This document shows, in pieces, positions 1 to 64,000 of a stretch of 64,000 nt of DNA. Position numbers and translations under genes: made by a program. How positions within the stretch are numbered: position 1 is the first letter of the stretch; every line of letters starts with the position of its first letter. This DNA comes from Pedobacter sp. Hv1 (GTDB lineage: Bacteria; Bacteroidota; Bacteroidia; Sphingobacteriales; Sphingobacteriaceae), in the NCBI RefSeq assembly GCF_001412215.1, contig NZ_LLWP01000001.1, positions 434,001 to 498,000 of the forward strand, given 5' to 3'. The notes below the pieces were generated by a model, which ran no database searches, was not told where the DNA came from, and worked only from the letters and a program-made list of their open reading frames with translations.

Positions 1-76
1 TTAGTTTTTCCTCTGTATTTGGCATGATATCATGCAACATACCTCTCCAACGCAATTCTTCTACAAAATTTGTCAT
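1..76 (-). CDS. tyrS: Tyrosyl-tRNA synthetase, N-terminal fragment (cut by window edge)
   Basis: Only the first 25 codons are present; the gene continues beyond the left edge. The peptide starts MTNFVEELRWRGMLHDIMP and continues with an acidic stretch. This start (FVEELxWRGxxxDxxP) is characteristic of bacterial TyrRS, the class I synthetase that charges tRNA-Tyr in the cytoplasm. The ATG is at 74-76 on the minus strand. The gene is divergent from the plus-strand gene at 297. The call rests on recognition of the N-terminal motif alone, since the catalytic HIGH and KMSKS motifs lie outside the window. Confidence 0.85.
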   Translation of the reverse strand, partial: MTNFVEELRWRGMLHDIMPNTEEKL

Positions 77-118
77 TACTTATGATTTTAGGTGGCAAAG
101 ATAGTAGTTTGAGCGAGA

Positions 119-262
119 AGCTAAAAGTATAAAACATAAAGCTGAAAGCTAAATGCTAAAAACAGCGAACTTCTTGCTACTTGATACTTGCCCCCACATC
201 TTGCTACTCGATACTCAAATCTTGATACTTGATACTCATATCTCGATACTTAACACTTAACA
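119..262. repeat. Degenerate simple-repeat island (TTGATACTTGATACT type)
   Basis: Between tyrS and the gene at 297 the sequence holds repeated variants of CTTGATACTTGATACTC, CTTGCTACTCGATACTC and CTCGATACTTAACACTTAA. A short stretch of AAGCTGAAAGCTAAATGCTAAA comes just before them. The units are imperfect and 7-9 bases long. No gene or RNA is visible here. Two related islands, built from different words, lie at 11580-11730 and 12880-13023. Confidence 0.6.
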
Positions 263-284
263 CCCCACTCTCAATCTTTCTCCC

Positions 285-292
285 TACCTTTG
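285..292 (+). promoter_or_regulatory. Bacteroidota -7 promoter box, 4 nt from the start codon
   Basis: TACCTTTG matches the Bacteroidota sigma-70-type -7 consensus TAnnTTTG exactly. It is separated from the ATG at 297 by only four bases (TTAC). With the usual -7 geometry, transcription would start at or next to the A of the ATG, giving a leaderless mRNA. I see no clear -33 TTG at the ideal distance. Confidence 0.5.
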
Positions 293-296
293 TTAC

Positions 297-968
297 ATGA
301 ACTTCCTTTCGCATTTTTATTTTGAAAGAAACAACCAGGATGAAAATATGGTGATTGGAACCGTTTTGCCAGATCTGGTCAAAAATGCACACAAGGACTG
401 GAATCTTTACCCTCAAAAAAGTCCTGAGCTTTTTACTACTGATCCAAAACTCAATTCGTTATTAACTGGCTGGAAAAGACATCTAGAAGTCGATCTTTTA
501 TTTCATTCTTCAACCTTCTTCTTTACAGAAACAGCAAAGCTCAAACAACTGCTTTTGCCTATTTTAGGCGATAGTCCAGTAAGGCCGTCTTTCTTGGCTC
601 ATATTGGTGTAGAATTGGTGTTAGACCATTTGTTAGTCACCCATCACAAAATAGACATCAATGCTTTCTATGAGCATTTAAATAACGTGGATGACAAAGT
701 ATTAAACACCTTCCTTAAAAAATGTGGCAGCGAAGACACCGATAAGTTCTTTGCTTTTTTAAATAGCTTCAGATCTAGCAGATACCTATTGAGTTATCAA
801 AAGCTAGAGAACATCAGCTATGCCCTACAAAGAATCTGCATGCGTTTATGGGTACATCCTTTTCACGAAACAACAGTAAGCTTATTAAATGAGCAACTTG
901 AAATATACAAGGTGATGCTCGAGCAAAACTATCTGTCAATCTTTGATGAAATAGAAGGCAAGTTATAA
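297..968 (+). CDS. ACP phosphodiesterase-like (AcpH/DUF479-type) protein
   Basis: The 223-residue protein starts MNFLSHFYFERN and has GTVLPDLVKN near residues 20-30. This resembles the MNFLAHxxL...GNFxxD opening of acyl-carrier-protein phosphodiesterases, which remove 4'-phosphopantetheine from ACP. Histidines and aspartates at HIGVELVLDHLLVTHH (about residues 100-115) and HPFHET near 190 could be metal ligands. There is no signal peptide, so it is probably cytoplasmic. It sits alone upstream of ligA and has its own promoter box. The family call is tentative because the similarity is clear only at the N-terminus and the His/Asp pattern; the enzymatic function is unproven. Confidence 0.45.
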   Translation: MNFLSHFYFERNNQDENMVIGTVLPDLVKNAHKDWNLYPQKSPELFTTDPKLNSLLTGWKRHLEVDLLFHSSTFFFTETAKLKQLLLPILGDSPVRPSFLAHIGVELVLDHLLVTHHKIDINAFYEHLNNVDDKVLNTFLKKCGSEDTDKFFAFLNSFRSSRYLLSYQKLENISYALQRICMRLWVHPFHETTVSLLNEQLEIYKVMLEQNYLSIFDEIEGKL

Positions 969-3044
<2,076 letters not shown>

Positions 3045-3086
3045 TATAACCACAAGGACACAAATAGTGGTTAATAAATATAGAAA

Positions 3087-3977
3087 ATGAATAACAAATT
3101 TCACGGTACTGGTGTAGCTCTGGTTACACCTTTTAACACAGACGGAACAGTAGATTATCAGGGATTAAAAAAACTGATCAATCACTTGGTTGATGGAGGT
3201 ATAGACTACCTTGTATCATTAGGTACAACAGGCGAAACAGCCACATTGAGCAAGGACGAGAAGAAGAAGGTGTGGGATTTTACTGCTGAAATTAATAATG
3301 GTCGTTTGCCTTTGGTTGCCGGTATTGGTGGCAATGACACTATTGCAATTGGAGAGGCTATTCAAACATTCGAAAACAATCAGTACAGTGCCATACTTTC
3401 GGTTAGCCCTTATTACAGCAAACCAACACAAGAAGGCGTTTACCAGCACTATAAATACCTTAGTGAACTTAGCGAATTACCAATCATTTTGTATAATGTA
3501 CCAGGGCGTACCGGAAGCAACATGAGTGCCGAAACTACCTGCCGTTTGGCACATGATTTCAAAAATATAATTGCCACCAAAGAGGCCTCTGGAAGCTTTG
3601 AGCAGTTCAATCAGATTATGAGAGATAAACCTGCCGATTTCTTGTTGATCTCTGGTGATGACCCAATTGCTTTACCCATGATTGCTTTAGGTGCTGTTGG
3701 TGTAATTTCTGTAATAGGTAATGCTTTACCGTTACAATTATCAACACTAATCAACCAATGTTTACAGGGCGATTTTACCAAAGCATTGCCTGCACATTTA
3801 AGCTTGTTAGAGATTACCAGATTGATGTTTGCAGAAGGCAATCCAGCGGGCGTAAAAGCGACCTTAAAACAATTGAATATTTGCGGCGATACAGTTCGCC
3901 TTCCTTTGGTTAAAGCTTCTGTTGAGCTCAATAAAAGCTTAGCTGAGCAATTAGAAAGTTTAATTACACTGGCATAA
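3087..3977 (+). CDS. dapA: 4-hydroxy-tetrahydrodipicolinate synthase
   Basis: DapA condenses pyruvate with aspartate semialdehyde in the lysine and meso-diaminopimelate pathway. The 296-residue TIM-barrel protein has the GTTGE motif (T48, T49), the catalytic tyrosine in LYNVPGRTG (Y136), and the Schiff-base lysine in ATKEASG (K165). It follows ligA after 42 bp, and the gap contains a small inverted repeat (AACCAC/GTGGTT). A strong terminator follows. The product feeds the m-DAP that MurE, also in this window, appears to use. Confidence 0.97.
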   Translation: MNNKFHGTGVALVTPFNTDGTVDYQGLKKLINHLVDGGIDYLVSLGTTGETATLSKDEKKKVWDFTAEINNGRLPLVAGIGGNDTIAIGEAIQTFENNQYSAILSVSPYYSKPTQEGVYQHYKYLSELSELPIILYNVPGRTGSNMSAETTCRLAHDFKNIIATKEASGSFEQFNQIMRDKPADFLLISGDDPIALPMIALGAVGVISVIGNALPLQLSTLINQCLQGDFTKALPAHLSLLEITRLMFAEGNPAGVKATLKQLNICGDTVRLPLVKASVELNKSLAEQLESLITLA

Positions 3978-3999
3978 AAACCGCAAAAAAAATGACATA

Positions 4000-4030
4000 A
4001 AAAAAGCGCCTTGGTTATGGGCGCTTTTTT
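4000..4030. terminator. Bidirectional rho-independent terminator
   Basis: The hairpin AAAAAAGCGCC / GGCGCTTTTTT has a nine-base loop and is flanked by A-tracts and T-tracts. It lies between the convergent dapA (plus) and the histone-H1-like gene (minus) and can serve both. Confidence 0.85.
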
Positions 4031-4049
4031 TTAAAAAACAATTTGCTAA

Positions 4050-4226
4050 TTATGCTTTGTTTTTAGTTTCTTGAATCTCTAAACGAATGCTTTGAGCTAA
4101 GTTTTTAAGATCTTGCATACCCTTACGTACACGTGTTCCAGCTGCGCTGTTTGCTTTGTTGTAGAATTTGTCTGCATCAGCTTCTAAAGCTGCAACAAGT
4201 GCTTTTACGTCGTTAAATTTTTTCAT
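4050..4226 (-). CDS. Histone H1-like small basic protein (Hc1 family)
   Basis: This small gene encodes 58 residues: MKKFNDVKALVAALEADAD, then FYNKANSAAGTRVRKG, then a helical end rich in lysine and glutamine. It resembles the histone H1-like Hc1 family seen across Bacteroidota, in which RVRKGMQ is a core segment. It is probably a cytoplasmic, DNA-associated or chaperone-like factor; the role in this phylum is not well defined. The start has an unusually strong Shine-Dalgarno sequence for this window, AAAGGAG, eleven bases upstream. A candidate -7 box (TACTTTAG, 7 of 8 matches) lies at 4279-4286. The gene converges on dapA across a shared terminator. Confidence 0.85.
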   Translation of the reverse strand: MKKFNDVKALVAALEADADKFYNKANSAAGTRVRKGMQDLKNLAQSIRLEIQETKNKA

Positions 4227-4346
4227 TTTTAAATTACTCCTTTTTAGTTTTTTTAAGGTTTTGATTAATACTCTAATACTAAAGTAAGATGTTTATTTTA
4301 ATAAAAAAATTTTTGCATCAATAAAAAAGTGCGTAAACAACGGTTT

Positions 4347-4355
4347 TTTTCCACA
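4347..4355 (+). promoter_or_regulatory. Single DnaA-box-like site
   Basis: TTTTCCACA fits the DnaA-box consensus TTWTNCACA. It lies in the 267 bp gap between the histone-like gene and the AOS enzyme. A single nine-base match in AT-rich DNA is weak by itself. It is noted because the same nonamer occurs three times in front of ftsZ. Confidence 0.3.
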
Positions 4356-4438
4356 TTTAACGGGGTTATAAACAAGCAATTAACGGTAATAAAATTATAA
4401 TTAACTAAAAATCAATAAGTTAACCAAAAATGACAATA

Positions 4439-4471
4439 AAAATGCCCTCTGCAGTATTGTGAGGGCATTTT
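4439..4471. terminator. Rho-independent terminator of the AOS-family gene
   Basis: The stem AAAATGCCCTC / GAGGGCATTTT has an eleven-base loop and T-runs on both sides. It lies 22 bp beyond the stop codon of the minus-strand gene ending at 4494. Confidence 0.85.
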
Positions 4472-4493
4472 TTTAATAAATACTTATATTTTT

Positions 4494-5735
4494 CTATGTA
4501 GTAGAGAATTTGTTCTCTTTGTAGTAGCCATTTTTTAGCTTTTCAGAAACCTCACTAAAGGCATCCAATGTTTTTTGAACATCTTCCATACTGTGTACAG
4601 CGGTTGGAATAAGCCTCAATTCAATCATTCCTTTTGGAATAACAGGATAGACTACAATTGAACAGAAAATACCATAATTTTCACGCAAATCCATAGTTAA
4701 GGCAGTAGCTTCTAACAACTCCCCTTTTAAAAACACTGGAGTAACTACGGTATCAGTAACACCTAGATCGAAACCACGGTCGCGTAAGCCTTTTTGTAAG
4801 GTTGTAGCTACTTTCCACAATTTTTCTCTTAATTCTGGATTGTTTTTTAACAGTTCTAAGCGTTTCAACAAACCGATCACCATTGGCATTGGTAATGCTT
4901 TAGCAAAAGTTTGAGAACGCATGTTGTATCTAAAATAATTGGTCAATTCTTCGGTTGAGGCTACAAAAGCGCCAATACCAGCCATCGACTTTGCGAAAGT
5001 TGCAAAATAAACATCTACACCTTCTATACAGTGCTGTGCTTCGTGTGTACCTGCACCGGTTGCACCCATTGTTCCAAAACCATGTGCATCATCTATCAAC
5101 AAACGGAAATTGAACTCTTTCTTTAAATCGATCAGTTCTTTTAATTTACCTTGCGCTCCAGACATGCCAAAAACACCTTCAGTAATTAACAAGATGCCTC
5201 CACCTGTTTGCTCTGCTAATTTAGTTGCTCTTTCTAATTGTTTACGTGCATCTTCAATGTTATTGTGTTTGTAAACAAAACGTTTACCCATGTGTAAGCG
5301 TAAACCATCTACAATACAAGCATGTGATTCTCCATCATAAACCACCACATCATTTCTATCCAATAAAGCATCAATAATCGATACCATGCCTTGGTAACCA
5401 AAGTTGAGCAAAAACGAATCTTCTTTACCCACAAAGGTAGCTAGCTCTTGTTCCAATTGCTCATGATATTTAGAGTTACCAGACATCATACGGGCACCCA
5501 TTGGGTAAGCCATACCAAATTCTGCTGCTCCCTGCTCATCTGCCTTTCTAACTTCTGGGTGATTAGCAAGGCCTAAATAGTTATTTAAACTCCAAACCAA
5601 CAACTCTTTCCCTCTAAAATTCATGTGTGGTGCAATCTCTCCCTCTAATTTAGGAAAAGAGAAATATCCATGAGACCATTTTTGGTGTTGCCCAATTGGG
5701 CCCATGCGCTTTGCTACTTTATCGAAAATATCCAA
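4494..5735 (-). CDS. PLP-dependent alpha-oxoamine synthase family enzyme (SPT/KBL/BioF-like)
   Basis: The 413-residue protein is a fold-type I PLP enzyme of the alpha-oxoamine synthase group, which condenses an amino acid with an acyl-CoA. Visible landmarks are LNNYLGLANHP near residue 50, GESHAC (H138, cofactor stacking), DDAHGFGTMG (D215, H218) and the Schiff-base lysine in TFAKSMAG (K249). Members include serine palmitoyltransferase, AONS and KBL. Sphingobacteriaceae make sphingolipids, so an SPT-related role is plausible. However, the sequence differs clearly from the Sphingobacterium SPT I remember, so it may be a paralogue with another acyl or amino substrate. It is a single gene with its own promoter and terminator. 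Confidence 0.8.
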   Translation of the reverse strand: MDIFDKVAKRMGPIGQHQKWSHGYFSFPKLEGEIAPHMNFRGKELLVWSLNNYLGLANHPEVRKADEQGAAEFGMAYPMGARMMSGNSKYHEQLEQELATFVGKEDSFLLNFGYQGMVSIIDALLDRNDVVVYDGESHACIVDGLRLHMGKRFVYKHNNIEDARKQLERATKLAEQTGGGILLITEGVFGMSGAQGKLKELIDLKKEFNFRLLIDDAHGFGTMGATGAGTHEAQHCIEGVDVYFATFAKSMAGIGAFVASTEELTNYFRYNMRSQTFAKALPMPMVIGLLKRLELLKNNPELREKLWKVATTLQKGLRDRGFDLGVTDTVVTPVFLKGELLEATALTMDLRENYGIFCSIVVYPVIPKGMIELRLIPTAVHSMEDVQKTLDAFSEVSEKLKNGYYKENKFSTT

Positions 5736-5783
5736 TGTTATTATTATTTATTTAATGTAATCTATTCTTTATATTAATTTTTG

Positions 5784-5814
5784 CAAATTTAAGCTTAAAA
5801 TACCTATTTAACAA
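5784..5814 (-). promoter_or_regulatory. Promoter of the AOS-family gene (-33 TTG and -7 TAAATTTG)
   Basis: On the minus strand TTG (5812-5814) is followed after 20 bases by TAAATTTG (5784-5791), an exact TAnnTTTG. The spacing is that of classical Bacteroidota promoters. The predicted leader is about 45 nt. This is the best-formed promoter in the window. Confidence 0.7.
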
Positions 5815-5843
5815 CCGCCATTAGACGGCACCTGAATGCAAAA

Positions 5844-5875
5844 AAAGCCTTAACAAATTTTATTGCTAAGGCTTT
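5844..5875. terminator. Terminator at the end of the dcw cluster (after ftsZ)
   Basis: The stem AAAGCCTTA / TAAGGCTTT is followed on the minus strand by a run of T. It lies 22 bp beyond the ftsZ stop and closes the cluster. Confidence 0.8.
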
Positions 5876-5897
5876 AAATACTTATTTAGTTGGCTTA

Positions 5898-7544
5898 TTA
5901 GTCAACATTATCATGTAAAAATGAGTTGTTTGGTCTAATCTCTGTTGAACCATCCTCATCATTACTTAAGGTAAATCTAGAAACTTGTGATTCTGAAGAA
6001 TGCTGAACTTGTTGCAGTTGCATCTGTTTACGTTTGTAAGCTGGCTCATTTTCCAACTCTTGTAAACCATTGGTAGTGCGCAATTTCATGCTCAGATCTT
6101 TCAATCTTAAAATTCTTTCTCTCGATTTTTTAAGTTGATCTTCTACCGATTCATCATTTTTATCGTCATCAGCACCAACTTCTTCAATTGTTGCAATTGG
6201 CTGTGGTGTAATTACTTCTTCTTCTATTTCAAATTGCGCAATAGGCGTTTCGAATACAAAATCAGTCTCTGCCAATTTCACTTCAAACTCAAAACCTGCT
6301 TCTTGTTGTGCCTCTGCTACTGGAGCTTCTTCTTCAACCAATTGATGAACAATGGTTAAATTTTCAGGCTCTTCAACTTTAGGCACTCTGTTTAAGTTAA
6401 ATAAATCGCCAAATAAATCAGATTGCTTAGGCTCATCTTGAGCTTTTAAAACAGGCTCAGTACTTACTGGCTCTGGTCTAGCTTCAATAAAAGAGTTAAC
6501 TGGTTCAACTGGGCGTACTAAAGGTGCTTCTTCTGGTGTTAATAGAGAAATCTTTTTAACATTCTGTCTATCTTTTGCTCTTTGCTCAGTAGTTTGGAAA
6601 CCAGTAGCAATAATGGTTACAGATAGTTTATCATCTAAACTCTCGTCAATACAGTTACCCCAAATCAAATCTGCAGAAAGACCTGCTTTATCTTGAATGA
6701 AATCTGTAATGATGGTTACCTCGTCCATAGTTACTTCACGTATACCAGAACTGATATTTAACAAGATGTATCTCGCACCTTCAATTTCATTATCTTTTAA
6801 CAATGGAGAAGCCAATGCACCTTCAACTGCTGCTAATGCACGGTTTTCGCCTTCGGCTGCAAAGCTACCCATAATAGATACTCCACTGTCTTTCATTACC
6901 GTACGCACATCTTTAAAATCTACGTTGATATATCCAGGTACAGTGATGATCTCGGCAATACCTTTGGCCGCAGTGGTTAAAATATCATCTGCTTGAGCAA
7001 AAGCTGAACCTAAAGTCAGGTTACCAAAAATTTCGCGCAACCTATCGTTAGAAATGACTAAATAAGAGTCTACATATTTTTTTAACTCATCTAAACCATC
7101 ATCTGCTTGCATTTTACGTCTTTTACCTTCAAAGGCAAAAGGAGTGGTAATAATGGCAACTGTTAAGATATCTAATTCTTTAGCAGCTTGGGCTATAATC
7201 GGACTGGCACCAGTTCCGGTACCACCACCCATTCCTGCTGTAATGAAAAGCATTTTGGTAGTGCTACCCAACATCGCCTTGATGTCGTCTATATTTTCAA
7301 TAGCCGAGTTTTTGCCTACTTCTGGAATTGAGCCTGCACCCATTCCTTCGGTTAAACTTGATCCTAATTGTACCTTGTTAGGAATTGGGCTAAACTCTAG
7401 CGCTTGCGCATCTGTATTACAAATAATAAAGTCTACACCAGTAATTCCTTGACGGTACATATGGTTTACCGCATTACCTCCACCGCCACCAACACCAATA
7501 ACTTTGATGATGGATGACTTATCTTTTAACATTTCGAACTTCAT
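5898..7544 (-). CDS. ftsZ: Cell division GTPase FtsZ
   Basis: FtsZ polymerises into the cytokinetic ring. The 548-residue protein carries the tubulin signature GGGTGTG (residues 106-112) and the T7 loop region near NVDFKDVRTVM. The globular domain ends around residue 325. It is followed by a long acidic, proline- and glutamate-rich linker of about 170 residues. A conserved C-terminal peptide-like element, ENEPAYKRKQMQL, precedes a further 40-residue tail ending in NNSFLHDNVD. The length exceeds the roughly 380 residues of E. coli FtsZ because of this linker, which is usual in Bacteroidota. It is the last gene of the cluster and has its own 128 bp upstream gap with DnaA-box-like sites. Confidence 0.98.
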   Translation of the reverse strand: MKFEMLKDKSSIIKVIGVGGGGGNAVNHMYRQGITGVDFIICNTDAQALEFSPIPNKVQLGSSLTEGMGAGSIPEVGKNSAIENIDDIKAMLGSTTKMLFITAGMGGGTGTGASPIIAQAAKELDILTVAIITTPFAFEGKRRKMQADDGLDELKKYVDSYLVISNDRLREIFGNLTLGSAFAQADDILTTAAKGIAEIITVPGYINVDFKDVRTVMKDSGVSIMGSFAAEGENRALAAVEGALASPLLKDNEIEGARYILLNISSGIREVTMDEVTIITDFIQDKAGLSADLIWGNCIDESLDDKLSVTIIATGFQTTEQRAKDRQNVKKISLLTPEEAPLVRPVEPVNSFIEARPEPVSTEPVLKAQDEPKQSDLFGDLFNLNRVPKVEEPENLTIVHQLVEEEAPVAEAQQEAGFEFEVKLAETDFVFETPIAQFEIEEEVITPQPIATIEEVGADDDKNDESVEDQLKKSRERILRLKDLSMKLRTTNGLQELENEPAYKRKQMQLQQVQHSSESQVSRFTLSNDEDGSTEIRPNNSFLHDNVD

Positions 7545-7622
7545 ATCGTTATGAATCAGTTGTTTAAAAATTGAAATTTTCTGTTCATCTCTTTTGTAAT
7601 ATTAACACTTTTTTAACAGGCG

Positions 7623-7669
7623 TTTTCCACAACTGTTAATAATGTGGAAAAATCCCGATTTGTGGAAAA
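7623..7669. promoter_or_regulatory. Three DnaA-box-like nonamers between ftsA and ftsZ
   Basis: TTTTCCACA occurs at 7623-7631 on the plus strand and again on the minus strand at 7643-7651 and 7661-7669. All three fit TTWTNCACA. The first two form an inverted repeat with an eleven-base loop, and the second and third are direct repeats 18 bp apart. They lie 79-120 bp upstream of the ftsZ start, where a regulator or a transcript hairpin could act. DnaA binding is an inference from the consensus. Confidence 0.5.
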
Positions 7670-7672
7670 ATA

Positions 7673-9028
7673 TTACGGTTTAATGTAATCTTCGTCGCTC
7701 ACATTCATATCATCCTTGATGAAATCTGTAGTTTTCTTTAGTAACTTATCAAACAAACCACCACGTTTTGCTTTTTCTTTGGCTGCTGTTGGCTTTTCTA
7801 CAAAAACGCCTGGTTGTTTCATTTCTTCTAACAATTCTTCTGCTTTTTGAATTCCTTTGATTAACAAACCAACACTGGTTGCATACATTGGGCTTTTCAA
7901 ATCGTCGTATATCGTTTTTGGCATGTCTTCGTATTTAGATAAATGCTCGTTCGGGTAACCTACACGACAATCTAAACCAGTAACATATTCTACCAATTGG
8001 TTTAAATGCTTCAATAAGGCACCACCACCAGTAATCACCACACCACCAATTAATTTTTTCTCATATCCAGAAGATTTGATTTCGTAGTAAACATGCTCAA
8101 CTATTTCTTCCATACGGGCCTGGATAACGTAAGCTAAGTTTTTTACCGAAATTTCTTTAGGCTCTCTACCACGTAGACCTGGCACACAGATAATCTCGTT
8201 CTCTTTATTTTCTTCAGCCAATGCCGAACCAAAACGAGTTTTTAACAACTCTGCTTGATTACGCATTACAGAGCAACCTTCTCTAATGTCTTCGGTTACG
8301 CTATTGCCCCCAAAAGGGATTACAGCGGTATGACGGATAATTCCTTCGTGGAAAATGGCAATATCTGTAGTACCACCACCAATATCAACCAAACAAACAC
8401 CAGCTTCTTTTTCTTCATCGCTCAACACCGACTCAGAAGAAGCAAGGGGCTCTAAAATTAACTCTTGGGTTTGTAGGCCTGCATTGGTTACGCAACGCAT
8501 GATATTTTTTACCGCCGTTACCTGTCCAGAAATGATATGGAAATTCGCTTCTAAACGTACACCTGCCATACCAATTGGGTCTTTGATACCTGGTTCGTTA
8601 TCGATGGTAAATTCTTGGGGCAATACATGAATAATTTCTTCGCCTGGAGGCATCACCAATTTAAACATGTCATCAACCAACTTGTCGATATCTTTCTTAC
8701 TGATCTCGTTATTCAACTCTCTACGAGTTAAAATACCGCGATGCTGTAAGCTCTTGATATGCTGACCAGCAATACCTACATTAACTACACGAATTTCTAC
8801 GTTAGATTGGCTACTTGCCAATTCAACTGCAGCGGCAATGCCTTGAACTGTTTTCTGAATATTAGAAACCACACCACGGGTTACCCCAGCAGATTCGGCT
8901 TTGCCTATTCCTAAAACTTCAATTTTGTCGTGCTGTGTTCTGCGCCCCACAATAACACAAATCTTTGTTGTACCAATGTCTAATCCTACTACGATTGGAG
9001 ACTGAATGGTAGATTTTTCTTTGCCCAT
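7673..9028 (-). CDS. ftsA: Cell division protein FtsA
   Basis: FtsA is the actin-like membrane tether of FtsZ. The 451-residue protein shows the actin-fold phosphate motif VVGLDIGTTKICVIVG at the N-terminus, the SHS2/1C domain in the first third, and the second phosphate loop LVDIGGGTTDIAIF near residue 220. The adenosine motif is GGVVITGGGALL near residue 330. The C-terminus is a short amphipathic segment (FDKLLKKTTDFIKDDM) that could serve as membrane anchor. It lies 27 bp after ftsQ and 128 bp before ftsZ, in the expected order. Confidence 0.97.
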   Translation of the reverse strand: MGKEKSTIQSPIVVGLDIGTTKICVIVGRRTQHDKIEVLGIGKAESAGVTRGVVSNIQKTVQGIAAAVELASSQSNVEIRVVNVGIAGQHIKSLQHRGILTRRELNNEISKKDIDKLVDDMFKLVMPPGEEIIHVLPQEFTIDNEPGIKDPIGMAGVRLEANFHIISGQVTAVKNIMRCVTNAGLQTQELILEPLASSESVLSDEEKEAGVCLVDIGGGTTDIAIFHEGIIRHTAVIPFGGNSVTEDIREGCSVMRNQAELLKTRFGSALAEENKENEIICVPGLRGREPKEISVKNLAYVIQARMEEIVEHVYYEIKSSGYEKKLIGGVVITGGGALLKHLNQLVEYVTGLDCRVGYPNEHLSKYEDMPKTIYDDLKSPMYATSVGLLIKGIQKAEELLEEMKQPGVFVEKPTAAKEKAKRGGLFDKLLKKTTDFIKDDMNVSDEDYIKP

Positions 9029-9055
9029 AACTATACTATTTTGTTGAGTTTACTT

Positions 9056-10219
9056 TTATTTATTCTTCTTGGTATCTGTTTTTTCTTTTGTTGTAGTGGC
9101 CTGCTTGGGTTTTTCTTTTTCCTTATTGCTGGCTACATTCGTTTTTGCTGGAGTGCTAGCACTTGCTGGTTTAGCAGGTACTTTTTCTGTAGTTTTCGCT
9201 CCATTTTTATCGGCAGGTTTTGTGGCTGTCTTTTCTGTTGATTTGACCGCTTGTTTTTCTGCAGGTTTTTCTTTGGCAACAACTGGTTTTGGCGTTACTT
9301 TTTTAGCCTCAACTGCTGCTTCGGCTGTTGCCTTTTTAATTTCATCTTGTACGGTTGTTTTAATTACAGAATCAATAGTTTTCTTTGCTGCAATTGCACT
9401 ATCACTCATCGTTACAGTAGGCTCCATCTTTTTTATGGCTAACGAATCATATTTTTCGCATACAATCTGATTGGTGTACTTCAAGTTGATGGTCTTATAC
9501 GCATTCCACCCTACCAATGGCATTGCTTGTTTATAAAACGCCAATAGGTTGTTCATCTTAGTTTCCAACGAATCGGCATTACCCAAAATGATACGTTGGT
9601 TACCTACACGTGGAATAAGTTCAATATCTTGTTTGTCGTTCACAAAAACCTGCTCAATCTGCGCATTCCATAAAGTATCTTTCTTCATAAATAATGCCGT
9701 TTTGTACAAATCAGCAGCTAATGGGGTCAATAAAGTATCTACCTTACCTCTAAATGCTTCCAAAATATTACCTGTGGCCACTAAAACATTAGCTGTAAAG
9801 TTTGGCGACATTGGCATTTTCAATCCGTTGCTATCTATATAAAAATCTTGTCCTGCAGCATTCAATATCCTTAAAACTGGCTGACGTTGTTTTACTTCAA
9901 TATGTACAATACCATCCATATCTGCATACACTTTTGCAAATGCGATATATGGATTAGCTTTCAGCGATTTTTCAATCTGATGGATATTAATTCTCTCTAG
10001 GTTTCTACCTACCAACACCCCTTGACTTTCTTTTAAAATCAGATCAACCTCTTCCCTTTCAATAAAATTATCAGCACCTGGAATAAGTATTTCAACCTTG
10101 GTACATTTTACCTCTTTCTTTTTAATACTGATAAAACTCATCAATACCACTACACCTGCTAGGCAAACAAGCCAAGCAAACCCTTTAAATATCGCTTTCC
10201 AGTTTATCCTTCTAAGCAT
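9056..10219 (-). CDS. ftsQ: Cell division protein FtsQ with a long basic C-terminal tail
   Basis: FtsQ is a bitopic divisome protein. The 387-residue product has one membrane helix (about 12-31), a POTRA-like region (KVEILIPGADNFIEREEV, about 41-110) and a beta domain up to about residue 255. Position in the dcw cluster between murC and ftsA supports the call. About 125 further residues follow (263-387), made almost only of Lys, Ala, Pro, Thr, Glu and Ser. They form a disordered basic tail resembling histone H1 and should lie in the periplasm. Typical FtsQ proteins are about 240-280 residues and lack it. The start codon overlaps the end of murC by 8 nt (ATGCTTAG). Confidence 0.92.
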   Translation of the reverse strand: MLRRINWKAIFKGFAWLVCLAGVVVLMSFISIKKKEVKCTKVEILIPGADNFIEREEVDLILKESQGVLVGRNLERINIHQIEKSLKANPYIAFAKVYADMDGIVHIEVKQRQPVLRILNAAGQDFYIDSNGLKMPMSPNFTANVLVATGNILEAFRGKVDTLLTPLAADLYKTALFMKKDTLWNAQIEQVFVNDKQDIELIPRVGNQRIILGNADSLETKMNNLLAFYKQAMPLVGWNAYKTINLKYTNQIVCEKYDSLAIKKMEPTVTMSDSAIAAKKTIDSVIKTTVQDEIKKATAEAAVEAKKVTPKPVVAKEKPAEKQAVKSTEKTATKPADKNGAKTTEKVPAKPASASTPAKTNVASNKEKEKPKQATTTKEKTDTKKNK

Positions 10220-11564
10220 CTTTTAAGGCATTTTTTAAAGGTTCAACCAAAATATCAATATCTCCTGCACCAACTGTCAAAAGTAGTTCAGGTTTTTTAT
10301 TCTTTATGTGTTCTAAGACTGAATCTTTTCCACATATTTCTTTATTTGTAATGGTCATCTTATCAAGCAAAAATTGCGAATTGATCCCCTCGATAGGCAA
10401 TTCTCTAGCTGGATAGATTTCTAACAAAATCACCTCATCTGCAGTGCTTAAAACTTTTGCAAAATCGTCTGCAAAATCTCTAGTTCTGGTAAACAGGTGT
10501 GGTTGAAAGATGACTGTTAATTTTTTATCTGGATGCAATTGTCTTACCGCATCAAAACAAGCCCTTAATTCTTCTGGATGATGTGCATAATCATCAATAT
10601 AAATATGAGTTGGTGTATTGACTAAAGTTTCAAACCGTCTTTTCACTCCTTTAAATGAAGCTACTGCTTTTTTGATACTTTGCGGATGAATACCCAAACT
10701 CAAAGCCACACCAATGGCAGCTACTGCATTCTCTACATTATGTTTACCTGGCATGGCCAAGCTCAAATCTTTTATCGTGGTAAAACCATCTTTAAAATCG
10801 AAAACAAAATTTCCATTTTCTACATGGATATTACTTGCATTTAAGGCAGCATTTGAATTTGAGCTATAAGTTATCCCATGCAATGGCAACCCTTCTTTTA
10901 CAAATAGTTTTCCATCTGCTTTTAATTGGTCGGCAAAGAGATAGAACGATTCATGCAAATGGCTTTCATCGCCATAAATATCCAAGTGGTCTGCATCCAT
11001 AGAGGTCACTACAGCTACATCTGGATGAAGCGTTAAGAACGAGCGGTCGTACTCATCTGCTTCTACCACAACCACATTGTTTTTCCCGAATAGCACATTG
11101 CTGTTATAGTTACTGGTAATACCGCCTAAAAATGCAGTACAACCAAAACCAGTATCAGTTAAAATATGCGCAATCATTGATGAAGTGGTAGTTTTACCAT
11201 GCGTACCTGCTACTGCCACACAAAACATACCTTGGCTAATGATCCCTAAAACTTCAGAACGTTTTTTTAAGCTAAAGCCATTGCTTTTAAAATGGTGTAG
11301 GATATTAGAGTTTTTAGGAATTGCTGGCGTATAAACTACTAAAGTATCTGGATGGTTTTCTGCAAAACAAACTGGCACCACAGATTCTTCATCTAAATAA
11401 GAAATCAAAATCCCCTCATGCTCTAAGGCAATGGTCAAATTGGTACGGGTTTTATCATATCCACAAACCACAATACCTCGTTTAGCAAAATAACGAGCAA
11501 GCGCACTCATACCGATACCACCGATACCTATAAAATACACTCTATTGATGTTTGCTAATTCCAT
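10212..11564 (-). CDS. murC: UDP-N-acetylmuramate--L-alanine ligase
   Basis: MurC adds L-alanine to UDP-MurNAc. The 450-residue protein starts MELANINRVYFIGIGGIGM, with the Rossmann glycine motif GIGGIGMSALA. The ATP loop GTHGKTTTSSM, the Mur ligase middle-domain motif DADHLDIYGDE and the C-terminal DDYAHHPEE motif are all visible. An upstream in-frame ATG at 11613-11615 would add 17 residues (starting MSHISNLRSQ). That extension is encoded by the simple-repeat island, so I prefer the start at 11564. The stop overlaps ftsQ by 8 nt. Confidence 0.97.
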   Translation of the reverse strand: MELANINRVYFIGIGGIGMSALARYFAKRGIVVCGYDKTRTNLTIALEHEGILISYLDEESVVPVCFAENHPDTLVVYTPAIPKNSNILHHFKSNGFSLKKRSEVLGIISQGMFCVAVAGTHGKTTTSSMIAHILTDTGFGCTAFLGGITSNYNSNVLFGKNNVVVVEADEYDRSFLTLHPDVAVVTSMDADHLDIYGDESHLHESFYLFADQLKADGKLFVKEGLPLHGITYSSNSNAALNASNIHVENGNFVFDFKDGFTTIKDLSLAMPGKHNVENAVAAIGVALSLGIHPQSIKKAVASFKGVKRRFETLVNTPTHIYIDDYAHHPEELRACFDAVRQLHPDKKLTVIFQPHLFTRTRDFADDFAKVLSTADEVILLEIYPARELPIEGINSQFLLDKMTITNKEICGKDSVLEHIKNKKPELLLTVGAGDIDILVEPLKNALKDA

Positions 11565-11579
11565 TTTCTTTTTTTGTAT

Positions 11580-11730
11580 TGCGATTTGAGACCTTAGATT
11601 TGAGATGTGAGACAAACGCTCCCATTCAAATTACCAATCCCTCCTCTTTTTATATCCTTTTTGTCAATTCTATTTTCTTTTTTTGAGTGATGAGCAGTGA
11701 GCCTAATCTCTTTTCTCAAATCTCATAGCT
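11580..11730. repeat. Degenerate simple-repeat island (GAGATTTGAGA type) between murG and murC
   Basis: The sequence GCGATTTGAGACCTTAGATTT and the following GAGATGTGAGA, then GAGTGATGAGCAGTGAG and CTCAAATCTCAT, are variants of the same short words. They fill most of the 172 bp between murG and murC, where dcw genes are normally tightly packed. No coding potential beyond the spurious murC extension is visible. Confidence 0.55.
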
Positions 11731-11736
11731 AGCTTT

Positions 11737-12846
11737 TCACCTCTTACCTACCAGCTTCAACACTTCTTCGGCAATCACTATATCGGCATCTCTAAATGCC
11801 ATTTTACCTATATTTTCACTTAACGTTTTGCAACGCTCTTTATTCGTTAACAATTTCAATGCCTCTGCCACCAATGTATCTTCTGCAGAACGATCATTAA
11901 TCAGGATTGCGGCATCATTTTTAACCAATGCCAAAGCATTTTTGGTTTGGTGGTCTTCTGCCACATTTGGCGATGGCACCAAAATCACAGGTTTTTCAAT
12001 TAAACAAAGTTCTGCAATGGTACCTGCTCCAGCTCTTGAGATAATTACATCTGCTGCAGCATAGGCCAAATCCATTTTATTTAAAAATTCTAACACTACA
12101 ATATTGGGATGGTAATTACTACCCAATCTTTCTATAATGCCTTTGTAATAGAATTTTCCTGTTTGCCAGATCACTTGCACATCTTGTGCAATAATTTCTG
12201 GCAAGTGTTTTTCAATACTTTTATTTAAGGTTCCGGCGCCTAAACTTCCACCAGTAACCAATATGATTTTTTTTAAAGGATCTAATTTTAACAACTCTGC
12301 ACCTGCATGATGTTTGCCTGCAATATCAACAATAGTTGTTCTTACTGGGTTTCCTGTTTTCAGGATTCGCTCTGCCGGAAAGAATTGCTCCATTCCATCA
12401 AAAGCTACACAGATTTTTGCTGCTTTTTTACCCAGCAGTTTATTGGTAATACCTGCATAAGAGTTTTGCTCCTGTATCAAGTAAGGAATACCTTTCATTG
12501 ATGCGGCATATAATAATGGTCCTGAGGCATAACCCCCAACACCCACTACAGCATCTGGCTTAAAGTCTGAAATTAATTTCATCGCTTTGCGCACACTTGA
12601 AATTACTTTAAAAGGCAATCCCAAATTTTTTAAGATAGAACCCCTCTGAATTCCACTAATATTTAAACCCACAATTTGATATCCGGCGGCTGGAACCTTT
12701 TCCATTTCCATCCTTCCCTCTGCCCCAACAAAAAGAATCTCGCAGTTTGGCGAAATGCTTTTTAAGGCATTGGCTATGGCAACGGCGGGAAATATATGCC
12801 CGCCTGTGCCACCTCCAGATATGATAATTTTTGGGAAATTATTCAT
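11737..12846 (-). CDS. murG: UDP-N-acetylglucosamine--lipid I GlcNAc transferase MurG
   Basis: MurG transfers GlcNAc to lipid I at the inner face of the membrane, making lipid II. The 369-residue GT28 enzyme shows the first glycine loop GGGTGGHIFPA near residue 11, VGVGGYASGP near 100, VTGGSLGA near 197 and the donor-binding ISRAGAGTIAEL near 273. The length matches the family. It is separated from murC and ftsW by gaps of about 170-180 bp filled with simple repeats, which is unusual in this otherwise compact cluster. Confidence 0.97.
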   Translation of the reverse strand: MNNFPKIIISGGGTGGHIFPAVAIANALKSISPNCEILFVGAEGRMEMEKVPAAGYQIVGLNISGIQRGSILKNLGLPFKVISSVRKAMKLISDFKPDAVVGVGGYASGPLLYAASMKGIPYLIQEQNSYAGITNKLLGKKAAKICVAFDGMEQFFPAERILKTGNPVRTTIVDIAGKHHAGAELLKLDPLKKIILVTGGSLGAGTLNKSIEKHLPEIIAQDVQVIWQTGKFYYKGIIERLGSNYHPNIVVLEFLNKMDLAYAAADVIISRAGAGTIAELCLIEKPVILVPSPNVAEDHQTKNALALVKNDAAILINDRSAEDTLVAEALKLLTNKERCKTLSENIGKMAFRDADIVIAEEVLKLVGKR

Positions 12847-12879
12847 TTTATGCTTTGTTTTTCTTTTGTTAAAAGTAAA

Positions 12880-13023
12880 TAGGGAATAGTAAATGGGAAA
12901 TAGTTTCTACCCTCTTGCTTTTACGCCCTCACTACTTGTAACCTATAACTTATCACCTTTTTTATTCTTTTATCCTTTTGTTTTTTCTTCTTGGCTTGCA
13001 ACTTGTAACCCACAACTCATAAC
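12880..13023. repeat. Degenerate simple-repeat island (CTTGTAACCTATAACTTA type) between ftsW and murG
   Basis: Words such as AGTAAATAGGGAATAGTAAA, ACTTGTAACCTATAACTTATC and TGCAACTTGTAACCCACAAC recur in this gap. They are imperfect, short-period, and similar in style to the islands at 119-262 and 11580-11730. No gene, terminator or promoter is obvious in the gap. Confidence 0.55.
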
Positions 13024-13028
13024 CCTCT

Positions 13029-14204
13029 TTACGCCATCGCAGGAATTTCACCAACAATTACTTTTTCTTGTTTATGGGTACTGTGCTCTTCTATATCTCT
13101 ACTTACACTTAAAATAATGCCAAATGCAATACTGGTAAAAATCATGGAGGTACCACCCATACTTACCAATGGCAAAGGCACACCGGTTACTGGCCCTAAA
13201 CCTACAGCTACCGCCATGTTGGCAAATGCCTGTATGGTTAAGCTAAAACTTAGCCCTGCAGCCAACAAAGCCCCAAAGGCTTTCGGACTTCGGGTTACAA
13301 TCCGCACACATCGGTAAAGCAAAACCAGGTATAGCACTACAATGGCTAAACCGCCTACTGTTCCATATTCTTCGATAATAATGGCAAAAATAAAATCAGA
13401 ATATGGGTGAGGTAAGAAGTTACGTTGTGTGCTATTACCCGGTCCTTTACCAAAAACACCTCCAGTAGCCAAAGCAATTTTTGCCTGATCTGCCTGATAG
13501 GTTTTATCAGAATGTTGTAATTCTGGATGCATAAATGCATTGATACGTGATTTATAGGTTTCTCTTCTTGGTCCTAGAAAAATAACAAAGGTCAATAGTA
13601 CAATCCCTCCGGCACAAACCACTAATATCTGTTTGATACTGATACGTCCAATAATCAACAATAAAATACTTACACCAAACAGCATTAATGCGGTTGATAA
13701 GTTGGCTAATGCAATTAAGATAAAAACGACACAAACCGAGCCCATAATAGGCACAAATGAGTTTTTAACATCTTTAATATTTTCTTGTTTCTTAGTCAAC
13801 ATCCTAGCTAGAAAGGTAATCAAGGCCAGTTTTGCCAAATCGGATGTTTGAAAAGTTAAACCGATTACTGGAACCTGTACCCATCTGGCCGCCCCGTTAA
13901 TCTGACCACCAAAAACCAAGGTATACAGCAATAAGGGCAAGGTAATGATCATTAGAATTTTAGAAATACCTGCATAATACTTATAATCTAACAGGTGCGA
14001 AATGTAGATCATACCAATACCCAAGAACACAAATATGACATGTTTAAACAATAGATATCGTTCTACAGAAATACCTTTTTTATTGGCAATTGTTCCGGTA
14101 GCGCTATATACTGCCATAATAGAAATCAAGGACAGCATGATAATGATCAGCCAAATCCATCGATCTCCTTTGGTCCTTTCTAAAATTGCATTGATATTGA
14201 ACAT
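13029..14204 (-). CDS. ftsW: Lipid II polymerase of division, FtsW (SEDS family)
   Basis: FtsW is the SEDS glycosyltransferase that polymerises septal peptidoglycan with FtsI. The 391-residue protein has about ten membrane helices, beginning with WIWLIIIMLSLISIMAVYSA. It contains the SEDS motifs GGVFGKGPGNS and DFIFAIIIEEYG (about 255-285) and the PLPLVSMGGTS motif near residue 350, whose neighbours include the family's catalytic Asp region earlier in the protein. The C-terminus is a short cytoplasmic tail. It starts 2 bp after murD in the expected order, which favours FtsW over RodA. Confidence 0.95.
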   Translation of the reverse strand: MFNINAILERTKGDRWIWLIIIMLSLISIMAVYSATGTIANKKGISVERYLLFKHVIFVFLGIGMIYISHLLDYKYYAGISKILMIITLPLLLYTLVFGGQINGAARWVQVPVIGLTFQTSDLAKLALITFLARMLTKKQENIKDVKNSFVPIMGSVCVVFILIALANLSTALMLFGVSILLLIIGRISIKQILVVCAGGIVLLTFVIFLGPRRETYKSRINAFMHPELQHSDKTYQADQAKIALATGGVFGKGPGNSTQRNFLPHPYSDFIFAIIIEEYGTVGGLAIVVLYLVLLYRCVRIVTRSPKAFGALLAAGLSFSLTIQAFANMAVAVGLGPVTGVPLPLVSMGGTSMIFTSIAFGIILSVSRDIEEHSTHKQEKVIVGEIPAMA

Positions 14205-14206
14205 AA

Positions 14207-15550
14207 CTATAACTCTTTTACAGCCGCCTTAAATTGATTACCTCTGTCTTCGTAATTTTTAAACAAATCAAAACTTGCACACGCTGGTGATAACAATACT
14301 GTGTTGCCCTTTTTAGCCAAGTGATAGGCTACTTGTACGGCCTCAGCTGCAGAAAATGTATTGACAATAATTTCTACATCATCTTCAAAAGCTTCGTGGA
14401 TACGTTTATTGTCTTTGCCCATACACACAATGGCTCTTACCTTACTTTTTACTAAATCTTTCAGCATGCCATAGTCATTACCCTTATCAACACCACCCAT
14501 AATTAAAACCACATCGGTATTTACACTTTCTAAGGCATACCAAGTAGAATTTACATTGGTAGCTTTAGAATCATTGATGTAGGTAACATCAGAGATTTTG
14601 GCCACAAACTCCAAACGGTGTTCTATGTTCTTAAAGTTACCCATGCTTTCGCGGATGGTTTCATTACGTAACTCTAATACTTTAGCTACTATGCCTGAGG
14701 CCATAGAGTTGTAAATGTTGTGCTTACCTTGTAAAGCTAGCTCTGAAATTGACATGGTTAATGGTTCTTTTAAGTGTGTGTTGATATGTATCGTATCGCC
14801 CTCTAAATAAGCTCCCTCTTCTATTTTCTTACGAATAGAGAAAGGATATTGTTTAGCATTGATTTTGGTTTTTTCTAGTGATTTTTTGGTCTCTTCATCG
14901 TCAGCACAATAAATGAAAACATCATTTGCTGTCTGGTTCTGAACAATGCGCATTTTTGATGCAGCGTAGTTTTCTAATTTATAATCGTAACGATCTAAAT
15001 GGTCTGGCGTAATATTGAGCAAAACTGCTACGTCTGCTTTAAAGTCAAACATATCATCAAGCATAAAGCTTGAGATCTCTAAAACATACCAGTCAAATTC
15101 TGCATCACATACCTGTGCTGCAAAACTTTGTCCGATGTTGCCACCAAGCCCTACATTTAACCCTGCATTTTTCAAAATATGATAAGTCAACATGGTGGTA
15201 GTTGATTTGCCATTAGAGCCTGTAATGCAAATTGTTTTGGCTTTGGTATATCTTTTGGCAAACTCGATTTCTGAGATTACCGGAATATTTTTTTCGACCA
15301 ATGCTTTTACAATTGAGGCATTTGCTGGTATCCCAGGACTTTTAATTACCTCGCTTGCATTTAAAATCAGTTCGTTGGTATGTTGTTTTTCTTCAAAAGA
15401 GATATTCAGTTCTTGCAAAGCTGACTTATAGCGATCTGCAATGCCACCAAAGTCTGATACAAAAACATCAAAACCATGTTTCTGTGCCAGCATTGCTGCA
15501 CCCACTCCGCTTTCGCCTGCTCCAAGAATTACAATCCTCTTTGTTTCCAT
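14207..15550 (-). CDS. murD: UDP-N-acetylmuramoylalanine--D-glutamate ligase
   Basis: MurD adds D-glutamate to UDP-MurNAc-L-Ala. The 447-residue cytoplasmic ligase starts METKRIVILGAGESGVGAA (UDP-binding domain). It has the ATP loop TGSNGKSTTTML near residue 110, NITPDHLDRY in the middle domain and the C-terminal YINDSKATN motif. The gene is one base away from mraY and two from ftsW, so translation is probably coupled. Confidence 0.97.
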   Translation of the reverse strand: METKRIVILGAGESGVGAAMLAQKHGFDVFVSDFGGIADRYKSALQELNISFEEKQHTNELILNASEVIKSPGIPANASIVKALVEKNIPVISEIEFAKRYTKAKTICITGSNGKSTTTMLTYHILKNAGLNVGLGGNIGQSFAAQVCDAEFDWYVLEISSFMLDDMFDFKADVAVLLNITPDHLDRYDYKLENYAASKMRIVQNQTANDVFIYCADDEETKKSLEKTKINAKQYPFSIRKKIEEGAYLEGDTIHINTHLKEPLTMSISELALQGKHNIYNSMASGIVAKVLELRNETIRESMGNFKNIEHRLEFVAKISDVTYINDSKATNVNSTWYALESVNTDVVLIMGGVDKGNDYGMLKDLVKSKVRAIVCMGKDNKRIHEAFEDDVEIIVNTFSAAEAVQVAYHLAKKGNTVLLSPACASFDLFKNYEDRGNQFKAAVKEL

Positions 15551-15551
15551 C

Positions 15552-16799
15552 TTAGCGTAGTTTTAAGGTTACGAAAGTGACAATTGCCAACAAGATCCCC
15601 ACGATCCAGAAACGGGTTACGATCTTCGCTTCGTGGTATCCTTTCTTTTGGTAGTGGTGGTGTAAAGGCGACATCAGGAAGATCCTTCTTCCTTCGCCAA
15701 AACGTTTCTTGGTGTATTTAAAATAACTTACCTGTAGTGTAACTGATAAAACCTCTACCAAGAATACGCCACATAAAACTGGAATCAACAATTCTTTACG
15801 GATCATGATGGCAAAAACGGCGATGATACCACCAATGGTTAAGCTTCCGGTATCGCCCATAAAAATTTGTGCAGGATAAGAGTTGTACCAAAGGAAACCA
15901 ACACAAGCTCCAACAAAGGCACCTGCAAAAATGATCAGCTCCCCAGAATTAGGGATATACATGATATTGAGGTAATCGGCAATCACCGTGTTACCAGACA
16001 CATAGGCTAAAATACCTAATGTAAAACCAATAATAGCCGATGTTCCCGTTGCCAGCCCATCTATACCATCGGTTAAGTTGGCCCCATTAGAAACCGCAGT
16101 AACAATAATAATTACAAAAGCCAGAAATACAATAATGGCATATTTCTCATAATCCTGTCCTAAGAACTTCAGTACTTTAGCGTAATCGAATTCGTTGTTT
16201 TTATAAAATGGCACATTCGTTTTGGTCGATTTAACATCCTGCGTATAATAAAACTTGCTTTCTTTTTGACGCAATACCATTGGCGCTGCATTTTTTACTA
16301 CCGTTGTTTCATCAACTGCTTGTCGTACTACAATATTTGGGTTATAGAACATGGTTAAACCCACAATAATGGCTAATCCTACCTGACCAACAACCTTAAA
16401 TTTACCAGCTAATCCTTCTTTATTTTTTCTAAATACTTTAATATAATCGTCCAAAAAGCCGATGGCACCCATCCAAATTGTAGTAATAATCATGAGGATT
16501 ACATACACATTGGTAATATTGGCAAACAATAGCGTTGGGATCAAAATACCAAGCAAAATCATGATTCCACCCATTGTTGGTGTACCTTGTTTTTGCATTT
16601 GTCCTTCTAAACCTAAGTTTCTTACCGTTTCACCAACTTGTTTGCGCTGTAGGTAGTCAATAATTCTACGCCCGTAAACCGTAGTGATGATCAACGAAAG
16701 GATAATCGACAATGAAGCTCTGAAAGTAAGGTATTGAAACAACCTTAATCCAGGAAAATCATAGTGCTTATGCAGATATTCGAATAATAAATATAACAT
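15552..16799 (-). CDS. mraY: Phospho-N-acetylmuramoyl-pentapeptide-transferase
   Basis: MraY transfers phospho-MurNAc-pentapeptide to undecaprenyl phosphate, giving lipid I. The 415-residue protein has about ten membrane helices. It shows the family motifs GTPTMGG (residues about 73-79), [14 protein letters not shown] (about 116-129) and [10 protein letters not shown], and the histidine cluster [14 protein letters not shown] near the C-terminus. A loop of about 60 residues between helices (around [10 protein letters not shown] to [10 protein letters not shown]) makes it longer than the roughly 360 residues of the E. coli protein, as is common in Bacteroidota. It overlaps murE by 1 nt. Confidence 0.97.
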
Positions 16800-18256
16800 T
16801 AGTTGATTAGGTTTAGTTGTTCAGTTAACACTTCTTTATCATCAAAATGATGTCTTACACCATTGATCTCTTGGTATTTTTCGTGTCCTTTGCCTGCAAT
16901 AAGGATAATATCTCCAGGTTTAGCAATGTGACAAGCTGTTTTAATGGCTTCCTTTCTATCGAGGATACTTAACGTTTTACGTTGGTTGGTTGGCGAAACA
17001 CCTTTTTCCATTTCAGCGATAATGCTTTGCGGATCTTCTGTTCTTGGATTATCAGAGGTTAAGATCACCTTATCACTCCAATCGCAGGCCACCTGCGCCA
17101 TAATTGGGCGTTTGGTTTTATCTCTATCGCCCCCACAGCCAATTACCGTAATTACCTGCTCGGTGCCTTTTCTAATGTTTGCAATAGTGCTCAACACGTT
17201 CTGAACTGCATCTGGTGTATGGGCATAATCTACAATCCCTATTACACCTTGGGCCGAAACCATATAATCAAACCTACCTTCGGCACCAGTTAAAGTGCTG
17301 AGTACAGTTAATACTTCTATTTTATCTTGACCTAATAAAACGGCAGTGGCGTAAGTAGCTAATAAATTGTAGGCGTTAAAAGAACCTACCATTTTAAAGA
17401 AAACATCAACCTCATCAATAGCCAAGTTCAACCCACTAAATTTATTTTCGAGAATCTTTGCTTTAAAATCTGCCATCTGTTTCAAGGCATACGTTTTTTT
17501 GCTGGCCTTGGTGTTCTGCAACATGACCATTCCGTTCTTATCATCAGCATTGGTTAATGCAAATGCTGATTTTGGAAGGTGGTCAAAAAATTCTTTTTTT
17601 GCTTTTAGATAGTTCTCAAAAGTGTGGTGAAAATCTAAATGGTCGTGGGTAATGTTAGAGAAGATCCCCCCACCAAAAATTAGTCCCGCAATACGGTGTT
17701 GAACTACCGCATGAGAGCTCACCTCCATAAAACAGTACGTACAACCTGCATTTACCATATCTTGCAATAAAGCATTTAAGGCAATTGGATTTGGTGTAGT
17801 ATGTGTTGCCGGAACAATGGTATCGTTAATATGGTTCTGTACAGTTGAAATTAAGCCAACCCCATTGCCCAATTCGCGAAACAATTGATATAAAAGTGTG
17901 GCGATTGTAGTTTTACCATTGGTACCGGTAACGCCAACCAATTTCAGTTTGGCCGATGGATTGTCGTAAAAATTACTCGCAACCACACCTAAAGCCACTG
18001 AAGAGTTTTCTACTTCTACATAGGTAACTAACGGATTTAAAACAGTTGGTAAAGCCTCGCAGATAATGACTGTTGCACCCGCCTCGATAGTTTGTTCAAT
18101 ATACTGATGTCCATCTACTACAGTTCCTTTGATGGCAAAAAATAAGGTGTTGGCCTTTACCTGACGAGAATCAAAAGCCAATGCTTCCACCTCTTGATCA
18201 GGTTTACCCACCAAACTTTTAATTGCTACACCATATAATAAATCTTGCAACTGCAT
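16799..18256 (-). CDS. murE: UDP-MurNAc-tripeptide ligase MurE (meso-diaminopimelate type)
   Basis: MurE adds the third residue of the stem peptide. The 485-residue protein has the ATP loop [12 protein letters not shown] near 113, the middle-domain motif [12 protein letters not shown], and SDNPRTEDP in the C-terminal domain. The DNPR motif is the signature of enzymes that add meso-diaminopimelate, fitting the presence of dapA in the same window. In many bacteria murF lies next to murE; here mraY follows directly and murF is missing. The gene is one base away from ftsI. Confidence 0.97.
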
Positions 18257-18257
18257 C

Positions 18258-20363
18258 TTATCGTAATTCTAATTCTACCATTAAACCTTTGCCCACTCTG
18301 CTTCCTGCTTGTATAGACTGAGCCATCACTTTACCACTTCCTTTTACTCTTGCCTTTAAACCAGCATTACCAATTAGATACATGGCATCTCTTAAGCCCA
18401 TACCATTTACATTTGGCATTACTCCTTTTACAGGTACATTCTCTTGATAAGCTACACCATTACTGGTATCAACAGAGTTGAAATAATCAGATTTTGATGC
18501 ATACAATGCTTTAATACCAAAAGCCTGATATACTTGTTTAGTAGCCTTACTTTCTCCAGCTTTGGCTTCTGGTGCCACAGTGTTTCCTACTACATTTTGT
18601 TTTACCGCACTATACATACCGATATCGCTGGCATAAATACGATCGGCCACTTCCCTGAAAACCGGCCCAGATACCAATGCACCATAATAAGCACCCTTCG
18701 GATCGTTGATAACCACGATCATGGTATACTTTGGTTTATCAGCTGGAAAATAACCTACAAAAGAAGCCTGATACTGTTTATTGGCAGTATAACCCAAATT
18801 ACCATCCGCTACTTGTGCTGTACCTGTTTTACCGGCTATTTTATACAATGGATTATAAACAACCTGTTTACCACTACCTTCGGTTACCACACCTTCTAAC
18901 ATTGCTTTGATTTTGCTCAAGGTAACATCTGAACAGATTTTTTCGTTAATTACCCTTGCTTTAAACTGCTCAATAGGATTACCCAACCTTCTGATTTCTC
19001 TTACAAAAATTGGAGCAATATATTTTCCATTATTGGCAATGGCATTGTAAAACGAAACCATTTTTAGTGGCGTAAGCTGCATTTCATAACCATAAGCCAT
19101 TTGCGGCAGGGTTAGGTTTTTGTTCCAGCTTTTATTTTTAGGATTTTTTACCACCGGTTGTGCTTCTCCAGGGATTTGCAAATTCATTTTTTCATTCAAA
19201 TGCCATTCATACAAATGATCTGTAAACTTTGATTGGTTATCGCGATACGAACGGTTTACCAGCTCAGCAATCGCTGCATTTGAAGATTGCTCGAAAGCTT
19301 TCTTTACGGTAACCACACCAATACTAGCATGCGAATCTTTAACTATCTTTTTATTGCCCGGAACCTGATAGGTACCCGTGCCAATCATCGTGTTTGTATC
19401 TATTAGTTTATCTTCTAACAAAGCCATATAAGAAGCCAGTTTAAAAGTAGACCCTGGATCTTGGTTTCCGGCAATAGCATAATTAAACTGCTCTCTATAT
19501 TCGCCCTCGGCTACTTTGGTATAATTGGCCACAGCCCTTACCTCGCCTGTTGCTACTTCCATTACAATTACAGCCCCATGATGTGCATTACTTTTAATCA
19601 GTTGCTTTTTCAAAGCATTTTGTGCTAAGTCTTGCATGTTGATATCAATTGTAGAAATAATATCAGCTCCATCTTTTGGCGCCACTTCCATGTCATGATT
19701 AACTGGTTGCCAAGCACCTCCACTAATCCTCTGCATAATCTGCTTACCACTTTCGCCGTTAATGTAATTGCCAAAAGAACCTTCCAGTCCTACACCATTT
19801 TTAACATTTTCATTTTTATAACCAATGGTTCTTGCAGCCAAATCTTTAAAAGGCAAAATCCTTTTATTTTGCTGAATAGCTATTAAACCACCTGTATATT
19901 TACCTATGTTGTACAACGGAAAAGTTCTCACAATTTTCAGGTCCTGATAAGAAACCTTACGTTTAATAAGCAGGTAACCAACACTGTCTTGCCTAGCTTT
20001 TCTCAACATACGAGAGTAATCTTTACTGCTTTTATCTTTAAAAAATTGAGATAATTTCATTGCTAAAGAATCAACCTTCGAGTTGAACACCTCATCTTTT
20101 TGAATACCACCCGCAAACACATCCATTCGCAACTCATATTCAGGCACAGAGGTTGCCAATAAACTACCATCTACAGAGTAAATATTCCCTCTGGCAGCAG
20201 CAATATCAAATTCTCTTACAGAAAGACTGTCGGCCATGGCCTTCCATTTTTTTCCCTGAATAAATTGCACATCGCCCAACCTCAACAAAACAGCAAAGGC
20301 GAAAAGCACAATCAGCCCAAAGGCCAAATACACTCTTAATAATATGTTCGCTCTAATGTTCAT
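18258..20363 (-). CDS. ftsI: Division-specific penicillin-binding protein FtsI (PBP3) with a PASTA domain
   Basis: FtsI is the transpeptidase of the septal wall complex. The 701-residue protein has an N-terminal membrane helix (about 8-28) and a PBP dimerisation domain (about 50-210). The transpeptidase domain carries the SxxK motif in DPGSTFKLAS, SSNAAIAELV (SxN) and AGKTGTAQVA (KTG). The C-terminus is one PASTA domain (about 645-701, VPNV-type MPNVNGMGLRDAMY). The start overlaps the end of ftsL by 11 nt. It is class B, with no transglycosylase domain, and pairs with FtsW encoded downstream. Confidence 0.96.
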   Translation of the reverse strand: MNIRANILLRVYLAFGLIVLFAFAVLLRLGDVQFIQGKKWKAMADSLSVREFDIAAARGNIYSVDGSLLATSVPEYELRMDVFAGGIQKDEVFNSKVDSLAMKLSQFFKDKSSKDYSRMLRKARQDSVGYLLIKRKVSYQDLKIVRTFPLYNIGKYTGGLIAIQQNKRILPFKDLAARTIGYKNENVKNGVGLEGSFGNYINGESGKQIMQRISGGAWQPVNHDMEVAPKDGADIISTIDINMQDLAQNALKKQLIKSNAHHGAVIVMEVATGEVRAVANYTKVAEGEYREQFNYAIAGNQDPGSTFKLASYMALLEDKLIDTNTMIGTGTYQVPGNKKIVKDSHASIGVVTVKKAFEQSSNAAIAELVNRSYRDNQSKFTDHLYEWHLNEKMNLQIPGEAQPVVKNPKNKSWNKNLTLPQMAYGYEMQLTPLKMVSFYNAIANNGKYIAPIFVREIRRLGNPIEQFKARVINEKICSDVTLSKIKAMLEGVVTEGSGKQVVYNPLYKIAGKTGTAQVADGNLGYTANKQYQASFVGYFPADKPKYTMIVVINDPKGAYYGALVSGPVFREVADRIYASDIGMYSAVKQNVVGNTVAPEAKAGESKATKQVYQAFGIKALYASKSDYFNSVDTSNGVAYQENVPVKGVMPNVNGMGLRDAMYLIGNAGLKARVKGSGKVMAQSIQAGSRVGKGLMVELELR

Positions 20364-20769
20364 TATTTACTACAATTTTTTTTGGTGGTTCTATCAGTTC
20401 TTTTATACCTAATGTATCTACCTTTTTAGCTACCTCAGTTAACTTGCTTTTAAACATCAAATCGGCTTTTAACGATTTGTATTCCCAACTCAACTCTTTA
20501 ACCTCTTTATTTAGTTTATCAATACTTCTAATGTTCTTTTGTGCCATGTGGCTATTCGCGATATAAACCATCCCCAACACACATAAAAAGATCAAAAATG
20601 GAAGCATATCCGTTGCCGACTCCTTGCTTACCACCCCCTCTGTAAACAACTTCCTAAAAAAAGCCGTTGTTGCACCTTCTTTAGTCGGTTCTTTGGGAGC
20701 TTTCTGCTGTTCTTGTTCCAGCAGTTCTTCTTCTTGCTCTTCTATCCTTTTTTTGAATTGGTTATTCAT
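20353..20769 (-). CDS. ftsL: FtsL-like divisome protein
   Basis: The 138-residue protein has a charged cytoplasmic N-terminus rich in Glu and Gln, one membrane helix (about 55-72, LPFLIFLCVLGMVYIANS) and a periplasmic coiled-coil-like segment (IRSIDKLNKEVKELSWEY). This matches the bitopic FtsL/FtsB layout. Sequence conservation in this family is very low, and the call depends mostly on position between rsmH and ftsI. It overlaps rsmH by 4 nt (ATGA) and ftsI by 11 nt. Confidence 0.85.
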   Translation of the reverse strand: MNNQFKKRIEEQEEELLEQEQQKAPKEPTKEGATTAFFRKLFTEGVVSKESATDMLPFLIFLCVLGMVYIANSHMAQKNIRSIDKLNKEVKELSWEYKSLKADLMFKSKLTEVAKKVDTLGIKELIEPPKKIVVNNEH

Positions 20770-21671
20770 ATCTTTTCTCCAATCCTTAATTTTGCACTTC
20801 TAGCTCGGCTATTCACGGCCAACTCTTCTTCATCTGCTATCACCGCCTTACGAGTGATCGTTTTAAAAGGTTTTTCCTCGTTACCAAAGAAATCTTTCTC
20901 TACCTCTCCTCTAAATTTGCCTTTAGCAATAAAATTTTTAACCGGCCTGTCTTCTAAAGAGTGGTAAGACATCACCACCAAACGACCTCCTGTATTTAAT
21001 ACTGCAGCACTCTGCTCTAAGAAACTCTCTAGTACGTCTATTTCTGCATTTACCTCTATACGCAAGGCCTGAAAAACCTGCGCCATGTATTTATTCTCTT
21101 TTCCTTTTGGGATATGTGCAGCAATTACACTTTTAAAATCGGCAAGTGTTAAAATAGGCTGATTGATCCTTGCAGTTACAATGGTTTTGGCCAAAGATTT
21201 TGCATTTTTCACCTCGCCGTAAATACCGAATATTTTATGCAGCTTATCTTCTGCATAAGTATTTAAAACCACAGCAGCAGTTAAGGGACGCTGTTTATCC
21301 ATGCGCATATCCAAGTCAGCATCAAAACGAATGGAAAATCCTCTACTCGGTTCATTAAACTGATGAGATGAAACCCCTAGATCTGCTAAAATTCCATCTA
21401 CCTGTTTGTAACCCAACAAGCGCAGGTTGTTTTTAAGAAAACCAAAGTTCTGGTCTACAAAAATAAAACGAGGGTCGTCAATTTTGTTTCGTTGTGCGTC
21501 TGGATCCTGATCAAAAGCGATCAATACCCCATCTTTACCTAAATTTTTTAAGATTTCTCTCGAATGTCCACCGCCACCAAAAGTCACATCTACATATACA
21601 CCAGAAGGCTTGATATTCAAACCTTCGATACACTCTTTCAATAATACGGGTACGTGGTAATTATTTTCCAT
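20766..21671 (-). CDS. rsmH: 16S rRNA (cytosine1402-N4)-methyltransferase
   Basis: RsmH (MraW) methylates C1402 in the decoding centre of 16S rRNA. The 301-residue protein starts MENNYHVPVLLKECI. It shows the SAM loop VDVTFGGGGHSREIL, the ILADLGVSSHQ motif and the C-terminal FHSLEDR-type motif SYHSLEDRPVK. An upstream ATG would add eight residues. I prefer the start at 21671, which overlaps the mraZ stop by 11 nt and matches the usual MxxxYHxPVLL start of the family. Confidence 0.96.
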   Translation of the reverse strand: MENNYHVPVLLKECIEGLNIKPSGVYVDVTFGGGGHSREILKNLGKDGVLIAFDQDPDAQRNKIDDPRFIFVDQNFGFLKNNLRLLGYKQVDGILADLGVSSHQFNEPSRGFSIRFDADLDMRMDKQRPLTAAVVLNTYAEDKLHKIFGIYGEVKNAKSLAKTIVTARINQPILTLADFKSVIAAHIPKGKENKYMAQVFQALRIEVNAEIDVLESFLEQSAAVLNTGGRLVVMSYHSLEDRPVKNFIAKGKFRGEVEKDFFGNEEKPFKTITRKAVIADEEELAVNSRARSAKLRIGEKI

Positions 21672-22131
21672 CTTCGTCTCTCCTATCTTTACCACCCATT
21701 ACTTCTTCTGCAAGATTTGCAAAATTTTCAGGTTCGTTATCTAATAAACTATCATAAGCATCTTTAGCCCACAGCTCAATTTTATCAAATTGACAGGCCA
21801 AAACAACATCTCCACTAATACCGGCAAACTCCAATAATGACTTTGGCAACAACACCCTACCAGAGGCATCCAAAGTTAATTCGGTAGCACCACGCGTAAA
21901 AAAGCGGATAAATTCTCTGGTTTTTTTCTCGTACTGATTCAACTTACTCAACTCAGCCACAATACCTTCCCAAACTTTTTTAGGATAAACAACCAAATGT
22001 TTTTCAAAACCGCGGTTAACAACCAAGCCCTCTTGCTCTACATTAGGCAATTGTTTTTTTAGACTCGAAGGCACCATCAGGCGTCCCTTCGCATCTAACT
22101 TACAATCAAATTCTCCTAATAGTTGAATCAT
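21661..22131 (-). CDS. mraZ: Transcriptional regulator MraZ
   Basis: MraZ is the DNA-binding regulator at the head of dcw clusters. The 156-residue protein has two SpoVT/AbrB-like domains, each with the conserved Dxx(G)R motif: DAKGRLMVPSSLK near residue 13 and DASGRVLLPKSL near residue 90. It is first in the cluster and is preceded by GTGGTA direct repeats that fit an autoregulatory operator. Its stop overlaps rsmH. Confidence 0.97.
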   Translation of the reverse strand: MIQLLGEFDCKLDAKGRLMVPSSLKKQLPNVEQEGLVVNRGFEKHLVVYPKKVWEGIVAELSKLNQYEKKTREFIRFFTRGATELTLDASGRVLLPKSLLEFAGISGDVVLACQFDKIELWAKDAYDSLLDNEPENFANLAEEVMGGKDRRDEDGK

Positions 22132-22133
22132 TT

Positions 22134-22231
22134 TACCACTTGCGCTTTTTATGTAGTGTAAAAATAAATACTTCTACCACAAATTACCACTTTCTACCAC
22201 AAAAAGTTTTCAACATCTTAAAATCTCCCAC
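22134..22231 (-). promoter_or_regulatory. Probable MraZ operator: GTGGTA direct repeats
   Basis: On the minus strand GTGGTA occurs at 22195-22200, 22185-22190 and 22175-22180, exactly one helical turn (10 bp) apart, and again at 22134-22139 next to the start codon. A related GTGGGA lies at 22226-22231. MraZ proteins are known to bind arrays of short G-rich direct repeats with 10 bp spacing in front of their own gene, so autoregulation is the natural reading. A -7-like TATTTTTA is present, but the promoter itself is unclear. Confidence 0.7.
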
Positions 22232-22279
22232 TTTACTCCAAATTTTGGCTGTATTTGAATAAAAAAAAGATGAAACAAA

Positions 22280-22316
22280 AAACGGCCTGACAGGATTTGA
22301 TCCTATCAGGCCGTTT
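22280..22316 (-). terminator. Terminator of the gap-GNAT-pgk operon
   Basis: A 16-base stem, AAACGGCCTGACAGGA with TCCTATCAGGCCGTTT, has one non-Watson-Crick position and a five-base loop. On the minus strand it is followed by TTTTTTG. It lies between pgk and mraZ. Confidence 0.85.
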
Positions 22317-22319
22317 ACT

Positions 22320-22351
22320 CCCTATGGTTCGTGTTGGCACGAACCATAGGG
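22320..22351. repeat. REP-like perfect 14 bp hairpin
   Basis: CCCTATGGTTCGTG and CACGAACCATAGGG form a perfect inverted repeat around TTGG, directly beside the pgk terminator. There is no T-tract after it. It could protect the 3' end of the mRNA, or be a copy of a dispersed palindromic element. No second copy is in this window. Confidence 0.55.
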
Positions 22352-22364
22352 GAAATAAATTTAT

Positions 22365-23555
22365 CTAATCTTGAATGGCTTTTACACCTGGCAATTCCTT
22401 GCCCTCCATATATTCTAACAATGCCCCACCACCGGTAGAAACATAGCTTACTTCATCTTCCAGCCCAAATTTTGCAATGGCTGCTGCCGAATCACCTCCT
22501 CCAATTAAAGAGAAAGCACCATTTTTTGTGGCTGCTACTACAGCCTCTGCAATGGCTTTGGTGCCTTGTTCGAAATTAGCCATTTCAAAAACACCCATCG
22601 GACCGTTCCATAATACGGTTTTAGAATTTTTAACGGTTTCGCTAAACAAAGCAACGGTTTTGCTACCAATATCTAAACCCATCCAATTGGCCGGGATTTT
22701 ACCTGTATCTACCTGATCTTTAGCCGCATCATTGTCAAATTTATCAGCAATTACAGTATCAACTGGTAAAATTAGGTTTACACCTTTGGCTTTGGCTTTT
22801 TCAAGCAACTCTAAGCAAAGCGCCATTCTATCTTCTTCTAAAAGTGAGGTACCAATCTCTCCACCTTGTGCTTTTGCAAAGGTATAGGCCATACCACCAC
22901 CAATAATCAGGTTATCAACTTTATCTAACAAACTTTCGATCAACAAAATTTTATCAGAAACTTTAGCACCACCCATAATTGCTGTAAATGGTTTAGCAGC
23001 ACCATGGTTTACTTTTTCTGCATTTTTCAACTCTTCAGCCATTAAATAACCAAAGTATTTAGCTGTAGGGAAAAATTGTGCTACAATAGTGGTTGACGCA
23101 TGCGCACGGTGTGCGGTACCAAAAGCGTCATTCACATATACATTACCCAATTTGGCCAATTGCTCAGCAAAACTCACATCTCCTTTTTCTTCTTCTGGAT
23201 GAAAACGTAGATTTTCTAACAACAACACCTCACCAGGTAAAAGATTTTTAGCTTTGTTCTCTGCTTCTTCCCCAATGCAATCGTCAGCAAACTTCACATC
23301 TAGATTTAACATTTTAGACAAATCATCCAAGATATGTTTTAAAGAATATTTAGCTTCTGGGCCTCCTTTTGGTCTACCCAAGTGAGACATTAAAACTACA
23401 GACCCACCATCATTCAATATTTTGTTAATGGTTGGCAAAGCGGCACGCATTCTTTTATCGTCGGTAATATTGAAATCTTTGTCTAGCGGCACATTGAAAT
23501 CTACCCTGATCAAAGCTTTTTTATCTTTAAAGTTTAACTGGTCTATTGTCTTCAT
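22365..23555 (-). CDS. pgk: Phosphoglycerate kinase
   Basis: Pgk converts 1,3-bisphosphoglycerate and ADP to 3-phosphoglycerate and ATP. The 396-residue protein has the N-terminal signature [13 protein letters not shown], the substrate-binding SHLGRPKG and [11 protein letters not shown] (both with basic-patch residues), and the C-terminal nucleotide loop [12 protein letters not shown]. It is the last gene of a small glycolytic operon with gap. The gap to the upstream GNAT gene is 3 bp. Confidence 0.98.
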
Positions 23556-23558
23556 ATC

Positions 23559-23990
23559 TTATTTTATATTTAAAATCATTTCGTAATGTGGCCCAATACC
23601 AGCTATCTCAAATTCATCAGAAGCAAGTTCAAAGCCTAGTTTCTTGTAGAATTCAATTGCTGAGGATCTTGCATTGCACCAAATATATTCGGCATTTGTT
23701 TTATCAATATACTCAATTGCAAATTGAACCAATTTTGTACCGTAACCTTTTCCTTTAAATCGGTCGTCGCTTGCCATTCCACGCAGTTGATAACCCAATT
23801 CTTTTCGATCTGCGTAATTTTTAGGAAAAAAAGAGCCGATACAGGCAATTTCCTCATTTTCATAAAACGCCAAATGAAAGGCACCATCTACTTGATCGGT
23901 TGGGAGCACACATTCTTTAAGTGGCTGCCCATTTCTTAATATTTTACTTCTGAGCGGCAAAGCAAGCTCAAACGGAATAAACTTAACCAT
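23559..23990 (-). CDS. GNAT family N-acetyltransferase
   Basis: The 143-residue protein has the acetyl-CoA-binding loop DRFKGKGYGTKLVQFA (R/Q-x-x-G-x-G/A) and the C-terminal FYKKLGFE motif of the GNAT fold. The substrate is unknown. It lies between gap and pgk, and its ATG at 23990 overlaps the gap stop by 8 nt (ATGGTTAA). An in-frame start seven codons earlier is possible but would lie further inside gap. Its insertion between two glycolytic genes implies co-expression, not necessarily a glycolytic role. Confidence 0.85.
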   Translation of the reverse strand: MVKFIPFELALPLRSKILRNGQPLKECVLPTDQVDGAFHLAFYENEEIACIGSFFPKNYADRKELGYQLRGMASDDRFKGKGYGTKLVQFAIEYIDKTNAEYIWCNARSSAIEFYKKLGFELASDEFEIAGIGPHYEMILNIK

Positions 23991-24978
23991 TGGCGATTGC
24001 AATTTTTTCAATCAAATCTACTAATCTATTTGAATATCCAGATTCATTATCGTACCAACCCACCACTTTAACCAAATCGCCCACAATAGATGTTAACTGC
24101 GCATCAAATACACACGAGTGTGCATTGTCAATAATATCAACGGAAACGATTGGGTCTTCTGTATATTCAATAATCGATTTTAATTTACCGTCTGCTGCTT
24201 GTTTAAAAGCTGCGTTGATTTCGTTAATCGTTGTCTTCTTTTTTAAGATACAGGTAAAATCTGTTAAGGAACCATTTAACACAGGCACACGAATACCTGC
24301 ACCGCCCAATTTACCATCTAAATGTGGAAATATATGCGTAATTGCTTTTGCAGCACCTGTACTTGTTGGAATAATAGAGGAAGATGCAGCTCTTGCCCTG
24401 CGCAGATCATTATGTGGTGCATCATGCAGGTTCTGATCTCCTGTCATGGAATGGACGGTTGTGATATATCCTTCTTCTACCCCCCAATTGTCATCTAATA
24501 TTTTAACCATTGGCGCCACATTATTGGTAGTACAAGAGGCATTTGATAAAATTTCCGACTTCAAATCAATTTTTGTGTCGTTTACACCAATAACCACCAT
24601 AGGAATATCTTTATCGCTTGCTGGCGCAGAAATTAAGACCTGTTTTGCACCTGCACTAAGGTGTAAACTTGCATTTGCCCGATTGGTGAATTTGCCTGTT
24701 GATTCAATTACCAAATCGATTTGAAGCGTTGCCCAAGGCAGTTGGCTAGGGTTTGTACAATTGTAGATTTTGATCTCTCTGCCGTCAATAATCAACAGCT
24801 CATCGGTATAAGAAACTACGCCTTTATAAACTCCGTGAACAGAGTCGTATTTAAATAAATGCGCCAAGGTTTTAGGCGCTGTCAAATCGTTAATAGCTAC
24901 GACATTGAGTTGACGTTCTAATGCTGTACGCAAAAAAGTACGCCCAATTCTGCCAAATCCATTTATTGCTAAATTCAT
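23983..24978 (-). CDS. gap: Glyceraldehyde-3-phosphate dehydrogenase
   Basis: The enzyme oxidises glyceraldehyde 3-phosphate with NAD+ and phosphate. The 331-residue protein has the Rossmann start INGFGRIGRTFLR, the active-site SNASCTTNNVAP (catalytic Cys near residue 148) and the C-terminal WYDNESGYSNR. It heads the gap-GNAT-pgk operon, with a promoter box immediately upstream. Confidence 0.98.
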   Translation of the reverse strand: MNLAINGFGRIGRTFLRTALERQLNVVAINDLTAPKTLAHLFKYDSVHGVYKGVVSYTDELLIIDGREIKIYNCTNPSQLPWATLQIDLVIESTGKFTNRANASLHLSAGAKQVLISAPASDKDIPMVVIGVNDTKIDLKSEILSNASCTTNNVAPMVKILDDNWGVEEGYITTVHSMTGDQNLHDAPHNDLRRARAASSSIIPTSTGAAKAITHIFPHLDGKLGGAGIRVPVLNGSLTDFTCILKKKTTINEINAAFKQAADGKLKSIIEYTEDPIVSVDIIDNAHSCVFDAQLTSIVGDLVKVVGWYDNESGYSNRLVDLIEKIAIANG

Positions 24979-24982
24979 GTAG

Positions 24983-24990
24983 CAAAACTA
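24983..24990 (-). promoter_or_regulatory. Promoter box of gap, 4 nt from the start codon
   Basis: TAGTTTTG on the minus strand is an exact TAnnTTTG and is separated from the ATG by CTAC. The spacing equals that at 285-296 and 1020-1031. It suggests a leaderless or near-leaderless transcript for the glycolytic operon. Confidence 0.5.
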
Positions 24991-25033
24991 CCTATATTCT
25001 TTTAAAGGGAATGCTGTTTTTTTGTCGTTTTTT

Positions 25034-26170
25034 TTAATTTATTCGAGAGCGTTTTTCGCTGCTAAGTGTATCTTTCAGCACCACATCTACAATCCTATAT
25101 TTAGGATCATCTCTTTTGCCGAGAATGTACGTCACATAAGCATTCACTATCACACAAACACCTATTAACAAGGTAATTAAAAAGAAGTTACCCAAATTTT
25201 GCATAGACACCGCAAACAAAATCATCAATAGGTTAAACACCCCTAAAGTGAGTACAATTTGATAGGAATTAAAGCCCAAACGCTGCAAGCGATGGTGGAT
25301 ATGATTGCGATCGCCCTTAAATGGCGATTGACGGTGCAGGATACGGATAAAAAATATGCGTAGCGAATCAAATATCGGAACCAACAATACAGCTACTGCT
25401 ATTGATGGTGCTGAATAAAAATATGGCGAAGAGGATGAACCAACCTTATTTAACTCAATAAACTTGATAGCCAATACCACAGATACCAAACCAATTATTA
25501 AAGCCCCTGTATCTCCCATAAATATTTTTGCCGGGGTGTAGTTAAAAACCAAAAAGCCACATATTGCACCAAACATGGCAAAAGCAATAAAGGCATAGGG
25601 CAATGCTTCTGCCAAAGCAAAAAATACCCCAAAACTTAAGGTCGCAATTGCACCCAATGTACCGGCAAGTCCATCAACTCCATCAATGAGGTTAAAGGCG
25701 TTATTCACAAAAATAATTACCACAATAGAAAATAAACTACCCCAAAAGATATTCACTTCCCATAAAAAAAACACGCCATACAAACTAGTTAGCCTAAACC
25801 CTCCTAAAACAACCAAGATTACAGACACTACCAATTGCAATAAAAATTTTGTTCCGGGAGACACACCATACAAATCGTCTTTTAAGCCCAAGCCAAAAAG
25901 AATAATACAAGAAGTAATTAAAAAATTGGCCTGTTGGTAACTAACAGTAGTAGCAAACAATAAAATGGTAATGGTAAAACTGCAGAAAATAGCCACACCA
26001 CCCAATCTCGAAATATTGATGCGATGAGATTTACGATGACTATCTGATTGATCGAAAAGACGGTACTTAATTGCCGTTTGGATAATAGAAGGGATACCAG
26101 CTACCGACAAAAAAAAAGCCAAGCCAACAATTGCAATATAATAAATCAGGTGCCAAGGGAGAATGCCCAC
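25034..26170 (-). CDS. WecA-like polyprenyl-phosphate sugar-1-phosphate transferase
   Basis: The 378-residue membrane protein belongs to the MraY/WecA family. These enzymes transfer an N-acetylhexosamine-1-phosphate to undecaprenyl phosphate and so start glycan synthesis. It shows about ten helices, the motif LGLKDDLYGVSP (about 95-106), NAFNLIDGVDGLAG (about 156-169), GDTGALIIG, and the cytoplasmic HIHHRLQRLG histidine motif near residue 290. The start is GTG (26168-26170). No other initiating transferase is visible in the polysaccharide locus, so this is the likely first enzyme of that pathway, although it is read on the opposite strand. Confidence 0.88.
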   Translation of the reverse strand: MGILPWHLIYYIAIVGLAFFLSVAGIPSIIQTAIKYRLFDQSDSHRKSHRINISRLGGVAIFCSFTITILLFATTVSYQQANFLITSCIILFGLGLKDDLYGVSPGTKFLLQLVVSVILVVLGGFRLTSLYGVFFLWEVNIFWGSLFSIVVIIFVNNAFNLIDGVDGLAGTLGAIATLSFGVFFALAEALPYAFIAFAMFGAICGFLVFNYTPAKIFMGDTGALIIGLVSVVLAIKFIELNKVGSSSSPYFYSAPSIAVAVLLVPIFDSLRIFFIRILHRQSPFKGDRNHIHHRLQRLGFNSYQIVLTLGVFNLLMILFAVSMQNLGNFFLITLLIGVCVIVNAYVTYILGKRDDPKYRIVDVVLKDTLSSEKRSRIN

Positions 26171-26192
26171 AATAAAATGTTTAGTTTGTACT

Positions 26193-26200
26193 CAAAAATA
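26193..26200 (-). promoter_or_regulatory. -7 promoter box of the WecA-like gene
   Basis: TATTTTTG on the minus strand is an exact TAnnTTTG, 22 bases before the GTG start. The predicted leader is short, under 20 nt. Confidence 0.45.
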
Positions 26201-26235
26201 GTATTAAAATTTACAGATTGTTAATTAAATTAATT

Positions 26236-26982
26236 TTAATGTAAAAACTGCGTTAATTTGCTCATTTTCTTTAATAATAAGGTAAATAATGGAAAAGGAA
26301 GGCGGTTGACTTTAAGGGCTTTAAGGTCATTAACCAAAGCATGGTAACGGTGTTTCATAGAGGCGTTGCTCATCCCACCTATCCTCATGTTTACGATCAA
26401 TTGGTCTATAAATACTGCCTTAATCTGGCACTGGTATAAAAACCTAAGCATCAACTCATAATCTGCTGCAGTTCCAAAATCTAAAGAGTAGTATTCAAAT
26501 TTTTTAAAAAGTGATTTCTTTAAATAAAGTGTTGGATGTGCAGGCATCCATCCCATTTCAATATCTTTTTGTGTAAAGGGTTTAGATACCCATTTTCTTA
26601 CGATTGCATTAGCTCGATGCGGATTAATATAGTTTAGATTTCCATATACCCCATCCGCATCAAATTTTTCGAATTGGGCTACAATGTTGGCAATCACATC
26701 AGCCGAGGCCAACATATCATCCGCATTTAAAATCCCAATAATTTCTCCTGTGGCCATATCAATACCCTTATTCAAGGCATCGTACATTCCTTTATCCTTT
26801 TCAGATACAAATTTTGTAATCTTAGCGCTATACTTCTCCAATATGGAAAGTGTAGAATCTGTTGAAGCGCCATCAATTACAATATACTCTAGATCATGGT
26901 AAGTTTGACCGATTACAGATTCTATACAATCTGCTAAATACTTTTCTCCATTATAAACTACGGTAATTAAACTTACTTTCAT
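26236..26982 (-). CDS. GT2 family glycosyltransferase
   Basis: The 248-residue protein starts KVSLITVVYNGEKYLADC. It has the GT-A features VIDGASTDSTL (D near residue 38) and GEIIGILNADD (the DxD-like motif near residue 85). The central HPTLYLKKS segment and GTAADYELMLRFL near residue 170 are typical of small WcaA-like transferases. It has no membrane domain. It lies 65 bp upstream of the WecA-like gene on the same strand and so may add the second sugar, but the donor and acceptor are unknown. Confidence 0.85.
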   Translation of the reverse strand: MKVSLITVVYNGEKYLADCIESVIGQTYHDLEYIVIDGASTDSTLSILEKYSAKITKFVSEKDKGMYDALNKGIDMATGEIIGILNADDMLASADVIANIVAQFEKFDADGVYGNLNYINPHRANAIVRKWVSKPFTQKDIEMGWMPAHPTLYLKKSLFKKFEYYSLDFGTAADYELMLRFLYQCQIKAVFIDQLIVNMRIGGMSNASMKHRYHALVNDLKALKVNRLPFPLFTLLLKKMSKLTQFLH

Positions 26983-27079
26983 TGTGATAACGCTATTGAC
27001 TAATTGTGATACGCTTTAATTGAAAACCTTCTAAAGATAAATAAAGCAAAAACATAATCTGTATAAAGCACACAAAAGG

Positions 27080-27511
27080 TTAAATTCTTTTGCTGATAAC
27101 AGCCACCCCAAAGCCACCTATCAAAATTAACAAACCCCAAGTATATCCGTCAAGTGGACAATCATAGGTAAGTGTATAGGTAATCGTTTGACCAAGGTTC
27201 CTCACCTCACCACCAGAAACGTAAGTAACGCCTTGTATCGCACATTGTGCCCCATAGGTTGGGTTATTGGCAAAATATGGGCAATTGTTATAGCTGGTAT
27301 ACCAAGAATTTAAAAAATCCTTTTTAGGTGTAGTATAAGTTGGATATTCTGGCACATACCATTGACTAACAGGATAAGGCTGCACACCATTGTAACCAGT
27401 ATAGAGAAAATCGTCGTTACCAAACTTACAACCAGTAACGGTTTCTGCAAAACACTGATAAGACCCCATCAAAAAGGCAAACGAAAGAATAAGATATTTT
27501 ATAGCCCTCAT
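27080..27511 (-). CDS. Small secreted protein with PID-CTERM-like sorting signal (1)
   Basis: The 143-residue protein has a signal peptide (1-22), then TVTGC and DDFLYTGY, a Tyr- and Cys-rich middle part, and the C-terminal sorting unit CPLDGY (PLD at 119-121). A membrane helix, GLLILIGGFGVAV, and the basic end SKRI follow. This tripartite C-terminus is the layout recognised by exosortases, and an exosortase gene lies at 59119. An in-frame TTG six codons upstream is possible, but the ATG at 27511 fits the signal peptide better. It is the first of three paralogues. Function of the mature, about 95-residue domain is unknown. Confidence 0.85.
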   Translation of the reverse strand: MRAIKYLILSFAFLMGSYQCFAETVTGCKFGNDDFLYTGYNGVQPYPVSQWYVPEYPTYTTPKKDFLNSWYTSYNNCPYFANNPTYGAQCAIQGVTYVSGGEVRNLGQTITYTLTYDCPLDGYTWGLLILIGGFGVAVISKRI

Positions 27512-27741
27512 GTATAGTCGATTGATCAAATAGATCGCAATTGATATGCCAACAATATTTAATTATAAATTAATATTAACGCACCAAATTTTATTATAAG
27601 TAAAAATTAGGCCTCAAAATTATTGTTGTATGTAATAAGGGATTAGATACAGTAAACAAATATACGTTTAATCGGGCGTGAAAATCAAATTAAGAAATTA
27701 ATAATTTTCAGTCCCATCAGGTACTGTAATCTGAAATAATA

Positions 27742-28254
27742 TTAGGCTAAGCTATATTTTCTCATGAAATAAAAACCAAGGCCACCTGCTGCTATTAAAG
27801 CCACCCAGATGTAATCGTCTAAAGGCAATTCTGCAGGTGGAGTTACCGAACATTTGCCTGGCTTATTGTAAGTAAAAGAGACATAATCGCCTTCTCTAAT
27901 TACAGAGCCACCTAAAGAAGTTGAAATTACACAAGCTCCAGAAGCACTAGAAGTGATTTCGTTTTCTGCTGGAATAGGTACGTTTTCACTGCCATTCCAA
28001 TAAGAACTTGCTGGATAAATATTGATATAACCACATCTATATCCTTGGTACTGATTATGCCCTGAACCATAATAGATTGGAATATAGTGATTAGTTCCGT
28101 AGAATTTTTTGCTTGGGTTACTTGGGTGATACGGAGAGGCATCGCCCAAATAATCTGTATACACCTTATCTTCTACTCTACAACCGGTACCGGAAGTTTG
28201 AGCGAAAGTGCTTAAGGGTATGAATATTAGAAGTAGGAGTTTTAAAAATTTCAC
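27742..28254 (-). CDS. Small secreted protein with PID-CTERM-like sorting signal (2)
   Basis: This is the longest of the three paralogues (170 residues) and starts with GTG. It has a signal peptide (1-19, ending STFAQ), then GTGC and DKVYTDY matching the N-terminal motif of its neighbours. A Tyr-, Ser- and Pro-rich central part with four cysteines follows. The C-terminal signal is ELPLDDY (PLD at 144-146), the helix IWVALIAAGGLGFYF and the end MRKYSLA. Unlike the other two, it has no Cys directly before the PxD. No known domain is recognised. A substrate role for the exosortase at 59119 is inferred. Confidence 0.85.
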   Translation of the reverse strand: MKFLKLLLLIFIPLSTFAQTSGTGCRVEDKVYTDYLGDASPYHPSNPSKKFYGTNHYIPIYYGSGHNQYQGYRCGYINIYPASSYWNGSENVPIPAENEITSSASGACVISTSLGGSVIREGDYVSFTYNKPGKCSVTPPAELPLDDYIWVALIAAGGLGFYFMRKYSLA

Positions 28255-28722
28255 TTAAGGATCTTGCTTTTTGTACAATACACTTAAGGCAACATAGGTG
28301 CCATCAAACCCTAAAAGTATTAAATTAATGTCATAATCAAACATTTAGAGGACCTAATACTTGCTTAAAGATTAATATATCATAAAAATTACCTCGAGCT
28401 TTGTATAGTGATTAAGCTACTCTATATTGAAAATTTATTAAATCGTAGATATTTGGGGAAATAATTACCCGTTTGTCCCAAAAAGACCCCGTCGATAATT
28501 TAATAGAAATTTAGTAACAAATTAATTATCAGCATCAATCCGTTAATAAAACAACAAGAATAAGGTGACAGTTAAATATCAACGAATACCAAGCAGAGTT
28601 TCTAGAAAAAGAACGGCCAAAAATTAACCATTAAGAAAGTAATACAAGAGTTGTATAAAATCGTTGAAGAAATAAATTGTATGAATAAAATAAGACTAGT
28701 GGATTAATATATAGCTTGGCTG
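28255..28722. other. Intergenic region between two PID-CTERM-like genes; no intact gene seen
   Basis: This 468 bp gap has a conserved box at 28455-28468 (see separate entry). At about 28580-28712 the plus strand reads NEYQAEFLEKERPKINH in one frame and KKVIQELYKIVEEIN in the next. That could be a decayed gene end, but it is too short to identify. No terminator or RNA gene is evident. Confidence 0.4.
28455..28468 (-). promoter_or_regulatory. Conserved GTAATTATTTCCCC box upstream of PID-CTERM gene 2
   Basis: The plus strand reads GGGGAAATAATTAC. It differs at one of 14 positions from the box at 29294-29307. It lies about 200 bp upstream of the start of gene 2 on the minus strand, a distance similar to that of the second box from gene 3. 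It is a candidate binding site; the regulator is unknown. Confidence 0.4.
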
Positions 28723-29118
28723 TTAACCAAAGATCAATCCTTTACGAATAGCCAATACCCCAAGCCCGGCAACAGCCACCAAGATTAGACCCACATAATC
28801 ATCAATAGGACAGGCCATATAGTAGTATTCTTTCCCACTCTGGTAATACCAACCATTATTATCTGGATTAGTGGTACACTGTCTACATTGTGATTTAGTT
28901 CTTATTCTACAAACTCGATTATAAGTTGGGTTGCAATATATGCCTGTACCAGTTTCGTAAACTACAGGCGTTGTCTCGTAGGTATTTCCAGAAACATAAC
29001 CTGTATATAGATAACCCGTATCATCAGAAATACAGCCAGAAGCAGTCCAAGTAGCAAAACCTTTAAAGCTTAATAAACAGAAAAAGACAATCAGAATGGC
29101 CCCTTTGAACTTTAGCAT
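28723..29118 (-). CDS. Small secreted protein with PID-CTERM-like sorting signal (3)
   Basis: The 131-residue protein has a signal peptide (1-22), the shared motif ASGC followed by GYLYTGY, and a cysteine-rich centre (YCNPTYN, CRIRTKSQCRQC). The sorting unit is ACPIDDY (PID at 104-106), then the helix VGLILVAVAGLGVLAI and the basic end RKGLIFG. This is the textbook PID form of the signal. Six cysteines in about 80 mature residues suggest disulfides or metal binding outside the cell. It is the nearest of the three to the divergent polysaccharide export genes. Confidence 0.87.
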   Translation of the reverse strand: MLKFKGAILIVFFCLLSFKGFATWTASGCISDDTGYLYTGYVSGNTYETTPVVYETGTGIYCNPTYNRVCRIRTKSQCRQCTTNPDNNGWYYQSGKEYYYMACPIDDYVGLILVAVAGLGVLAIRKGLIFG

Positions 29119-29713
29119 ATTACAATTCTTATTTTTTTATATCGCTAGTCAACTAACATGCCCAACCAGAAATTTGTTGCGAAAATAAAAAAGAAAATCA
29201 AAAATCCCCCTTAAATAGGACGATATCCGCTTTTAACTTTAGTGATATTTATTTTCTTTACACAACATACATAAAGAACCCTTCCTTAAGTGGGGAAATA
29301 CTTACACATCAATCTACTGTATGAGGAAATATATACTCATTTTCGCCCTTGCATTAAATCAACATCCCATAACTCTCTTTAAATCAATATCAAGTGCATA
29401 GAAAACATCTTTGATCCAGAGAAAAAATGTACATTTTTCAGCAAATGGTTTCACCAAAATAAATTAGATGGCGTAACGCATAGTTTTACCTAAATAGTTA
29501 TCAACAATCAAGAATTAATCAACATTATTAAAAGCCCTTAAAACGTACTAATCTCACTATCAATTGCTTAAAAACAAGCGAAAAAACGCAATCTTCATAT
29601 TTTATAAAAGATTAAAATCTAACTTTTTTAATTACCATATTTTCAGCACCTTTAAGCTGAATTTTATTTTTTATTCGTAAATTAACCTATCTCTTACTTA
29701 GGAGCATCAAATC
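29119..29713. promoter_or_regulatory. 595 bp divergent regulatory region before the polysaccharide export operon
   Basis: No gene is visible. The region holds the box GGGGAAATACTTAC (29294-29307) and a degenerate second copy, GAGGAAATATATAC, 31 bp further on (29325-29338). It separates the minus-strand secreted-protein genes from the plus-strand export genes and so is the likely control point of the locus. A good Shine-Dalgarno sequence (TAGGAG) ends it, nine bases before the ATG at 29714. Confidence 0.5.
29294..29338. promoter_or_regulatory. Paired GGGGAAATAnTTAC-type boxes
   Basis: An intact copy (29294-29307) and a degenerate one (29325-29338, 11 of 14 matches) are spaced 31 bp apart, about three helical turns. 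The same word occurs at 28455. The position between divergent gene groups of one system suggests a shared regulator. No such regulator is encoded nearby apart from the NusG-like protein, which acts on RNA polymerase. Confidence 0.4.
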
Positions 29714-30523
29714 ATGCAAAAAGCAACTCTTCTCAAAAACCTTCTGTTTCTTTCCATCATAACCTTACTTCTTTCGGCATGTTCTGCCAGCAATGCACGT
29801 AGAAAAAAGACATTATTTAATTCGCCAACAGACAACGTAACCGACACCATTAAACACGTTTACGTAGTAAATGATCAAGGTTTGGGAGACATCTATTACC
29901 GTATAAAAGTAAATGATGTGATCGCTGTACGAAATTTACAAAACCGTGAGTTTGGTGCGGTAGGCACGGCATCAAGTGTGAGCCCTGGTGCTGGAGATTC
30001 CAATATGATTACCTATCCAGTAGACAATGATGGTACGGTAAATTTACCCGCCATTGGCAGAGTGTCAATTGTTGGCCTAACCAGAAAAGAAGCAACCATT
30101 AAATTGCAACAGATCTATGAGAAAGATCAATTGAAAAAACCAATTATCGAAGTTTCAATTGTAAATGTTAAAGTTACTTTACTTGGCGAATTTAGTAGTC
30201 AGGGCAATTACTTATTGGAAAGAGACAATACCAATCTGATTGAAATTATTGGTCAAGCTGGCGGCATTACAAAAGATGCAGACCCTAAAACATTGAAAAT
30301 TATCCGTGGCGATAAAAGCAGGCCCGAAACAATCTATGTAAATTTGAATGACATCAATAGCTTGGCTAGCAAAAAATTAATCCTACAGAACAATGATATT
30401 ATTGTAATACAACCTACTAAAAATATTGTTCTAAGTCAGAAATTACAAAGTTTCAATAATATTGTACAACCCTTATTAGTGGTGATTAACCTTGCTGTAC
30501 TAATATTTACCTTTACAAGATAA
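29714..30523 (+). CDS. Wza-like polysaccharide export lipoprotein
   Basis: The 269-residue protein starts with a lipoprotein signal, the lipobox LLLSACS giving Cys23. It has a Poly_export-type domain (DIYYRIKVNDVIAVR..., about 55-145) and a following SLBB-like domain (VTLLGEFSSQGNYLLERDN, about 155-210). A hydrophobic C-terminal segment, LLVVINLAVLIFTFTR, ends it. Such proteins form the outer-membrane or periplasmic exit of capsule and exopolysaccharide systems. It overlaps the next gene by one base (TAATG) and is preceded by a good ribosome-binding site. Confidence 0.92.
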   Translation: MQKATLLKNLLFLSIITLLLSACSASNARRKKTLFNSPTDNVTDTIKHVYVVNDQGLGDIYYRIKVNDVIAVRNLQNREFGAVGTASSVSPGAGDSNMITYPVDNDGTVNLPAIGRVSIVGLTRKEATIKLQQIYEKDQLKKPIIEVSIVNVKVTLLGEFSSQGNYLLERDNTNLIEIIGQAGGITKDADPKTLKIIRGDKSRPETIYVNLNDINSLASKKLILQNNDIIVIQPTKNIVLSQKLQSFNNIVQPLLVVINLAVLIFTFTR

Positions 30524-32934
30524 TGAGTAATTTAGAAACCGCCCCTAGTCCTAAGTCTGTTAGGCAGGACATAGATTTTTATAAGATATTTAAAGTTTTT
30601 TTTAGTCGCTGGTACTGGATTGCAGGCTGCGTGGTTATTGCACTGATTATTGCCAGGATAAATTTATTATATACCCCTCCTGTTTTTACTACTTCTGGGC
30701 AATTACAGTTAAAAGAAAATAACCCATCAATTTCTACTACACAAGGTATTGCTACACAATCTTACAGTTATACCGATAGAATCCAAGCAGAAGGGTACGT
30801 TATGCAAAGTAGCGAGGTATTATTAAACGCTATTTCCAATCTCGATTATAAAATCTCCTATTATAATAAAGGTAGGATTAGAAGTACAGAAACCTATCCT
30901 AATAAACCCTTTACTATAGAAATTGTAAAACAAGATTCAGTTAATTTTGGTAGGGCATTATATAATGTTGAGCCTTTAAACAATACCACTTTTTACCTTA
31001 CTTATACAGAAAACCCGAAAAGCCAAAAAAAGAAATATCATTATGGCCAGCTGATTGAAGAGGGAAATACGATTTTTAAAATCACCAGCCCGATTACTGG
31101 CCCTGGGCAATACAGCTTTAAGTTCAATAGTAAAATGGATTTTTTAGGCAGATCCATTATTTCCACAAGTGAAGCAGGAAGATTTACCAATGTAATGTCT
31201 GTAAATATTACAGATGGTAATCCTGTATTTGCTGCTGACTTTCTGAACGAAATTATGAAAGAATATGTCAAGTATGACATTGTTCAAAAAAGACGTTCAG
31301 CAAGGCAAATGGTACAGTTTATTGAAAAACAAATGGGCTTTTTGAAAAGAGAAGCGGATACAGCAGGTGCAAAATTGGCCAATTTCAAAAACAAAAACAA
31401 GATTGTTGACCTTAACAGCAATGCCCAAACCAATATTGCCAAATTGGGGCAGTTTGAAAGTCAGAAAATGGCTCTAGATATAGAAATGATTGGCATTAAT
31501 CAATTAGAAAACCAGGTAAGTTCTAATGCCGGTAAAATTGAAATGAATCTGGATATTGAAGGTAATATTAGTACTTTATTAGGCGGTTTAATTAGCCAAT
31601 ACAACACCCTTGTACTTGCAAGAGAAAACAAACTTCAACAGTTTCAGGCTTCATCTCAACTTGTTAAAGATATAGATGAACAAATAGGAGGCATCAGAAA
31701 TGTGATCCAAAGCAATATCAATTCATTAAAGCAAAGAAATCTAAAAACCTTAGCCCTCTTAAGTAGGCAAATTGTAGACGTTAACCAAACGCTTGATAAA
31801 ATTCCCAATAAAGAGAAAGATTTTATACAGTTTCAATCTAGTTTCGATGTAAATAATAAATATCTTTCACTTTTATCGGAGAAGAAATTAGAATCAGAGT
31901 TAAACGAATCGGCAGTAGTATCTGGTGCAGTAATTGTAAATCAGGCAACACCTCCTTCTTATGACTATCCGATATCTCCAGACAAACAAAAAGTTTATAC
32001 GTTTGCAGCTATGGTAGGTCTTGCCTGTGGTTTCGGACTAATTCTATTGGTACGTTTCCTAAATCCATATATTTACGATAAGGAGACTGTTGAAGCTTTA
32101 ACCAATACGCCTATTATTGGTGTAATTAGAAAATTCCCTGAATATATTGATAAAGACAATAGACAAGCCTTATCTCTGGCAAAACCAAAATCTGTTTTTG
32201 CCGAATCGGTACGTTCAGTGAGAACCAATCTGAGCTTTTTGGCCGCCAATAAAAAGAGTAAAACAATTTGCGTAACCTCTGAGGTTTCTGGAGAAGGAAA
32301 ATCGTTTGTTACCGTTAATTTAGCTGGTACACTTGCGCTTATCGATAAAAAAGTGGTATTAATTGCTGCCGATTTACGTAGATCTAAATTGCACAAGGTT
32401 TTTGGAAGCAATAATAAAATAGGTTTAAGTTCTTATTTATCTGGTCAAAAAACACTAGAAGAGGTAACCATGCATGATGAAGTGCACAATATAGACTTCA
32501 TTCCTTCTGGACCAGTACCTCCAAACCCTTCAGAGTTATTACATACAGAATCGATGAAAAAGCTATTGGAGATCTTGACACCTAAGTACGATTATGTATT
32601 GATAGATACAGCTCCGGTAGGTCTGGTTTCTGATGCTATTCCATTGATCCGTCAATCGGATGTGAACATATTTGTAATTAGATCTGGTAAGTCACAATTC
32701 AGAGCTGCTGCTATCCCTGAGAGGCTTTCTCGCGAGTATGGATTGAGCAATTGGGCTATTGTATTAAATGCATTTGGTGATGATGCGCTACACTCGAACT
32801 ACTATACTACGGATTATGCTCGTGGTGGTGGCAATAGCACTTATTATTACTCAGATTACTCTGGTTATGCAGGTTCTGGCTATTACGATGATCCGAAAAA
32901 ATGGTGGGAATTCTGGAAGAAAAAAGATAAATAG
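30523..32934 (+). CDS. Wzc-like chain-length regulator and BY-kinase
   Basis: This 803-residue protein fuses a Wzz domain (first helix about 30-46, periplasmic coiled coils about 250-470, second helix about 490-512) with a cytoplasmic tyrosine kinase. The kinase has Walker A SGEGKSFVTV (about 588-597), Walker A' LIAADLRRSK (about 611-620) and Walker B YVLIDTAP (about 690-697). The C-terminus is a tyrosine cluster (YYTTDYARGG..., STYYYSDYSG) for autophosphorylation. It controls polymer length and export with Wza. A cognate Wzb phosphatase is not in this window. Confidence 0.95.
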   Translation: MSNLETAPSPKSVRQDIDFYKIFKVFFSRWYWIAGCVVIALIIARINLLYTPPVFTTSGQLQLKENNPSISTTQGIATQSYSYTDRIQAEGYVMQSSEVLLNAISNLDYKISYYNKGRIRSTETYPNKPFTIEIVKQDSVNFGRALYNVEPLNNTTFYLTYTENPKSQKKKYHYGQLIEEGNTIFKITSPITGPGQYSFKFNSKMDFLGRSIISTSEAGRFTNVMSVNITDGNPVFAADFLNEIMKEYVKYDIVQKRRSARQMVQFIEKQMGFLKREADTAGAKLANFKNKNKIVDLNSNAQTNIAKLGQFESQKMALDIEMIGINQLENQVSSNAGKIEMNLDIEGNISTLLGGLISQYNTLVLARENKLQQFQASSQLVKDIDEQIGGIRNVIQSNINSLKQRNLKTLALLSRQIVDVNQTLDKIPNKEKDFIQFQSSFDVNNKYLSLLSEKKLESELNESAVVSGAVIVNQATPPSYDYPISPDKQKVYTFAAMVGLACGFGLILLVRFLNPYIYDKETVEALTNTPIIGVIRKFPEYIDKDNRQALSLAKPKSVFAESVRSVRTNLSFLAANKKSKTICVTSEVSGEGKSFVTVNLAGTLALIDKKVVLIAADLRRSKLHKVFGSNNKIGLSSYLSGQKTLEEVTMHDEVHNIDFIPSGPVPPNPSELLHTESMKKLLEILTPKYDYVLIDTAPVGLVSDAIPLIRQSDVNIFVIRSGKSQFRAAAIPERLSREYGLSNWAIVLNAFGDDALHSNYYTTDYARGGGNSTYYYSDYSGYAGSGYYDDPKKWWEFWKKKDK

Positions 32935-33025
32935 GTTTACATATTCATTGTTTAAACAAGATCACATCAAAGTTGTTTATAATAAGCATGCTTTTGCAAT
33001 GCATTTTATAATTTTTTAGCCTTTG

Positions 33026-33052
33026 AAGAATCTCTTTAAATTGGAGATTCTT
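33026..33052 (+). terminator. Hairpin in front of the NusG-like gene (attenuator or weak terminator)
   Basis: AAGAATCTC and GAGATTCTT form a nine-base perfect stem with a nine-base loop, 34 bp before the NusG-like gene and 90 bp after the Wzc stop. It has only a short T-tract (TTTG). It may attenuate transcription between the export genes and the rest of the locus, possibly relieved by the antiterminator encoded next. This role is inferred. Confidence 0.4.
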
Positions 33053-33086
33053 TGATTAAGGTAAGTGTTTAAAACTAGAACTAGAT

Positions 33087-33593
33087 ATGATAGACAATAC
33101 GTATAAATGGTATCCAATATATACGAGATCTCGTGCTGAAAAAAAAACACAAATTGAATTAAATAAAAAACAGATTATTTCTTATCTGCCTTTAAAAAAA
33201 ACGGTTAAACAATGGAGCGATCGTAAAAAGGTTATAGAAGAGCCCTTGCTCAAATCTTATCTTTTCATTTATATTTCTGCCAAAGAATATACAGAGGTAT
33301 TAACTACTCCGGGCATAAGTCGTTTCATATATTTTTCCGGAAAAATTGCTGCAATTCCCGATAAACAGTTAGAAGATTTAAAACTGTTATTGGCAAATGT
33401 AACTGATCTTGAGGTAATTGACTACGAAGTTTCTTTAGGAGAAAAAGTTTTAATTAAAGCTGGTCCCTTTAAGGGAATTGTAGCAGAATTAGTATCTTTA
33501 AAAAACAAAAAAGGAATAGTACTAAGGTTACAAAATTTGGGCTATTCGATTATGATTAATACTTCTTTGGCCTTTATAGAGCCAATTAGGTAA
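33087..33593 (+). CDS. UpxY-type NusG paralogue (transcription antiterminator)
   Basis: The 168-residue protein has a NusG N-terminal domain (WYPIYTRSRAEKK..., about 8-100) and a KOW domain (EKVLIKAGPFKGIVAELV, about 122-150). It is shorter and more diverged than housekeeping NusG. In Bacteroides such UpxY/LoaP-like proteins bind RNA polymerase and keep it reading through long capsule operons. Its position between the export genes and about 25 kb of biosynthesis genes in one direction fits that role. Confidence 0.9.
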   Translation: MIDNTYKWYPIYTRSRAEKKTQIELNKKQIISYLPLKKTVKQWSDRKKVIEEPLLKSYLFIYISAKEYTEVLTTPGISRFIYFSGKIAAIPDKQLEDLKLLLANVTDLEVIDYEVSLGEKVLIKAGPFKGIVAELVSLKNKKGIVLRLQNLGYSIMINTSLAFIEPIR

Positions 33594-33717
33594 CACAAAC
33601 AAAATCAGTCAGTTAATTAAAAGTTAATGTGACTGAGAGGGCGAAGCTATGTTTGCGCAAATCGGTTTATTTGCTAATCCAATTTATTGAAGAGATCTAC
33701 TTTTAACAAACCAATAA

Positions 33718-35508
33718 ATGTGCAGAATTGCAGGAATAATTACTAAAGAATTTTCTGTCGACCAACTTAAACACTATATCACATTAATGTGTAATAGTAT
33801 GATACATGGTGGACCGGATGATTTCGGATATGCTGTAGATACCAATACCATGGTTTGCCTTGGAAATAGAAGGTTGGCCATTTTAGATCTCAGCTTAGCG
33901 GGGCATATGCCAATGTTTAGCGATGATGAAAATATAGTGATTACCTATAATGGTGAAATCTATAATTTTAAAATCTTAAGGGAGGCATTAATTAAAAAAG
34001 GCTTTAAGTTTAAAACAGATACAGACACTGAGGTAATCATTAAAGCTTACCAATGTTGGGGAGAGGAAGCGTTTAATCAGCTCAATGGAATATTCGCCTT
34101 TTGTATACACGATAAAATTAAGAACTGTGTGTATTTAGTAAGAGATCAAAGCGGAATAAAACCATTATACTACAGTGCAGATCGCCACCAGTTTTCTTTT
34201 GCATCTGAAGTTAAGGCTTTTGAACATACGGGGTTTAAACAGCAGATTAACGAAAATTGGAAAATATACTACCTAGCTTTTGGCCATATCCCAGAACCAT
34301 TTACTACTTTAAAAAATGTATATAGTTTACCAAAAGGTAGCTTCTTAAAATATCAACTGGCGGACAATTCCTTTAAGATCCACTCCTATCATGAGTTTAA
34401 AACTGCCATAAAAATACTTGATGAAAATGAAGCCATTGCAGGTGTAAGGGAAGAGTTGACAAAGGCCATTAAATTTCAATTGATTTCTGATACTTCTATT
34501 GGAGTGTTGTTTAGTGGTGGGTTAGATTCAAGTATCATCACTTTGTTGGCAGATAAATACGCTACAGGGAACCTAACCTCTATTTCTGCTAATTTTGACG
34601 AGATAGATTTTTCTGAAAGTTCACATCGTAAGGTAATTGCCCAACGTGTTACGTCTAATCATCAAGAACATATCATTACCTATCGTGATTTTGTGTACAA
34701 TTTTGAAAACGTGTTACACGACATGGATCAGCCTACCAATGATGGGATCAATACCTGGTTCATTTGTAAATGTGCCAAAGAAAATGGGATCAAATCTGTA
34801 CTATCTGGCTTAGGTGCTGATGAACTTTTTGGAGGTTATCCCTCTTTTGATCGGATTAGAAAAATACAGAATTTCAGCAAACTGAGCAGAGAGATGATCA
34901 AATCGGCTAGGTTTTTAAAAAGCACCAAGCTGAGAAGATTATATTATTTGAGTTTTCAATCGCCCGTTGGCGAATACTTGTGTCTGAGAGGCTTATATAC
35001 TCCTGATATTATTGCCAACCTATTAGATATTGATATTCAAACAGTAATTAATTGCCTACAGAATATCCCATTGGATGATAGCATTAAATATCTAAATGAT
35101 GAAGAAAGGGCAAGTTGGTTTGAAATGAATATGTACATGCAAAACCAGCTGTTAAAGGATACCGATTTTATGAGTATGAGCCATGGTGTAGAAGCCAGGG
35201 TGCCATTCTTGGATATCAATTTCATCAATTTGGTTACTTCTATCCATCCTTCTATCCGCTATGGCGAACTACAAAAGAAACGTTTGTTAATTGAGGCCTA
35301 TAGAGATGAACTGCCAGAAGAAACCTGGAACAGGTCTAAAATGGGTTTTACCTTCCCTTTTCAAGAATGGATGAGAAAAAACAAAGACATCTCCTCTCCT
35401 GATTTATATCAAAATAAAAAAGCAAAAAAACTGATCACTGCGTTTAACGAAAATAACCTGCATTGGTCATCTGCATTTGCACTATACAAAATATTTCATG
35501 GCTCATAA
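33718..35508 (+). CDS. asnB: Asparagine synthetase B-like glutamine amidotransferase
   Basis: The 596-residue protein has the N-terminal class II glutaminase domain with nucleophile Cys2 (MCRIAGIIT) and MIHGGPDDFG. The synthetase domain carries the PP-loop FSGGLDSSII (about residues 264-273), SGLGADELFGGY and EARVPFLD. It makes asparagine, or amidates another acid, using glutamine and ATP. AsnB homologues are frequent in exopolysaccharide loci with exosortases, where they may amidate a uronic acid or a peptide substituent. A 124 bp gap precedes it. It overlaps the next gene by 11 nt. Confidence 0.9.
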   Translation: MCRIAGIITKEFSVDQLKHYITLMCNSMIHGGPDDFGYAVDTNTMVCLGNRRLAILDLSLAGHMPMFSDDENIVITYNGEIYNFKILREALIKKGFKFKTDTDTEVIIKAYQCWGEEAFNQLNGIFAFCIHDKIKNCVYLVRDQSGIKPLYYSADRHQFSFASEVKAFEHTGFKQQINENWKIYYLAFGHIPEPFTTLKNVYSLPKGSFLKYQLADNSFKIHSYHEFKTAIKILDENEAIAGVREELTKAIKFQLISDTSIGVLFSGGLDSSIITLLADKYATGNLTSISANFDEIDFSESSHRKVIAQRVTSNHQEHIITYRDFVYNFENVLHDMDQPTNDGINTWFICKCAKENGIKSVLSGLGADELFGGYPSFDRIRKIQNFSKLSREMIKSARFLKSTKLRRLYYLSFQSPVGEYLCLRGLYTPDIIANLLDIDIQTVINCLQNIPLDDSIKYLNDEERASWFEMNMYMQNQLLKDTDFMSMSHGVEARVPFLDINFINLVTSIHPSIRYGELQKKRLLIEAYRDELPEETWNRSKMGFTFPFQEWMRKNKDISSPDLYQNKKAKKLITAFNENNLHWSSAFALYKIFHGS

Positions 35509-36628
35509 AGTATTATTTTTAACCTTAAAGGTATTTGATTTTACTGGTGGAATAGAAAAGGTTTGCCGAACCATTTGTAGATCTTTATACGATTTAAGTG
35601 AAGAAGAATTGGTGGCTCCTACTGTCCATTGTATGTACGATAAGGACTTTAATCGTGATTCAAGATATTTAAGAAAACAACAATATGTAGCTTTTGATGG
35701 TAATCGGAAATATTTTGTCATCAAATCCTTACTCAAAGGAATGCAATCTGATGTTGTACTGCTAAGCCATATCAACCTCTTATCAATTGGTTATTTAATT
35801 AAGAGATTTAGTCCAAAAACAAAAGTATACTTAATTGCGCACGGTATAGAAATTTGGAGAAAACTGCCAGAAACAAAACTAAAAGCGTTAAACAGATTAG
35901 ATAAAATTTTTGCAGTAAGTCATTATACCAAGGAAAAAATAAAGAGTGAACATAAAATCAGCGATCATAAAATAGAGGTACTGAATAACTGTTTAGATCC
36001 TTTTTATTATTTTCCAAAAGATTTTAGCAAACCTACATCATTACTTAAAAGATATCATCTAACTACTAATCATACCATCTTAATTTCTTTGTCTAGATTA
36101 TCCTCAAGCGAAAAGTATAAAGGGTATGATAATGTGATTAAAATATTACCACAATTGATAGAAAAAGATCCCAATATTGTTTTTTTGTTAGCCGGAAAAG
36201 CAGATGAGGAAGAACAAGCTAGATTAGAAAATCTAATTAAAACCTATAAAATTGGCAATCATATCAAATTGATCGGTTTTGTTGATGAGGCCGAAATAAG
36301 TGATCATTTTTTGCTTTCAGACATATTTGTAATGCCAAGTAAAAAAGAAGGCTTTGGTATTGTATTTATAGAGGCTATGGCCAGCGGATTGAAAGTAGTT
36401 GCTGGCAATAAAGATGGTAGCGTTGATGCCCTGAATAACGGAAAACTAGGTAAATTGGTTGATCCAGATAATTTAAACGAAGTAGAACAAGTGTTAAGTG
36501 AACTATTGGCACAACCTTCCGGCGATGTAGAGAAACTAGCTTTACAAAAAAATGTTTATGAAGTATTTAATTATGAAAAATACCGTGAAAACATTAAACA
36601 TATTATTTTAAATGGAACAATTTGTTAA
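35498..36628 (+). CDS. GT4 family glycosyltransferase
   Basis: The 376-residue protein starts MAHKVLFLTLKVFDFTGGIEK, a GT-B N-terminus with the acceptor-side GG loop. The donor domain shows LSRLSSSEKYKGYDNVIK, FLLAGKADEEEQARL and the EX7E-type motif PSKKEGFGIVFIEAMASG. An earlier in-frame start at 35477 exists, but the ATG at 35498 overlaps asnB by a compact 11 nt and fits the family. It is a cytoplasmic transferase building the repeat unit; the sugar is unknown. Confidence 0.88.
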   Translation: MAHKVLFLTLKVFDFTGGIEKVCRTICRSLYDLSEEELVAPTVHCMYDKDFNRDSRYLRKQQYVAFDGNRKYFVIKSLLKGMQSDVVLLSHINLLSIGYLIKRFSPKTKVYLIAHGIEIWRKLPETKLKALNRLDKIFAVSHYTKEKIKSEHKISDHKIEVLNNCLDPFYYFPKDFSKPTSLLKRYHLTTNHTILISLSRLSSSEKYKGYDNVIKILPQLIEKDPNIVFLLAGKADEEEQARLENLIKTYKIGNHIKLIGFVDEAEISDHFLLSDIFVMPSKKEGFGIVFIEAMASGLKVVAGNKDGSVDALNNGKLGKLVDPDNLNEVEQVLSELLAQPSGDVEKLALQKNVYEVFNYEKYRENIKHIILNGTIC

Positions 36629-36638
36629 ATAATCAACG

Positions 36639-37493
36639 ATGAGTAAAAACACAGAAAGCTGGGAAATAGCTCCAAAAAATAGTCTCTTTGACCTTAAACT
36701 AAAAGAAGTTTGGGCCTATAGAGATCTTTTAAGCCTGTTGGTTCGCCGTGACTTTGTTTCATTTTATAAGCAAACCATTTTAGGGCCATTGTGGTTTTTT
36801 ATTCAACCCCTATTTACCACCATTATCTTTACTTTCATTTTTGGCAACCTCGCTGGCATTTCTACTGATGGCCTGCCTAAGCCACTGTTTTATATGGCAG
36901 GCATTACCGCATGGAATTATTTTGCCGATTGTTTAACCAAAACATCAACCGTATTTAAAGATAATGCCAGCATTTTTGGAAAAGTGTATTTTCCGAGATT
37001 GATTATGCCTTTAAGTATTATAGTGAGCAACTTGGTACGCTTTGGGGTGCAGATGATCTTATTTTTTGCCTTCATGGCCTATTACTATTTCAGTGGAGCA
37101 CATTTTAACATTAATTGGGCCATTGTCCTGTTTCCTGTAGTTGTGTTATTAATGGCATTATTGGGTTTAGGTGCAGGTATGATCATCTCTGCCATGACGA
37201 CCAAATATAGGGACTTGGCTTTTTTGGTGGGCTTTGGTGTCCAATTGCTCATGTATGCCACTACCGTAATTTATCCCCTATCTACGGCTATTGAAAAATA
37301 TCCCGCTTATAGTTGGGTTATTGAATACAACCCTATGACTCCTATCATTGAAACATTTAGGTATGGTTTTTTGGGTGAGGGTTCTTTTAGTTGGGGCAGC
37401 TTAGGTTACTCAACAGGTGTAACCCTCCTATTTTTAGTTGTGGGTACGCTTATTTTTAATAAAGTAGAAAAAACTTTTGTAGATACTGTTTAA
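36639..37493 (+). CDS. ABC-2 type polysaccharide exporter, permease (Wzm-like)
   Basis: The 284-residue protein has six membrane helices, beginning after WAYRDLLSLLVRRDFVSFYKQTILGPLW (amphipathic N-terminus followed by helix 1). The segment TILGPLWFFIQPL is typical of Wzm/TagG/KpsM permeases. With the next gene it forms an ABC transporter for polymer or lipid-linked glycan across the inner membrane. Confidence 0.92.
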   Translation: MSKNTESWEIAPKNSLFDLKLKEVWAYRDLLSLLVRRDFVSFYKQTILGPLWFFIQPLFTTIIFTFIFGNLAGISTDGLPKPLFYMAGITAWNYFADCLTKTSTVFKDNASIFGKVYFPRLIMPLSIIVSNLVRFGVQMILFFAFMAYYYFSGAHFNINWAIVLFPVVVLLMALLGLGAGMIISAMTTKYRDLAFLVGFGVQLLMYATTVIYPLSTAIEKYPAYSWVIEYNPMTPIIETFRYGFLGEGSFSWGSLGYSTGVTLLFLVVGTLIFNKVEKTFVDTV

Positions 37494-37517
37494 TCATTAG
37501 CATTACTTCCTTTTAAC

Positions 37518-38756
37518 ATGTCGAACATAGCTATCAAAGCAGAAAATTTGAGTAAGGCCTACCAATTGGGAGAGATTGGGACAGGTACGATTAGTCGTGA
37601 CCTGGAAAGATGGTATGCAAAAATTAGGGGAAAAGAAGATCCTTTTTTAAGAATTGGTGAAACAAATGACCGCAGTACTAAGGGCGATAGTGATATTGTA
37701 TGGAGTTTAAGAGACCTCAATTTTGAGATTCAGCAAGGTGATGCAGTAGGGATTATTGGGCGTAATGGTGCCGGAAAGAGCACCTTATTAAAAATTTTGA
37801 GCCGTGTTACTGGCCCCACTACCGGTAAGATCAGTGGTAAGGGACGCATTGCCAGTTTATTGGAAGTAGGTACTGGTTTTCATCCCGAGCTTTCCGGAAA
37901 AGAGAACATTTTCTTAAATGGAGCGATTTTAGGGATGCGTAAACATGAAATCAAAAGAAAATTTGATGAGATTGTAGATTTTGCAGGGGTAGAACGTTAT
38001 ATTGATACCCCAGTAAAAAGATATAGCTCAGGCATGTATGTACGTTTGGCCTTTGCCGTTGCCGCACACTTGGAAAGTGAAATCCTGATTGTGGATGAAG
38101 TATTGGCCGTAGGCGATGCCGAGTTTCAGAAAAAGTGTTTGGGTAAAATGGGCGAAGTAAGCCAAGGAGAAGGAAGGACTGTTCTTTTTGTAAGCCATAA
38201 CATGGACGCCGTTTTAAACCTTTGTAGAAGTGGAATTGTGTTGAGCAATGGCACCATGGGCTATATAGGCAATGCTGCAGCTTGTGTTGAATATTACCAA
38301 AACAGTGCATTAAATACTGTGGATAGCTGGATTTCTAAAAAAGAAAATTTTCACCCCCACTTTAATCGCGTCAGCTACAAGCTTTCTGGTGAGCAACCGA
38401 ACCTTATTTTAACTATAAATTTTACCACTAGCTCAGCAGCCAATAATCCTGCTGCCTTTGCCGTTTTCGGTATCAAAAGCAGCTTAGGTGGCACCATAAT
38501 GGAGGCCGTTCCTTCCTTAAAGCCATTTATTCAGTTTGCTGGAGGCGAATCGAGCTATGCTTGTGAAATTGAGCTCACAGGTTTTATTCCGGGCACCTAT
38601 TATATTTATGCTTGGTTGGGCGCTAGTGAGGCGGAGAGCTATGATTGGCAGGATAATATATTGAGTTTTGAAGTAACCCAAGCGCCAATGGCCGAAAGAA
38701 CTTTTCCCTATAGTGCAAGAACAGGCTTTTTAGTCGCTCAATCTAAACTAATTTAA
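37518..38756 (+). CDS. ABC-type polysaccharide exporter, ATPase with C-terminal carbohydrate-binding domain (Wzt-like)
   Basis: The 412-residue protein has Walker A GRNGAGKST (about 86-94), signature YSSGMYVRLAFAV (about 172), Walker B ILIVDEVLAVGD and an H-loop VSHNMD. An additional domain of about 140 residues follows the nucleotide-binding domain (from about residue 275) and ends in a beta-rich part. This matches Wzt proteins, whose C-terminal domain reads the modified end of the glycan. Many methyltransferases in the locus could create such an end. Confidence 0.93.
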   Translation: MSNIAIKAENLSKAYQLGEIGTGTISRDLERWYAKIRGKEDPFLRIGETNDRSTKGDSDIVWSLRDLNFEIQQGDAVGIIGRNGAGKSTLLKILSRVTGPTTGKISGKGRIASLLEVGTGFHPELSGKENIFLNGAILGMRKHEIKRKFDEIVDFAGVERYIDTPVKRYSSGMYVRLAFAVAAHLESEILIVDEVLAVGDAEFQKKCLGKMGEVSQGEGRTVLFVSHNMDAVLNLCRSGIVLSNGTMGYIGNAAACVEYYQNSALNTVDSWISKKENFHPHFNRVSYKLSGEQPNLILTINFTTSSAANNPAAFAVFGIKSSLGGTIMEAVPSLKPFIQFAGGESSYACEIELTGFIPGTYYIYAWLGASEAESYDWQDNILSFEVTQAPMAERTFPYSARTGFLVAQSKLI

Positions 38757-38766
38757 GTAGAAACGC

Positions 38767-39195
38767 ATGATAGAACAAATTATACATCAAGAGATTGTAC
38801 TCGCCATTATCATTAGGGCCAATTACCACAAAGAAGGGATTTCCTTTTTTACACCTGGCGATTTTTCGCAGCAGTTGGGTTACATGAACAGACCAAAAGG
38901 TTATGTTATTGACCCGCATGTGCACAATTTGGTAGAAAGAAAAGTAACTTTAACCCAAGAGGTACTCTATATCAAAAAGGGGAAGGTAAGGGTCGATTTT
39001 TACGATGATGACCGTAACTATCTTGAAAGCAGAACCATAGCAACAGGTGATGTCATTCTTTTGGCCGCTGGAGGGCATGGTTTTGAAATGATCGAAAATT
39101 CAGAGATCATAGAAGTAAAACAAGGTCCCTATTGTGGCGATGAAGATAAAGTGAGATTTGAACACAACCCTGAAAACATTAAACCTAGTCATTAA
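38767..39195 (+). CDS. Cupin-fold protein of unknown role
   Basis: The 142-residue protein has a cupin core: DPHVHNLVERKVTLTQEVLYIKKG (HxH and a following E) and GDVILLAAGGHGFEM (second His). It resembles small cupins found in polysaccharide gene clusters, which may act as sugar-nucleotide isomerases or epimerases. The exact reaction cannot be read from the sequence. It lies 10 bp after the ABC ATPase and 3 bp before a methyltransferase, followed by a DegT aminotransferase. Together they could form a module for an unusual sugar. Confidence 0.7.
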   Translation: MIEQIIHQEIVLAIIIRANYHKEGISFFTPGDFSQQLGYMNRPKGYVIDPHVHNLVERKVTLTQEVLYIKKGKVRVDFYDDDRNYLESRTIATGDVILLAAGGHGFEMIENSEIIEVKQGPYCGDEDKVRFEHNPENIKPSH

Positions 39196-39198
39196 TCC

Positions 39199-39957
39199 AT
39201 GGACAATAATTTTAAGTTATATAGCCAATATTACGACCTGCTTTACCAGGATAAGGATTACGATGCTGAAACAGCCTATGTAGTGGGCCTAATCAACACC
39301 TATAGTCCAGCTAGCAAATCAATTGTAGAACTTGGCGCTGGCACTGGAAAACATGCGTTCCGCTTAGCCAAAAAAGGCTTTAAAGTATTAGGTATTGAAA
39401 GAAGTGCCGATATGGTGGGCATTGCCAAAAAGCTTGAAAACCCACAAATTGAATTTCAGGTTGGCGACATCACCAATTTTCAGGTAGCTGAACAATTTGA
39501 TGTAGCTACTTCCCTATTCCATGTGATCAGCTATTTGACAGCTAATGAGGATTTGATCCAAACTTTTGAAAATGTACATGCACACCTCAAACCTAATGGT
39601 ATTTTTATCTTTGATGTATGGCACAGTTCGGCTATCTATCATCAAGTTCCCGAAAAAAGAACCAAGATATTAAGCAATCAGGATGTAAAAGTATTAAGGG
39701 AGGCCAATCCAGTTATCTATCCTGAGCGTAATGTAGTGGATGTAAACTACCAGATCAATATTCAAGACCTACATACAAATGAAGCGCAACAGATCAACGA
39801 AACCCATCCTATGCGTCATTTCAGCAGACCAGAAATAGAGTTATTGGCTTATGCTACTGGTTTTGAGCTATTACATACCGAAGAATTTGAAACCAAGGCC
39901 ATTCCAAGTACCGCTACATGGGGCGTATGTTATGTACTTAAAAAGTTAAATAGATAA
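39199..39957 (+). CDS. Class I SAM-dependent methyltransferase
   Basis: The 252-residue protein has the SAM loop VELGAGTGKHAFRLAKKG (about 42-58), the acidic residue at VLGIERS and the motif DVATSLFHVISYL. A C-terminal segment MRHFSRPEIELLAYATGF is typical of type 11/25 methyltransferases. The substrate is probably a sugar in the repeat unit, or a nucleotide sugar made with the neighbouring cupin and aminotransferase. That is an inference from position. Confidence 0.85.
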   Translation: MDNNFKLYSQYYDLLYQDKDYDAETAYVVGLINTYSPASKSIVELGAGTGKHAFRLAKKGFKVLGIERSADMVGIAKKLENPQIEFQVGDITNFQVAEQFDVATSLFHVISYLTANEDLIQTFENVHAHLKPNGIFIFDVWHSSAIYHQVPEKRTKILSNQDVKVLREANPVIYPERNVVDVNYQINIQDLHTNEAQQINETHPMRHFSRPEIELLAYATGFELLHTEEFETKAIPSTATWGVCYVLKKLNR

Positions 39958-39993
39958 CCCCGAGTAGATCAAAGTGATTAGATAATAAAGATT

Positions 39994-41118
39994 ATGACAC
40001 CACAACCAATCCCTGTAAATACTCCACTTCTCGATGGCAATGAGTTAAAATATTTGACCGAGTGTATCCAAACGGGATGGATATCAAGTGAGGGGCCATT
40101 TATTAACGCGTTCGAAACCAAATTCAGTAGTTATATCGGCTGCAATTATGGCATAGCGGTAAGTAATGGCTCAGCTGCTTTGGATATCGCCATTAAAGCT
40201 TTAAATATTGGGGCTGGTGACGAAGTAATCATGCCTGCTTTTACCATCATCTCACCCGCTCAATCAGTAGTTACTGCAGGGGCCACACCTGTTTTGGTTG
40301 ACAGTGATCCACAGACCTGGAACATGGATATTGATCAATTAGAAGCAAAAATTACACCCCGTACCAAGGCAATTGTTGTGGTACATATTTATGGTCTACC
40401 TGTAGATATGGATCCCGTACTAGCCCTAGCCAAAAATTATAATCTCAAAGTTATTGAAGATGCTGCTGAAATGCATGGACAAACCTACAAAGGGAAAATG
40501 TGTGGTAGCTTAGGTGATATCAGTATTTTTAGCTTCTATCCAAATAAACACATCACCACTGGTGAAGGAGGGATGTTGCTAACCAACGATCAAGAATTGG
40601 CCGAGAGGTGTAAAAAACTACGCAATCTTTGTTTTGAGCCTAATGGCCCACGTTTTATACATTACGAATTGGGTTGGAATTATAGAATGACCAATCTACA
40701 AGCCGCTTTGGGTTTAGCACAACTTGAACGAATTGAAGAGTTTATCAAAATCAAACGTAAGATGGGTACACTTTATCAAGAGAAATTAGCTTTTTTAACC
40801 GACAAAGGATATCAATTGCCCTTGGCTGATGTAGGTTACGCCCAAAACATTTATTGGATATTTGGTTTGGTAGCCCCAGATCAACATACCAAAGAAGAAA
40901 TGGTTAAATATCTTGCTGTCCAACAAATTGGCACTAGGCCTTTCTTTTGGGCTATGCACGAGCAACCTGTTTTTAAAAACATGGGATTCTTTAAAGATGA
41001 ACAATATCCAGTTGCCGAAAAATTAGCCAGAAATGGTTTTTATATACCTAGTGGTTTAGGCCTAAAAGAAGAAGAAATATTAACCGTTACTCATCTTATA
41101 AAAGATTTTGTTTATTAA
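39994..41118 (+). CDS. DegT/DnrJ/EryC1 family sugar aminotransferase
   Basis: The 374-residue fold-type I PLP enzyme starts with LDGNELKYLTECIQTGWIS and has VSNGSAALDIAIKAL, VIEDAAEMHG (PLP-binding Asp) and FSFYPNKHITTGEGG, which carries the Schiff-base lysine. Such enzymes transaminate keto-sugar nucleotides to amino sugars. No 4,6-dehydratase gene is nearby, so the keto-sugar must come from elsewhere. The next gene starts inside its last codons. Confidence 0.92.
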   Translation: MTPQPIPVNTPLLDGNELKYLTECIQTGWISSEGPFINAFETKFSSYIGCNYGIAVSNGSAALDIAIKALNIGAGDEVIMPAFTIISPAQSVVTAGATPVLVDSDPQTWNMDIDQLEAKITPRTKAIVVVHIYGLPVDMDPVLALAKNYNLKVIEDAAEMHGQTYKGKMCGSLGDISIFSFYPNKHITTGEGGMLLTNDQELAERCKKLRNLCFEPNGPRFIHYELGWNYRMTNLQAALGLAQLERIEEFIKIKRKMGTLYQEKLAFLTDKGYQLPLADVGYAQNIYWIFGLVAPDQHTKEEMVKYLAVQQIGTRPFFWAMHEQPVFKNMGFFKDEQYPVAEKLARNGFYIPSGLGLKEEEILTVTHLIKDFVY

Positions 41119-42307
41119 TAAAGAAAAAGTAATAGCAATTATACATCCGCATGGAGATTTGTTTTCAAATCCCACAATGTTATGTATTTTAGAAGAATTA
41201 ATTGATAGAAAAATAAAAATCATTCTATTTATTCATGAAATCCCTACAAATATTCATGAAAAAATATCTAGAAATGTAATATTTAAGGTATTACCTTTTG
41301 TCTATCCTAGAATTCCACGTAGACCTTCCATTTTTTTTCCTAGAACATTTTTCCCTTATATTAATGCTAAACTACTTACCTTTAAGTATCAAATTAAAGA
41401 GGTAATTTGCGTAGATCCAGAGGGTTTAATCATTGCCAACAAGTTATTTCCAAATCTAAAAAGCAACTACAATTACATTTCATTTGAGTTATTCTTTTTA
41501 GATGAGATTAAAGATCCGTTGATTAGAAAAAATAAGCTAATTGAAATCTCAATTCTTAAGAAGAAGATAAAATCATTACTCATACAAGATAAGTATCGAT
41601 TAAAATTATTTTTAGAAGAAAATAAGCCATACCAAATTGACGAAACCTTTTACATGCCGGTTGCTCCTGTTAAACCGAAGCACTATGATTCTCCTACTCC
41701 AAAAAAATTTTTAATAAATATTCCCAATGATAATAAGTCATTGATATATTCAGGAAGTTTGTATAAATGGTCTGGTTTATTTGAACTTTTAAGTGAAATG
41801 GAAAAAAAATGGAATAATGATTTTCATTTAGTTATTCATAATCGTTTTATAAATAATACAAATTCTGCTGAGGTAAAAGAAATTCAAGCTTACATTGAAA
41901 AAGGGTTACCTGTTTCAATAGTTAATCTACAATTGTCATATGAAGAGTATATACCATTTTTAAAACAATTTGATGTAGGCTTAGCAACATACCTTTCTTT
42001 TACTAGCGATAGCCACTATGATGGCAAAAATTTTGGTGAAATCGGTTATTCATCTGGCAAGTTTAATACTTACATGATGATGGGAATACCCACAATAACT
42101 ACAAAAAATAATTCGTTCAATGACTTATTAAAAACATACAATTTTGGGTATATAATTAATGACTTTTCAGAAATGAGTAAGGCTTTATCTTCAATTTCAG
42201 AAAATTATGATACCCAAAAACACGAAGCAAAAAGATTATACAACGAGGTAATGAACCCGGAGCTATATTTATCATCTTACTTGACTTATGTTCTATCCGA
42301 CTTTTAG
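41108..42307 (+). CDS. Putative GT-B glycosyltransferase
   Basis: The 399-residue protein is read from a TTG overlapping the DegT stop by 11 nt; the first ATG is more than 20 codons later and would remove the first strand of the fold. It has VIAIIHPHGDLFSNPTML at the N-terminus, IYSGSLYKWSGLFELL and VGLATYLSFTS, features of GT-B enzymes. A clear GT1/GT4 signature is missing, so the family is uncertain. Codons are notably AT-rich from here to about 49.5 kb. Confidence 0.6.
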   Translation: MFINKEKVIAIIHPHGDLFSNPTMLCILEELIDRKIKIILFIHEIPTNIHEKISRNVIFKVLPFVYPRIPRRPSIFFPRTFFPYINAKLLTFKYQIKEVICVDPEGLIIANKLFPNLKSNYNYISFELFFLDEIKDPLIRKNKLIEISILKKKIKSLLIQDKYRLKLFLEENKPYQIDETFYMPVAPVKPKHYDSPTPKKFLINIPNDNKSLIYSGSLYKWSGLFELLSEMEKKWNNDFHLVIHNRFINNTNSAEVKEIQAYIEKGLPVSIVNLQLSYEEYIPFLKQFDVGLATYLSFTSDSHYDGKNFGEIGYSSGKFNTYMMMGIPTITTKNNSFNDLLKTYNFGYIINDFSEMSKALSSISENYDTQKHEAKRLYNEVMNPELYLSSYLTYVLSDF

Positions 42308-42326
42308 CGACTTTAATTACTTTTAA

Positions 42327-43340
42327 ATGCTTAAACAAATTAAATTAAAATGTCAAAATGGATTAACATTTGAACATACATTGGCGGATGTACTTATAGA
42401 TCTAACTGATAAATTTGAATTTATTGAAAGTGAAAATCCTGATTTTATCATTTTTGGACCTTATGGTAATGATATCCCAAAATCTGGCAATTATGTAAGG
42501 ATTGGCTATTTCTGCGAAAACATTTATCCTGATCTTTCTATCTGTGATTATGCATTTGGAATTCCATCAGAATCCGAAATTAATGATCCTAAATATAGAC
42601 GTATACAATGGCATGGAATAAATCCAAAAAAGTTAATAAAAAATTTGACAGATAATGACATTGATCAAATACTAAATAGTAAATCTAAATTTTGTAACTT
42701 TCTTTATTCAAATCGAGTACCATATAGGGAAGAGTTTTTTAAACAACTTTCTAAGTACAAAAAAGTCGATGCTCCTGGAAAATCAATGAATAACATGCCA
42801 TCTATAGATGAGTTATTTAAAGGGGATATGTGGGAGAGAAAAAGACAGTTTATAGCTCCTTATAAATTTACTATTGCTTTCGAGAACTATGTATATCCAG
42901 GATATCAAACCGAAAAATTGTATGATGCGATGCAGAGTTATAGTTTGCCCATATATTGTGGGGATCCGAATATTTCTGAAATTTTTAATATAAATAGTTT
43001 TGTAAATGTGCCCGATTATATTTCTGCAAGTGCAGGTCCAATTCTTAAAGTATTAGAAAATACTGCTCAACAAAATTTTAAAGATTATAGACCAAGTTTC
43101 CATCAGAGTTTTCTAAGAAAAATTATCAGAAGATTAAAAGCCAACGGTCGTGAATTAAAAATGAAGATACAATTTAATAAACTGGATTTTTCACAATTAA
43201 TTGACCGAATTATCGAAATAGATCAAGATGAAAATCTTTATATACAGTATTTAAAACAGCCATGGTTTAATAATAATGGCGTTCCCATAAATTCTAAATT
43301 AGACAATAGATGGTCTGATATTTTCAATTCTAAAAAGTAA
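42327..43340 (+). CDS. GT10 family (alpha-1,3/4-)fucosyltransferase-like protein
   Basis: The 337-residue protein carries the signature of GT10 fucosyltransferases: FTIAFENYVYPGYQTEKLYD (about residues 183-205), followed by SLPIYCGDPNISEIFN and SFVNVPDY. These match the alpha-1,3-FucT motif in which a Glu and Asn bind GDP-fucose. It lacks a membrane anchor and is probably cytoplasmic or peripheral. GDP-fucose synthesis genes are not in this window. GT10 enzymes in bacteria are best known for Lewis-type antigens, so the product may be a fucosylated side chain. Confidence 0.88.
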   Translation: MLKQIKLKCQNGLTFEHTLADVLIDLTDKFEFIESENPDFIIFGPYGNDIPKSGNYVRIGYFCENIYPDLSICDYAFGIPSESEINDPKYRRIQWHGINPKKLIKNLTDNDIDQILNSKSKFCNFLYSNRVPYREEFFKQLSKYKKVDAPGKSMNNMPSIDELFKGDMWERKRQFIAPYKFTIAFENYVYPGYQTEKLYDAMQSYSLPIYCGDPNISEIFNINSFVNVPDYISASAGPILKVLENTAQQNFKDYRPSFHQSFLRKIIRRLKANGRELKMKIQFNKLDFSQLIDRIIEIDQDENLYIQYLKQPWFNNNGVPINSKLDNRWSDIFNSKK

Positions 43341-43342
43341 TA

Positions 43343-44338
43343 ATGAAAGTTCAACAACCTTTAGTTTCCATCATTATACCAGTCTATAACAAAGCAGAAT
43401 ACATTGAGCAAACCATACAATCAGCACTTAATCAAACTTGGACTAATATTGAAATTATTATTGTTGATGATGAGTCTACCGATAATTCATTAGCTATTGC
43501 AAAAAAATATGAAAATGAAACCATACATATTTTTAATCAACCAAATAACGGAGCTTCCTCGGCAAGAAATTTAGGTCTTAAAAAAGCAAAGGGCGATTAT
43601 ATTCAATTTCTAGATGCTGATGATTTAATAAGTCCAGATAAAATTGAAAGTCAATTAAAATCCTTAGAAAACACAATAGATACAGTGGCCACATGCTCTA
43701 CTATTTTCTTTTTTGATGGAGAAGACCACTTAATAAATCAACCAGCTGAAACAGAATTAGACTTTCTATTTTCTACAAATGATCCATTGGGATTTTTGAT
43801 TAATTTGTATGGGGGGAATGGACCTGCTGCTATGGTTACCATTCACTCTTGGTTAACCCCAATTCAAGTTATTAATAGAGCTGGCTTTTGGGACGAAACA
43901 CTCAGCGTGGATGATGACGGAGAATATTTTTGTAGAGTTGTTTTAGCAAGTGCAGGAATTACATATACTCCGGCTGTTTTCAATTATTATAGGAAATTTA
44001 AAAATGGAATTAACCTATCCATTCGCCGGGATCATGAAGCGTGTCTATCTATGGTAAAAGCGATTACTTCAAAACATCAACATCTTTTGAATTACAATAG
44101 TGATAAAAAACAAGTTATCGATTATATGATGGCAAAACATTATTGGGACATTGCTATTTATGCATATCCTCAATATAAAGATATTTCTGAATATTGTGTA
44201 AAAAAAGCGAAAGACCTTGGTTTAAAACTGTTTAGTTACGGTAGTACAAAAAAGGGTAAATTAATTAGTAAAATTTTTGGTTGGAGGTTTGCGAAGATTT
44301 TGAGTTATTTTATGGTAAATTTAAAGTTAACTAAATAA
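43343..44338 (+). CDS. GT2 family glycosyltransferase
   Basis: The 331-residue protein begins VSIIIPVYNKAEYIEQTIQS, with VDDESTDNSL and a DxD-type motif in IQFLDADDL (about residue 90). The ENETIHIFNQPNNGASSARN segment is typical of GT2. The catalytic region extends to DDDGEYFCRVVLAS near 190. It lies 3 bp after the fucosyltransferase gene, and the donor sugar is unknown. Its DNA is rich in A+T, like its neighbours. Confidence 0.88.
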   Translation: MKVQQPLVSIIIPVYNKAEYIEQTIQSALNQTWTNIEIIIVDDESTDNSLAIAKKYENETIHIFNQPNNGASSARNLGLKKAKGDYIQFLDADDLISPDKIESQLKSLENTIDTVATCSTIFFFDGEDHLINQPAETELDFLFSTNDPLGFLINLYGGNGPAAMVTIHSWLTPIQVINRAGFWDETLSVDDDGEYFCRVVLASAGITYTPAVFNYYRKFKNGINLSIRRDHEACLSMVKAITSKHQHLLNYNSDKKQVIDYMMAKHYWDIAIYAYPQYKDISEYCVKKAKDLGLKLFSYGSTKKGKLISKIFGWRFAKILSYFMVNLKLTK

Positions 44339-44351
44339 AATATATAGAATT

Positions 44352-45059
44352 ATGTTTCTCAAAAAAATTCCAATAGTTTATTCTTTTGGGCTAAAAATTA
44401 AACATTATTATTTATCAAGAAAAACTAATACTCAAATTGAGCATTACTTACAGTCTGCAGATATAAAGAAAATACAACTTGGTGCAGGTCAGAACAATTT
44501 ATCAGGTTGGCTAAATACAGATTATTTCCCTAGAAATGGAATTTACTTTTTAGATGTAACCAAAAAGCTCCCTATACCTTCAGATAGTTTTAATTTTATT
44601 TTCAGTGAGCATCACATAGAGCACATTCATTATAAAGATGCAAAGCTAATGATAAGTGAAATATATAGAATTTTAAAACCTGGGGGAGTTTTTCGAGTAT
44701 GCACGCCCAATTTAACCGCATATCTTAAAAGTTATTTCGAAGATAGTCCAATAGAAACGCCATATATAAAAGAAATCATAAACGATTGGATTAAATTAGG
44801 TTTTTACAATGCTAAAAATTACATTCCAGAAAATAATGAAGAGAATGTTTCATTTTTTGTAAATGATATTTTCCTAAATTATGACCATAAATTTATTTAC
44901 GATTATAAAACACTAGCAGCACTATTAACAAATGCAGGCTTTACAAAAATAGTTCAAACAAATGCTACAGAATCTGAATTTGAAGAATTAAATAATATCG
45001 AAGCACACAAAGGCTTATCAAAACCTTATACATTAGCAATTGAAGCAACTAGGGAATAA
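44352..45059 (+). CDS. SAM-dependent methyltransferase (type 11-like)
   Basis: The 235-residue protein has a SAM region around KIQLGAGQNNLSGWLNTDY (about 38-56), DVTKKLPIPSDSFNFIFSEHHIEH, and KPGGVFRVCTPN. This arrangement (GAGxxxxxGWxNxD...SEHxxEHI) is common in methyltransferases of polysaccharide clusters. It is probably a sugar O-methylase. The short N-terminus (FLKKIPIVYSFGLKIK) is basic and may contact membranes. Confidence 0.8.
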   Translation: MFLKKIPIVYSFGLKIKHYYLSRKTNTQIEHYLQSADIKKIQLGAGQNNLSGWLNTDYFPRNGIYFLDVTKKLPIPSDSFNFIFSEHHIEHIHYKDAKLMISEIYRILKPGGVFRVCTPNLTAYLKSYFEDSPIETPYIKEIINDWIKLGFYNAKNYIPENNEENVSFFVNDIFLNYDHKFIYDYKTLAALLTNAGFTKIVQTNATESEFEELNNIEAHKGLSKPYTLAIEATRE

Positions 45060-45098
45060 ACTTCAAAAGTATGTTCTTAAATGGAATAAATTTTTCAA

Positions 45099-46184
45099 AT
45101 GACTGAAGAATACATAAAAAAGAACACAATAAATCTTATTGCAATAGATATATTAAGATTTATTGCCGCAATATCAGTATATTATTACCATCATAATATT
45201 GGTTGGATATTAGCAAAAACAACTAACATCAAAATTCTTGAGTATACTAATATTATTGGCAGCAGCTTTGCGGTGCCATTATTCTTTATTGTAAGTGGAT
45301 TTTGTATTCACCTATCTTCACACCGAATTGCGTTAAATACCTTCATGTCTATAAAACAATATTTTTTAAAGCGATTTTTGAGAATTTATCCTCCATATTT
45401 GATTGCAATTTTCTTCTCCATTGTTGTTAGTATAATTACCAATTACATTCCTCTTCCAAACAAACCAGATCTTTTTATTCATCTTTTTAATCTACAAGGA
45501 TTATCAATTAAATACTTTTCAACAATAAATATAGTTTTATGGACTATCACTATTGAGATGTTCTTTTATCTATTTTATCCATTATTCAATTCTATACAAC
45601 ATAGATATAATGTATCAAAAGCCCTTCTTTTCTCTGCAGTCATTTCTATTATCAGTATTTCTTACTTTCAATTATCGAAATCAGAACTAAGCTTACCACA
45701 ACAATATTTATTTTCTAATCTGATATTTAGCTGGTGCTTTGGGGCTTGGATTTGCGACACACATTTGAAAAACCCTGCTTATTTTAAAACACAAAAATGG
45801 ATTATTACTTCCCTTATTATCATTGTGCTATTTATTATAAGTAATTACTTCTCTTGGAAAAACGATGTATTAATAAAGTATAATTTAAAAATTTTAATAT
45901 GTGCTCCAATCCTTGTATTATTCATTTCAAAAGAAAAATATTTTCAACGATATAAAAAATGGTTAACCATACCTATAGCTATAGGTATATCAAGTTATTC
46001 ATTATATTTATTCCATGTTCCACTTATTTATTTAAAAAATTTTGTAATAATTCATTATGTCCATGTCGAATATAGAAGTGTAATTATGGTTATTGGAATA
46101 CTTACTATTCCAGCAATATCTTATTGTTGTTACAGATTACTTGAAAACCCATTCATTATTTATGCTAAAAAACAAAGATTATAA
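45099..46184 (+). CDS. Acyltransferase 3 family (OafA/YrhL-like) membrane O-acyltransferase
   Basis: The 361-residue protein has about ten hydrophobic helices. The N-terminal motif AIDILRFIAAISVYYYHHN carries the conserved Arg and His region of acyltransferase 3 proteins, followed by FIVSGFCIHLSS and a WTITIEMFFYLFYP motif near residue 150. Such proteins add acetyl or other acyl groups to cell-surface glycans, using acyl-CoA across the membrane. The YSLYLFHVPLIYLK motif near residue 305 is also typical. Confidence 0.9.
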   Translation: MTEEYIKKNTINLIAIDILRFIAAISVYYYHHNIGWILAKTTNIKILEYTNIIGSSFAVPLFFIVSGFCIHLSSHRIALNTFMSIKQYFLKRFLRIYPPYLIAIFFSIVVSIITNYIPLPNKPDLFIHLFNLQGLSIKYFSTINIVLWTITIEMFFYLFYPLFNSIQHRYNVSKALLFSAVISIISISYFQLSKSELSLPQQYLFSNLIFSWCFGAWICDTHLKNPAYFKTQKWIITSLIIIVLFIISNYFSWKNDVLIKYNLKILICAPILVLFISKEKYFQRYKKWLTIPIAIGISSYSLYLFHVPLIYLKNFVIIHYVHVEYRSVIMVIGILTIPAISYCCYRLLENPFIIYAKKQRL

Positions 46185-46193
46185 CTAATTCGA

Positions 46194-47162
46194 ATGAAAA
46201 GAAATATTATTACCATAGCCACTTCGAAAAAACTTTATATAGATCTAGCGGTAAATTTAGCAATGTCTTTTATTTGGTGGCATAAAGACACTACCATAGA
46301 TTTTTACATTGTAACGGATCAGATTAATCTAGTTCCTAATTTTATAAAACAAAAAATCAAGTTTATAGAGATTAAACCGGGCGAGTTGGGAGAAGGTTTT
46401 TCATCTAAATTACATCTTGATCATTTAGCCCCAGAGGGACAAACTCTATTTATTGATAGTGATTGTCTCATTTTCGGCTATCTTGACAACCTATTTGAGA
46501 AGTTTAAAGGCAATCATGTTTCGGTTTTGGGGAATTATATTACAGAAGGAGAATGGTTCGGAGATGTCAAAAAAATTTGTAAAGATTTTAATATTTCCAA
46601 AATGCCAAAATTTAATGGGGGCATTTACTATCTTGAAAAGGGAAACACTGCGACAGAAGTATATACTACTGCTAGAGAACTAGAGAAAAAATATGATGAA
46701 ATTGGTTTTGTAAGACTACGTAACAGGCCGAACGATGAGGTAATTATGGCACTAGCAATGGCACTACACCAAATGAAGCCATTAATAGATGATGGAACAG
46801 TAATGAGTGATCCCCAAGCTTGCCAAGGAGGTTACAAAATAGATGTGATCAACGGTAAAAGATGGATGCTAAATCCTGCAAAACCTAATCTTCTACATCA
46901 AAATTGGTACCCATTTGAAAAGGTTGAACCCTTAATTGTTCATTTTTTGGGCACTTATATAGACCATTATCCTTATCAAAGAGAGATATTTAGACTAAAA
47001 AGAGCACTAAAAAGTAACCTAAACATTTTTACAGAAGTTTTCTCAAAAATTTCAATTGAATATCCAAATAGGGTGAATCTTACCTTTAAAAATTTATTTA
47101 GGCCAATTTATAAATTGTTCTTTGGTAATCGGAGCATCAAAAAATCAGAACGCATAGTATGA
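46194..47162 (+). CDS. GT-A (GT8-like) nucleotide-sugar transferase, putative
   Basis: The 322-residue protein has FIDSDCLIFGYLDNLF (DxD motif at about residues 88-90), FNGGIYYLEKG and HFLGTYIDHYPY. These are features of GT8-like and capsular hexosyltransferases with a GT-A fold and retaining mechanism. The N-terminal ATSKKLYIDLAVNLAMSF helix fits. The donor is unknown. It is flanked by an acyltransferase and a methyltransferase, and it overlaps the next gene by 4 nt (ATGA). Confidence 0.7.
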   Translation: MKRNIITIATSKKLYIDLAVNLAMSFIWWHKDTTIDFYIVTDQINLVPNFIKQKIKFIEIKPGELGEGFSSKLHLDHLAPEGQTLFIDSDCLIFGYLDNLFEKFKGNHVSVLGNYITEGEWFGDVKKICKDFNISKMPKFNGGIYYLEKGNTATEVYTTARELEKKYDEIGFVRLRNRPNDEVIMALAMALHQMKPLIDDGTVMSDPQACQGGYKIDVINGKRWMLNPAKPNLLHQNWYPFEKVEPLIVHFLGTYIDHYPYQREIFRLKRALKSNLNIFTEVFSKISIEYPNRVNLTFKNLFRPIYKLFFGNRSIKKSERIV

Positions 47163-47917
47163 ATATTTATGAAAAAAAATATTTTAGTGAAGAGATATTT
47201 GACACTGAATATTCTACTATTGCAATAACAATAAGAGACAAATATCAACCAAAAAAAGTTATTGAATTTGGTTGTGGGCCAGGTCATTTGACAGTAGCTC
47301 TTGCAAATTTAGGAATTAGTGTAACAGCAATTGATGGTTTTTCTGATCCAGACTTTAGGGGCTTTGATAAAATCGAGTTTTCAAAAGTAGATTTAAATAA
47401 TTATTCAGAAATATCTAATTTTCTAAAGTCAAATGGTGAATATGACCTTGCTATTTGTACTGAAGTGGCAGAACATTTATTAACGGAAAGTTCAGAGCAT
47501 TTAATCCATTTTTTAACCCAATCAGCACCAGTGGTTATATTTTCTGCAGCTGTGCCAAATCAACTTGGAAATGGACATATTAATTGTCAAAATCGATTGT
47601 TTTGGCATCATTTATTTTTAAAAAAAAATTTTATTTTAGTAGATAGCATTAGAAAAGAATTTGTCTTTAATAATAAACTAGCCATTTGGTATAAACTAAA
47701 TATTCTTGATTATGTTAATAACCAACACATCCAAGTTAATAATGAAACATTAAATAAAACTATCGAAAATCTATTATTTAATGAGAGTAATGCATCAAGT
47801 CTATTCTATCAAACAAATAATGCACTAAATACTAAAATAGCATATCTAAATTATTTTGGAATTAAGCATTACTTAATGCTAAGAAATTTTCTAAAAAAAA
47901 TTTTAAAAAATGATTGA
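47159..47917 (+). CDS. SAM-dependent methyltransferase
   Basis: The 252-residue protein has the SAM loop VIEFGCGPGHLTVALANLG (about residues 34-52) and the TAIDGFSDPDF acidic motif. CTEVAEHLLTESS (post-II motif) and PVVIFSAAVP follow. The C-terminal half is less conserved. It overlaps its neighbours by 4 and 8 nt, so translation is coupled. A sugar is the likely methyl acceptor, given the context. Confidence 0.8.
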   Translation: MNIYEKKYFSEEIFDTEYSTIAITIRDKYQPKKVIEFGCGPGHLTVALANLGISVTAIDGFSDPDFRGFDKIEFSKVDLNNYSEISNFLKSNGEYDLAICTEVAEHLLTESSEHLIHFLTQSAPVVIFSAAVPNQLGNGHINCQNRLFWHHLFLKKNFILVDSIRKEFVFNNKLAIWYKLNILDYVNNQHIQVNNETLNKTIENLLFNESNASSLFYQTNNALNTKIAYLNYFGIKHYLMLRNFLKKILKND

Positions 47918-48836
47918 CGTAAGTATAGTTATACCAGCCTATAATAGACTTTGGTGTTTACCTAGAGCTATTGAAAGCTGTCTGCATACGAATTGTATAG
48001 TAGAAATTATTGTTGTAGATGATGGTAGCCAAGATGGAACTTGGGAATGGTTAGCTCAACAAGATAATTTAGTTAAAATTAGACAAGACAATCAAGGCCA
48101 AACATACGCTGTAAATAATGGAGTATCAGTTGCCAAAGGTAAGTATATTAGGTTTCTTGATAGCGATGACTTTTTAGAAAAAGGCATTATAGACACACAG
48201 TTTCTAAAAGCAGAAGCTACAAACTCGTCATTAGTATATAGCCGTGTAGATTCTTATATTGAAGAGACAAAAGAGATCATCAGATATGAGCCAATAATAG
48301 AATGGCCAGATTTTTTAGAAATACAATTGAGTAATAGATACGGAAGTCATTTCTTGGGCATGTTGTTTAAAACAGATATGGTTAAAAAAGTACCCAGAAG
48401 ACCAGATTATGCTTTCAGAGAAGATCGAATGTTTATTCTTGAATATGCTTTATTAGAGCCAAAAATTTGCTTTGTAGAAGGATGTGGAGGTTATTGGGTA
48501 AAGCATACAGAACAAATGCAAGGAAATTATCAAGGTTTAAAAGCGCAAGTTACCAATTGGCAACATTGGAATATATTTAAGAAAATTTTAGGCAAACTAG
48601 AATCAGATGGTAAGTTAACTCAAGCTAGAAAAAATGCAGCTTGTGAAGTACTTTGGCCATTAGCGCATTGGATTGCTAAAAGCAATCTTAAAGATGCAAT
48701 AACATTGGTAAAATGGGTATTTGAACTTAATCCTAATTTCAAAATACCAGAAAAGGGAATTTTAGGTTTATTATATCATAAATTAGGATTTAAATACACC
48801 GAAAAATTATTGCACATACGCCGTTCAATAATATAA
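47910..48836 (+). CDS. GT2 family glycosyltransferase
   Basis: The 308-residue protein starts VSIVIPAYNRLWCLPRAIE, with VDDGSQDGTWEWL, VRIRQD-like and QGQTYAVNNGV segments, and a DxD-type RFLDSDDFL (about residue 87). The catalytic base region is near PDYAFREDRMFILE. It is cytoplasmic and the donor is unknown. It overlaps the preceding methyltransferase by 8 nt and is followed by a broken methyltransferase gene. Confidence 0.88.
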   Translation: MIDVSIVIPAYNRLWCLPRAIESCLHTNCIVEIIVVDDGSQDGTWEWLAQQDNLVKIRQDNQGQTYAVNNGVSVAKGKYIRFLDSDDFLEKGIIDTQFLKAEATNSSLVYSRVDSYIEETKEIIRYEPIIEWPDFLEIQLSNRYGSHFLGMLFKTDMVKKVPRRPDYAFREDRMFILEYALLEPKICFVEGCGGYWVKHTEQMQGNYQGLKAQVTNWQHWNIFKKILGKLESDGKLTQARKNAACEVLWPLAHWIAKSNLKDAITLVKWVFELNPNFKIPEKGILGLLYHKLGFKYTEKLLHIRRSII

Positions 48837-48845
48837 AAATTTGAT

Positions 48846-49534
48846 ATGGTAATTAGTAAAAATATTAATAATTCTCGTTATGAGTGGGCTTCTTCTGTAA
48901 TTAACAATTTACTAGAAGAAAGCCCTGTTATTTACGATTTTGGTGCAAAAGACAGTATAATTTTAAGCTCAATTACCAAAAACATTAATTATAAAGCTTA
49001 TGATCTAGCTCCAGAGATTGCTTCAATAAACAAATGGGATATTAACTTTGAAGAAAAAAATTAGATAATAGTGCAGACTATGTGTTATTGTTAGATGTAG
49101 TTGAACATCTAACAAATCCTTGGAACTGCATTTCAAATTTAGCTCTGGTATCGAAACCCTGGAGGGAAATTAATTTTAACAACACCTAATCCATTATGGA
49201 GTGGAGCTAGATTTTCATTATTTTTTATTGGGGAAATACCATGTTTTACGGTAAGTGATTTAGAATTAAATCATCATGTATTTACACCTTGGCCACATAT
49301 CGTTGAACGCCTTTTAATGGACAATGGGTCTATTATTGAAGAATACGTTACACTAGATGGAAAAACAAATTTATTTGATGCAAATCTCAAAAAAATCCAT
49401 TTAGGATTGTGAAAAGATTAATTAAGAAATTACTAGAGAAAAATTCTCCTATAAATCGCGGAATGAGTTATGGACTTATTGCAAAAAAAAATAATGCAAA
49501 CATTAAACCTATTTTACGAAGACCCAGATCCTGA
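48846..49534 (+). pseudogene. SAM-dependent methyltransferase gene broken by three single-base indels
   Basis: As read, the first frame stops after 72 codons. Removing three apparent errors restores one 229-residue reading frame ending at 49534. They are a missing A in the A7 run at 49054-49060, an extra T at 49160 (in CCCTGGAGGG, where CCC GGA GGG is expected) and a missing A in the A7 run at 49389-49395. The restored protein has VIYDFGAKDS, SADYVLLLDVVEHLTNPWN and SKPGGKLILTTPNPL, a type 11 methyltransferase with SAM and post-motifs. Two of three indels are in homopolymers, so sequencing error is a real alternative to gene decay. Confidence 0.75.
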
Positions 49535-50483
49535 TCGATGGTTTAAGTATGATCATATTCTAAGAAAAACAGTTAGAAGAATAGTTCGCGGTAAACCTAA
49601 AATTGGTGGCCAAATGATGGTGGCACTCGAATTAATGAAAGGTCTTGATAAGCTAGGTATCCCCTATCGTTTTAATGATTACAATTATGCAAAAAAAAAT
49701 TCCAATGAATTGATAGGCGTAATTGGGAAACCGCATTTATTAAAAACCAAAAATTTTAAAAATCCAATACTGTTTGGTGCTTCTGTTTTTTCGCACCCGC
49801 TTGATGCACCAAATCTGCTGCAAGATTATCCAAATATTAAAAGAATTTTAGTTCCGGGAGATTGGATGAGAGACATGTTTATTCCTTATTATGGAGAAAT
49901 TGTTCAATCATGGCCTGTGGGTATCAATACCTATAAATGGAATCAGTCAATCAAAAAAACTCCACAGTTTGATTTTTTGATCTACGACAAGATTAGATGG
50001 AACCACGATATTTATGAGAAAACAATAATTACGCCCATCAAACAAAAACTTACCGCAATGGGACTTACTTATACTACCATTGTTTATGGCGAATACAAAC
50101 CCGAAGAGCTGGTAGAGAAAGTAGCCAGTAGTAGAGCGGCTATATTTTTATGTGAACATGAAACGCAGGGCCTAGCCTACCAACAAATTTTGGCGAGCAA
50201 TACTCCTATAATGGCTTTTGACCAACAAGAGTATTGGCTAGATCCGCAATATTATCCAGATACGATTAAATATGGACCTGTAAGTTCTGTACCTTATTGG
50301 GATGAGCGATGCGGTTTAAAATTCAAAGATTTTGTAGATTTCAGCAGCAAAATTTCTGATTTCATGAACAAACTTGAGCATCAAAAATTCAATCCGGAAA
50401 AATATATTTCAGAAAATCTAACACTCGAGAAATGTGCGCAAGATTATGCTAACATCTATCATCAAGTAGCAAAAAGCTTATAA
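49494..50483 (+). CDS. Putative GT-B glycosyltransferase
   Basis: The 329-residue protein is read from the ATG at 49494. An earlier in-frame start at 49470 would add eight residues from the broken methyltransferase. It has LVPGDWMRDMFIPYYG and VGINTYKWNQ near the middle, and a donor-side segment EHETQGLAYQQILASNTPIMAF, similar to the EX7E region of GT4-like enzymes. The N-terminal half (GGQMMVALELMKGLDKLG) looks like an acceptor domain. No exact family is recognised. Confidence 0.65.
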   Translation: MQTLNLFYEDPDPDRWFKYDHILRKTVRRIVRGKPKIGGQMMVALELMKGLDKLGIPYRFNDYNYAKKNSNELIGVIGKPHLLKTKNFKNPILFGASVFSHPLDAPNLLQDYPNIKRILVPGDWMRDMFIPYYGEIVQSWPVGINTYKWNQSIKKTPQFDFLIYDKIRWNHDIYEKTIITPIKQKLTAMGLTYTTIVYGEYKPEELVEKVASSRAAIFLCEHETQGLAYQQILASNTPIMAFDQQEYWLDPQYYPDTIKYGPVSSVPYWDERCGLKFKDFVDFSSKISDFMNKLEHQKFNPEKYISENLTLEKCAQDYANIYHQVAKSL

Positions 50484-50486
50484 ATA

Positions 50487-51617
50487 ATGATCAAAGGCCT
50501 TTTTCTTCATAATCCATTAGATCTCAATTCTAAAATTCCTGGAGGGGTACAAATCTGTTCTCAGGAGTTTCTGAAAATCCTTAAAGCAACGGCAGACGAG
50601 TTGCATTATTTTGAGGTTGGTTATAGCAAATCTTTAGTATTTAGATTACTATACAAGTTAAACCTCGATAACTACATCAGCTACGCTATAGATAAATATA
50701 GCAGTACATTGCTTGCTACCATTAGCGAAAAGCAAATCACTCATGTTTTCATTAACAAGTCAGAGCTGATCCGTTTTTCTAAAATCATCAAAGCTAAATT
50801 CCAACATGTTAAGGTGATCATTATGTCGCATGGTAACGAATCTGGAGATTTTTTAGGAGACTTAACCGGAATTAAGCCTAGGTTCAATGGTTTTAAAAAA
50901 TATACGGGTATATTAAAATTGGGCTTGGCCCTATTTACAGAATCATTCTATAGAAAGAGGTATGTAGATCTGGTTTGTACCATGTCTGAAGAAGAAAGTG
51001 CAGTAGAAAAATGGTTGGGCTTAAATTATCCTTTTTATATCCCTAGGTTAATCGATAAAACAGTTCAAATTAAAAGAGCACCAATCAAAAATGTTTTTGG
51101 CTATGTAGGCACCTTAAACCATACACCTAATATCATTGCACTGCATCAATTGTTCGAAAAATTAGCTGAACTTAATTTATCGTTCGAGGTAAGAATTGTA
51201 GGGCAACCCAATGAAATTGGACAAAGTTTACAACTCAAATATGATTTTGTTAATTATTTAGGCCCATTAAGTGATGAAAACCTATTAAAGGAAGTTGAAA
51301 ACTGGAGTTTTTTTATTAATCCCATCTTTAATTATTCCAGAGGTGCTTCTATGAAACTAGCTAAAGCCATTGAATGGGAAATACCTACCGTTACCACTAT
51401 TGCAGGTAAAAGAGGTTATATCATTAACCAGGGAAGTTTAATAGAAACAGAAAATATTCCTGCTGTTATGGCAGCAAGCATTGCAACGTGTACACAGTTG
51501 CCGGCAAATGATTATCAAAACTACGTGAACGAGATCATCGCTGTTAAAAATAGTAGCGTAACGGCCAATGAACTTGCAGAGCGGTTAAAAAAGACATTGA
51601 TACAACTATCTGCTTAA
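50487..51617 (+). CDS. Putative GT-B glycosyltransferase
   Basis: The 376-residue protein starts MIKGLFLHNPLDLNSKIPGG, with a glycine-rich acceptor loop PGGVQICSQEF. The donor half shows VFGYVGTLNHTPNIIALHQLF and VGQPNEIG, and FFINPIFNYSRGASMKLAKAIEWEIP, in which Glu and Ser-Arg-Gly resemble the GT4 nucleotide-binding region. It is probably cytoplasmic. It lies 3 bp after the preceding transferase and 3 bp before the next one, implying one operon. Confidence 0.7.
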   Translation: MIKGLFLHNPLDLNSKIPGGVQICSQEFLKILKATADELHYFEVGYSKSLVFRLLYKLNLDNYISYAIDKYSSTLLATISEKQITHVFINKSELIRFSKIIKAKFQHVKVIIMSHGNESGDFLGDLTGIKPRFNGFKKYTGILKLGLALFTESFYRKRYVDLVCTMSEEESAVEKWLGLNYPFYIPRLIDKTVQIKRAPIKNVFGYVGTLNHTPNIIALHQLFEKLAELNLSFEVRIVGQPNEIGQSLQLKYDFVNYLGPLSDENLLKEVENWSFFINPIFNYSRGASMKLAKAIEWEIPTVTTIAGKRGYIINQGSLIETENIPAVMAASIATCTQLPANDYQNYVNEIIAVKNSSVTANELAERLKKTLIQLSA

Positions 51618-51620
51618 AAT

Positions 51621-52913
51621 TTGAAAAGAGTACTCATCATTTCGCCTTATTTTGCGCCTTCAAATGCTGCAGATATGCACAGAATTAGAGTAAGCCTCCC
51701 TTATTTTAAAGAATTTGGTTGGGATGCTGAAATAGTTACCGTTAAAGAAATCCACTCTGATATGGTAAAGGATTCATTATTAAAAGAAACCATACCAGAA
51801 GACATCAAAATTCATGAAGTAAATGCATTTTCGAAAAAATTTACTTCAAAAATTGGTTTGGGTAGCATAGCGCTACGCTCATTATGGTTCTATAAAAAAT
51901 ATGTTGATCAACTGCTTAGCAAGGAAAAATTTGATCTGATCTATTTTTCCACTACTCAGTTTCCTGTATGTATTTTGGGTGCACATTGGAAGAAAAAATT
52001 CCATATTCCTTACGTAATAGATATGCAAGATCCTTGGCATTCGGATTATTATAAAAACAGGCCAAAATCTGAACGACCTAAGAAATATTGGTTTTCTTAT
52101 CGTTTAAATAAAACTTTGGAACCTATAGCGATGAAAAGTGTTGATGGAATAATCAGCGTGTCTGAAAATTACATCGAAACCTTAAAAAATCGTTACCAAA
52201 AAATCAAAAATATTCCAACTTCGACCATCACATTTGGCTATTTTGAAAAAGATTTTGAAGTTGCTCAAAAAAAAGAAATAAAGAGTTTCATTCCCAAAGT
52301 TGAAAATATCATCTCCATTGCTTATGTGGGTGTTGTTGGTAAAATTATGGAAAAATCACTCTCCTTGCTGTTTTCAGCTTTAGAGCAGATTAAAATAAAT
52401 AACCCTCAACTTTTATCAAATTTTTATTTCTATTTTATTGGTACCAGTTATGCACCAAAAGGAACCGGACAACCGACCGTAAAACCTATTGCCGAAGCAT
52501 TTAATGTAACCGCATTTGTAAGCGAGCAAACAGATAGAATAAGTTATTTTGAGGCACTTAAGACGATACTGAGTGCCAATGCGCTCATTATGCCTGGCTC
52601 AAGCGAAAAAAGCTATACTGCCTCTAAATTATATCCTTATGTTTTGGCAAAAAAGCCATTGTTGAGCATATTTTCTAAACATAGCAGTACTTATCATATT
52701 ATCAAAAATGCCAATTGTGGTACCCTAATCGATATCGATGAAACTTTAGAAAATTCGACCAATGTCATCACACATTTTCTTAATGGTCTTCTAGATCAGT
52801 CGATAAAATCGACCACAGATTGGAATTATTTTGAAAATTTTTCTGCTAAACAATTGACCATGAAACAGTGTGAAGTATTTAATGAGGTTATCCATTCCAA
52901 AAAGTATAATTAG
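51621..52913 (+). CDS. GT4-like glycosyltransferase
   Basis: The 430-residue protein starts at TTG (TTG AAA AGA GTA) 3 bp after the preceding gene and reads MKRVLIISPYFAPSNAADMHR, a start typical of WbuB-like GT4 enzymes. It has YVIDMQDPWHSDYY, ISVSENYIETLKNRY and AYVGVVGKIMEKSLSLL, then LIMPGSSEKSYTASKLYPYVLAKKP near the C-terminus. The last resembles the conserved donor loop of this subfamily. The substrate is unknown. Confidence 0.82.
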   Translation: MKRVLIISPYFAPSNAADMHRIRVSLPYFKEFGWDAEIVTVKEIHSDMVKDSLLKETIPEDIKIHEVNAFSKKFTSKIGLGSIALRSLWFYKKYVDQLLSKEKFDLIYFSTTQFPVCILGAHWKKKFHIPYVIDMQDPWHSDYYKNRPKSERPKKYWFSYRLNKTLEPIAMKSVDGIISVSENYIETLKNRYQKIKNIPTSTITFGYFEKDFEVAQKKEIKSFIPKVENIISIAYVGVVGKIMEKSLSLLFSALEQIKINNPQLLSNFYFYFIGTSYAPKGTGQPTVKPIAEAFNVTAFVSEQTDRISYFEALKTILSANALIMPGSSEKSYTASKLYPYVLAKKPLLSIFSKHSSTYHIIKNANCGTLIDIDETLENSTNVITHFLNGLLDQSIKSTTDWNYFENFSAKQLTMKQCEVFNEVIHSKKYN

Positions 52914-52965
52914 AGCAAAATGCTACAACAGCCTTCGAAACCACTAGCAAGTACATAAAAATGTT

Positions 52966-53070
52966 ATGAACAAGGAAATACCAACAACAAATTGTTCAGC
53001 ATTTGAACCTTATCCTACCTCTTTTTTAACAAAAAAACAGGTCGAAATATTTGATATGATCAACCATTAA
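52966..53070 (+). other. Possible 34-residue ORF or gene remnant, function unknown
   Basis: In the 168 bp gap before the FkbM methyltransferase gene, an ATG at 52966 opens a frame of 34 codons (MNKEIPTTNCSAFEPYPTSF..., ending FDMINH). There is no clear ribosome-binding site. Residue content looks protein-like rather than random, but no family is recognised. It may be a remnant or may not be translated. Confidence 0.25.
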
Positions 53071-53084
53071 ATCAAACAAATGTG

Positions 53085-53903
53085 ATGTTACAGTTTTTTT
53101 ATAAGTTTATCCTCAAGCGTTCTTTCTTCAAAGGGCAACATCGTTTATTCAATCTCCTTTTTAAAAACAATAAATTTAAAAAGCAAAAAGTAGTGGTTAA
53201 ACCATTATTGGGTAATTTTCAAATTGGCTGCGATACCTCAACTTGGATTGGTGCTAGAATAGTTTATTTGGGCGATTATGAACCTGAACTTAAAAAAGTA
53301 TTTCAAACACATATTGAAGCAGATTATACCATATTAGATGTGGGGGCAAATATTGGTTTTCATACCTTATTTTTCAGAGACCTTGTTGGTAAAAAGGGAA
53401 AAGTAATTGCGTTTGAACCTATTCCACTAAATTTTGAAAGCTTAAATCGTAATATTGCCCTAAACGGTTTCAAAAACATTGAGGTTCATCAAATTGCATT
53501 AAGCAATAAAAACGAAACAATCTCAATTGTAGCGGACGTTAATAGTACAAATCCCGGATCTTTTAATCTTTTTGATCAAAATGGCGACATTACGGTAACC
53601 TGTAGAATAGGGGATGAAATTATTATAACAGAAAAAGTAGATTTTATAAAAATCGATGTCGAAGGTTATGAGAGTTTTGTTATAGATGGCCTGATGAAGA
53701 CCATTACTAAATTTAAACCCAAAATTATTTTTGAGTATGACAATAATTACCATAAAAAAACTGGCTTACCAGCAAATTATATATTTTCCAAGATTGAGCC
53801 TCTTGGTTATCATTTTTTTATGGTAGAGCTTAGCGGTGTAAAAAAAATAACCACCTTTGAAAATCTCCGTTCTGGAAATATAGTAGCCATACCTTATGAC
53901 TAA
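53085..53903 (+). CDS. FkbM family methyltransferase
   Basis: The 272-residue protein starts with a basic, aromatic N-terminus (MLQFFYKFILKRSFF). An in-frame GTG one codon earlier is the alternative. The SAM core is TILDVGANIGFHTLFFRDLVG (about residues 87-106), followed by VIAFEPIPLNFESLNRN, VDFIKIDVEGYESFVIDGL and KPKIIFEYDN. This is the FkbM signature (IDVEG). Such enzymes O-methylate sugars or polyketides. The stop overlaps the next gene by 8 nt. Confidence 0.9.
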   Translation: MLQFFYKFILKRSFFKGQHRLFNLLFKNNKFKKQKVVVKPLLGNFQIGCDTSTWIGARIVYLGDYEPELKKVFQTHIEADYTILDVGANIGFHTLFFRDLVGKKGKVIAFEPIPLNFESLNRNIALNGFKNIEVHQIALSNKNETISIVADVNSTNPGSFNLFDQNGDITVTCRIGDEIIITEKVDFIKIDVEGYESFVIDGLMKTITKFKPKIIFEYDNNYHKKTGLPANYIFSKIEPLGYHFFMVELSGVKKITTFENLRSGNIVAIPYD

Positions 53904-55041
53904 GAAATTAGCAATTATATCTACCCACCCTATTCAATATTATGCCCCTATTTTTAGGCTTCTAGATAATAAAATGGATATTCAGGTTTTTTATACCAGG
54001 GGTGATGTACCGCAATATGACCATGGTTTTAAGAAAAACATTAGCTGGGATATTCCCTTAACAGATGGTTATACCTACGAGTTTTTAGAGAATACTGCAA
54101 AAGATAAAGGTAGTCATCATTTTAAGGGTATTATCAATCCAAATGCCATCACAAAGATTAATGATTTTAAGCCAGATGCTATTTTAATCTATGGTTGGGC
54201 TTATCAAAGTCATTTGAAAATAATGCGCCATTTTAAAGGTAAAATTCTGATTTATTTTAGAGGCGATTCTACTTTAATAGACCAACAACCTGGTTTTAAA
54301 AATATATTAAGAAGTATCTTTTTAAAATGGGTGTACCAACATATTGATACCGCCTTTTATGTTGGCACTGCAAATTATGCTTATTTCAAAAAATATGGTT
54401 TAAAGGAAAAACAATTGGTCTTTGCACCACATGCAATCGACAATACTCGTTTTTCTACCGATAGAAAAGACGAAGCCGATCAGCTTAGGGAAAAACTAAA
54501 CATTGATAAAGAGGATATTCTTATTTTGTTTGCGGGTAAATTGGAACCGAAAAAAGATCCAGAATTGTTATTAGATGCCTTTATTAAATTAAACAGTACA
54601 AACATTCACTTACTTTTTGTTGGCAATGGCGTACTAGAAGAACAGTTAAAAGCCAAGGTAAAAAATGATCACTTGGAAAATGTTCTTTTTATGGATTTTC
54701 AAAATCAAACACAAATGCCGGTCGTTTATCAAGCCTGTGATTTATTTTGCCTCCCCTCTAAAGGGCCAGGAGAAACTTGGGGTTTAGCTGTGAATGAAGC
54801 AATGGCTGCTGGCAAGGCCGTCTTGGTATCAGACAAAGTGGGTTGTGCATCTGATTTGGTCACAAACCATACCGGTGCTATTTTTAAAAGTAGAGATCTA
54901 GCAGATTTGTCACAAAAATTAATAGCTTTAACAAAAGATAAAACCATACTAAAAATCAATGGCCAAAATGCTTTCATTACTATCCAAAACTGGAGTTTTG
55001 AGCAGCAGATAAATGCCATTTCTAAATATGTTAACAGCTAG
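53896..55041 (+). CDS. GT4 family glycosyltransferase
   Basis: The 381-residue protein starts KKLAIISTHPIQYYAPIFRLL, an N-terminus common in GT4 enzymes of polysaccharide clusters. The donor domain has LFAGKLEPKKDPELLLDAF (about 210-228), LFVGNGVLEEQLKAKV and LPSKGPGETWGLAVNEAMAAGK with the EX7E motif. It begins inside the last codons of the FkbM gene and overlaps the Wzy-like gene. It is probably one of the enzymes specific to this type of exosortase locus, given its fixed position near the Wzy-like gene. Confidence 0.88.
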   Translation: MTKKLAIISTHPIQYYAPIFRLLDNKMDIQVFYTRGDVPQYDHGFKKNISWDIPLTDGYTYEFLENTAKDKGSHHFKGIINPNAITKINDFKPDAILIYGWAYQSHLKIMRHFKGKILIYFRGDSTLIDQQPGFKNILRSIFLKWVYQHIDTAFYVGTANYAYFKKYGLKEKQLVFAPHAIDNTRFSTDRKDEADQLREKLNIDKEDILILFAGKLEPKKDPELLLDAFIKLNSTNIHLLFVGNGVLEEQLKAKVKNDHLENVLFMDFQNQTQMPVVYQACDLFCLPSKGPGETWGLAVNEAMAAGKAVLVSDKVGCASDLVTNHTGAIFKSRDLADLSQKLIALTKDKTILKINGQNAFITIQNWSFEQQINAISKYVNS

Positions 55042-56485
55042 TACTCAAAACCAATCCAAGCAAAAAGTATTGATCTTGATCTATATTCCATGGATCATTT
55101 CTATCATTGTTCAAATAGATCCTATTGTTTCCTTTTTTGTAGCATGGTTAGGTTCATTTTTCATTTTTTATTGGACTTTATTTTCTAAAGTAAGATTTAT
55201 TCCTTTAGACCTGCCATTTACAAAACAGATCATGAGACCAATTGTGCTGGTTCAATTGATCTTTGCTGGGTTTATGTGCTGCACCTCCATTTTTTACTTT
55301 ATGGATCACCTGGGCTATGAGTATTTTAATAAAATAAGTTATTTGCCTTTTAGGGTAAATGAACAAACTTATGCCATTGCCAAATGCCAACGTTTATCTT
55401 TATTGGCCCATGCAGCATTGGTTACAGGAATGATTGTCCAGATTAAACAATACCCTATAATAAAGCACAAATTAAACCTCAACCTAGATTTTTTCCTCAT
55501 CTGGTTATGTGTAGCATGTTATATATTAGGCGGTGTTACATCCAGAATTTCGAGTATACATCAATTTTCTTATGGTTTAATCAATATTTCCATTACCTGT
55601 AGTGCATTGGTTTTGGTAAGAGGGCTGGTACAACGCAAAACAGGTTATATGATTTTTGGTGGTGGTTTATTTGTCTTTAACTTTTTAGCATCAACTCTTA
55701 CTGGTTACAAGGAAAGTATCATTATCAATGTGATCATTATTAGCTTTTTGCTCTACCCATATTACAAAAGAGTAATCCTCACCTTAGCCATTCCAACAGT
55801 TTACATTCTATTATATATTCTGCCAACTTTTGCCAATATTGTAAGATCGCAATCTTGGTCGGGACAAAAATCAGCCGCACAGGCAAGACAAGAAGCATTT
55901 GATGCCCTATTAACTAATGAAGCTCCTATAATTGAAGAAACCAACTGGACTTTTCTAACCAATAGGTTGAGTGAAATTAACATGTTTACCACTTTTGTTA
56001 AACATATTCCTAAAGAACATCCGTATTATGGATTAGAGATTGCAAAAAACTCTGTGCTCGCCATTATTCCAAGAGCACTTTGGCCCAAAAAGTTTGTAAC
56101 CGAGGCCATTTCAATGGAACGTGTATATGAAGCGGGGGTAGCCTATCAATCGTCTTCAGTTTCTGCTAAAACCAGACCAGTTGTAGACGGTTATGTGAGT
56201 GCTGGTTTAATTGGTGTATTTATTTCTATTTTTCTATATGGCTTGGTTACACAATGGATGAGCAATAAAGCAGAAGAGTTATTTGGAGGGTATGAATTAG
56301 GCTGTATTGTAATGTTTAATGCCATTTTCCAAAACTTATGGAGGGGCAATAACTTTGAGTTTTTGGTGAACAATATATTTTATGGGTATCTAGCCATGTT
56401 TGCCATCTATTGGATACTCAAAAGGTCGAATACCCTAACAGAATTAAATGTCTATAAAAATACTGCAGATAACAGCAGCATATAA
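55013..56485 (+). CDS. Wzy-like multi-pass membrane protein of an exosortase-linked locus
   Basis: The 490-residue protein has about twelve membrane helices and a large loop (about residues 285-345, from SQSWSGQKSAAQARQE to FVKHIPKEHPYYG), where polymerases of the Wzy type carry their catalytic arginine-rich loop. The shape is that of O-antigen/exopolysaccharide polymerases. I recall a family described as exosortase-associated Wzy-like in Bacteroidota; assignment to it is from memory and not checked. The start could also be the second ATG at 55028. The end overlaps the next gene by 38 nt. Confidence 0.75.
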   Translation: MPFLNMLTASTQNQSKQKVLILIYIPWIISIIVQIDPIVSFFVAWLGSFFIFYWTLFSKVRFIPLDLPFTKQIMRPIVLVQLIFAGFMCCTSIFYFMDHLGYEYFNKISYLPFRVNEQTYAIAKCQRLSLLAHAALVTGMIVQIKQYPIIKHKLNLNLDFFLIWLCVACYILGGVTSRISSIHQFSYGLINISITCSALVLVRGLVQRKTGYMIFGGGLFVFNFLASTLTGYKESIIINVIIISFLLYPYYKRVILTLAIPTVYILLYILPTFANIVRSQSWSGQKSAAQARQEAFDALLTNEAPIIEETNWTFLTNRLSEINMFTTFVKHIPKEHPYYGLEIAKNSVLAIIPRALWPKKFVTEAISMERVYEAGVAYQSSSVSAKTRPVVDGYVSAGLIGVFISIFLYGLVTQWMSNKAEELFGGYELGCIVMFNAIFQNLWRGNNFEFLVNNIFYGYLAMFAIYWILKRSNTLTELNVYKNTADNSSI

Positions 56486-57620
56486 ACCCGCTTATATTTA
56501 TGGTGGGCCTACTATGTCGGTAAGCAAGCTTTGTGAAGCTTTGGTTGAGGCAGGTATTGATACTGAAGTTTTAACCACTACAGCCAATGGCAAAACAGAG
56601 TTAGCTGTTGAACCTAACAAAACAACCCAGATTGATGGGGTTGAGGTTACTTATTATCAACGTTTAACAAAAGACCATACCCATTTTTCGCCTGCATTAT
56701 TTTCGGGTTTAAGAAAAAAGATCAAAATATCCTCCAAACTCCAATTGGTAGTTCACATCCATGCCTGGTGGAATTTAGTTTCTATTTTTAGTTGTGCTAT
56801 AGCCAAATGGTGTAATGTGCCAGTGGTATTGTCGCCAAGAGGAATGTTAACCAATTATACTGCAGGAAATAGGAATTCAGGCTTTAAATCAATGATCCAT
56901 CAACTGATGGGCAAAAGTTTGCTTAAATATTGCCATATCCATGTGACTAGTGAGAAAGAGCAACAAGATGTTTTAGACTTTATCCAACCAAAAAGCATTA
57001 CTATTATTCCTAATCTGGTTAACTTCCCATTTGTTCAACAAAACAATCAGAAAGTAGCCCCCGCAAAGTCAGCTGTATTTAAACTGATCTTTCTTTCTAG
57101 GATAGAAGAAAAAAAAGGATTAGAATTATTGTTCGATGCTTTAGCTCTTGTAGAATTTGATTGGGAATTAACTATTGCTGGTTCTGGGGAAGAAGTGTAT
57201 GTAAAAAGCTTACGGCTGAAAACTGAAAGCCTAAATATCGCTAAGCGAATCAAATGGATAGGGCAAGTTAACAATGAAGACAAATTTCAATTGATTGCCA
57301 AACATGATCTATTGGCCCTAACCTCACATAACGAAAACTTTGCCAACGTAATTATCGAAAGTTTAAGTGTTGGCACCCCAGTCTTACTGTCAGACCAGGT
57401 AGGCTTATTTGATTATGTACAACAAAAAGATTTAGGCTGGGTTACCCAATTAACTATAGAAGATATTCAAAAAAAACTAGCTTTGGCCTATCAACAAGAA
57501 GAGACAAGGTTGAAAATTAAAGCAATGGCACCTCAAATTATTTTAGCAGATTTTAACTCAGGAACATTAATTAACAGATATATTAAGCTTTATCTGAATT
57601 TAACTAATGCCAGACTATAA
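56448..57620 (+). CDS. GT4 family glycosyltransferase
   Basis: The 390-residue protein starts MSIKILQITAAYKPAYIYGGP with the acceptor-side glycine loop PTMSVSKLCEAL. The motif VVLSPRGMLTNYTAGNR near residue 130 occurs in many transferases of this subfamily. The donor domain has LSRIEEKKGLELLFDAL, IAGSGEEVYVKSL and LALTSHNENFANVIIESLSVG. Its start lies 38 nt inside the Wzy-like gene, an unusually long overlap, so the two are probably translationally coupled. Confidence 0.87.
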   Translation: MSIKILQITAAYKPAYIYGGPTMSVSKLCEALVEAGIDTEVLTTTANGKTELAVEPNKTTQIDGVEVTYYQRLTKDHTHFSPALFSGLRKKIKISSKLQLVVHIHAWWNLVSIFSCAIAKWCNVPVVLSPRGMLTNYTAGNRNSGFKSMIHQLMGKSLLKYCHIHVTSEKEQQDVLDFIQPKSITIIPNLVNFPFVQQNNQKVAPAKSAVFKLIFLSRIEEKKGLELLFDALALVEFDWELTIAGSGEEVYVKSLRLKTESLNIAKRIKWIGQVNNEDKFQLIAKHDLLALTSHNENFANVIIESLSVGTPVLLSDQVGLFDYVQQKDLGWVTQLTIEDIQKKLALAYQQEETRLKIKAMAPQIILADFNSGTLINRYIKLYLNLTNARL

Positions 57621-58230
57621 AGATTATGGCTTTAATCATGCAGCCGCAACTTATGTTCATGGCTATATTGCAGCTCCAGTACTTAATTTGTTAGATCAAC
57701 AAGTTAACCAAACTATACTGGATCTTGGTTGTGGAAATGGTGCCCTGGTTAAACTATTTGTAGAAAATGGCTTCAACGCCTATGGTACAGATGCTTCAGA
57801 AAGCGGAATAAAAATGGCTTCACAATTTTCGGCAGATCGATTTGCAGTAAAGGATTTATCAATCGGTGAATTACCTGATAAATTTGCACAACTTACCTTC
57901 GATACTGTAACCGCCACTGAAGTAATTGAACATTTATACGATCCGAGAAAATTTATCCAATTTTGTAAAAAAATACTTCTAAAAAATGGTGGAGGAGAAT
58001 TGATCTTAACTACACCTTATCATGGTTATATTAAAAACGTAATGCTCTCGCTCTTTGGTAAATGGGATAGCCATGCAAACCCTTTATGGGATGGTGGACA
58101 TATCAAATTATGGTCTAAAAATACATTAACGCAATTACTTACAGAACAAGGCTTTACAGTTACCAATTTTGTAGGCTGCGGACGAATACCCTATCTTTGG
58201 AAATCTATGATCATTAAAGCCAAGATTTAA
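57607..58230 (+). CDS. SAM-dependent methyltransferase (type 11/12)
   Basis: The 207-residue protein has the SAM loop TILDLGCGNGALVKLFVENG (about 37-56), TDASESGIKMA, FDTVTATEVIEHLYDPRKFI and GGGELILTTPYHGY. The order matches small UbiE/Coq-like methyltransferases. The final GHIKLWSKNTLTQLLTEQGF is also typical of sugar-modifying members in glycan loci. It overlaps its upstream neighbour by 14 nt. Confidence 0.88.
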   Translation: MPDYKDYGFNHAAATYVHGYIAAPVLNLLDQQVNQTILDLGCGNGALVKLFVENGFNAYGTDASESGIKMASQFSADRFAVKDLSIGELPDKFAQLTFDTVTATEVIEHLYDPRKFIQFCKKILLKNGGGELILTTPYHGYIKNVMLSLFGKWDSHANPLWDGGHIKLWSKNTLTQLLTEQGFTVTNFVGCGRIPYLWKSMIIKAKI

Positions 58231-58233
58231 TAC

Positions 58234-59106
58234 ATGAATAAAGAATTTAGTTTCATCATCTTAACTTTTAATGAGGAGATACATTTGCCGCGGCTCTTGG
58301 AATCCATTGCTGGTTTAAATGCCAATACGTATATACTCGATTCTAGCAGTACTGATGATACTTTAAAAATTGCAGAAAACTATAAGGTCCAGGTTAAAAC
58401 AAATGCTTTCGAAAACCATCCTAAACAATGGGATTTTGCCCTTAAAAATTTCGATGTGCAAACGCCTTGGATCATTGGCCTCGATGCAGATCAAATTGTA
58501 ACTCCCGAGCTTTTTATGATGTTGCAAAATTTCAAAAGTGACAATTTTGAGAATATCAATGGCATCTATTTCAATAGAAAAAATTATTTTAAGGGTTCAT
58601 GGATTAAGTACGGGGGCTTTTACCCTAAATATTTACTCAAAATGTTCAGGAAATCTGTTGGTTATTCAGATTTAAACGAAAACATGGATCACAGATTTGT
58701 GGTTCCAGGGCAAACCGAAATATGGAAAAAAGGCCACATTATTGAAGAGAATCTAAAAGAGAACAAAATCAGTTTTTGGATTGCTAAACACAATAGATAT
58801 AGTGACCTAACGGCGCAGGAAGAAGTGGAAAGGTTAGGTAATTTACGTAACCAAACTGTGCAGCCTAAATTTTGGGGCAGTCCAGACGAAAGAATTGCTT
58901 GGTTAAAAAAGATGTGGTGGAAAATGCCACTAGGCCTAAGACCATTTGTATATTTTATCTATAGGCTGTTCTTTAGATTAGGCATTTTAGACGGATCAAA
59001 TGGAATTTTGTTCCATTTTCTACAAGGTTTCTGGTTTAGGTTAATTGTAGATGTAAAAATTAAAGAAATATTAAAATCAAATGATGTAAATTCATTGAAC
59101 AAATAA
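58234..59106 (+). CDS. GT2 family glycosyltransferase (WaaE/KdtX-like)
   Basis: The 290-residue protein starts FSFIILTFNEEIHLPRLLES, with LDSSSTDDTLKIAE and WIIGLDADQIV (DxD at about 85-87). The EEVERLGNLRNQT segment and the C-terminal amphipathic helices (VYFIYRLFFRLGILDGSNG) are characteristic of WaaE-like GT2 transferases that act near the membrane. It lies 12 bp before the exosortase gene. Confidence 0.87.
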   Translation: MNKEFSFIILTFNEEIHLPRLLESIAGLNANTYILDSSSTDDTLKIAENYKVQVKTNAFENHPKQWDFALKNFDVQTPWIIGLDADQIVTPELFMMLQNFKSDNFENINGIYFNRKNYFKGSWIKYGGFYPKYLLKMFRKSVGYSDLNENMDHRFVVPGQTEIWKKGHIIEENLKENKISFWIAKHNRYSDLTAQEEVERLGNLRNQTVQPKFWGSPDERIAWLKKMWWKMPLGLRPFVYFIYRLFFRLGILDGSNGILFHFLQGFWFRLIVDVKIKEILKSNDVNSLNK

Positions 59107-59118
59107 TTACGCTTAATT

Positions 59119-59721
59119 ATGGAACAATCAATAGACGATAAAAAAAAGGCGAATAAAGCAGCTATCCTATTTGTGGTAAAGCTGTTGTTCTTTTATTTTC
59201 TGTTTAGCCAAGGAAATTTGTTTATGAATAGTGCCATGAGCGATGGTGGTAGATTTTATAATGAATTTCTTCAAAGCCATTTCAATTATATACAGCTCTT
59301 AAAATCTGCTTTGATTTTACCCGCCGTTTGGATCATTAAACTATTTGGTTTTTATGCTGTTTATAACCAAATGGATATTATGGTGGTTAATGGGCCATGG
59401 CTACGGATCAATTATGCTTGTTTAGGCCTTGGGGTAATGAGTTTTCTCGCTGCTTTTGTAATTGCATTTCCAGCAAAAATTAAAGCTAAACTTAAACTAT
59501 TTGTGATAGGCATTTTGATGATTTATTTATTAAACGTAGCCAGAATAGCTGCCTTGGGTGTATTGTTAGGGTTTTTCAAATCGCAAAGAAGTAATTTTAC
59601 TTACCACCATGAAATTTTCAATATCATTGTCTATATCTGTGTATTTGTACTGTTGTACTATTGGATAAAAAAGAATACAAAGTTGGTTGCTAAAAAAGAA
59701 ACAGAATCAAAAATTGAATAA
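59119..59721 (+). CDS. Exosortase family protein (Bacteroidota type)
   Basis: The 200-residue membrane protein has about six helices and the three catalytic residues of exosortases and archaeosortases in order: Cys101 in NYACLGLGVMSF, Arg142 in NVARIAALGV, and His163/His164 in TYHHEIFN. The enzyme cuts C-terminal sorting signals of exported proteins and probably joins them to another molecule. The likely substrates are the three PID-CTERM-like proteins at 27-29 kb. It is far smaller than proteobacterial exosortase A (about 500 residues with a fused C-terminal domain), as is usual for single-domain forms. I recall the name exosortase Y for one such family but have not checked it. Confidence 0.88.
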   Translation: MEQSIDDKKKANKAAILFVVKLLFFYFLFSQGNLFMNSAMSDGGRFYNEFLQSHFNYIQLLKSALILPAVWIIKLFGFYAVYNQMDIMVVNGPWLRINYACLGLGVMSFLAAFVIAFPAKIKAKLKLFVIGILMIYLLNVARIAALGVLLGFFKSQRSNFTYHHEIFNIIVYICVFVLLYYWIKKNTKLVAKKETESKIE

Positions 59722-60268
59722 GGAAACACAACTTCAAAAAAACTTTGACAAAAAAGGTTTCAATGCTGGTGCCTCTTCTTTAAAGCTCATTTGTTGGTAT
59801 TTTACTAGCGTAATGTTTGTTCGTTCTGGCATTATCCCTTTTAGCTCCATCTTGGTGATGATTCTAAGAATGTTCGGCGCAAAAATTGGAAAAGATGTAA
59901 GAATAAAACCAGGGCTCTATGTACACTATCCTTGGAAATTAACCATTGGTGACCATTCGTGGATTGCAGAATGTAGAATAGAGAATCTGGCAGAAGTTAG
60001 AATTGGCAGCAATGCTTGTATCTCTCAACAGGCCATGCTCTTAACTGGTAACCACGACTACAAAAAAACAGGTTTCGACTTGATTACCAAACCGATCATT
60101 ATCGAAAATGGAGCTTGGATTGGTGCAAGAGCGATTGTTTGCCCCGGAATTACCGTAAAATCTCATGCTGTACTTACCGTTGCAGCAGTAGCTACAAAAG
60201 ATTTGGAACCTTATGGTATTTATCAAGGTAATCCTGCTGTTAAAGTTAAGGATAGAATAATTTCTTAG
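59714..60268 (+). CDS. WcaF-like hexapeptide-repeat acetyltransferase
   Basis: The protein (about 184 residues from this start) has a left-handed beta-helix built from hexapeptide repeats: IGKDVRIKPGLYVHYPWKL, IGDHSWIAECR, IGSNACISQQAM and the C-terminal GAWIGARAIVCPGITVKSHAVL. The catalytic His is in LTGNHDYKKT. This matches WcaF/WcaB-type O-acetyltransferases of exopolysaccharide clusters. There is no early ATG. I chose the TTG at 59714, which overlaps the exosortase stop by 8 nt (TTGAATAA); a TTG at 59687 is the alternative. It is the last gene of the locus. Confidence 0.85.
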   Translation: MNKETQLQKNFDKKGFNAGASSLKLICWYFTSVMFVRSGIIPFSSILVMILRMFGAKIGKDVRIKPGLYVHYPWKLTIGDHSWIAECRIENLAEVRIGSNACISQQAMLLTGNHDYKKTGFDLITKPIIIENGAWIGARAIVCPGITVKSHAVLTVAAVATKDLEPYGIYQGNPAVKVKDRIIS

Positions 60269-60286
60269 TTTTAAATTTACAATATT

Positions 60287-60320
60287 AAAAAGGGTCGGCT
60301 AAATTTAGCCGACCCTTTTT
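60287..60320. terminator. Strong bidirectional terminator at the end of the polysaccharide locus
   Basis: A 17-base perfect inverted repeat, AAAAAGGGTCGGCTAAA with its complement TTTAGCCGACCCTTTTT, ends in a T-run on both strands. It lies between the convergent acetyltransferase gene and the outer-membrane protein gene. Confidence 0.92.
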
Positions 60321-60329
60321 TGTTTCATT

Positions 60330-62813
60330 TTAGCTCCCTCCTTTTATCCTTTGCTGAATATCTTCACTCCCTGTTCTCCGCTTGCTTTGATTGGTATTCT
60401 GGTTACCAAAACGATAAGAAAACGACAACATCACCCTCCTGCTATCTGGTCTTTTGTTCATATACATGTTGATCTGTTGAAAAACAGTTTGTTCTCTGTA
60501 TCTATTGCTCTGAAAAATATCATTAACCATTAGCTTAAGACTTGCCTTTTCTTTTAACAGGGTCTTTTGTACACCTGCCGACACTTCGTAATTGCTTTTA
60601 TAAGAAGAAATTCCATAAACTGAACCAGAGTAATAATAGGCACTCAGCTCCATAGTATAACCTTTTCCAGCTTTAAATGTGTTTTGACTGTTTAGACTAA
60701 AGCTGGTAGTACTATTGTCAAAACTGGTTTGTTGTGCCGTACCAGAGTACTCATTTCTAAAAACCTCTGCAAAGTGGGTACCTGTCCACCAATTGAAAAA
60801 GTTGGTTGATGCCGTAAAACTGACTCCATAATTAACAAGTTTGGTTAGGTTCTGTGGCATTTCAAAGGTGGTGTTCAGTTCATCAATCTGTCCGTTTACC
60901 CAGGTCATTACATCTTTGGTTTGATTGTAACTGATACTGGTAGTATACTTTCCTTTAAAGCTATGGCTAAGCTGTAAGGCATTGATCAGTTCTGGTTTTA
61001 AAAATGGATTGCCCTGATAAAATAGCAATGGGTCTCTAAACACCCTAAAAGGGTTCAGATCGCCATAATCTGGCCTTTCAATTCTTCTGCTATACGCCAG
61101 CTGCAATTGGTGGTGCTCTCCCAATGGTTTATTCACAAATATACTTGGGAAGAATTGGAGATAGCTTCGGCGTTGTAATGAATCAGTAGTTAACTGATGC
61201 CCAATGGTATGCGTGTATTCGGCCCTTAGCCCAGCCTGTACACTAAAACCTTTAAATTCTTTGTTCAGGTTCATATAACCCGCATGAATTTGTTCTTTAT
61301 ATTTAAAATGATTGCTGCCATTTTTATCATGTTGCCAAGTACCATTTGTTAAAATATCATAAGTTAAATTGTTGTCTGCATTGGTGAAACTGCTTTTCAA
61401 TCCACTTTCAAATTTCAATGTTTTGCCTAGTGGTTCTTCATAGTCAACCTTGGCCAAATAGACATCAGTTACAGCTGGCACATAGCCTCTTCTACTGGTT
61501 ATACTTTCGTTTTGACCAGGCTGAATTGCCAAAGTAGTTGTATTCAGGTTCAGCCTTGAAGTAAACTTATTGCTGGCATAATCAACATCAGCAGTAAATA
61601 ACCTACCTTCTTTTTTAAATTTATGCTGATAATTCATATTGTACGTTAGATTTTCCCAATTCTGTTTGTCGTAATTGGTGGTCATCATTCTACTCAGTAC
61701 CGCATTTTTAGCATCTTTAAATACATTACCTGTTTGGCTATCATGTGTATATTTACCCACATTGCCATTGATCAATAGCCCTAAAGTATTGGTGCTGTCT
61801 AACTCATAATCTAAGCCAAACCTAAAGTTATTGGTATGTAAGGGTTCATTTGTTTTGGTATCTTGATAAGAGGTACGGCTTGCAGGCTCCACAATAGTTC
61901 CACCATCATAAAAACGACGGGTAAAATCTAAGTATTCTGTTTCTCCTCTATAACCATAATCGTAACTGCCATAAACATTAATTTGTTGGTTGCGGTAATT
62001 GAGGTTCAGTCCACCGCCATATCGTGCATTCCGACTCGAACCTCCATTTAAATTAACCGTACCATTCAGGCCAATGGCCTTGTTTTTTTTCATCTGGATA
62101 TTGATGATCCCCCCATTACCAGCCGCATCATATTTAGCCGATGGATTAGACATGATCTCTATCTTTGAAATTGAATTTGAGTTGGTACCCTTTAATAAGG
62201 TACTCAGCTCTTTTGGCGAAAGGTAGGTTGATTTGCCATTAATGAGCACCATTACCCCTGGCCTGCCTTTGAGTGATATTTTCCCATCGTCATCTACTTT
62301 TACGCCTGGCGCTTTTTGAAGCAGTTCCAAAGCGGTATTTCCGTCAGAAAGGATACTGTTTTCTATGTTGAGAACGGTTTTATCTATCGTTTGTTCAATC
62401 AGTTTTTTTTGTGCCTGTATGGTAATTCCTTTTAAGGCTGTAGCATCTTCTGTTAATATCAGTTGGCCCAGATCCAATTTTTCTTGCAATTTGAACAAAG
62501 GACCATTGAAACTTTTAAATCCCATAGCACTAATGCTCAATTGATAGTTTCCATCGTTTAAGCCTGTAAAAACAAATAGGCCAAGACTATCACTTAAGGT
62601 TCCTTTTAAAACTTTCCCCTCTGCCGATTTAAGTGAGATGGATGCATAGGCAACAGGTCCTTGTTGGTTACCTATCAACTTTCCTTTTACCTCGCCATTG
62701 GCCTGTGCAGCTACAGTTAAACAGCTAGTTATCAAGAGCAATAGGCAGCTTGCAAAGCACATAACTCTCCTTGCAGCAGGAATTTCTCCTGCTAAATTGA
62801 TATTGAATTGCAT
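60330..62813 (-). CDS. Outer membrane beta-barrel protein (TonB-dependent receptor-like)
   Basis: The 827-residue protein has an N-terminal signal peptide (ending TVAAQ) and a carboxypeptidase-regulatory-like beta sandwich (GEVKGKLIGNQQGPVAYASISL, about 40-120). A plug-like domain (ENSILSDGNTALELLQKAPGV..., VLINGKSTYLSPKEL) follows, then a long 22-stranded-type barrel ending in an aromatic residue region (FSYRFGNQ). This is the OMP_b-brl_3 layout common in Bacteroidota, related to TonB receptors. With the PepSY-TM protein upstream it probably takes up iron or another metal complex. No TonB box is evident. Confidence 0.88.
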   Translation of the reverse strand: MQFNINLAGEIPAARRVMCFASCLLLLITSCLTVAAQANGEVKGKLIGNQQGPVAYASISLKSAEGKVLKGTLSDSLGLFVFTGLNDGNYQLSISAMGFKSFNGPLFKLQEKLDLGQLILTEDATALKGITIQAQKKLIEQTIDKTVLNIENSILSDGNTALELLQKAPGVKVDDDGKISLKGRPGVMVLINGKSTYLSPKELSTLLKGTNSNSISKIEIMSNPSAKYDAAGNGGIINIQMKKNKAIGLNGTVNLNGGSSRNARYGGGLNLNYRNQQINVYGSYDYGYRGETEYLDFTRRFYDGGTIVEPASRTSYQDTKTNEPLHTNNFRFGLDYELDSTNTLGLLINGNVGKYTHDSQTGNVFKDAKNAVLSRMMTTNYDKQNWENLTYNMNYQHKFKKEGRLFTADVDYASNKFTSRLNLNTTTLAIQPGQNESITSRRGYVPAVTDVYLAKVDYEEPLGKTLKFESGLKSSFTNADNNLTYDILTNGTWQHDKNGSNHFKYKEQIHAGYMNLNKEFKGFSVQAGLRAEYTHTIGHQLTTDSLQRRSYLQFFPSIFVNKPLGEHHQLQLAYSRRIERPDYGDLNPFRVFRDPLLFYQGNPFLKPELINALQLSHSFKGKYTTSISYNQTKDVMTWVNGQIDELNTTFEMPQNLTKLVNYGVSFTASTNFFNWWTGTHFAEVFRNEYSGTAQQTSFDNSTTSFSLNSQNTFKAGKGYTMELSAYYYSGSVYGISSYKSNYEVSAGVQKTLLKEKASLKLMVNDIFQSNRYREQTVFQQINMYMNKRPDSRRVMLSFSYRFGNQNTNQSKRRTGSEDIQQRIKGGS

Positions 62814-62823
62814 AAAAAATGAT

Positions 62824-63951
62824 TTAGTTTAAAACCGGTTTTGGTTTAGTTTTTTTGGTCTTTTTCTTTTTACCCCACCAGATATAAAAACCAGTTATGG
62901 GCAAACTGGCACAGATTAAACTGGCCAAAAAGTACATAATTTTAGTAGTAAGGCCTCCAAAGGCACCTACATGAAGCGAATAATTAAGTTTCCGAACCTG
63001 ATCTGCAAATTTGAGCTCTTCCAGTTTTTTATTAGAATTGGCCATTAAGCTTAAGTTACTTGGGTCAAAATATAGATCTCTCCAATAGCCATTGATCATA
63101 TCTGTACAAGCATAAATCGGTTCGTCTGGTTTCTCATTAAAACTTACAATGATCTGGTCTTTGTTATGCTGGGCAATCTCTTTTGTTACCTTGTGCCAAA
63201 TCAGATCTGCATTTTGTAAGGCTGTATTTGTTGATGGTTTTATCGTATTGATTTCGGGCCTTTTACCGGGCTTACCCGCTCCTCCTGTTAGCCAGTAAAA
63301 ACCATCAGAGAACCAAGCAAAACTCATGATCAATGCGGTAATGGCCATTAATAAAGCCAAGAGTAAGGAATAGAAGCCCAATACATTATGAAGGTCATAA
63401 TTAATGCGTTTAAACTTGGCTTTCCACTTGATCTTAAAACTTTGGTCTTTGCCTGCTTTGTTCCATTTTTTTGGCCACCATAAAATGATGCCCGTAACTA
63501 AGAGGATAAAGAAGATGAATGTTCCCCAGCCTACAATATATTCGCCAATTTCTTCGGGAAACCATAAATGAAAATGCCCTTCGTCTATAAAATGGAAAAA
63601 ATCTTCGTGGTCTACCATCGCTACCACTTCTGCAGTATAGGGATTAACATAAACTACCGAATCAGAATTTAAACTAAACTGGGCAGTTCTATTTTCTCCA
63701 TGGTACCAAACAGAATGGATCTTTTTACCCGGTAAAGCTTTCTCTACCGATTGGTACAATACAGAAGGAGCCAATACTTTTTGATTGGGCTGTTTTTCTA
63801 CATGTAACCACGAAGAGGTGAGACTTTTGATTTCTTGCTCAAAAACCAAAATACAGCCTGTTATACCCAATACAATAACCACCACGCCAGAGGCTAAACC
63901 TAGCCATAAATGGAGCCATGCATTTATTTTTTTTAAGATCTTAACAAACAT
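62824..63951 (-). CDS. PepSY-TM family membrane protein
   Basis: The 375-residue protein starts with a basic N-terminus and helix 1 (LHLWLGLASGVVVIVLGITGCILVFEQEI). A PepSY-like extracytoplasmic region follows, with AEVVAMVDHEDFFHFIDEGHFHLWFP. Three further helices are visible (GTFIFFILLVTGIILWW, LLALLMAITALIMSFAWF, YFLASLICASLPITGFYIWW), the first and last with the GxxxWW signature. Members often act with TonB receptors as iron-siderophore reductases. It lies 10 bp upstream of the outer-membrane gene on the same strand. Confidence 0.9.
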   Translation of the reverse strand: MFVKILKKINAWLHLWLGLASGVVVIVLGITGCILVFEQEIKSLTSSWLHVEKQPNQKVLAPSVLYQSVEKALPGKKIHSVWYHGENRTAQFSLNSDSVVYVNPYTAEVVAMVDHEDFFHFIDEGHFHLWFPEEIGEYIVGWGTFIFFILLVTGIILWWPKKWNKAGKDQSFKIKWKAKFKRINYDLHNVLGFYSLLLALLMAITALIMSFAWFSDGFYWLTGGAGKPGKRPEINTIKPSTNTALQNADLIWHKVTKEIAQHNKDQIIVSFNEKPDEPIYACTDMINGYWRDLYFDPSNLSLMANSNKKLEELKFADQVRKLNYSLHVGAFGGLTTKIMYFLASLICASLPITGFYIWWGKKKKTKKTKPKPVLN

Positions 63952-64000
63952 GAGATTGGTTTTTGAGCAATTAATCTATTCTTATTTCATTCTTTCAAAA

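Follow-up and report, generated by a model that had tools for sequence, protein, structure and literature searches.

The genes of three small proteins, here termed P1, P2 and P3, lie in the window, the whole stretch of 64,000 nucleotides of the Pedobacter sp. Hv1 genome that was analyzed. As judged from sequence features and co-occurrence, these proteins belong to a family that is very probably the cargo of exosortase Y (XrtY), and their genes occupy a slot beside the exopolysaccharide (EPS) genes in which closely related species have almost completely different contents. We consider it reasonably probable that P1–P3 are XrtY-sorted, disulfide-bonded and swappable binding modules of the cell surface. 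The original prediction had described the three as diverged paralogues of one unrecognized domain; it did not mention an exosortase, the evenness of the cysteine counts or the turnover of array contents between species, and the family is much larger than its three proteins.

Candidate cargo of exosortase Y

P1, P2 and P3 each carry a signal peptide and end in P-[IL]-D-[DG]-Y, a helix and a Lys/Arg tail (Table 1). Together with a co-occurring exosortase, these are the attributes of an exosortase substrate in the broad sense. The signal peptides, here and in the collected set described below, were judged heuristically from a hydrophobic N-terminus and a site resembling those of signal peptidase I (SPI). 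XrtY is located at the end of the polysaccharide operon of the window and is the sole exosortase in this genome. Its translation reads CLG, NVAR and HHEIFN, corresponding to the Cys-x-Gly, Asn-x-x-Arg and His motifs of exosortases, the last of which has Gly where the XrtY of the window has Asn (PMC1569441). The XrtF model gives this protein 50 bits, against a cut-off of 90.

Table 1. Features of the window that bear on the P1–P3 family
Feature	Coordinates	Strand	Details
P1, family member	27080..27511	-	143 aa; 4 ectodomain Cys; start ATG (TTG at 27529 possible)
P1 N-terminal motif TGC...LYTGY	27392..27436	-	sequence and motif test
P1 C-terminal sorting signal CPLDGY + helix + SKRI	27083..27160	-	
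P2, family member	27742..28254	-	170 aa; 4 ectodomain Cys; start GTG; confident all-beta ectodomain model
P2 N-terminal motif VYTDY after TGC (TGC...VYTDY)	28150..28188	-	sequence and motif test
P2 C-terminal sorting signal LPLDDY + helix + MRKYSLA	27745..27828	-	
P3, family member	28723..29118	-	131 aa; 6 ectodomain Cys; start ATG
P3 N-terminal motif SGC...LYTGY	28996..29040	-	sequence and motif test
P3 C-terminal sorting signal CPIDDY + helix + IRK	28726..28812	-	
Variable slot between wecA/GT2 genes and wza	26983..29713	.	
wecA-like gene and GT2 glycosyltransferase	25034..26982	-	conserved slot border; GAPDH, pgk next at 23983, 22365
wza, wzc, upxY	29714..33593	+	start of exopolysaccharide operon; divergent slot border
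XrtY-associated Wzy-like protein	55013..56485	+	NF046084, 657 bits, cut-off 420
Exosortase XrtY	59119..59721	+	NF046083, 230.5 bits, cut-off 160; C-L-G, N-V-A-R, His motifs

Co-occurrence was assessed in 60 genomes of the genus with a family-profile threshold of E ≤ 1e-4, an XrtY of about 230 bits and more being counted as high-scoring. Family matches were present in 26 of the 26 genomes with a high-scoring XrtY versus four of the 34 others (Fisher p 4e-13, a value that ignores shared ancestry; the genomes are related and the counts are not independent). These 34 comprise 13 genomes with an XrtY at 113–200 bits, 20 without XrtY and one with a fragment. Among the four exceptions (G177, G180, G185 and G190), G180 and G185 are fragmented and the member in G177 lies near a contig end. 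The fourth is a real exception, since G190 is a complete genome without any exosortase that carries one intact member (L101:8213). In 24 of the 24 cases in which both are on the same contig, the array is found upstream of XrtY at a distance of 24–44 kb and in the opposite orientation.

Outside the genus, clear members were found in one neighbouring genus only (G001), where XrtY is present as well and one member is transcribed divergently from a wza-like gene; in a sample of 395 genomes of the phylum the family scored in this genus alone. No member was detectable in many XrtY genomes of other genera, some of them equally high-scoring, or in the low-scoring-XrtY genomes of this genus, and no targets were seen beside the low-scoring XrtY or beside XrtY in genus g14. 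XrtY therefore cannot depend on this family in general. The family is likely to be the first candidate cargo of this exosortase.

A second, lower-scoring type of XrtY occurs in the genus (L165–L168, L172, L191, L192; G105, G140, G197, G165) without detectable four-cysteine targets. Some XrtY matches (for example in G101, G120 and G002) are located in open frames of about 460–510 codons, which raises the possibility of a fusion of the exosortase with a further domain in these cases.

A variable slot beside the capsule genes

An array of 1–7 members lies between wza, which is divergent, and wecA/GAPDH/pgk in 29 fetched genomes as well as in the window; at least seven members of the genome of the window lie beyond the EPS locus. 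The same neighbours enclose only about 330–600 bases, without an array, in G165 and G105, which have a low-scoring XrtY. The wza of these two genomes is just 35–38% identical to that of the window, so that the EPS module differs too. Two deep types of wzc (about 52% versus 95% identity) were observed among species with near-identical wecA, which indicates that part of the EPS operon has been exchanged as well.

Replacement of the array was quantified in 25 species pairs in which both flanks share at least 80% DNA identity (mean 84%). The share of ectodomain-coding bases with any DNA match had a median of only 1% and a mean of 8.6%. Homology sets in again in the final 25–120 nt of the last gene in five pairs, in or close to the part that encodes the sorting signal; in six more pairs it does so immediately after the stop codon of that gene. 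Between close species the array proteins are mostly either unrecognizable or 92–98% identical, with some in between. Orthologs within lineages have dN/dS values of 0.01–0.24, including 0.10 for P1 and its closest ortholog, which corresponds to strong purifying selection. The genes are thus real and conserved, and the array varies because old lineages are gained, lost and exchanged; positive selection by point mutation was rejected on the same values.

Invertible promoters were also considered and rejected, as the array has no convincing inverted repeats, and promoter and terminator scans of the array remained at chance level. In many arrays the last gene (L094:8463 and others) has a near-constant sorting signal, CNLDDYSWTLGAAAGLFGIFVIRRRNK, and an ectodomain that varies by species. 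Members of the type GCLVG.RMYTR (L076:9792, L087:9037, L094:6352) are always oriented opposite to the rest of the array.

The fast replacement would fit partner-specific selection on binding modules, and matrix roles are also possible. In the latter case P1–P3 would be structural matrix or fibre proteins: XrtY would join Tyr/Gly-rich domains to each other or to polysaccharide, the array would be a strain-specific set of subunits, and variation would track the polysaccharide and not an antagonist. The position of the array in the EPS locus and the composition of the ectodomains (Tyr 8.8%, Gly 11.5%) agree with such a role, as does a statement quoted in PMC12188702 that PEP-CTERM proteins stabilize EPS–cell contact for floc formation. 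However, the sharing of related members spans both deep types of wzc at least once (L076 and L092, with 73% identity in the ectodomain and 52% in wzc), and arrays of one to seven genes with differing members are unlike an obligate subunit set. A structural role is conceivable but somewhat unlikely.

Framework and fold of the family

From fetched regions of Pedobacter genomes, 151 relatives of P1–P3 were gathered. The starting profile, built from five members of the own genome (P1–P3 and two more), matched tandem groups in many genomes of the genus; the alignment of the P2 group had no conserved stretch, and an alignment of the last genes served as the search query instead. Members were picked by signal peptide, C-terminal helix and a P-x-D-like motif, and GC was required only where these motifs were weaker. 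In the first pass, in which GC was not a criterion, it was present in 110 of 117 candidates, a count that is not fully independent because the profiles that chose the regions include GC. The resulting framework is G-C1-x-[VIL]...hydrophobic-Tyr at +7 to +10...C2...C3-x-[IVLA]...C4, followed by the sorting signal.

All four framework cysteines are present in P1, P2 and P3, the mature parts of which start with TVTGCKFGNDDFLYTGY, SGTGCRVEDKVYTDY and TASGCISDDTGYLYTGY, respectively. The mature start described in the original prediction, [ST]GC followed by (L)YT[GD]Y, was borne out in all three proteins, in the form [ST]GC and [LV]YT[GD]Y. Strict YT[GD]Y is uncommon in the family (five of 149 distinct relatives versus 0.2 in shuffles) and is a special case of a wider motif: hydrophobic-Tyr at +3 to +16 after C1 was found in 122 of 149 (30.5 ± 4.6 in shuffles) and hydrophobic-Tyr-Thr in 55 of 149 (3.4 ± 1.8 in shuffles). 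A cysteine close to P-x-D had been described for two of the three proteins; it directly precedes P-x-D in P1 and P3, and the count of two arises because C4 of P2 is located nine residues before P-L-D. Across the family, the sorting signal has the consensus C 75%, P 74%, [LI] 93%, D 99%, D 72% and Y 68%, then Arg/Lys, with basic residues after the helix. Gln is the +1 residue at 62 of 150 predicted signal peptidase sites, as is also reported for Bacteroidetes SPI substrates (PMC5837995).

The ectodomains contain four (n = 96), six (n = 49), eight (n = 4), five (n = 1) or two (n = 1) cysteines. The count is even in 150 of 151 members, with C1 of two members moved out of the signal peptide; before these reassignments it was even in 148 of 151 (p 4e-40 against 0.5, although related sequences are not independent draws). 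Other open reading frames divided into 61 even and 28 odd, a control of little use that probably holds missed members and non-genes. The sole two-cysteine member, L079:8204, retains C1 and C3 without C2 and C4, which hints at C1–C3 and C2–C4 pairing of the putative disulfides.

The ectodomains were compared by means of a profile from which the signal peptide, the sorting signal and the own genome had been excluded. This search found P2 at 1.1e-8 and P1 at 5.8e-7, with a weak value for P3 (0.032 versus 0.044 for the best of 200 shuffles). Profile–profile comparison gave E values of 8e-5 for P1/P2, 0.0028 for P1/P3 and 0.0072 for P2/P3, versus 0.13, 0.15 and 0.47, respectively, in reversed controls. 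The AlphaFold2 model of the P2 ectodomain is all-beta (pLDDT 87.6), and in that of P1 (pLDDT 69.3) the strands follow the order seen in P2 with respect to GC, YT, C3 and C4. Of the proposed single domain, the part that stands is one family that is absent from libraries and has an N-terminal motif and a four-cysteine framework in common. A common fold of P1 and P2 is suggested by agreement of their models in main strand order; the models cover these two proteins, that of P2 being confident and that of P1 compatible at lower confidence.

The proteins could instead have only the two sorting tags in common, with unrelated middles that converged on cysteine content. The profile–profile signal of the three ortholog groups does come mostly from the N-terminal 20–40 residues (the hairpin region), and the score of P3 is barely above shuffles. 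Against this, the members have a common cysteine framework in which C3-x-[IVLA] occurs in 131 of 149 versus 71 expected, an alignment of P1 with the remaining members extends over 66 columns (E 4.8e-5 versus 0.42 reversed), and the two models concur. We regard unrelated middles as improbable.

Assignment to a known CTERM, Pfam or PHROG family was rejected, as no match was obtained: P1–P3 pass no cut-off in Pfam and NCBIfam, the family has no match in Pfam, NCBIfam or PHROG, and none of 41 members scored above the cut-off of a named CTERM model. PFE-CTERM (NCBIfam NF050011) gave a weak hit to the tail of P1 (13.1 bits, cut-off 24; one of 41 members). No relative of the P1 or P2 models was found in the PDB by either sequence or fold, with 51–58 chains re-aligned, which is no proof of a new fold. 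The P2 model has no match in a viral library, and a phage or plasmid origin was rejected because P2 lacks a match in such searches.

It is very improbable that P1–P3 are polymorphic toxins or bacteriocins set free by the exosortase. Replacement of a coding region beside a conserved segment resembles toxin-tip swapping (cf. PMC3482391), but there is no open reading frame of ≥60 aa between P1, P2 and P3, and hence no immunity partner; in addition, no toxin domain or family was matched and the architecture is identical in every member. Least probable of all are lipoproteins, in which the GC cysteine would carry the lipid at position +1 and the helix at the C-terminus would be incidental: there is a small Gly-Cys near the signal peptide and a loose lipobox match in 17 of 151, but C1 lies 3–11 residues downstream of the SPI-like site, the even count including C1 (150 of 151) means that C1 has a partner and the sorting signal is near-invariant, and this reading was rejected on the SPI-like site and the cysteine parity.

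Proposed mechanism and known systems

Under the favoured reading as XrtY-sorted binding modules, P1–P3 would leave the cytoplasm through Sec, lose their signal peptides to signal peptidase I and fold in the periplasm into a small all-beta domain stabilized by two or three disulfides. Their C-terminal helix and Lys/Arg tail would keep the domain anchored in the inner membrane. XrtY would then cleave at or close to [C]-P-[IL]-D-[DN]-Y and pass the domain to an acceptor, by analogy with the exosortase model (PMC1569441). The domain might then reach the surface with exopolysaccharide exported through Wza/Wzc. On the cell surface or in the polysaccharide layer, the ectodomains could serve as exchangeable modules for binding, in contact with matrix, partner cells, phages or predators. 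Whole ectodomain genes in the fixed slot would be swapped as different partners are selected for, the sorting signal and flanks remaining constant. A more far-reaching proposal, which we offer tentatively and think rather unlikely, is that the slot is a recognition locus. In it, ancient and individually conserved lineages of a novel disulfide-bonded beta domain would be exchanged between Pedobacter species at one site and anchored by one exosortase via a constant sorting signal. As exchangeable receptors or tags for the recognition of self/non-self, phages or partners, they would resemble variable-receptor or antigen loci.

Environmental bacteria commonly carry exosortases. With the present family, XrtY gains a concrete and testable candidate cargo family and signal. 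A fixed slot with replaced contents and conserved borders marks where closely related soil bacteria differ at their surface, and such differences bear on phage sensitivity, biofilm identity and kin recognition.

Surface proteins sorted by exosortases are known as a kind. Neither the domain nor its signal or the organization of the slot, nor any XrtY target family or signal, was found in the libraries and literature searched, the latter omitting most subscription journals. Exosortase Y and its Wzy partner are described by NF046083 and NF046084, and the proteins of the window pass both cut-offs. Like XrtY, XrtF of Flavobacterium johnsoniae is a Bacteroidota exosortase, although of a different family; its loss strongly reduces biofilm and also reduces surface colonization (PMC10936215), which by analogy fits a surface role for the present family. 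The targets of XrtF were stated to be unreported in a 2025 paper (PMC12188702). The family also resembles the PEP-CTERM/EpsH system (Haft 2006, PMC1569441), which likewise combines a signal peptide with a C-terminal motif, helix and basic tail, diverse ectodomains without known homologues, an exosortase adjoining EPS genes and large intergenic regions between genes. However, the motif is P-E-P there and [C]-P-[IL]-D-[DN]-Y here, with no CTERM model above cut-off, and the present family is set apart by one common, putatively disulfide-bonded framework and by tandem genes in a fixed slot with replaced content.
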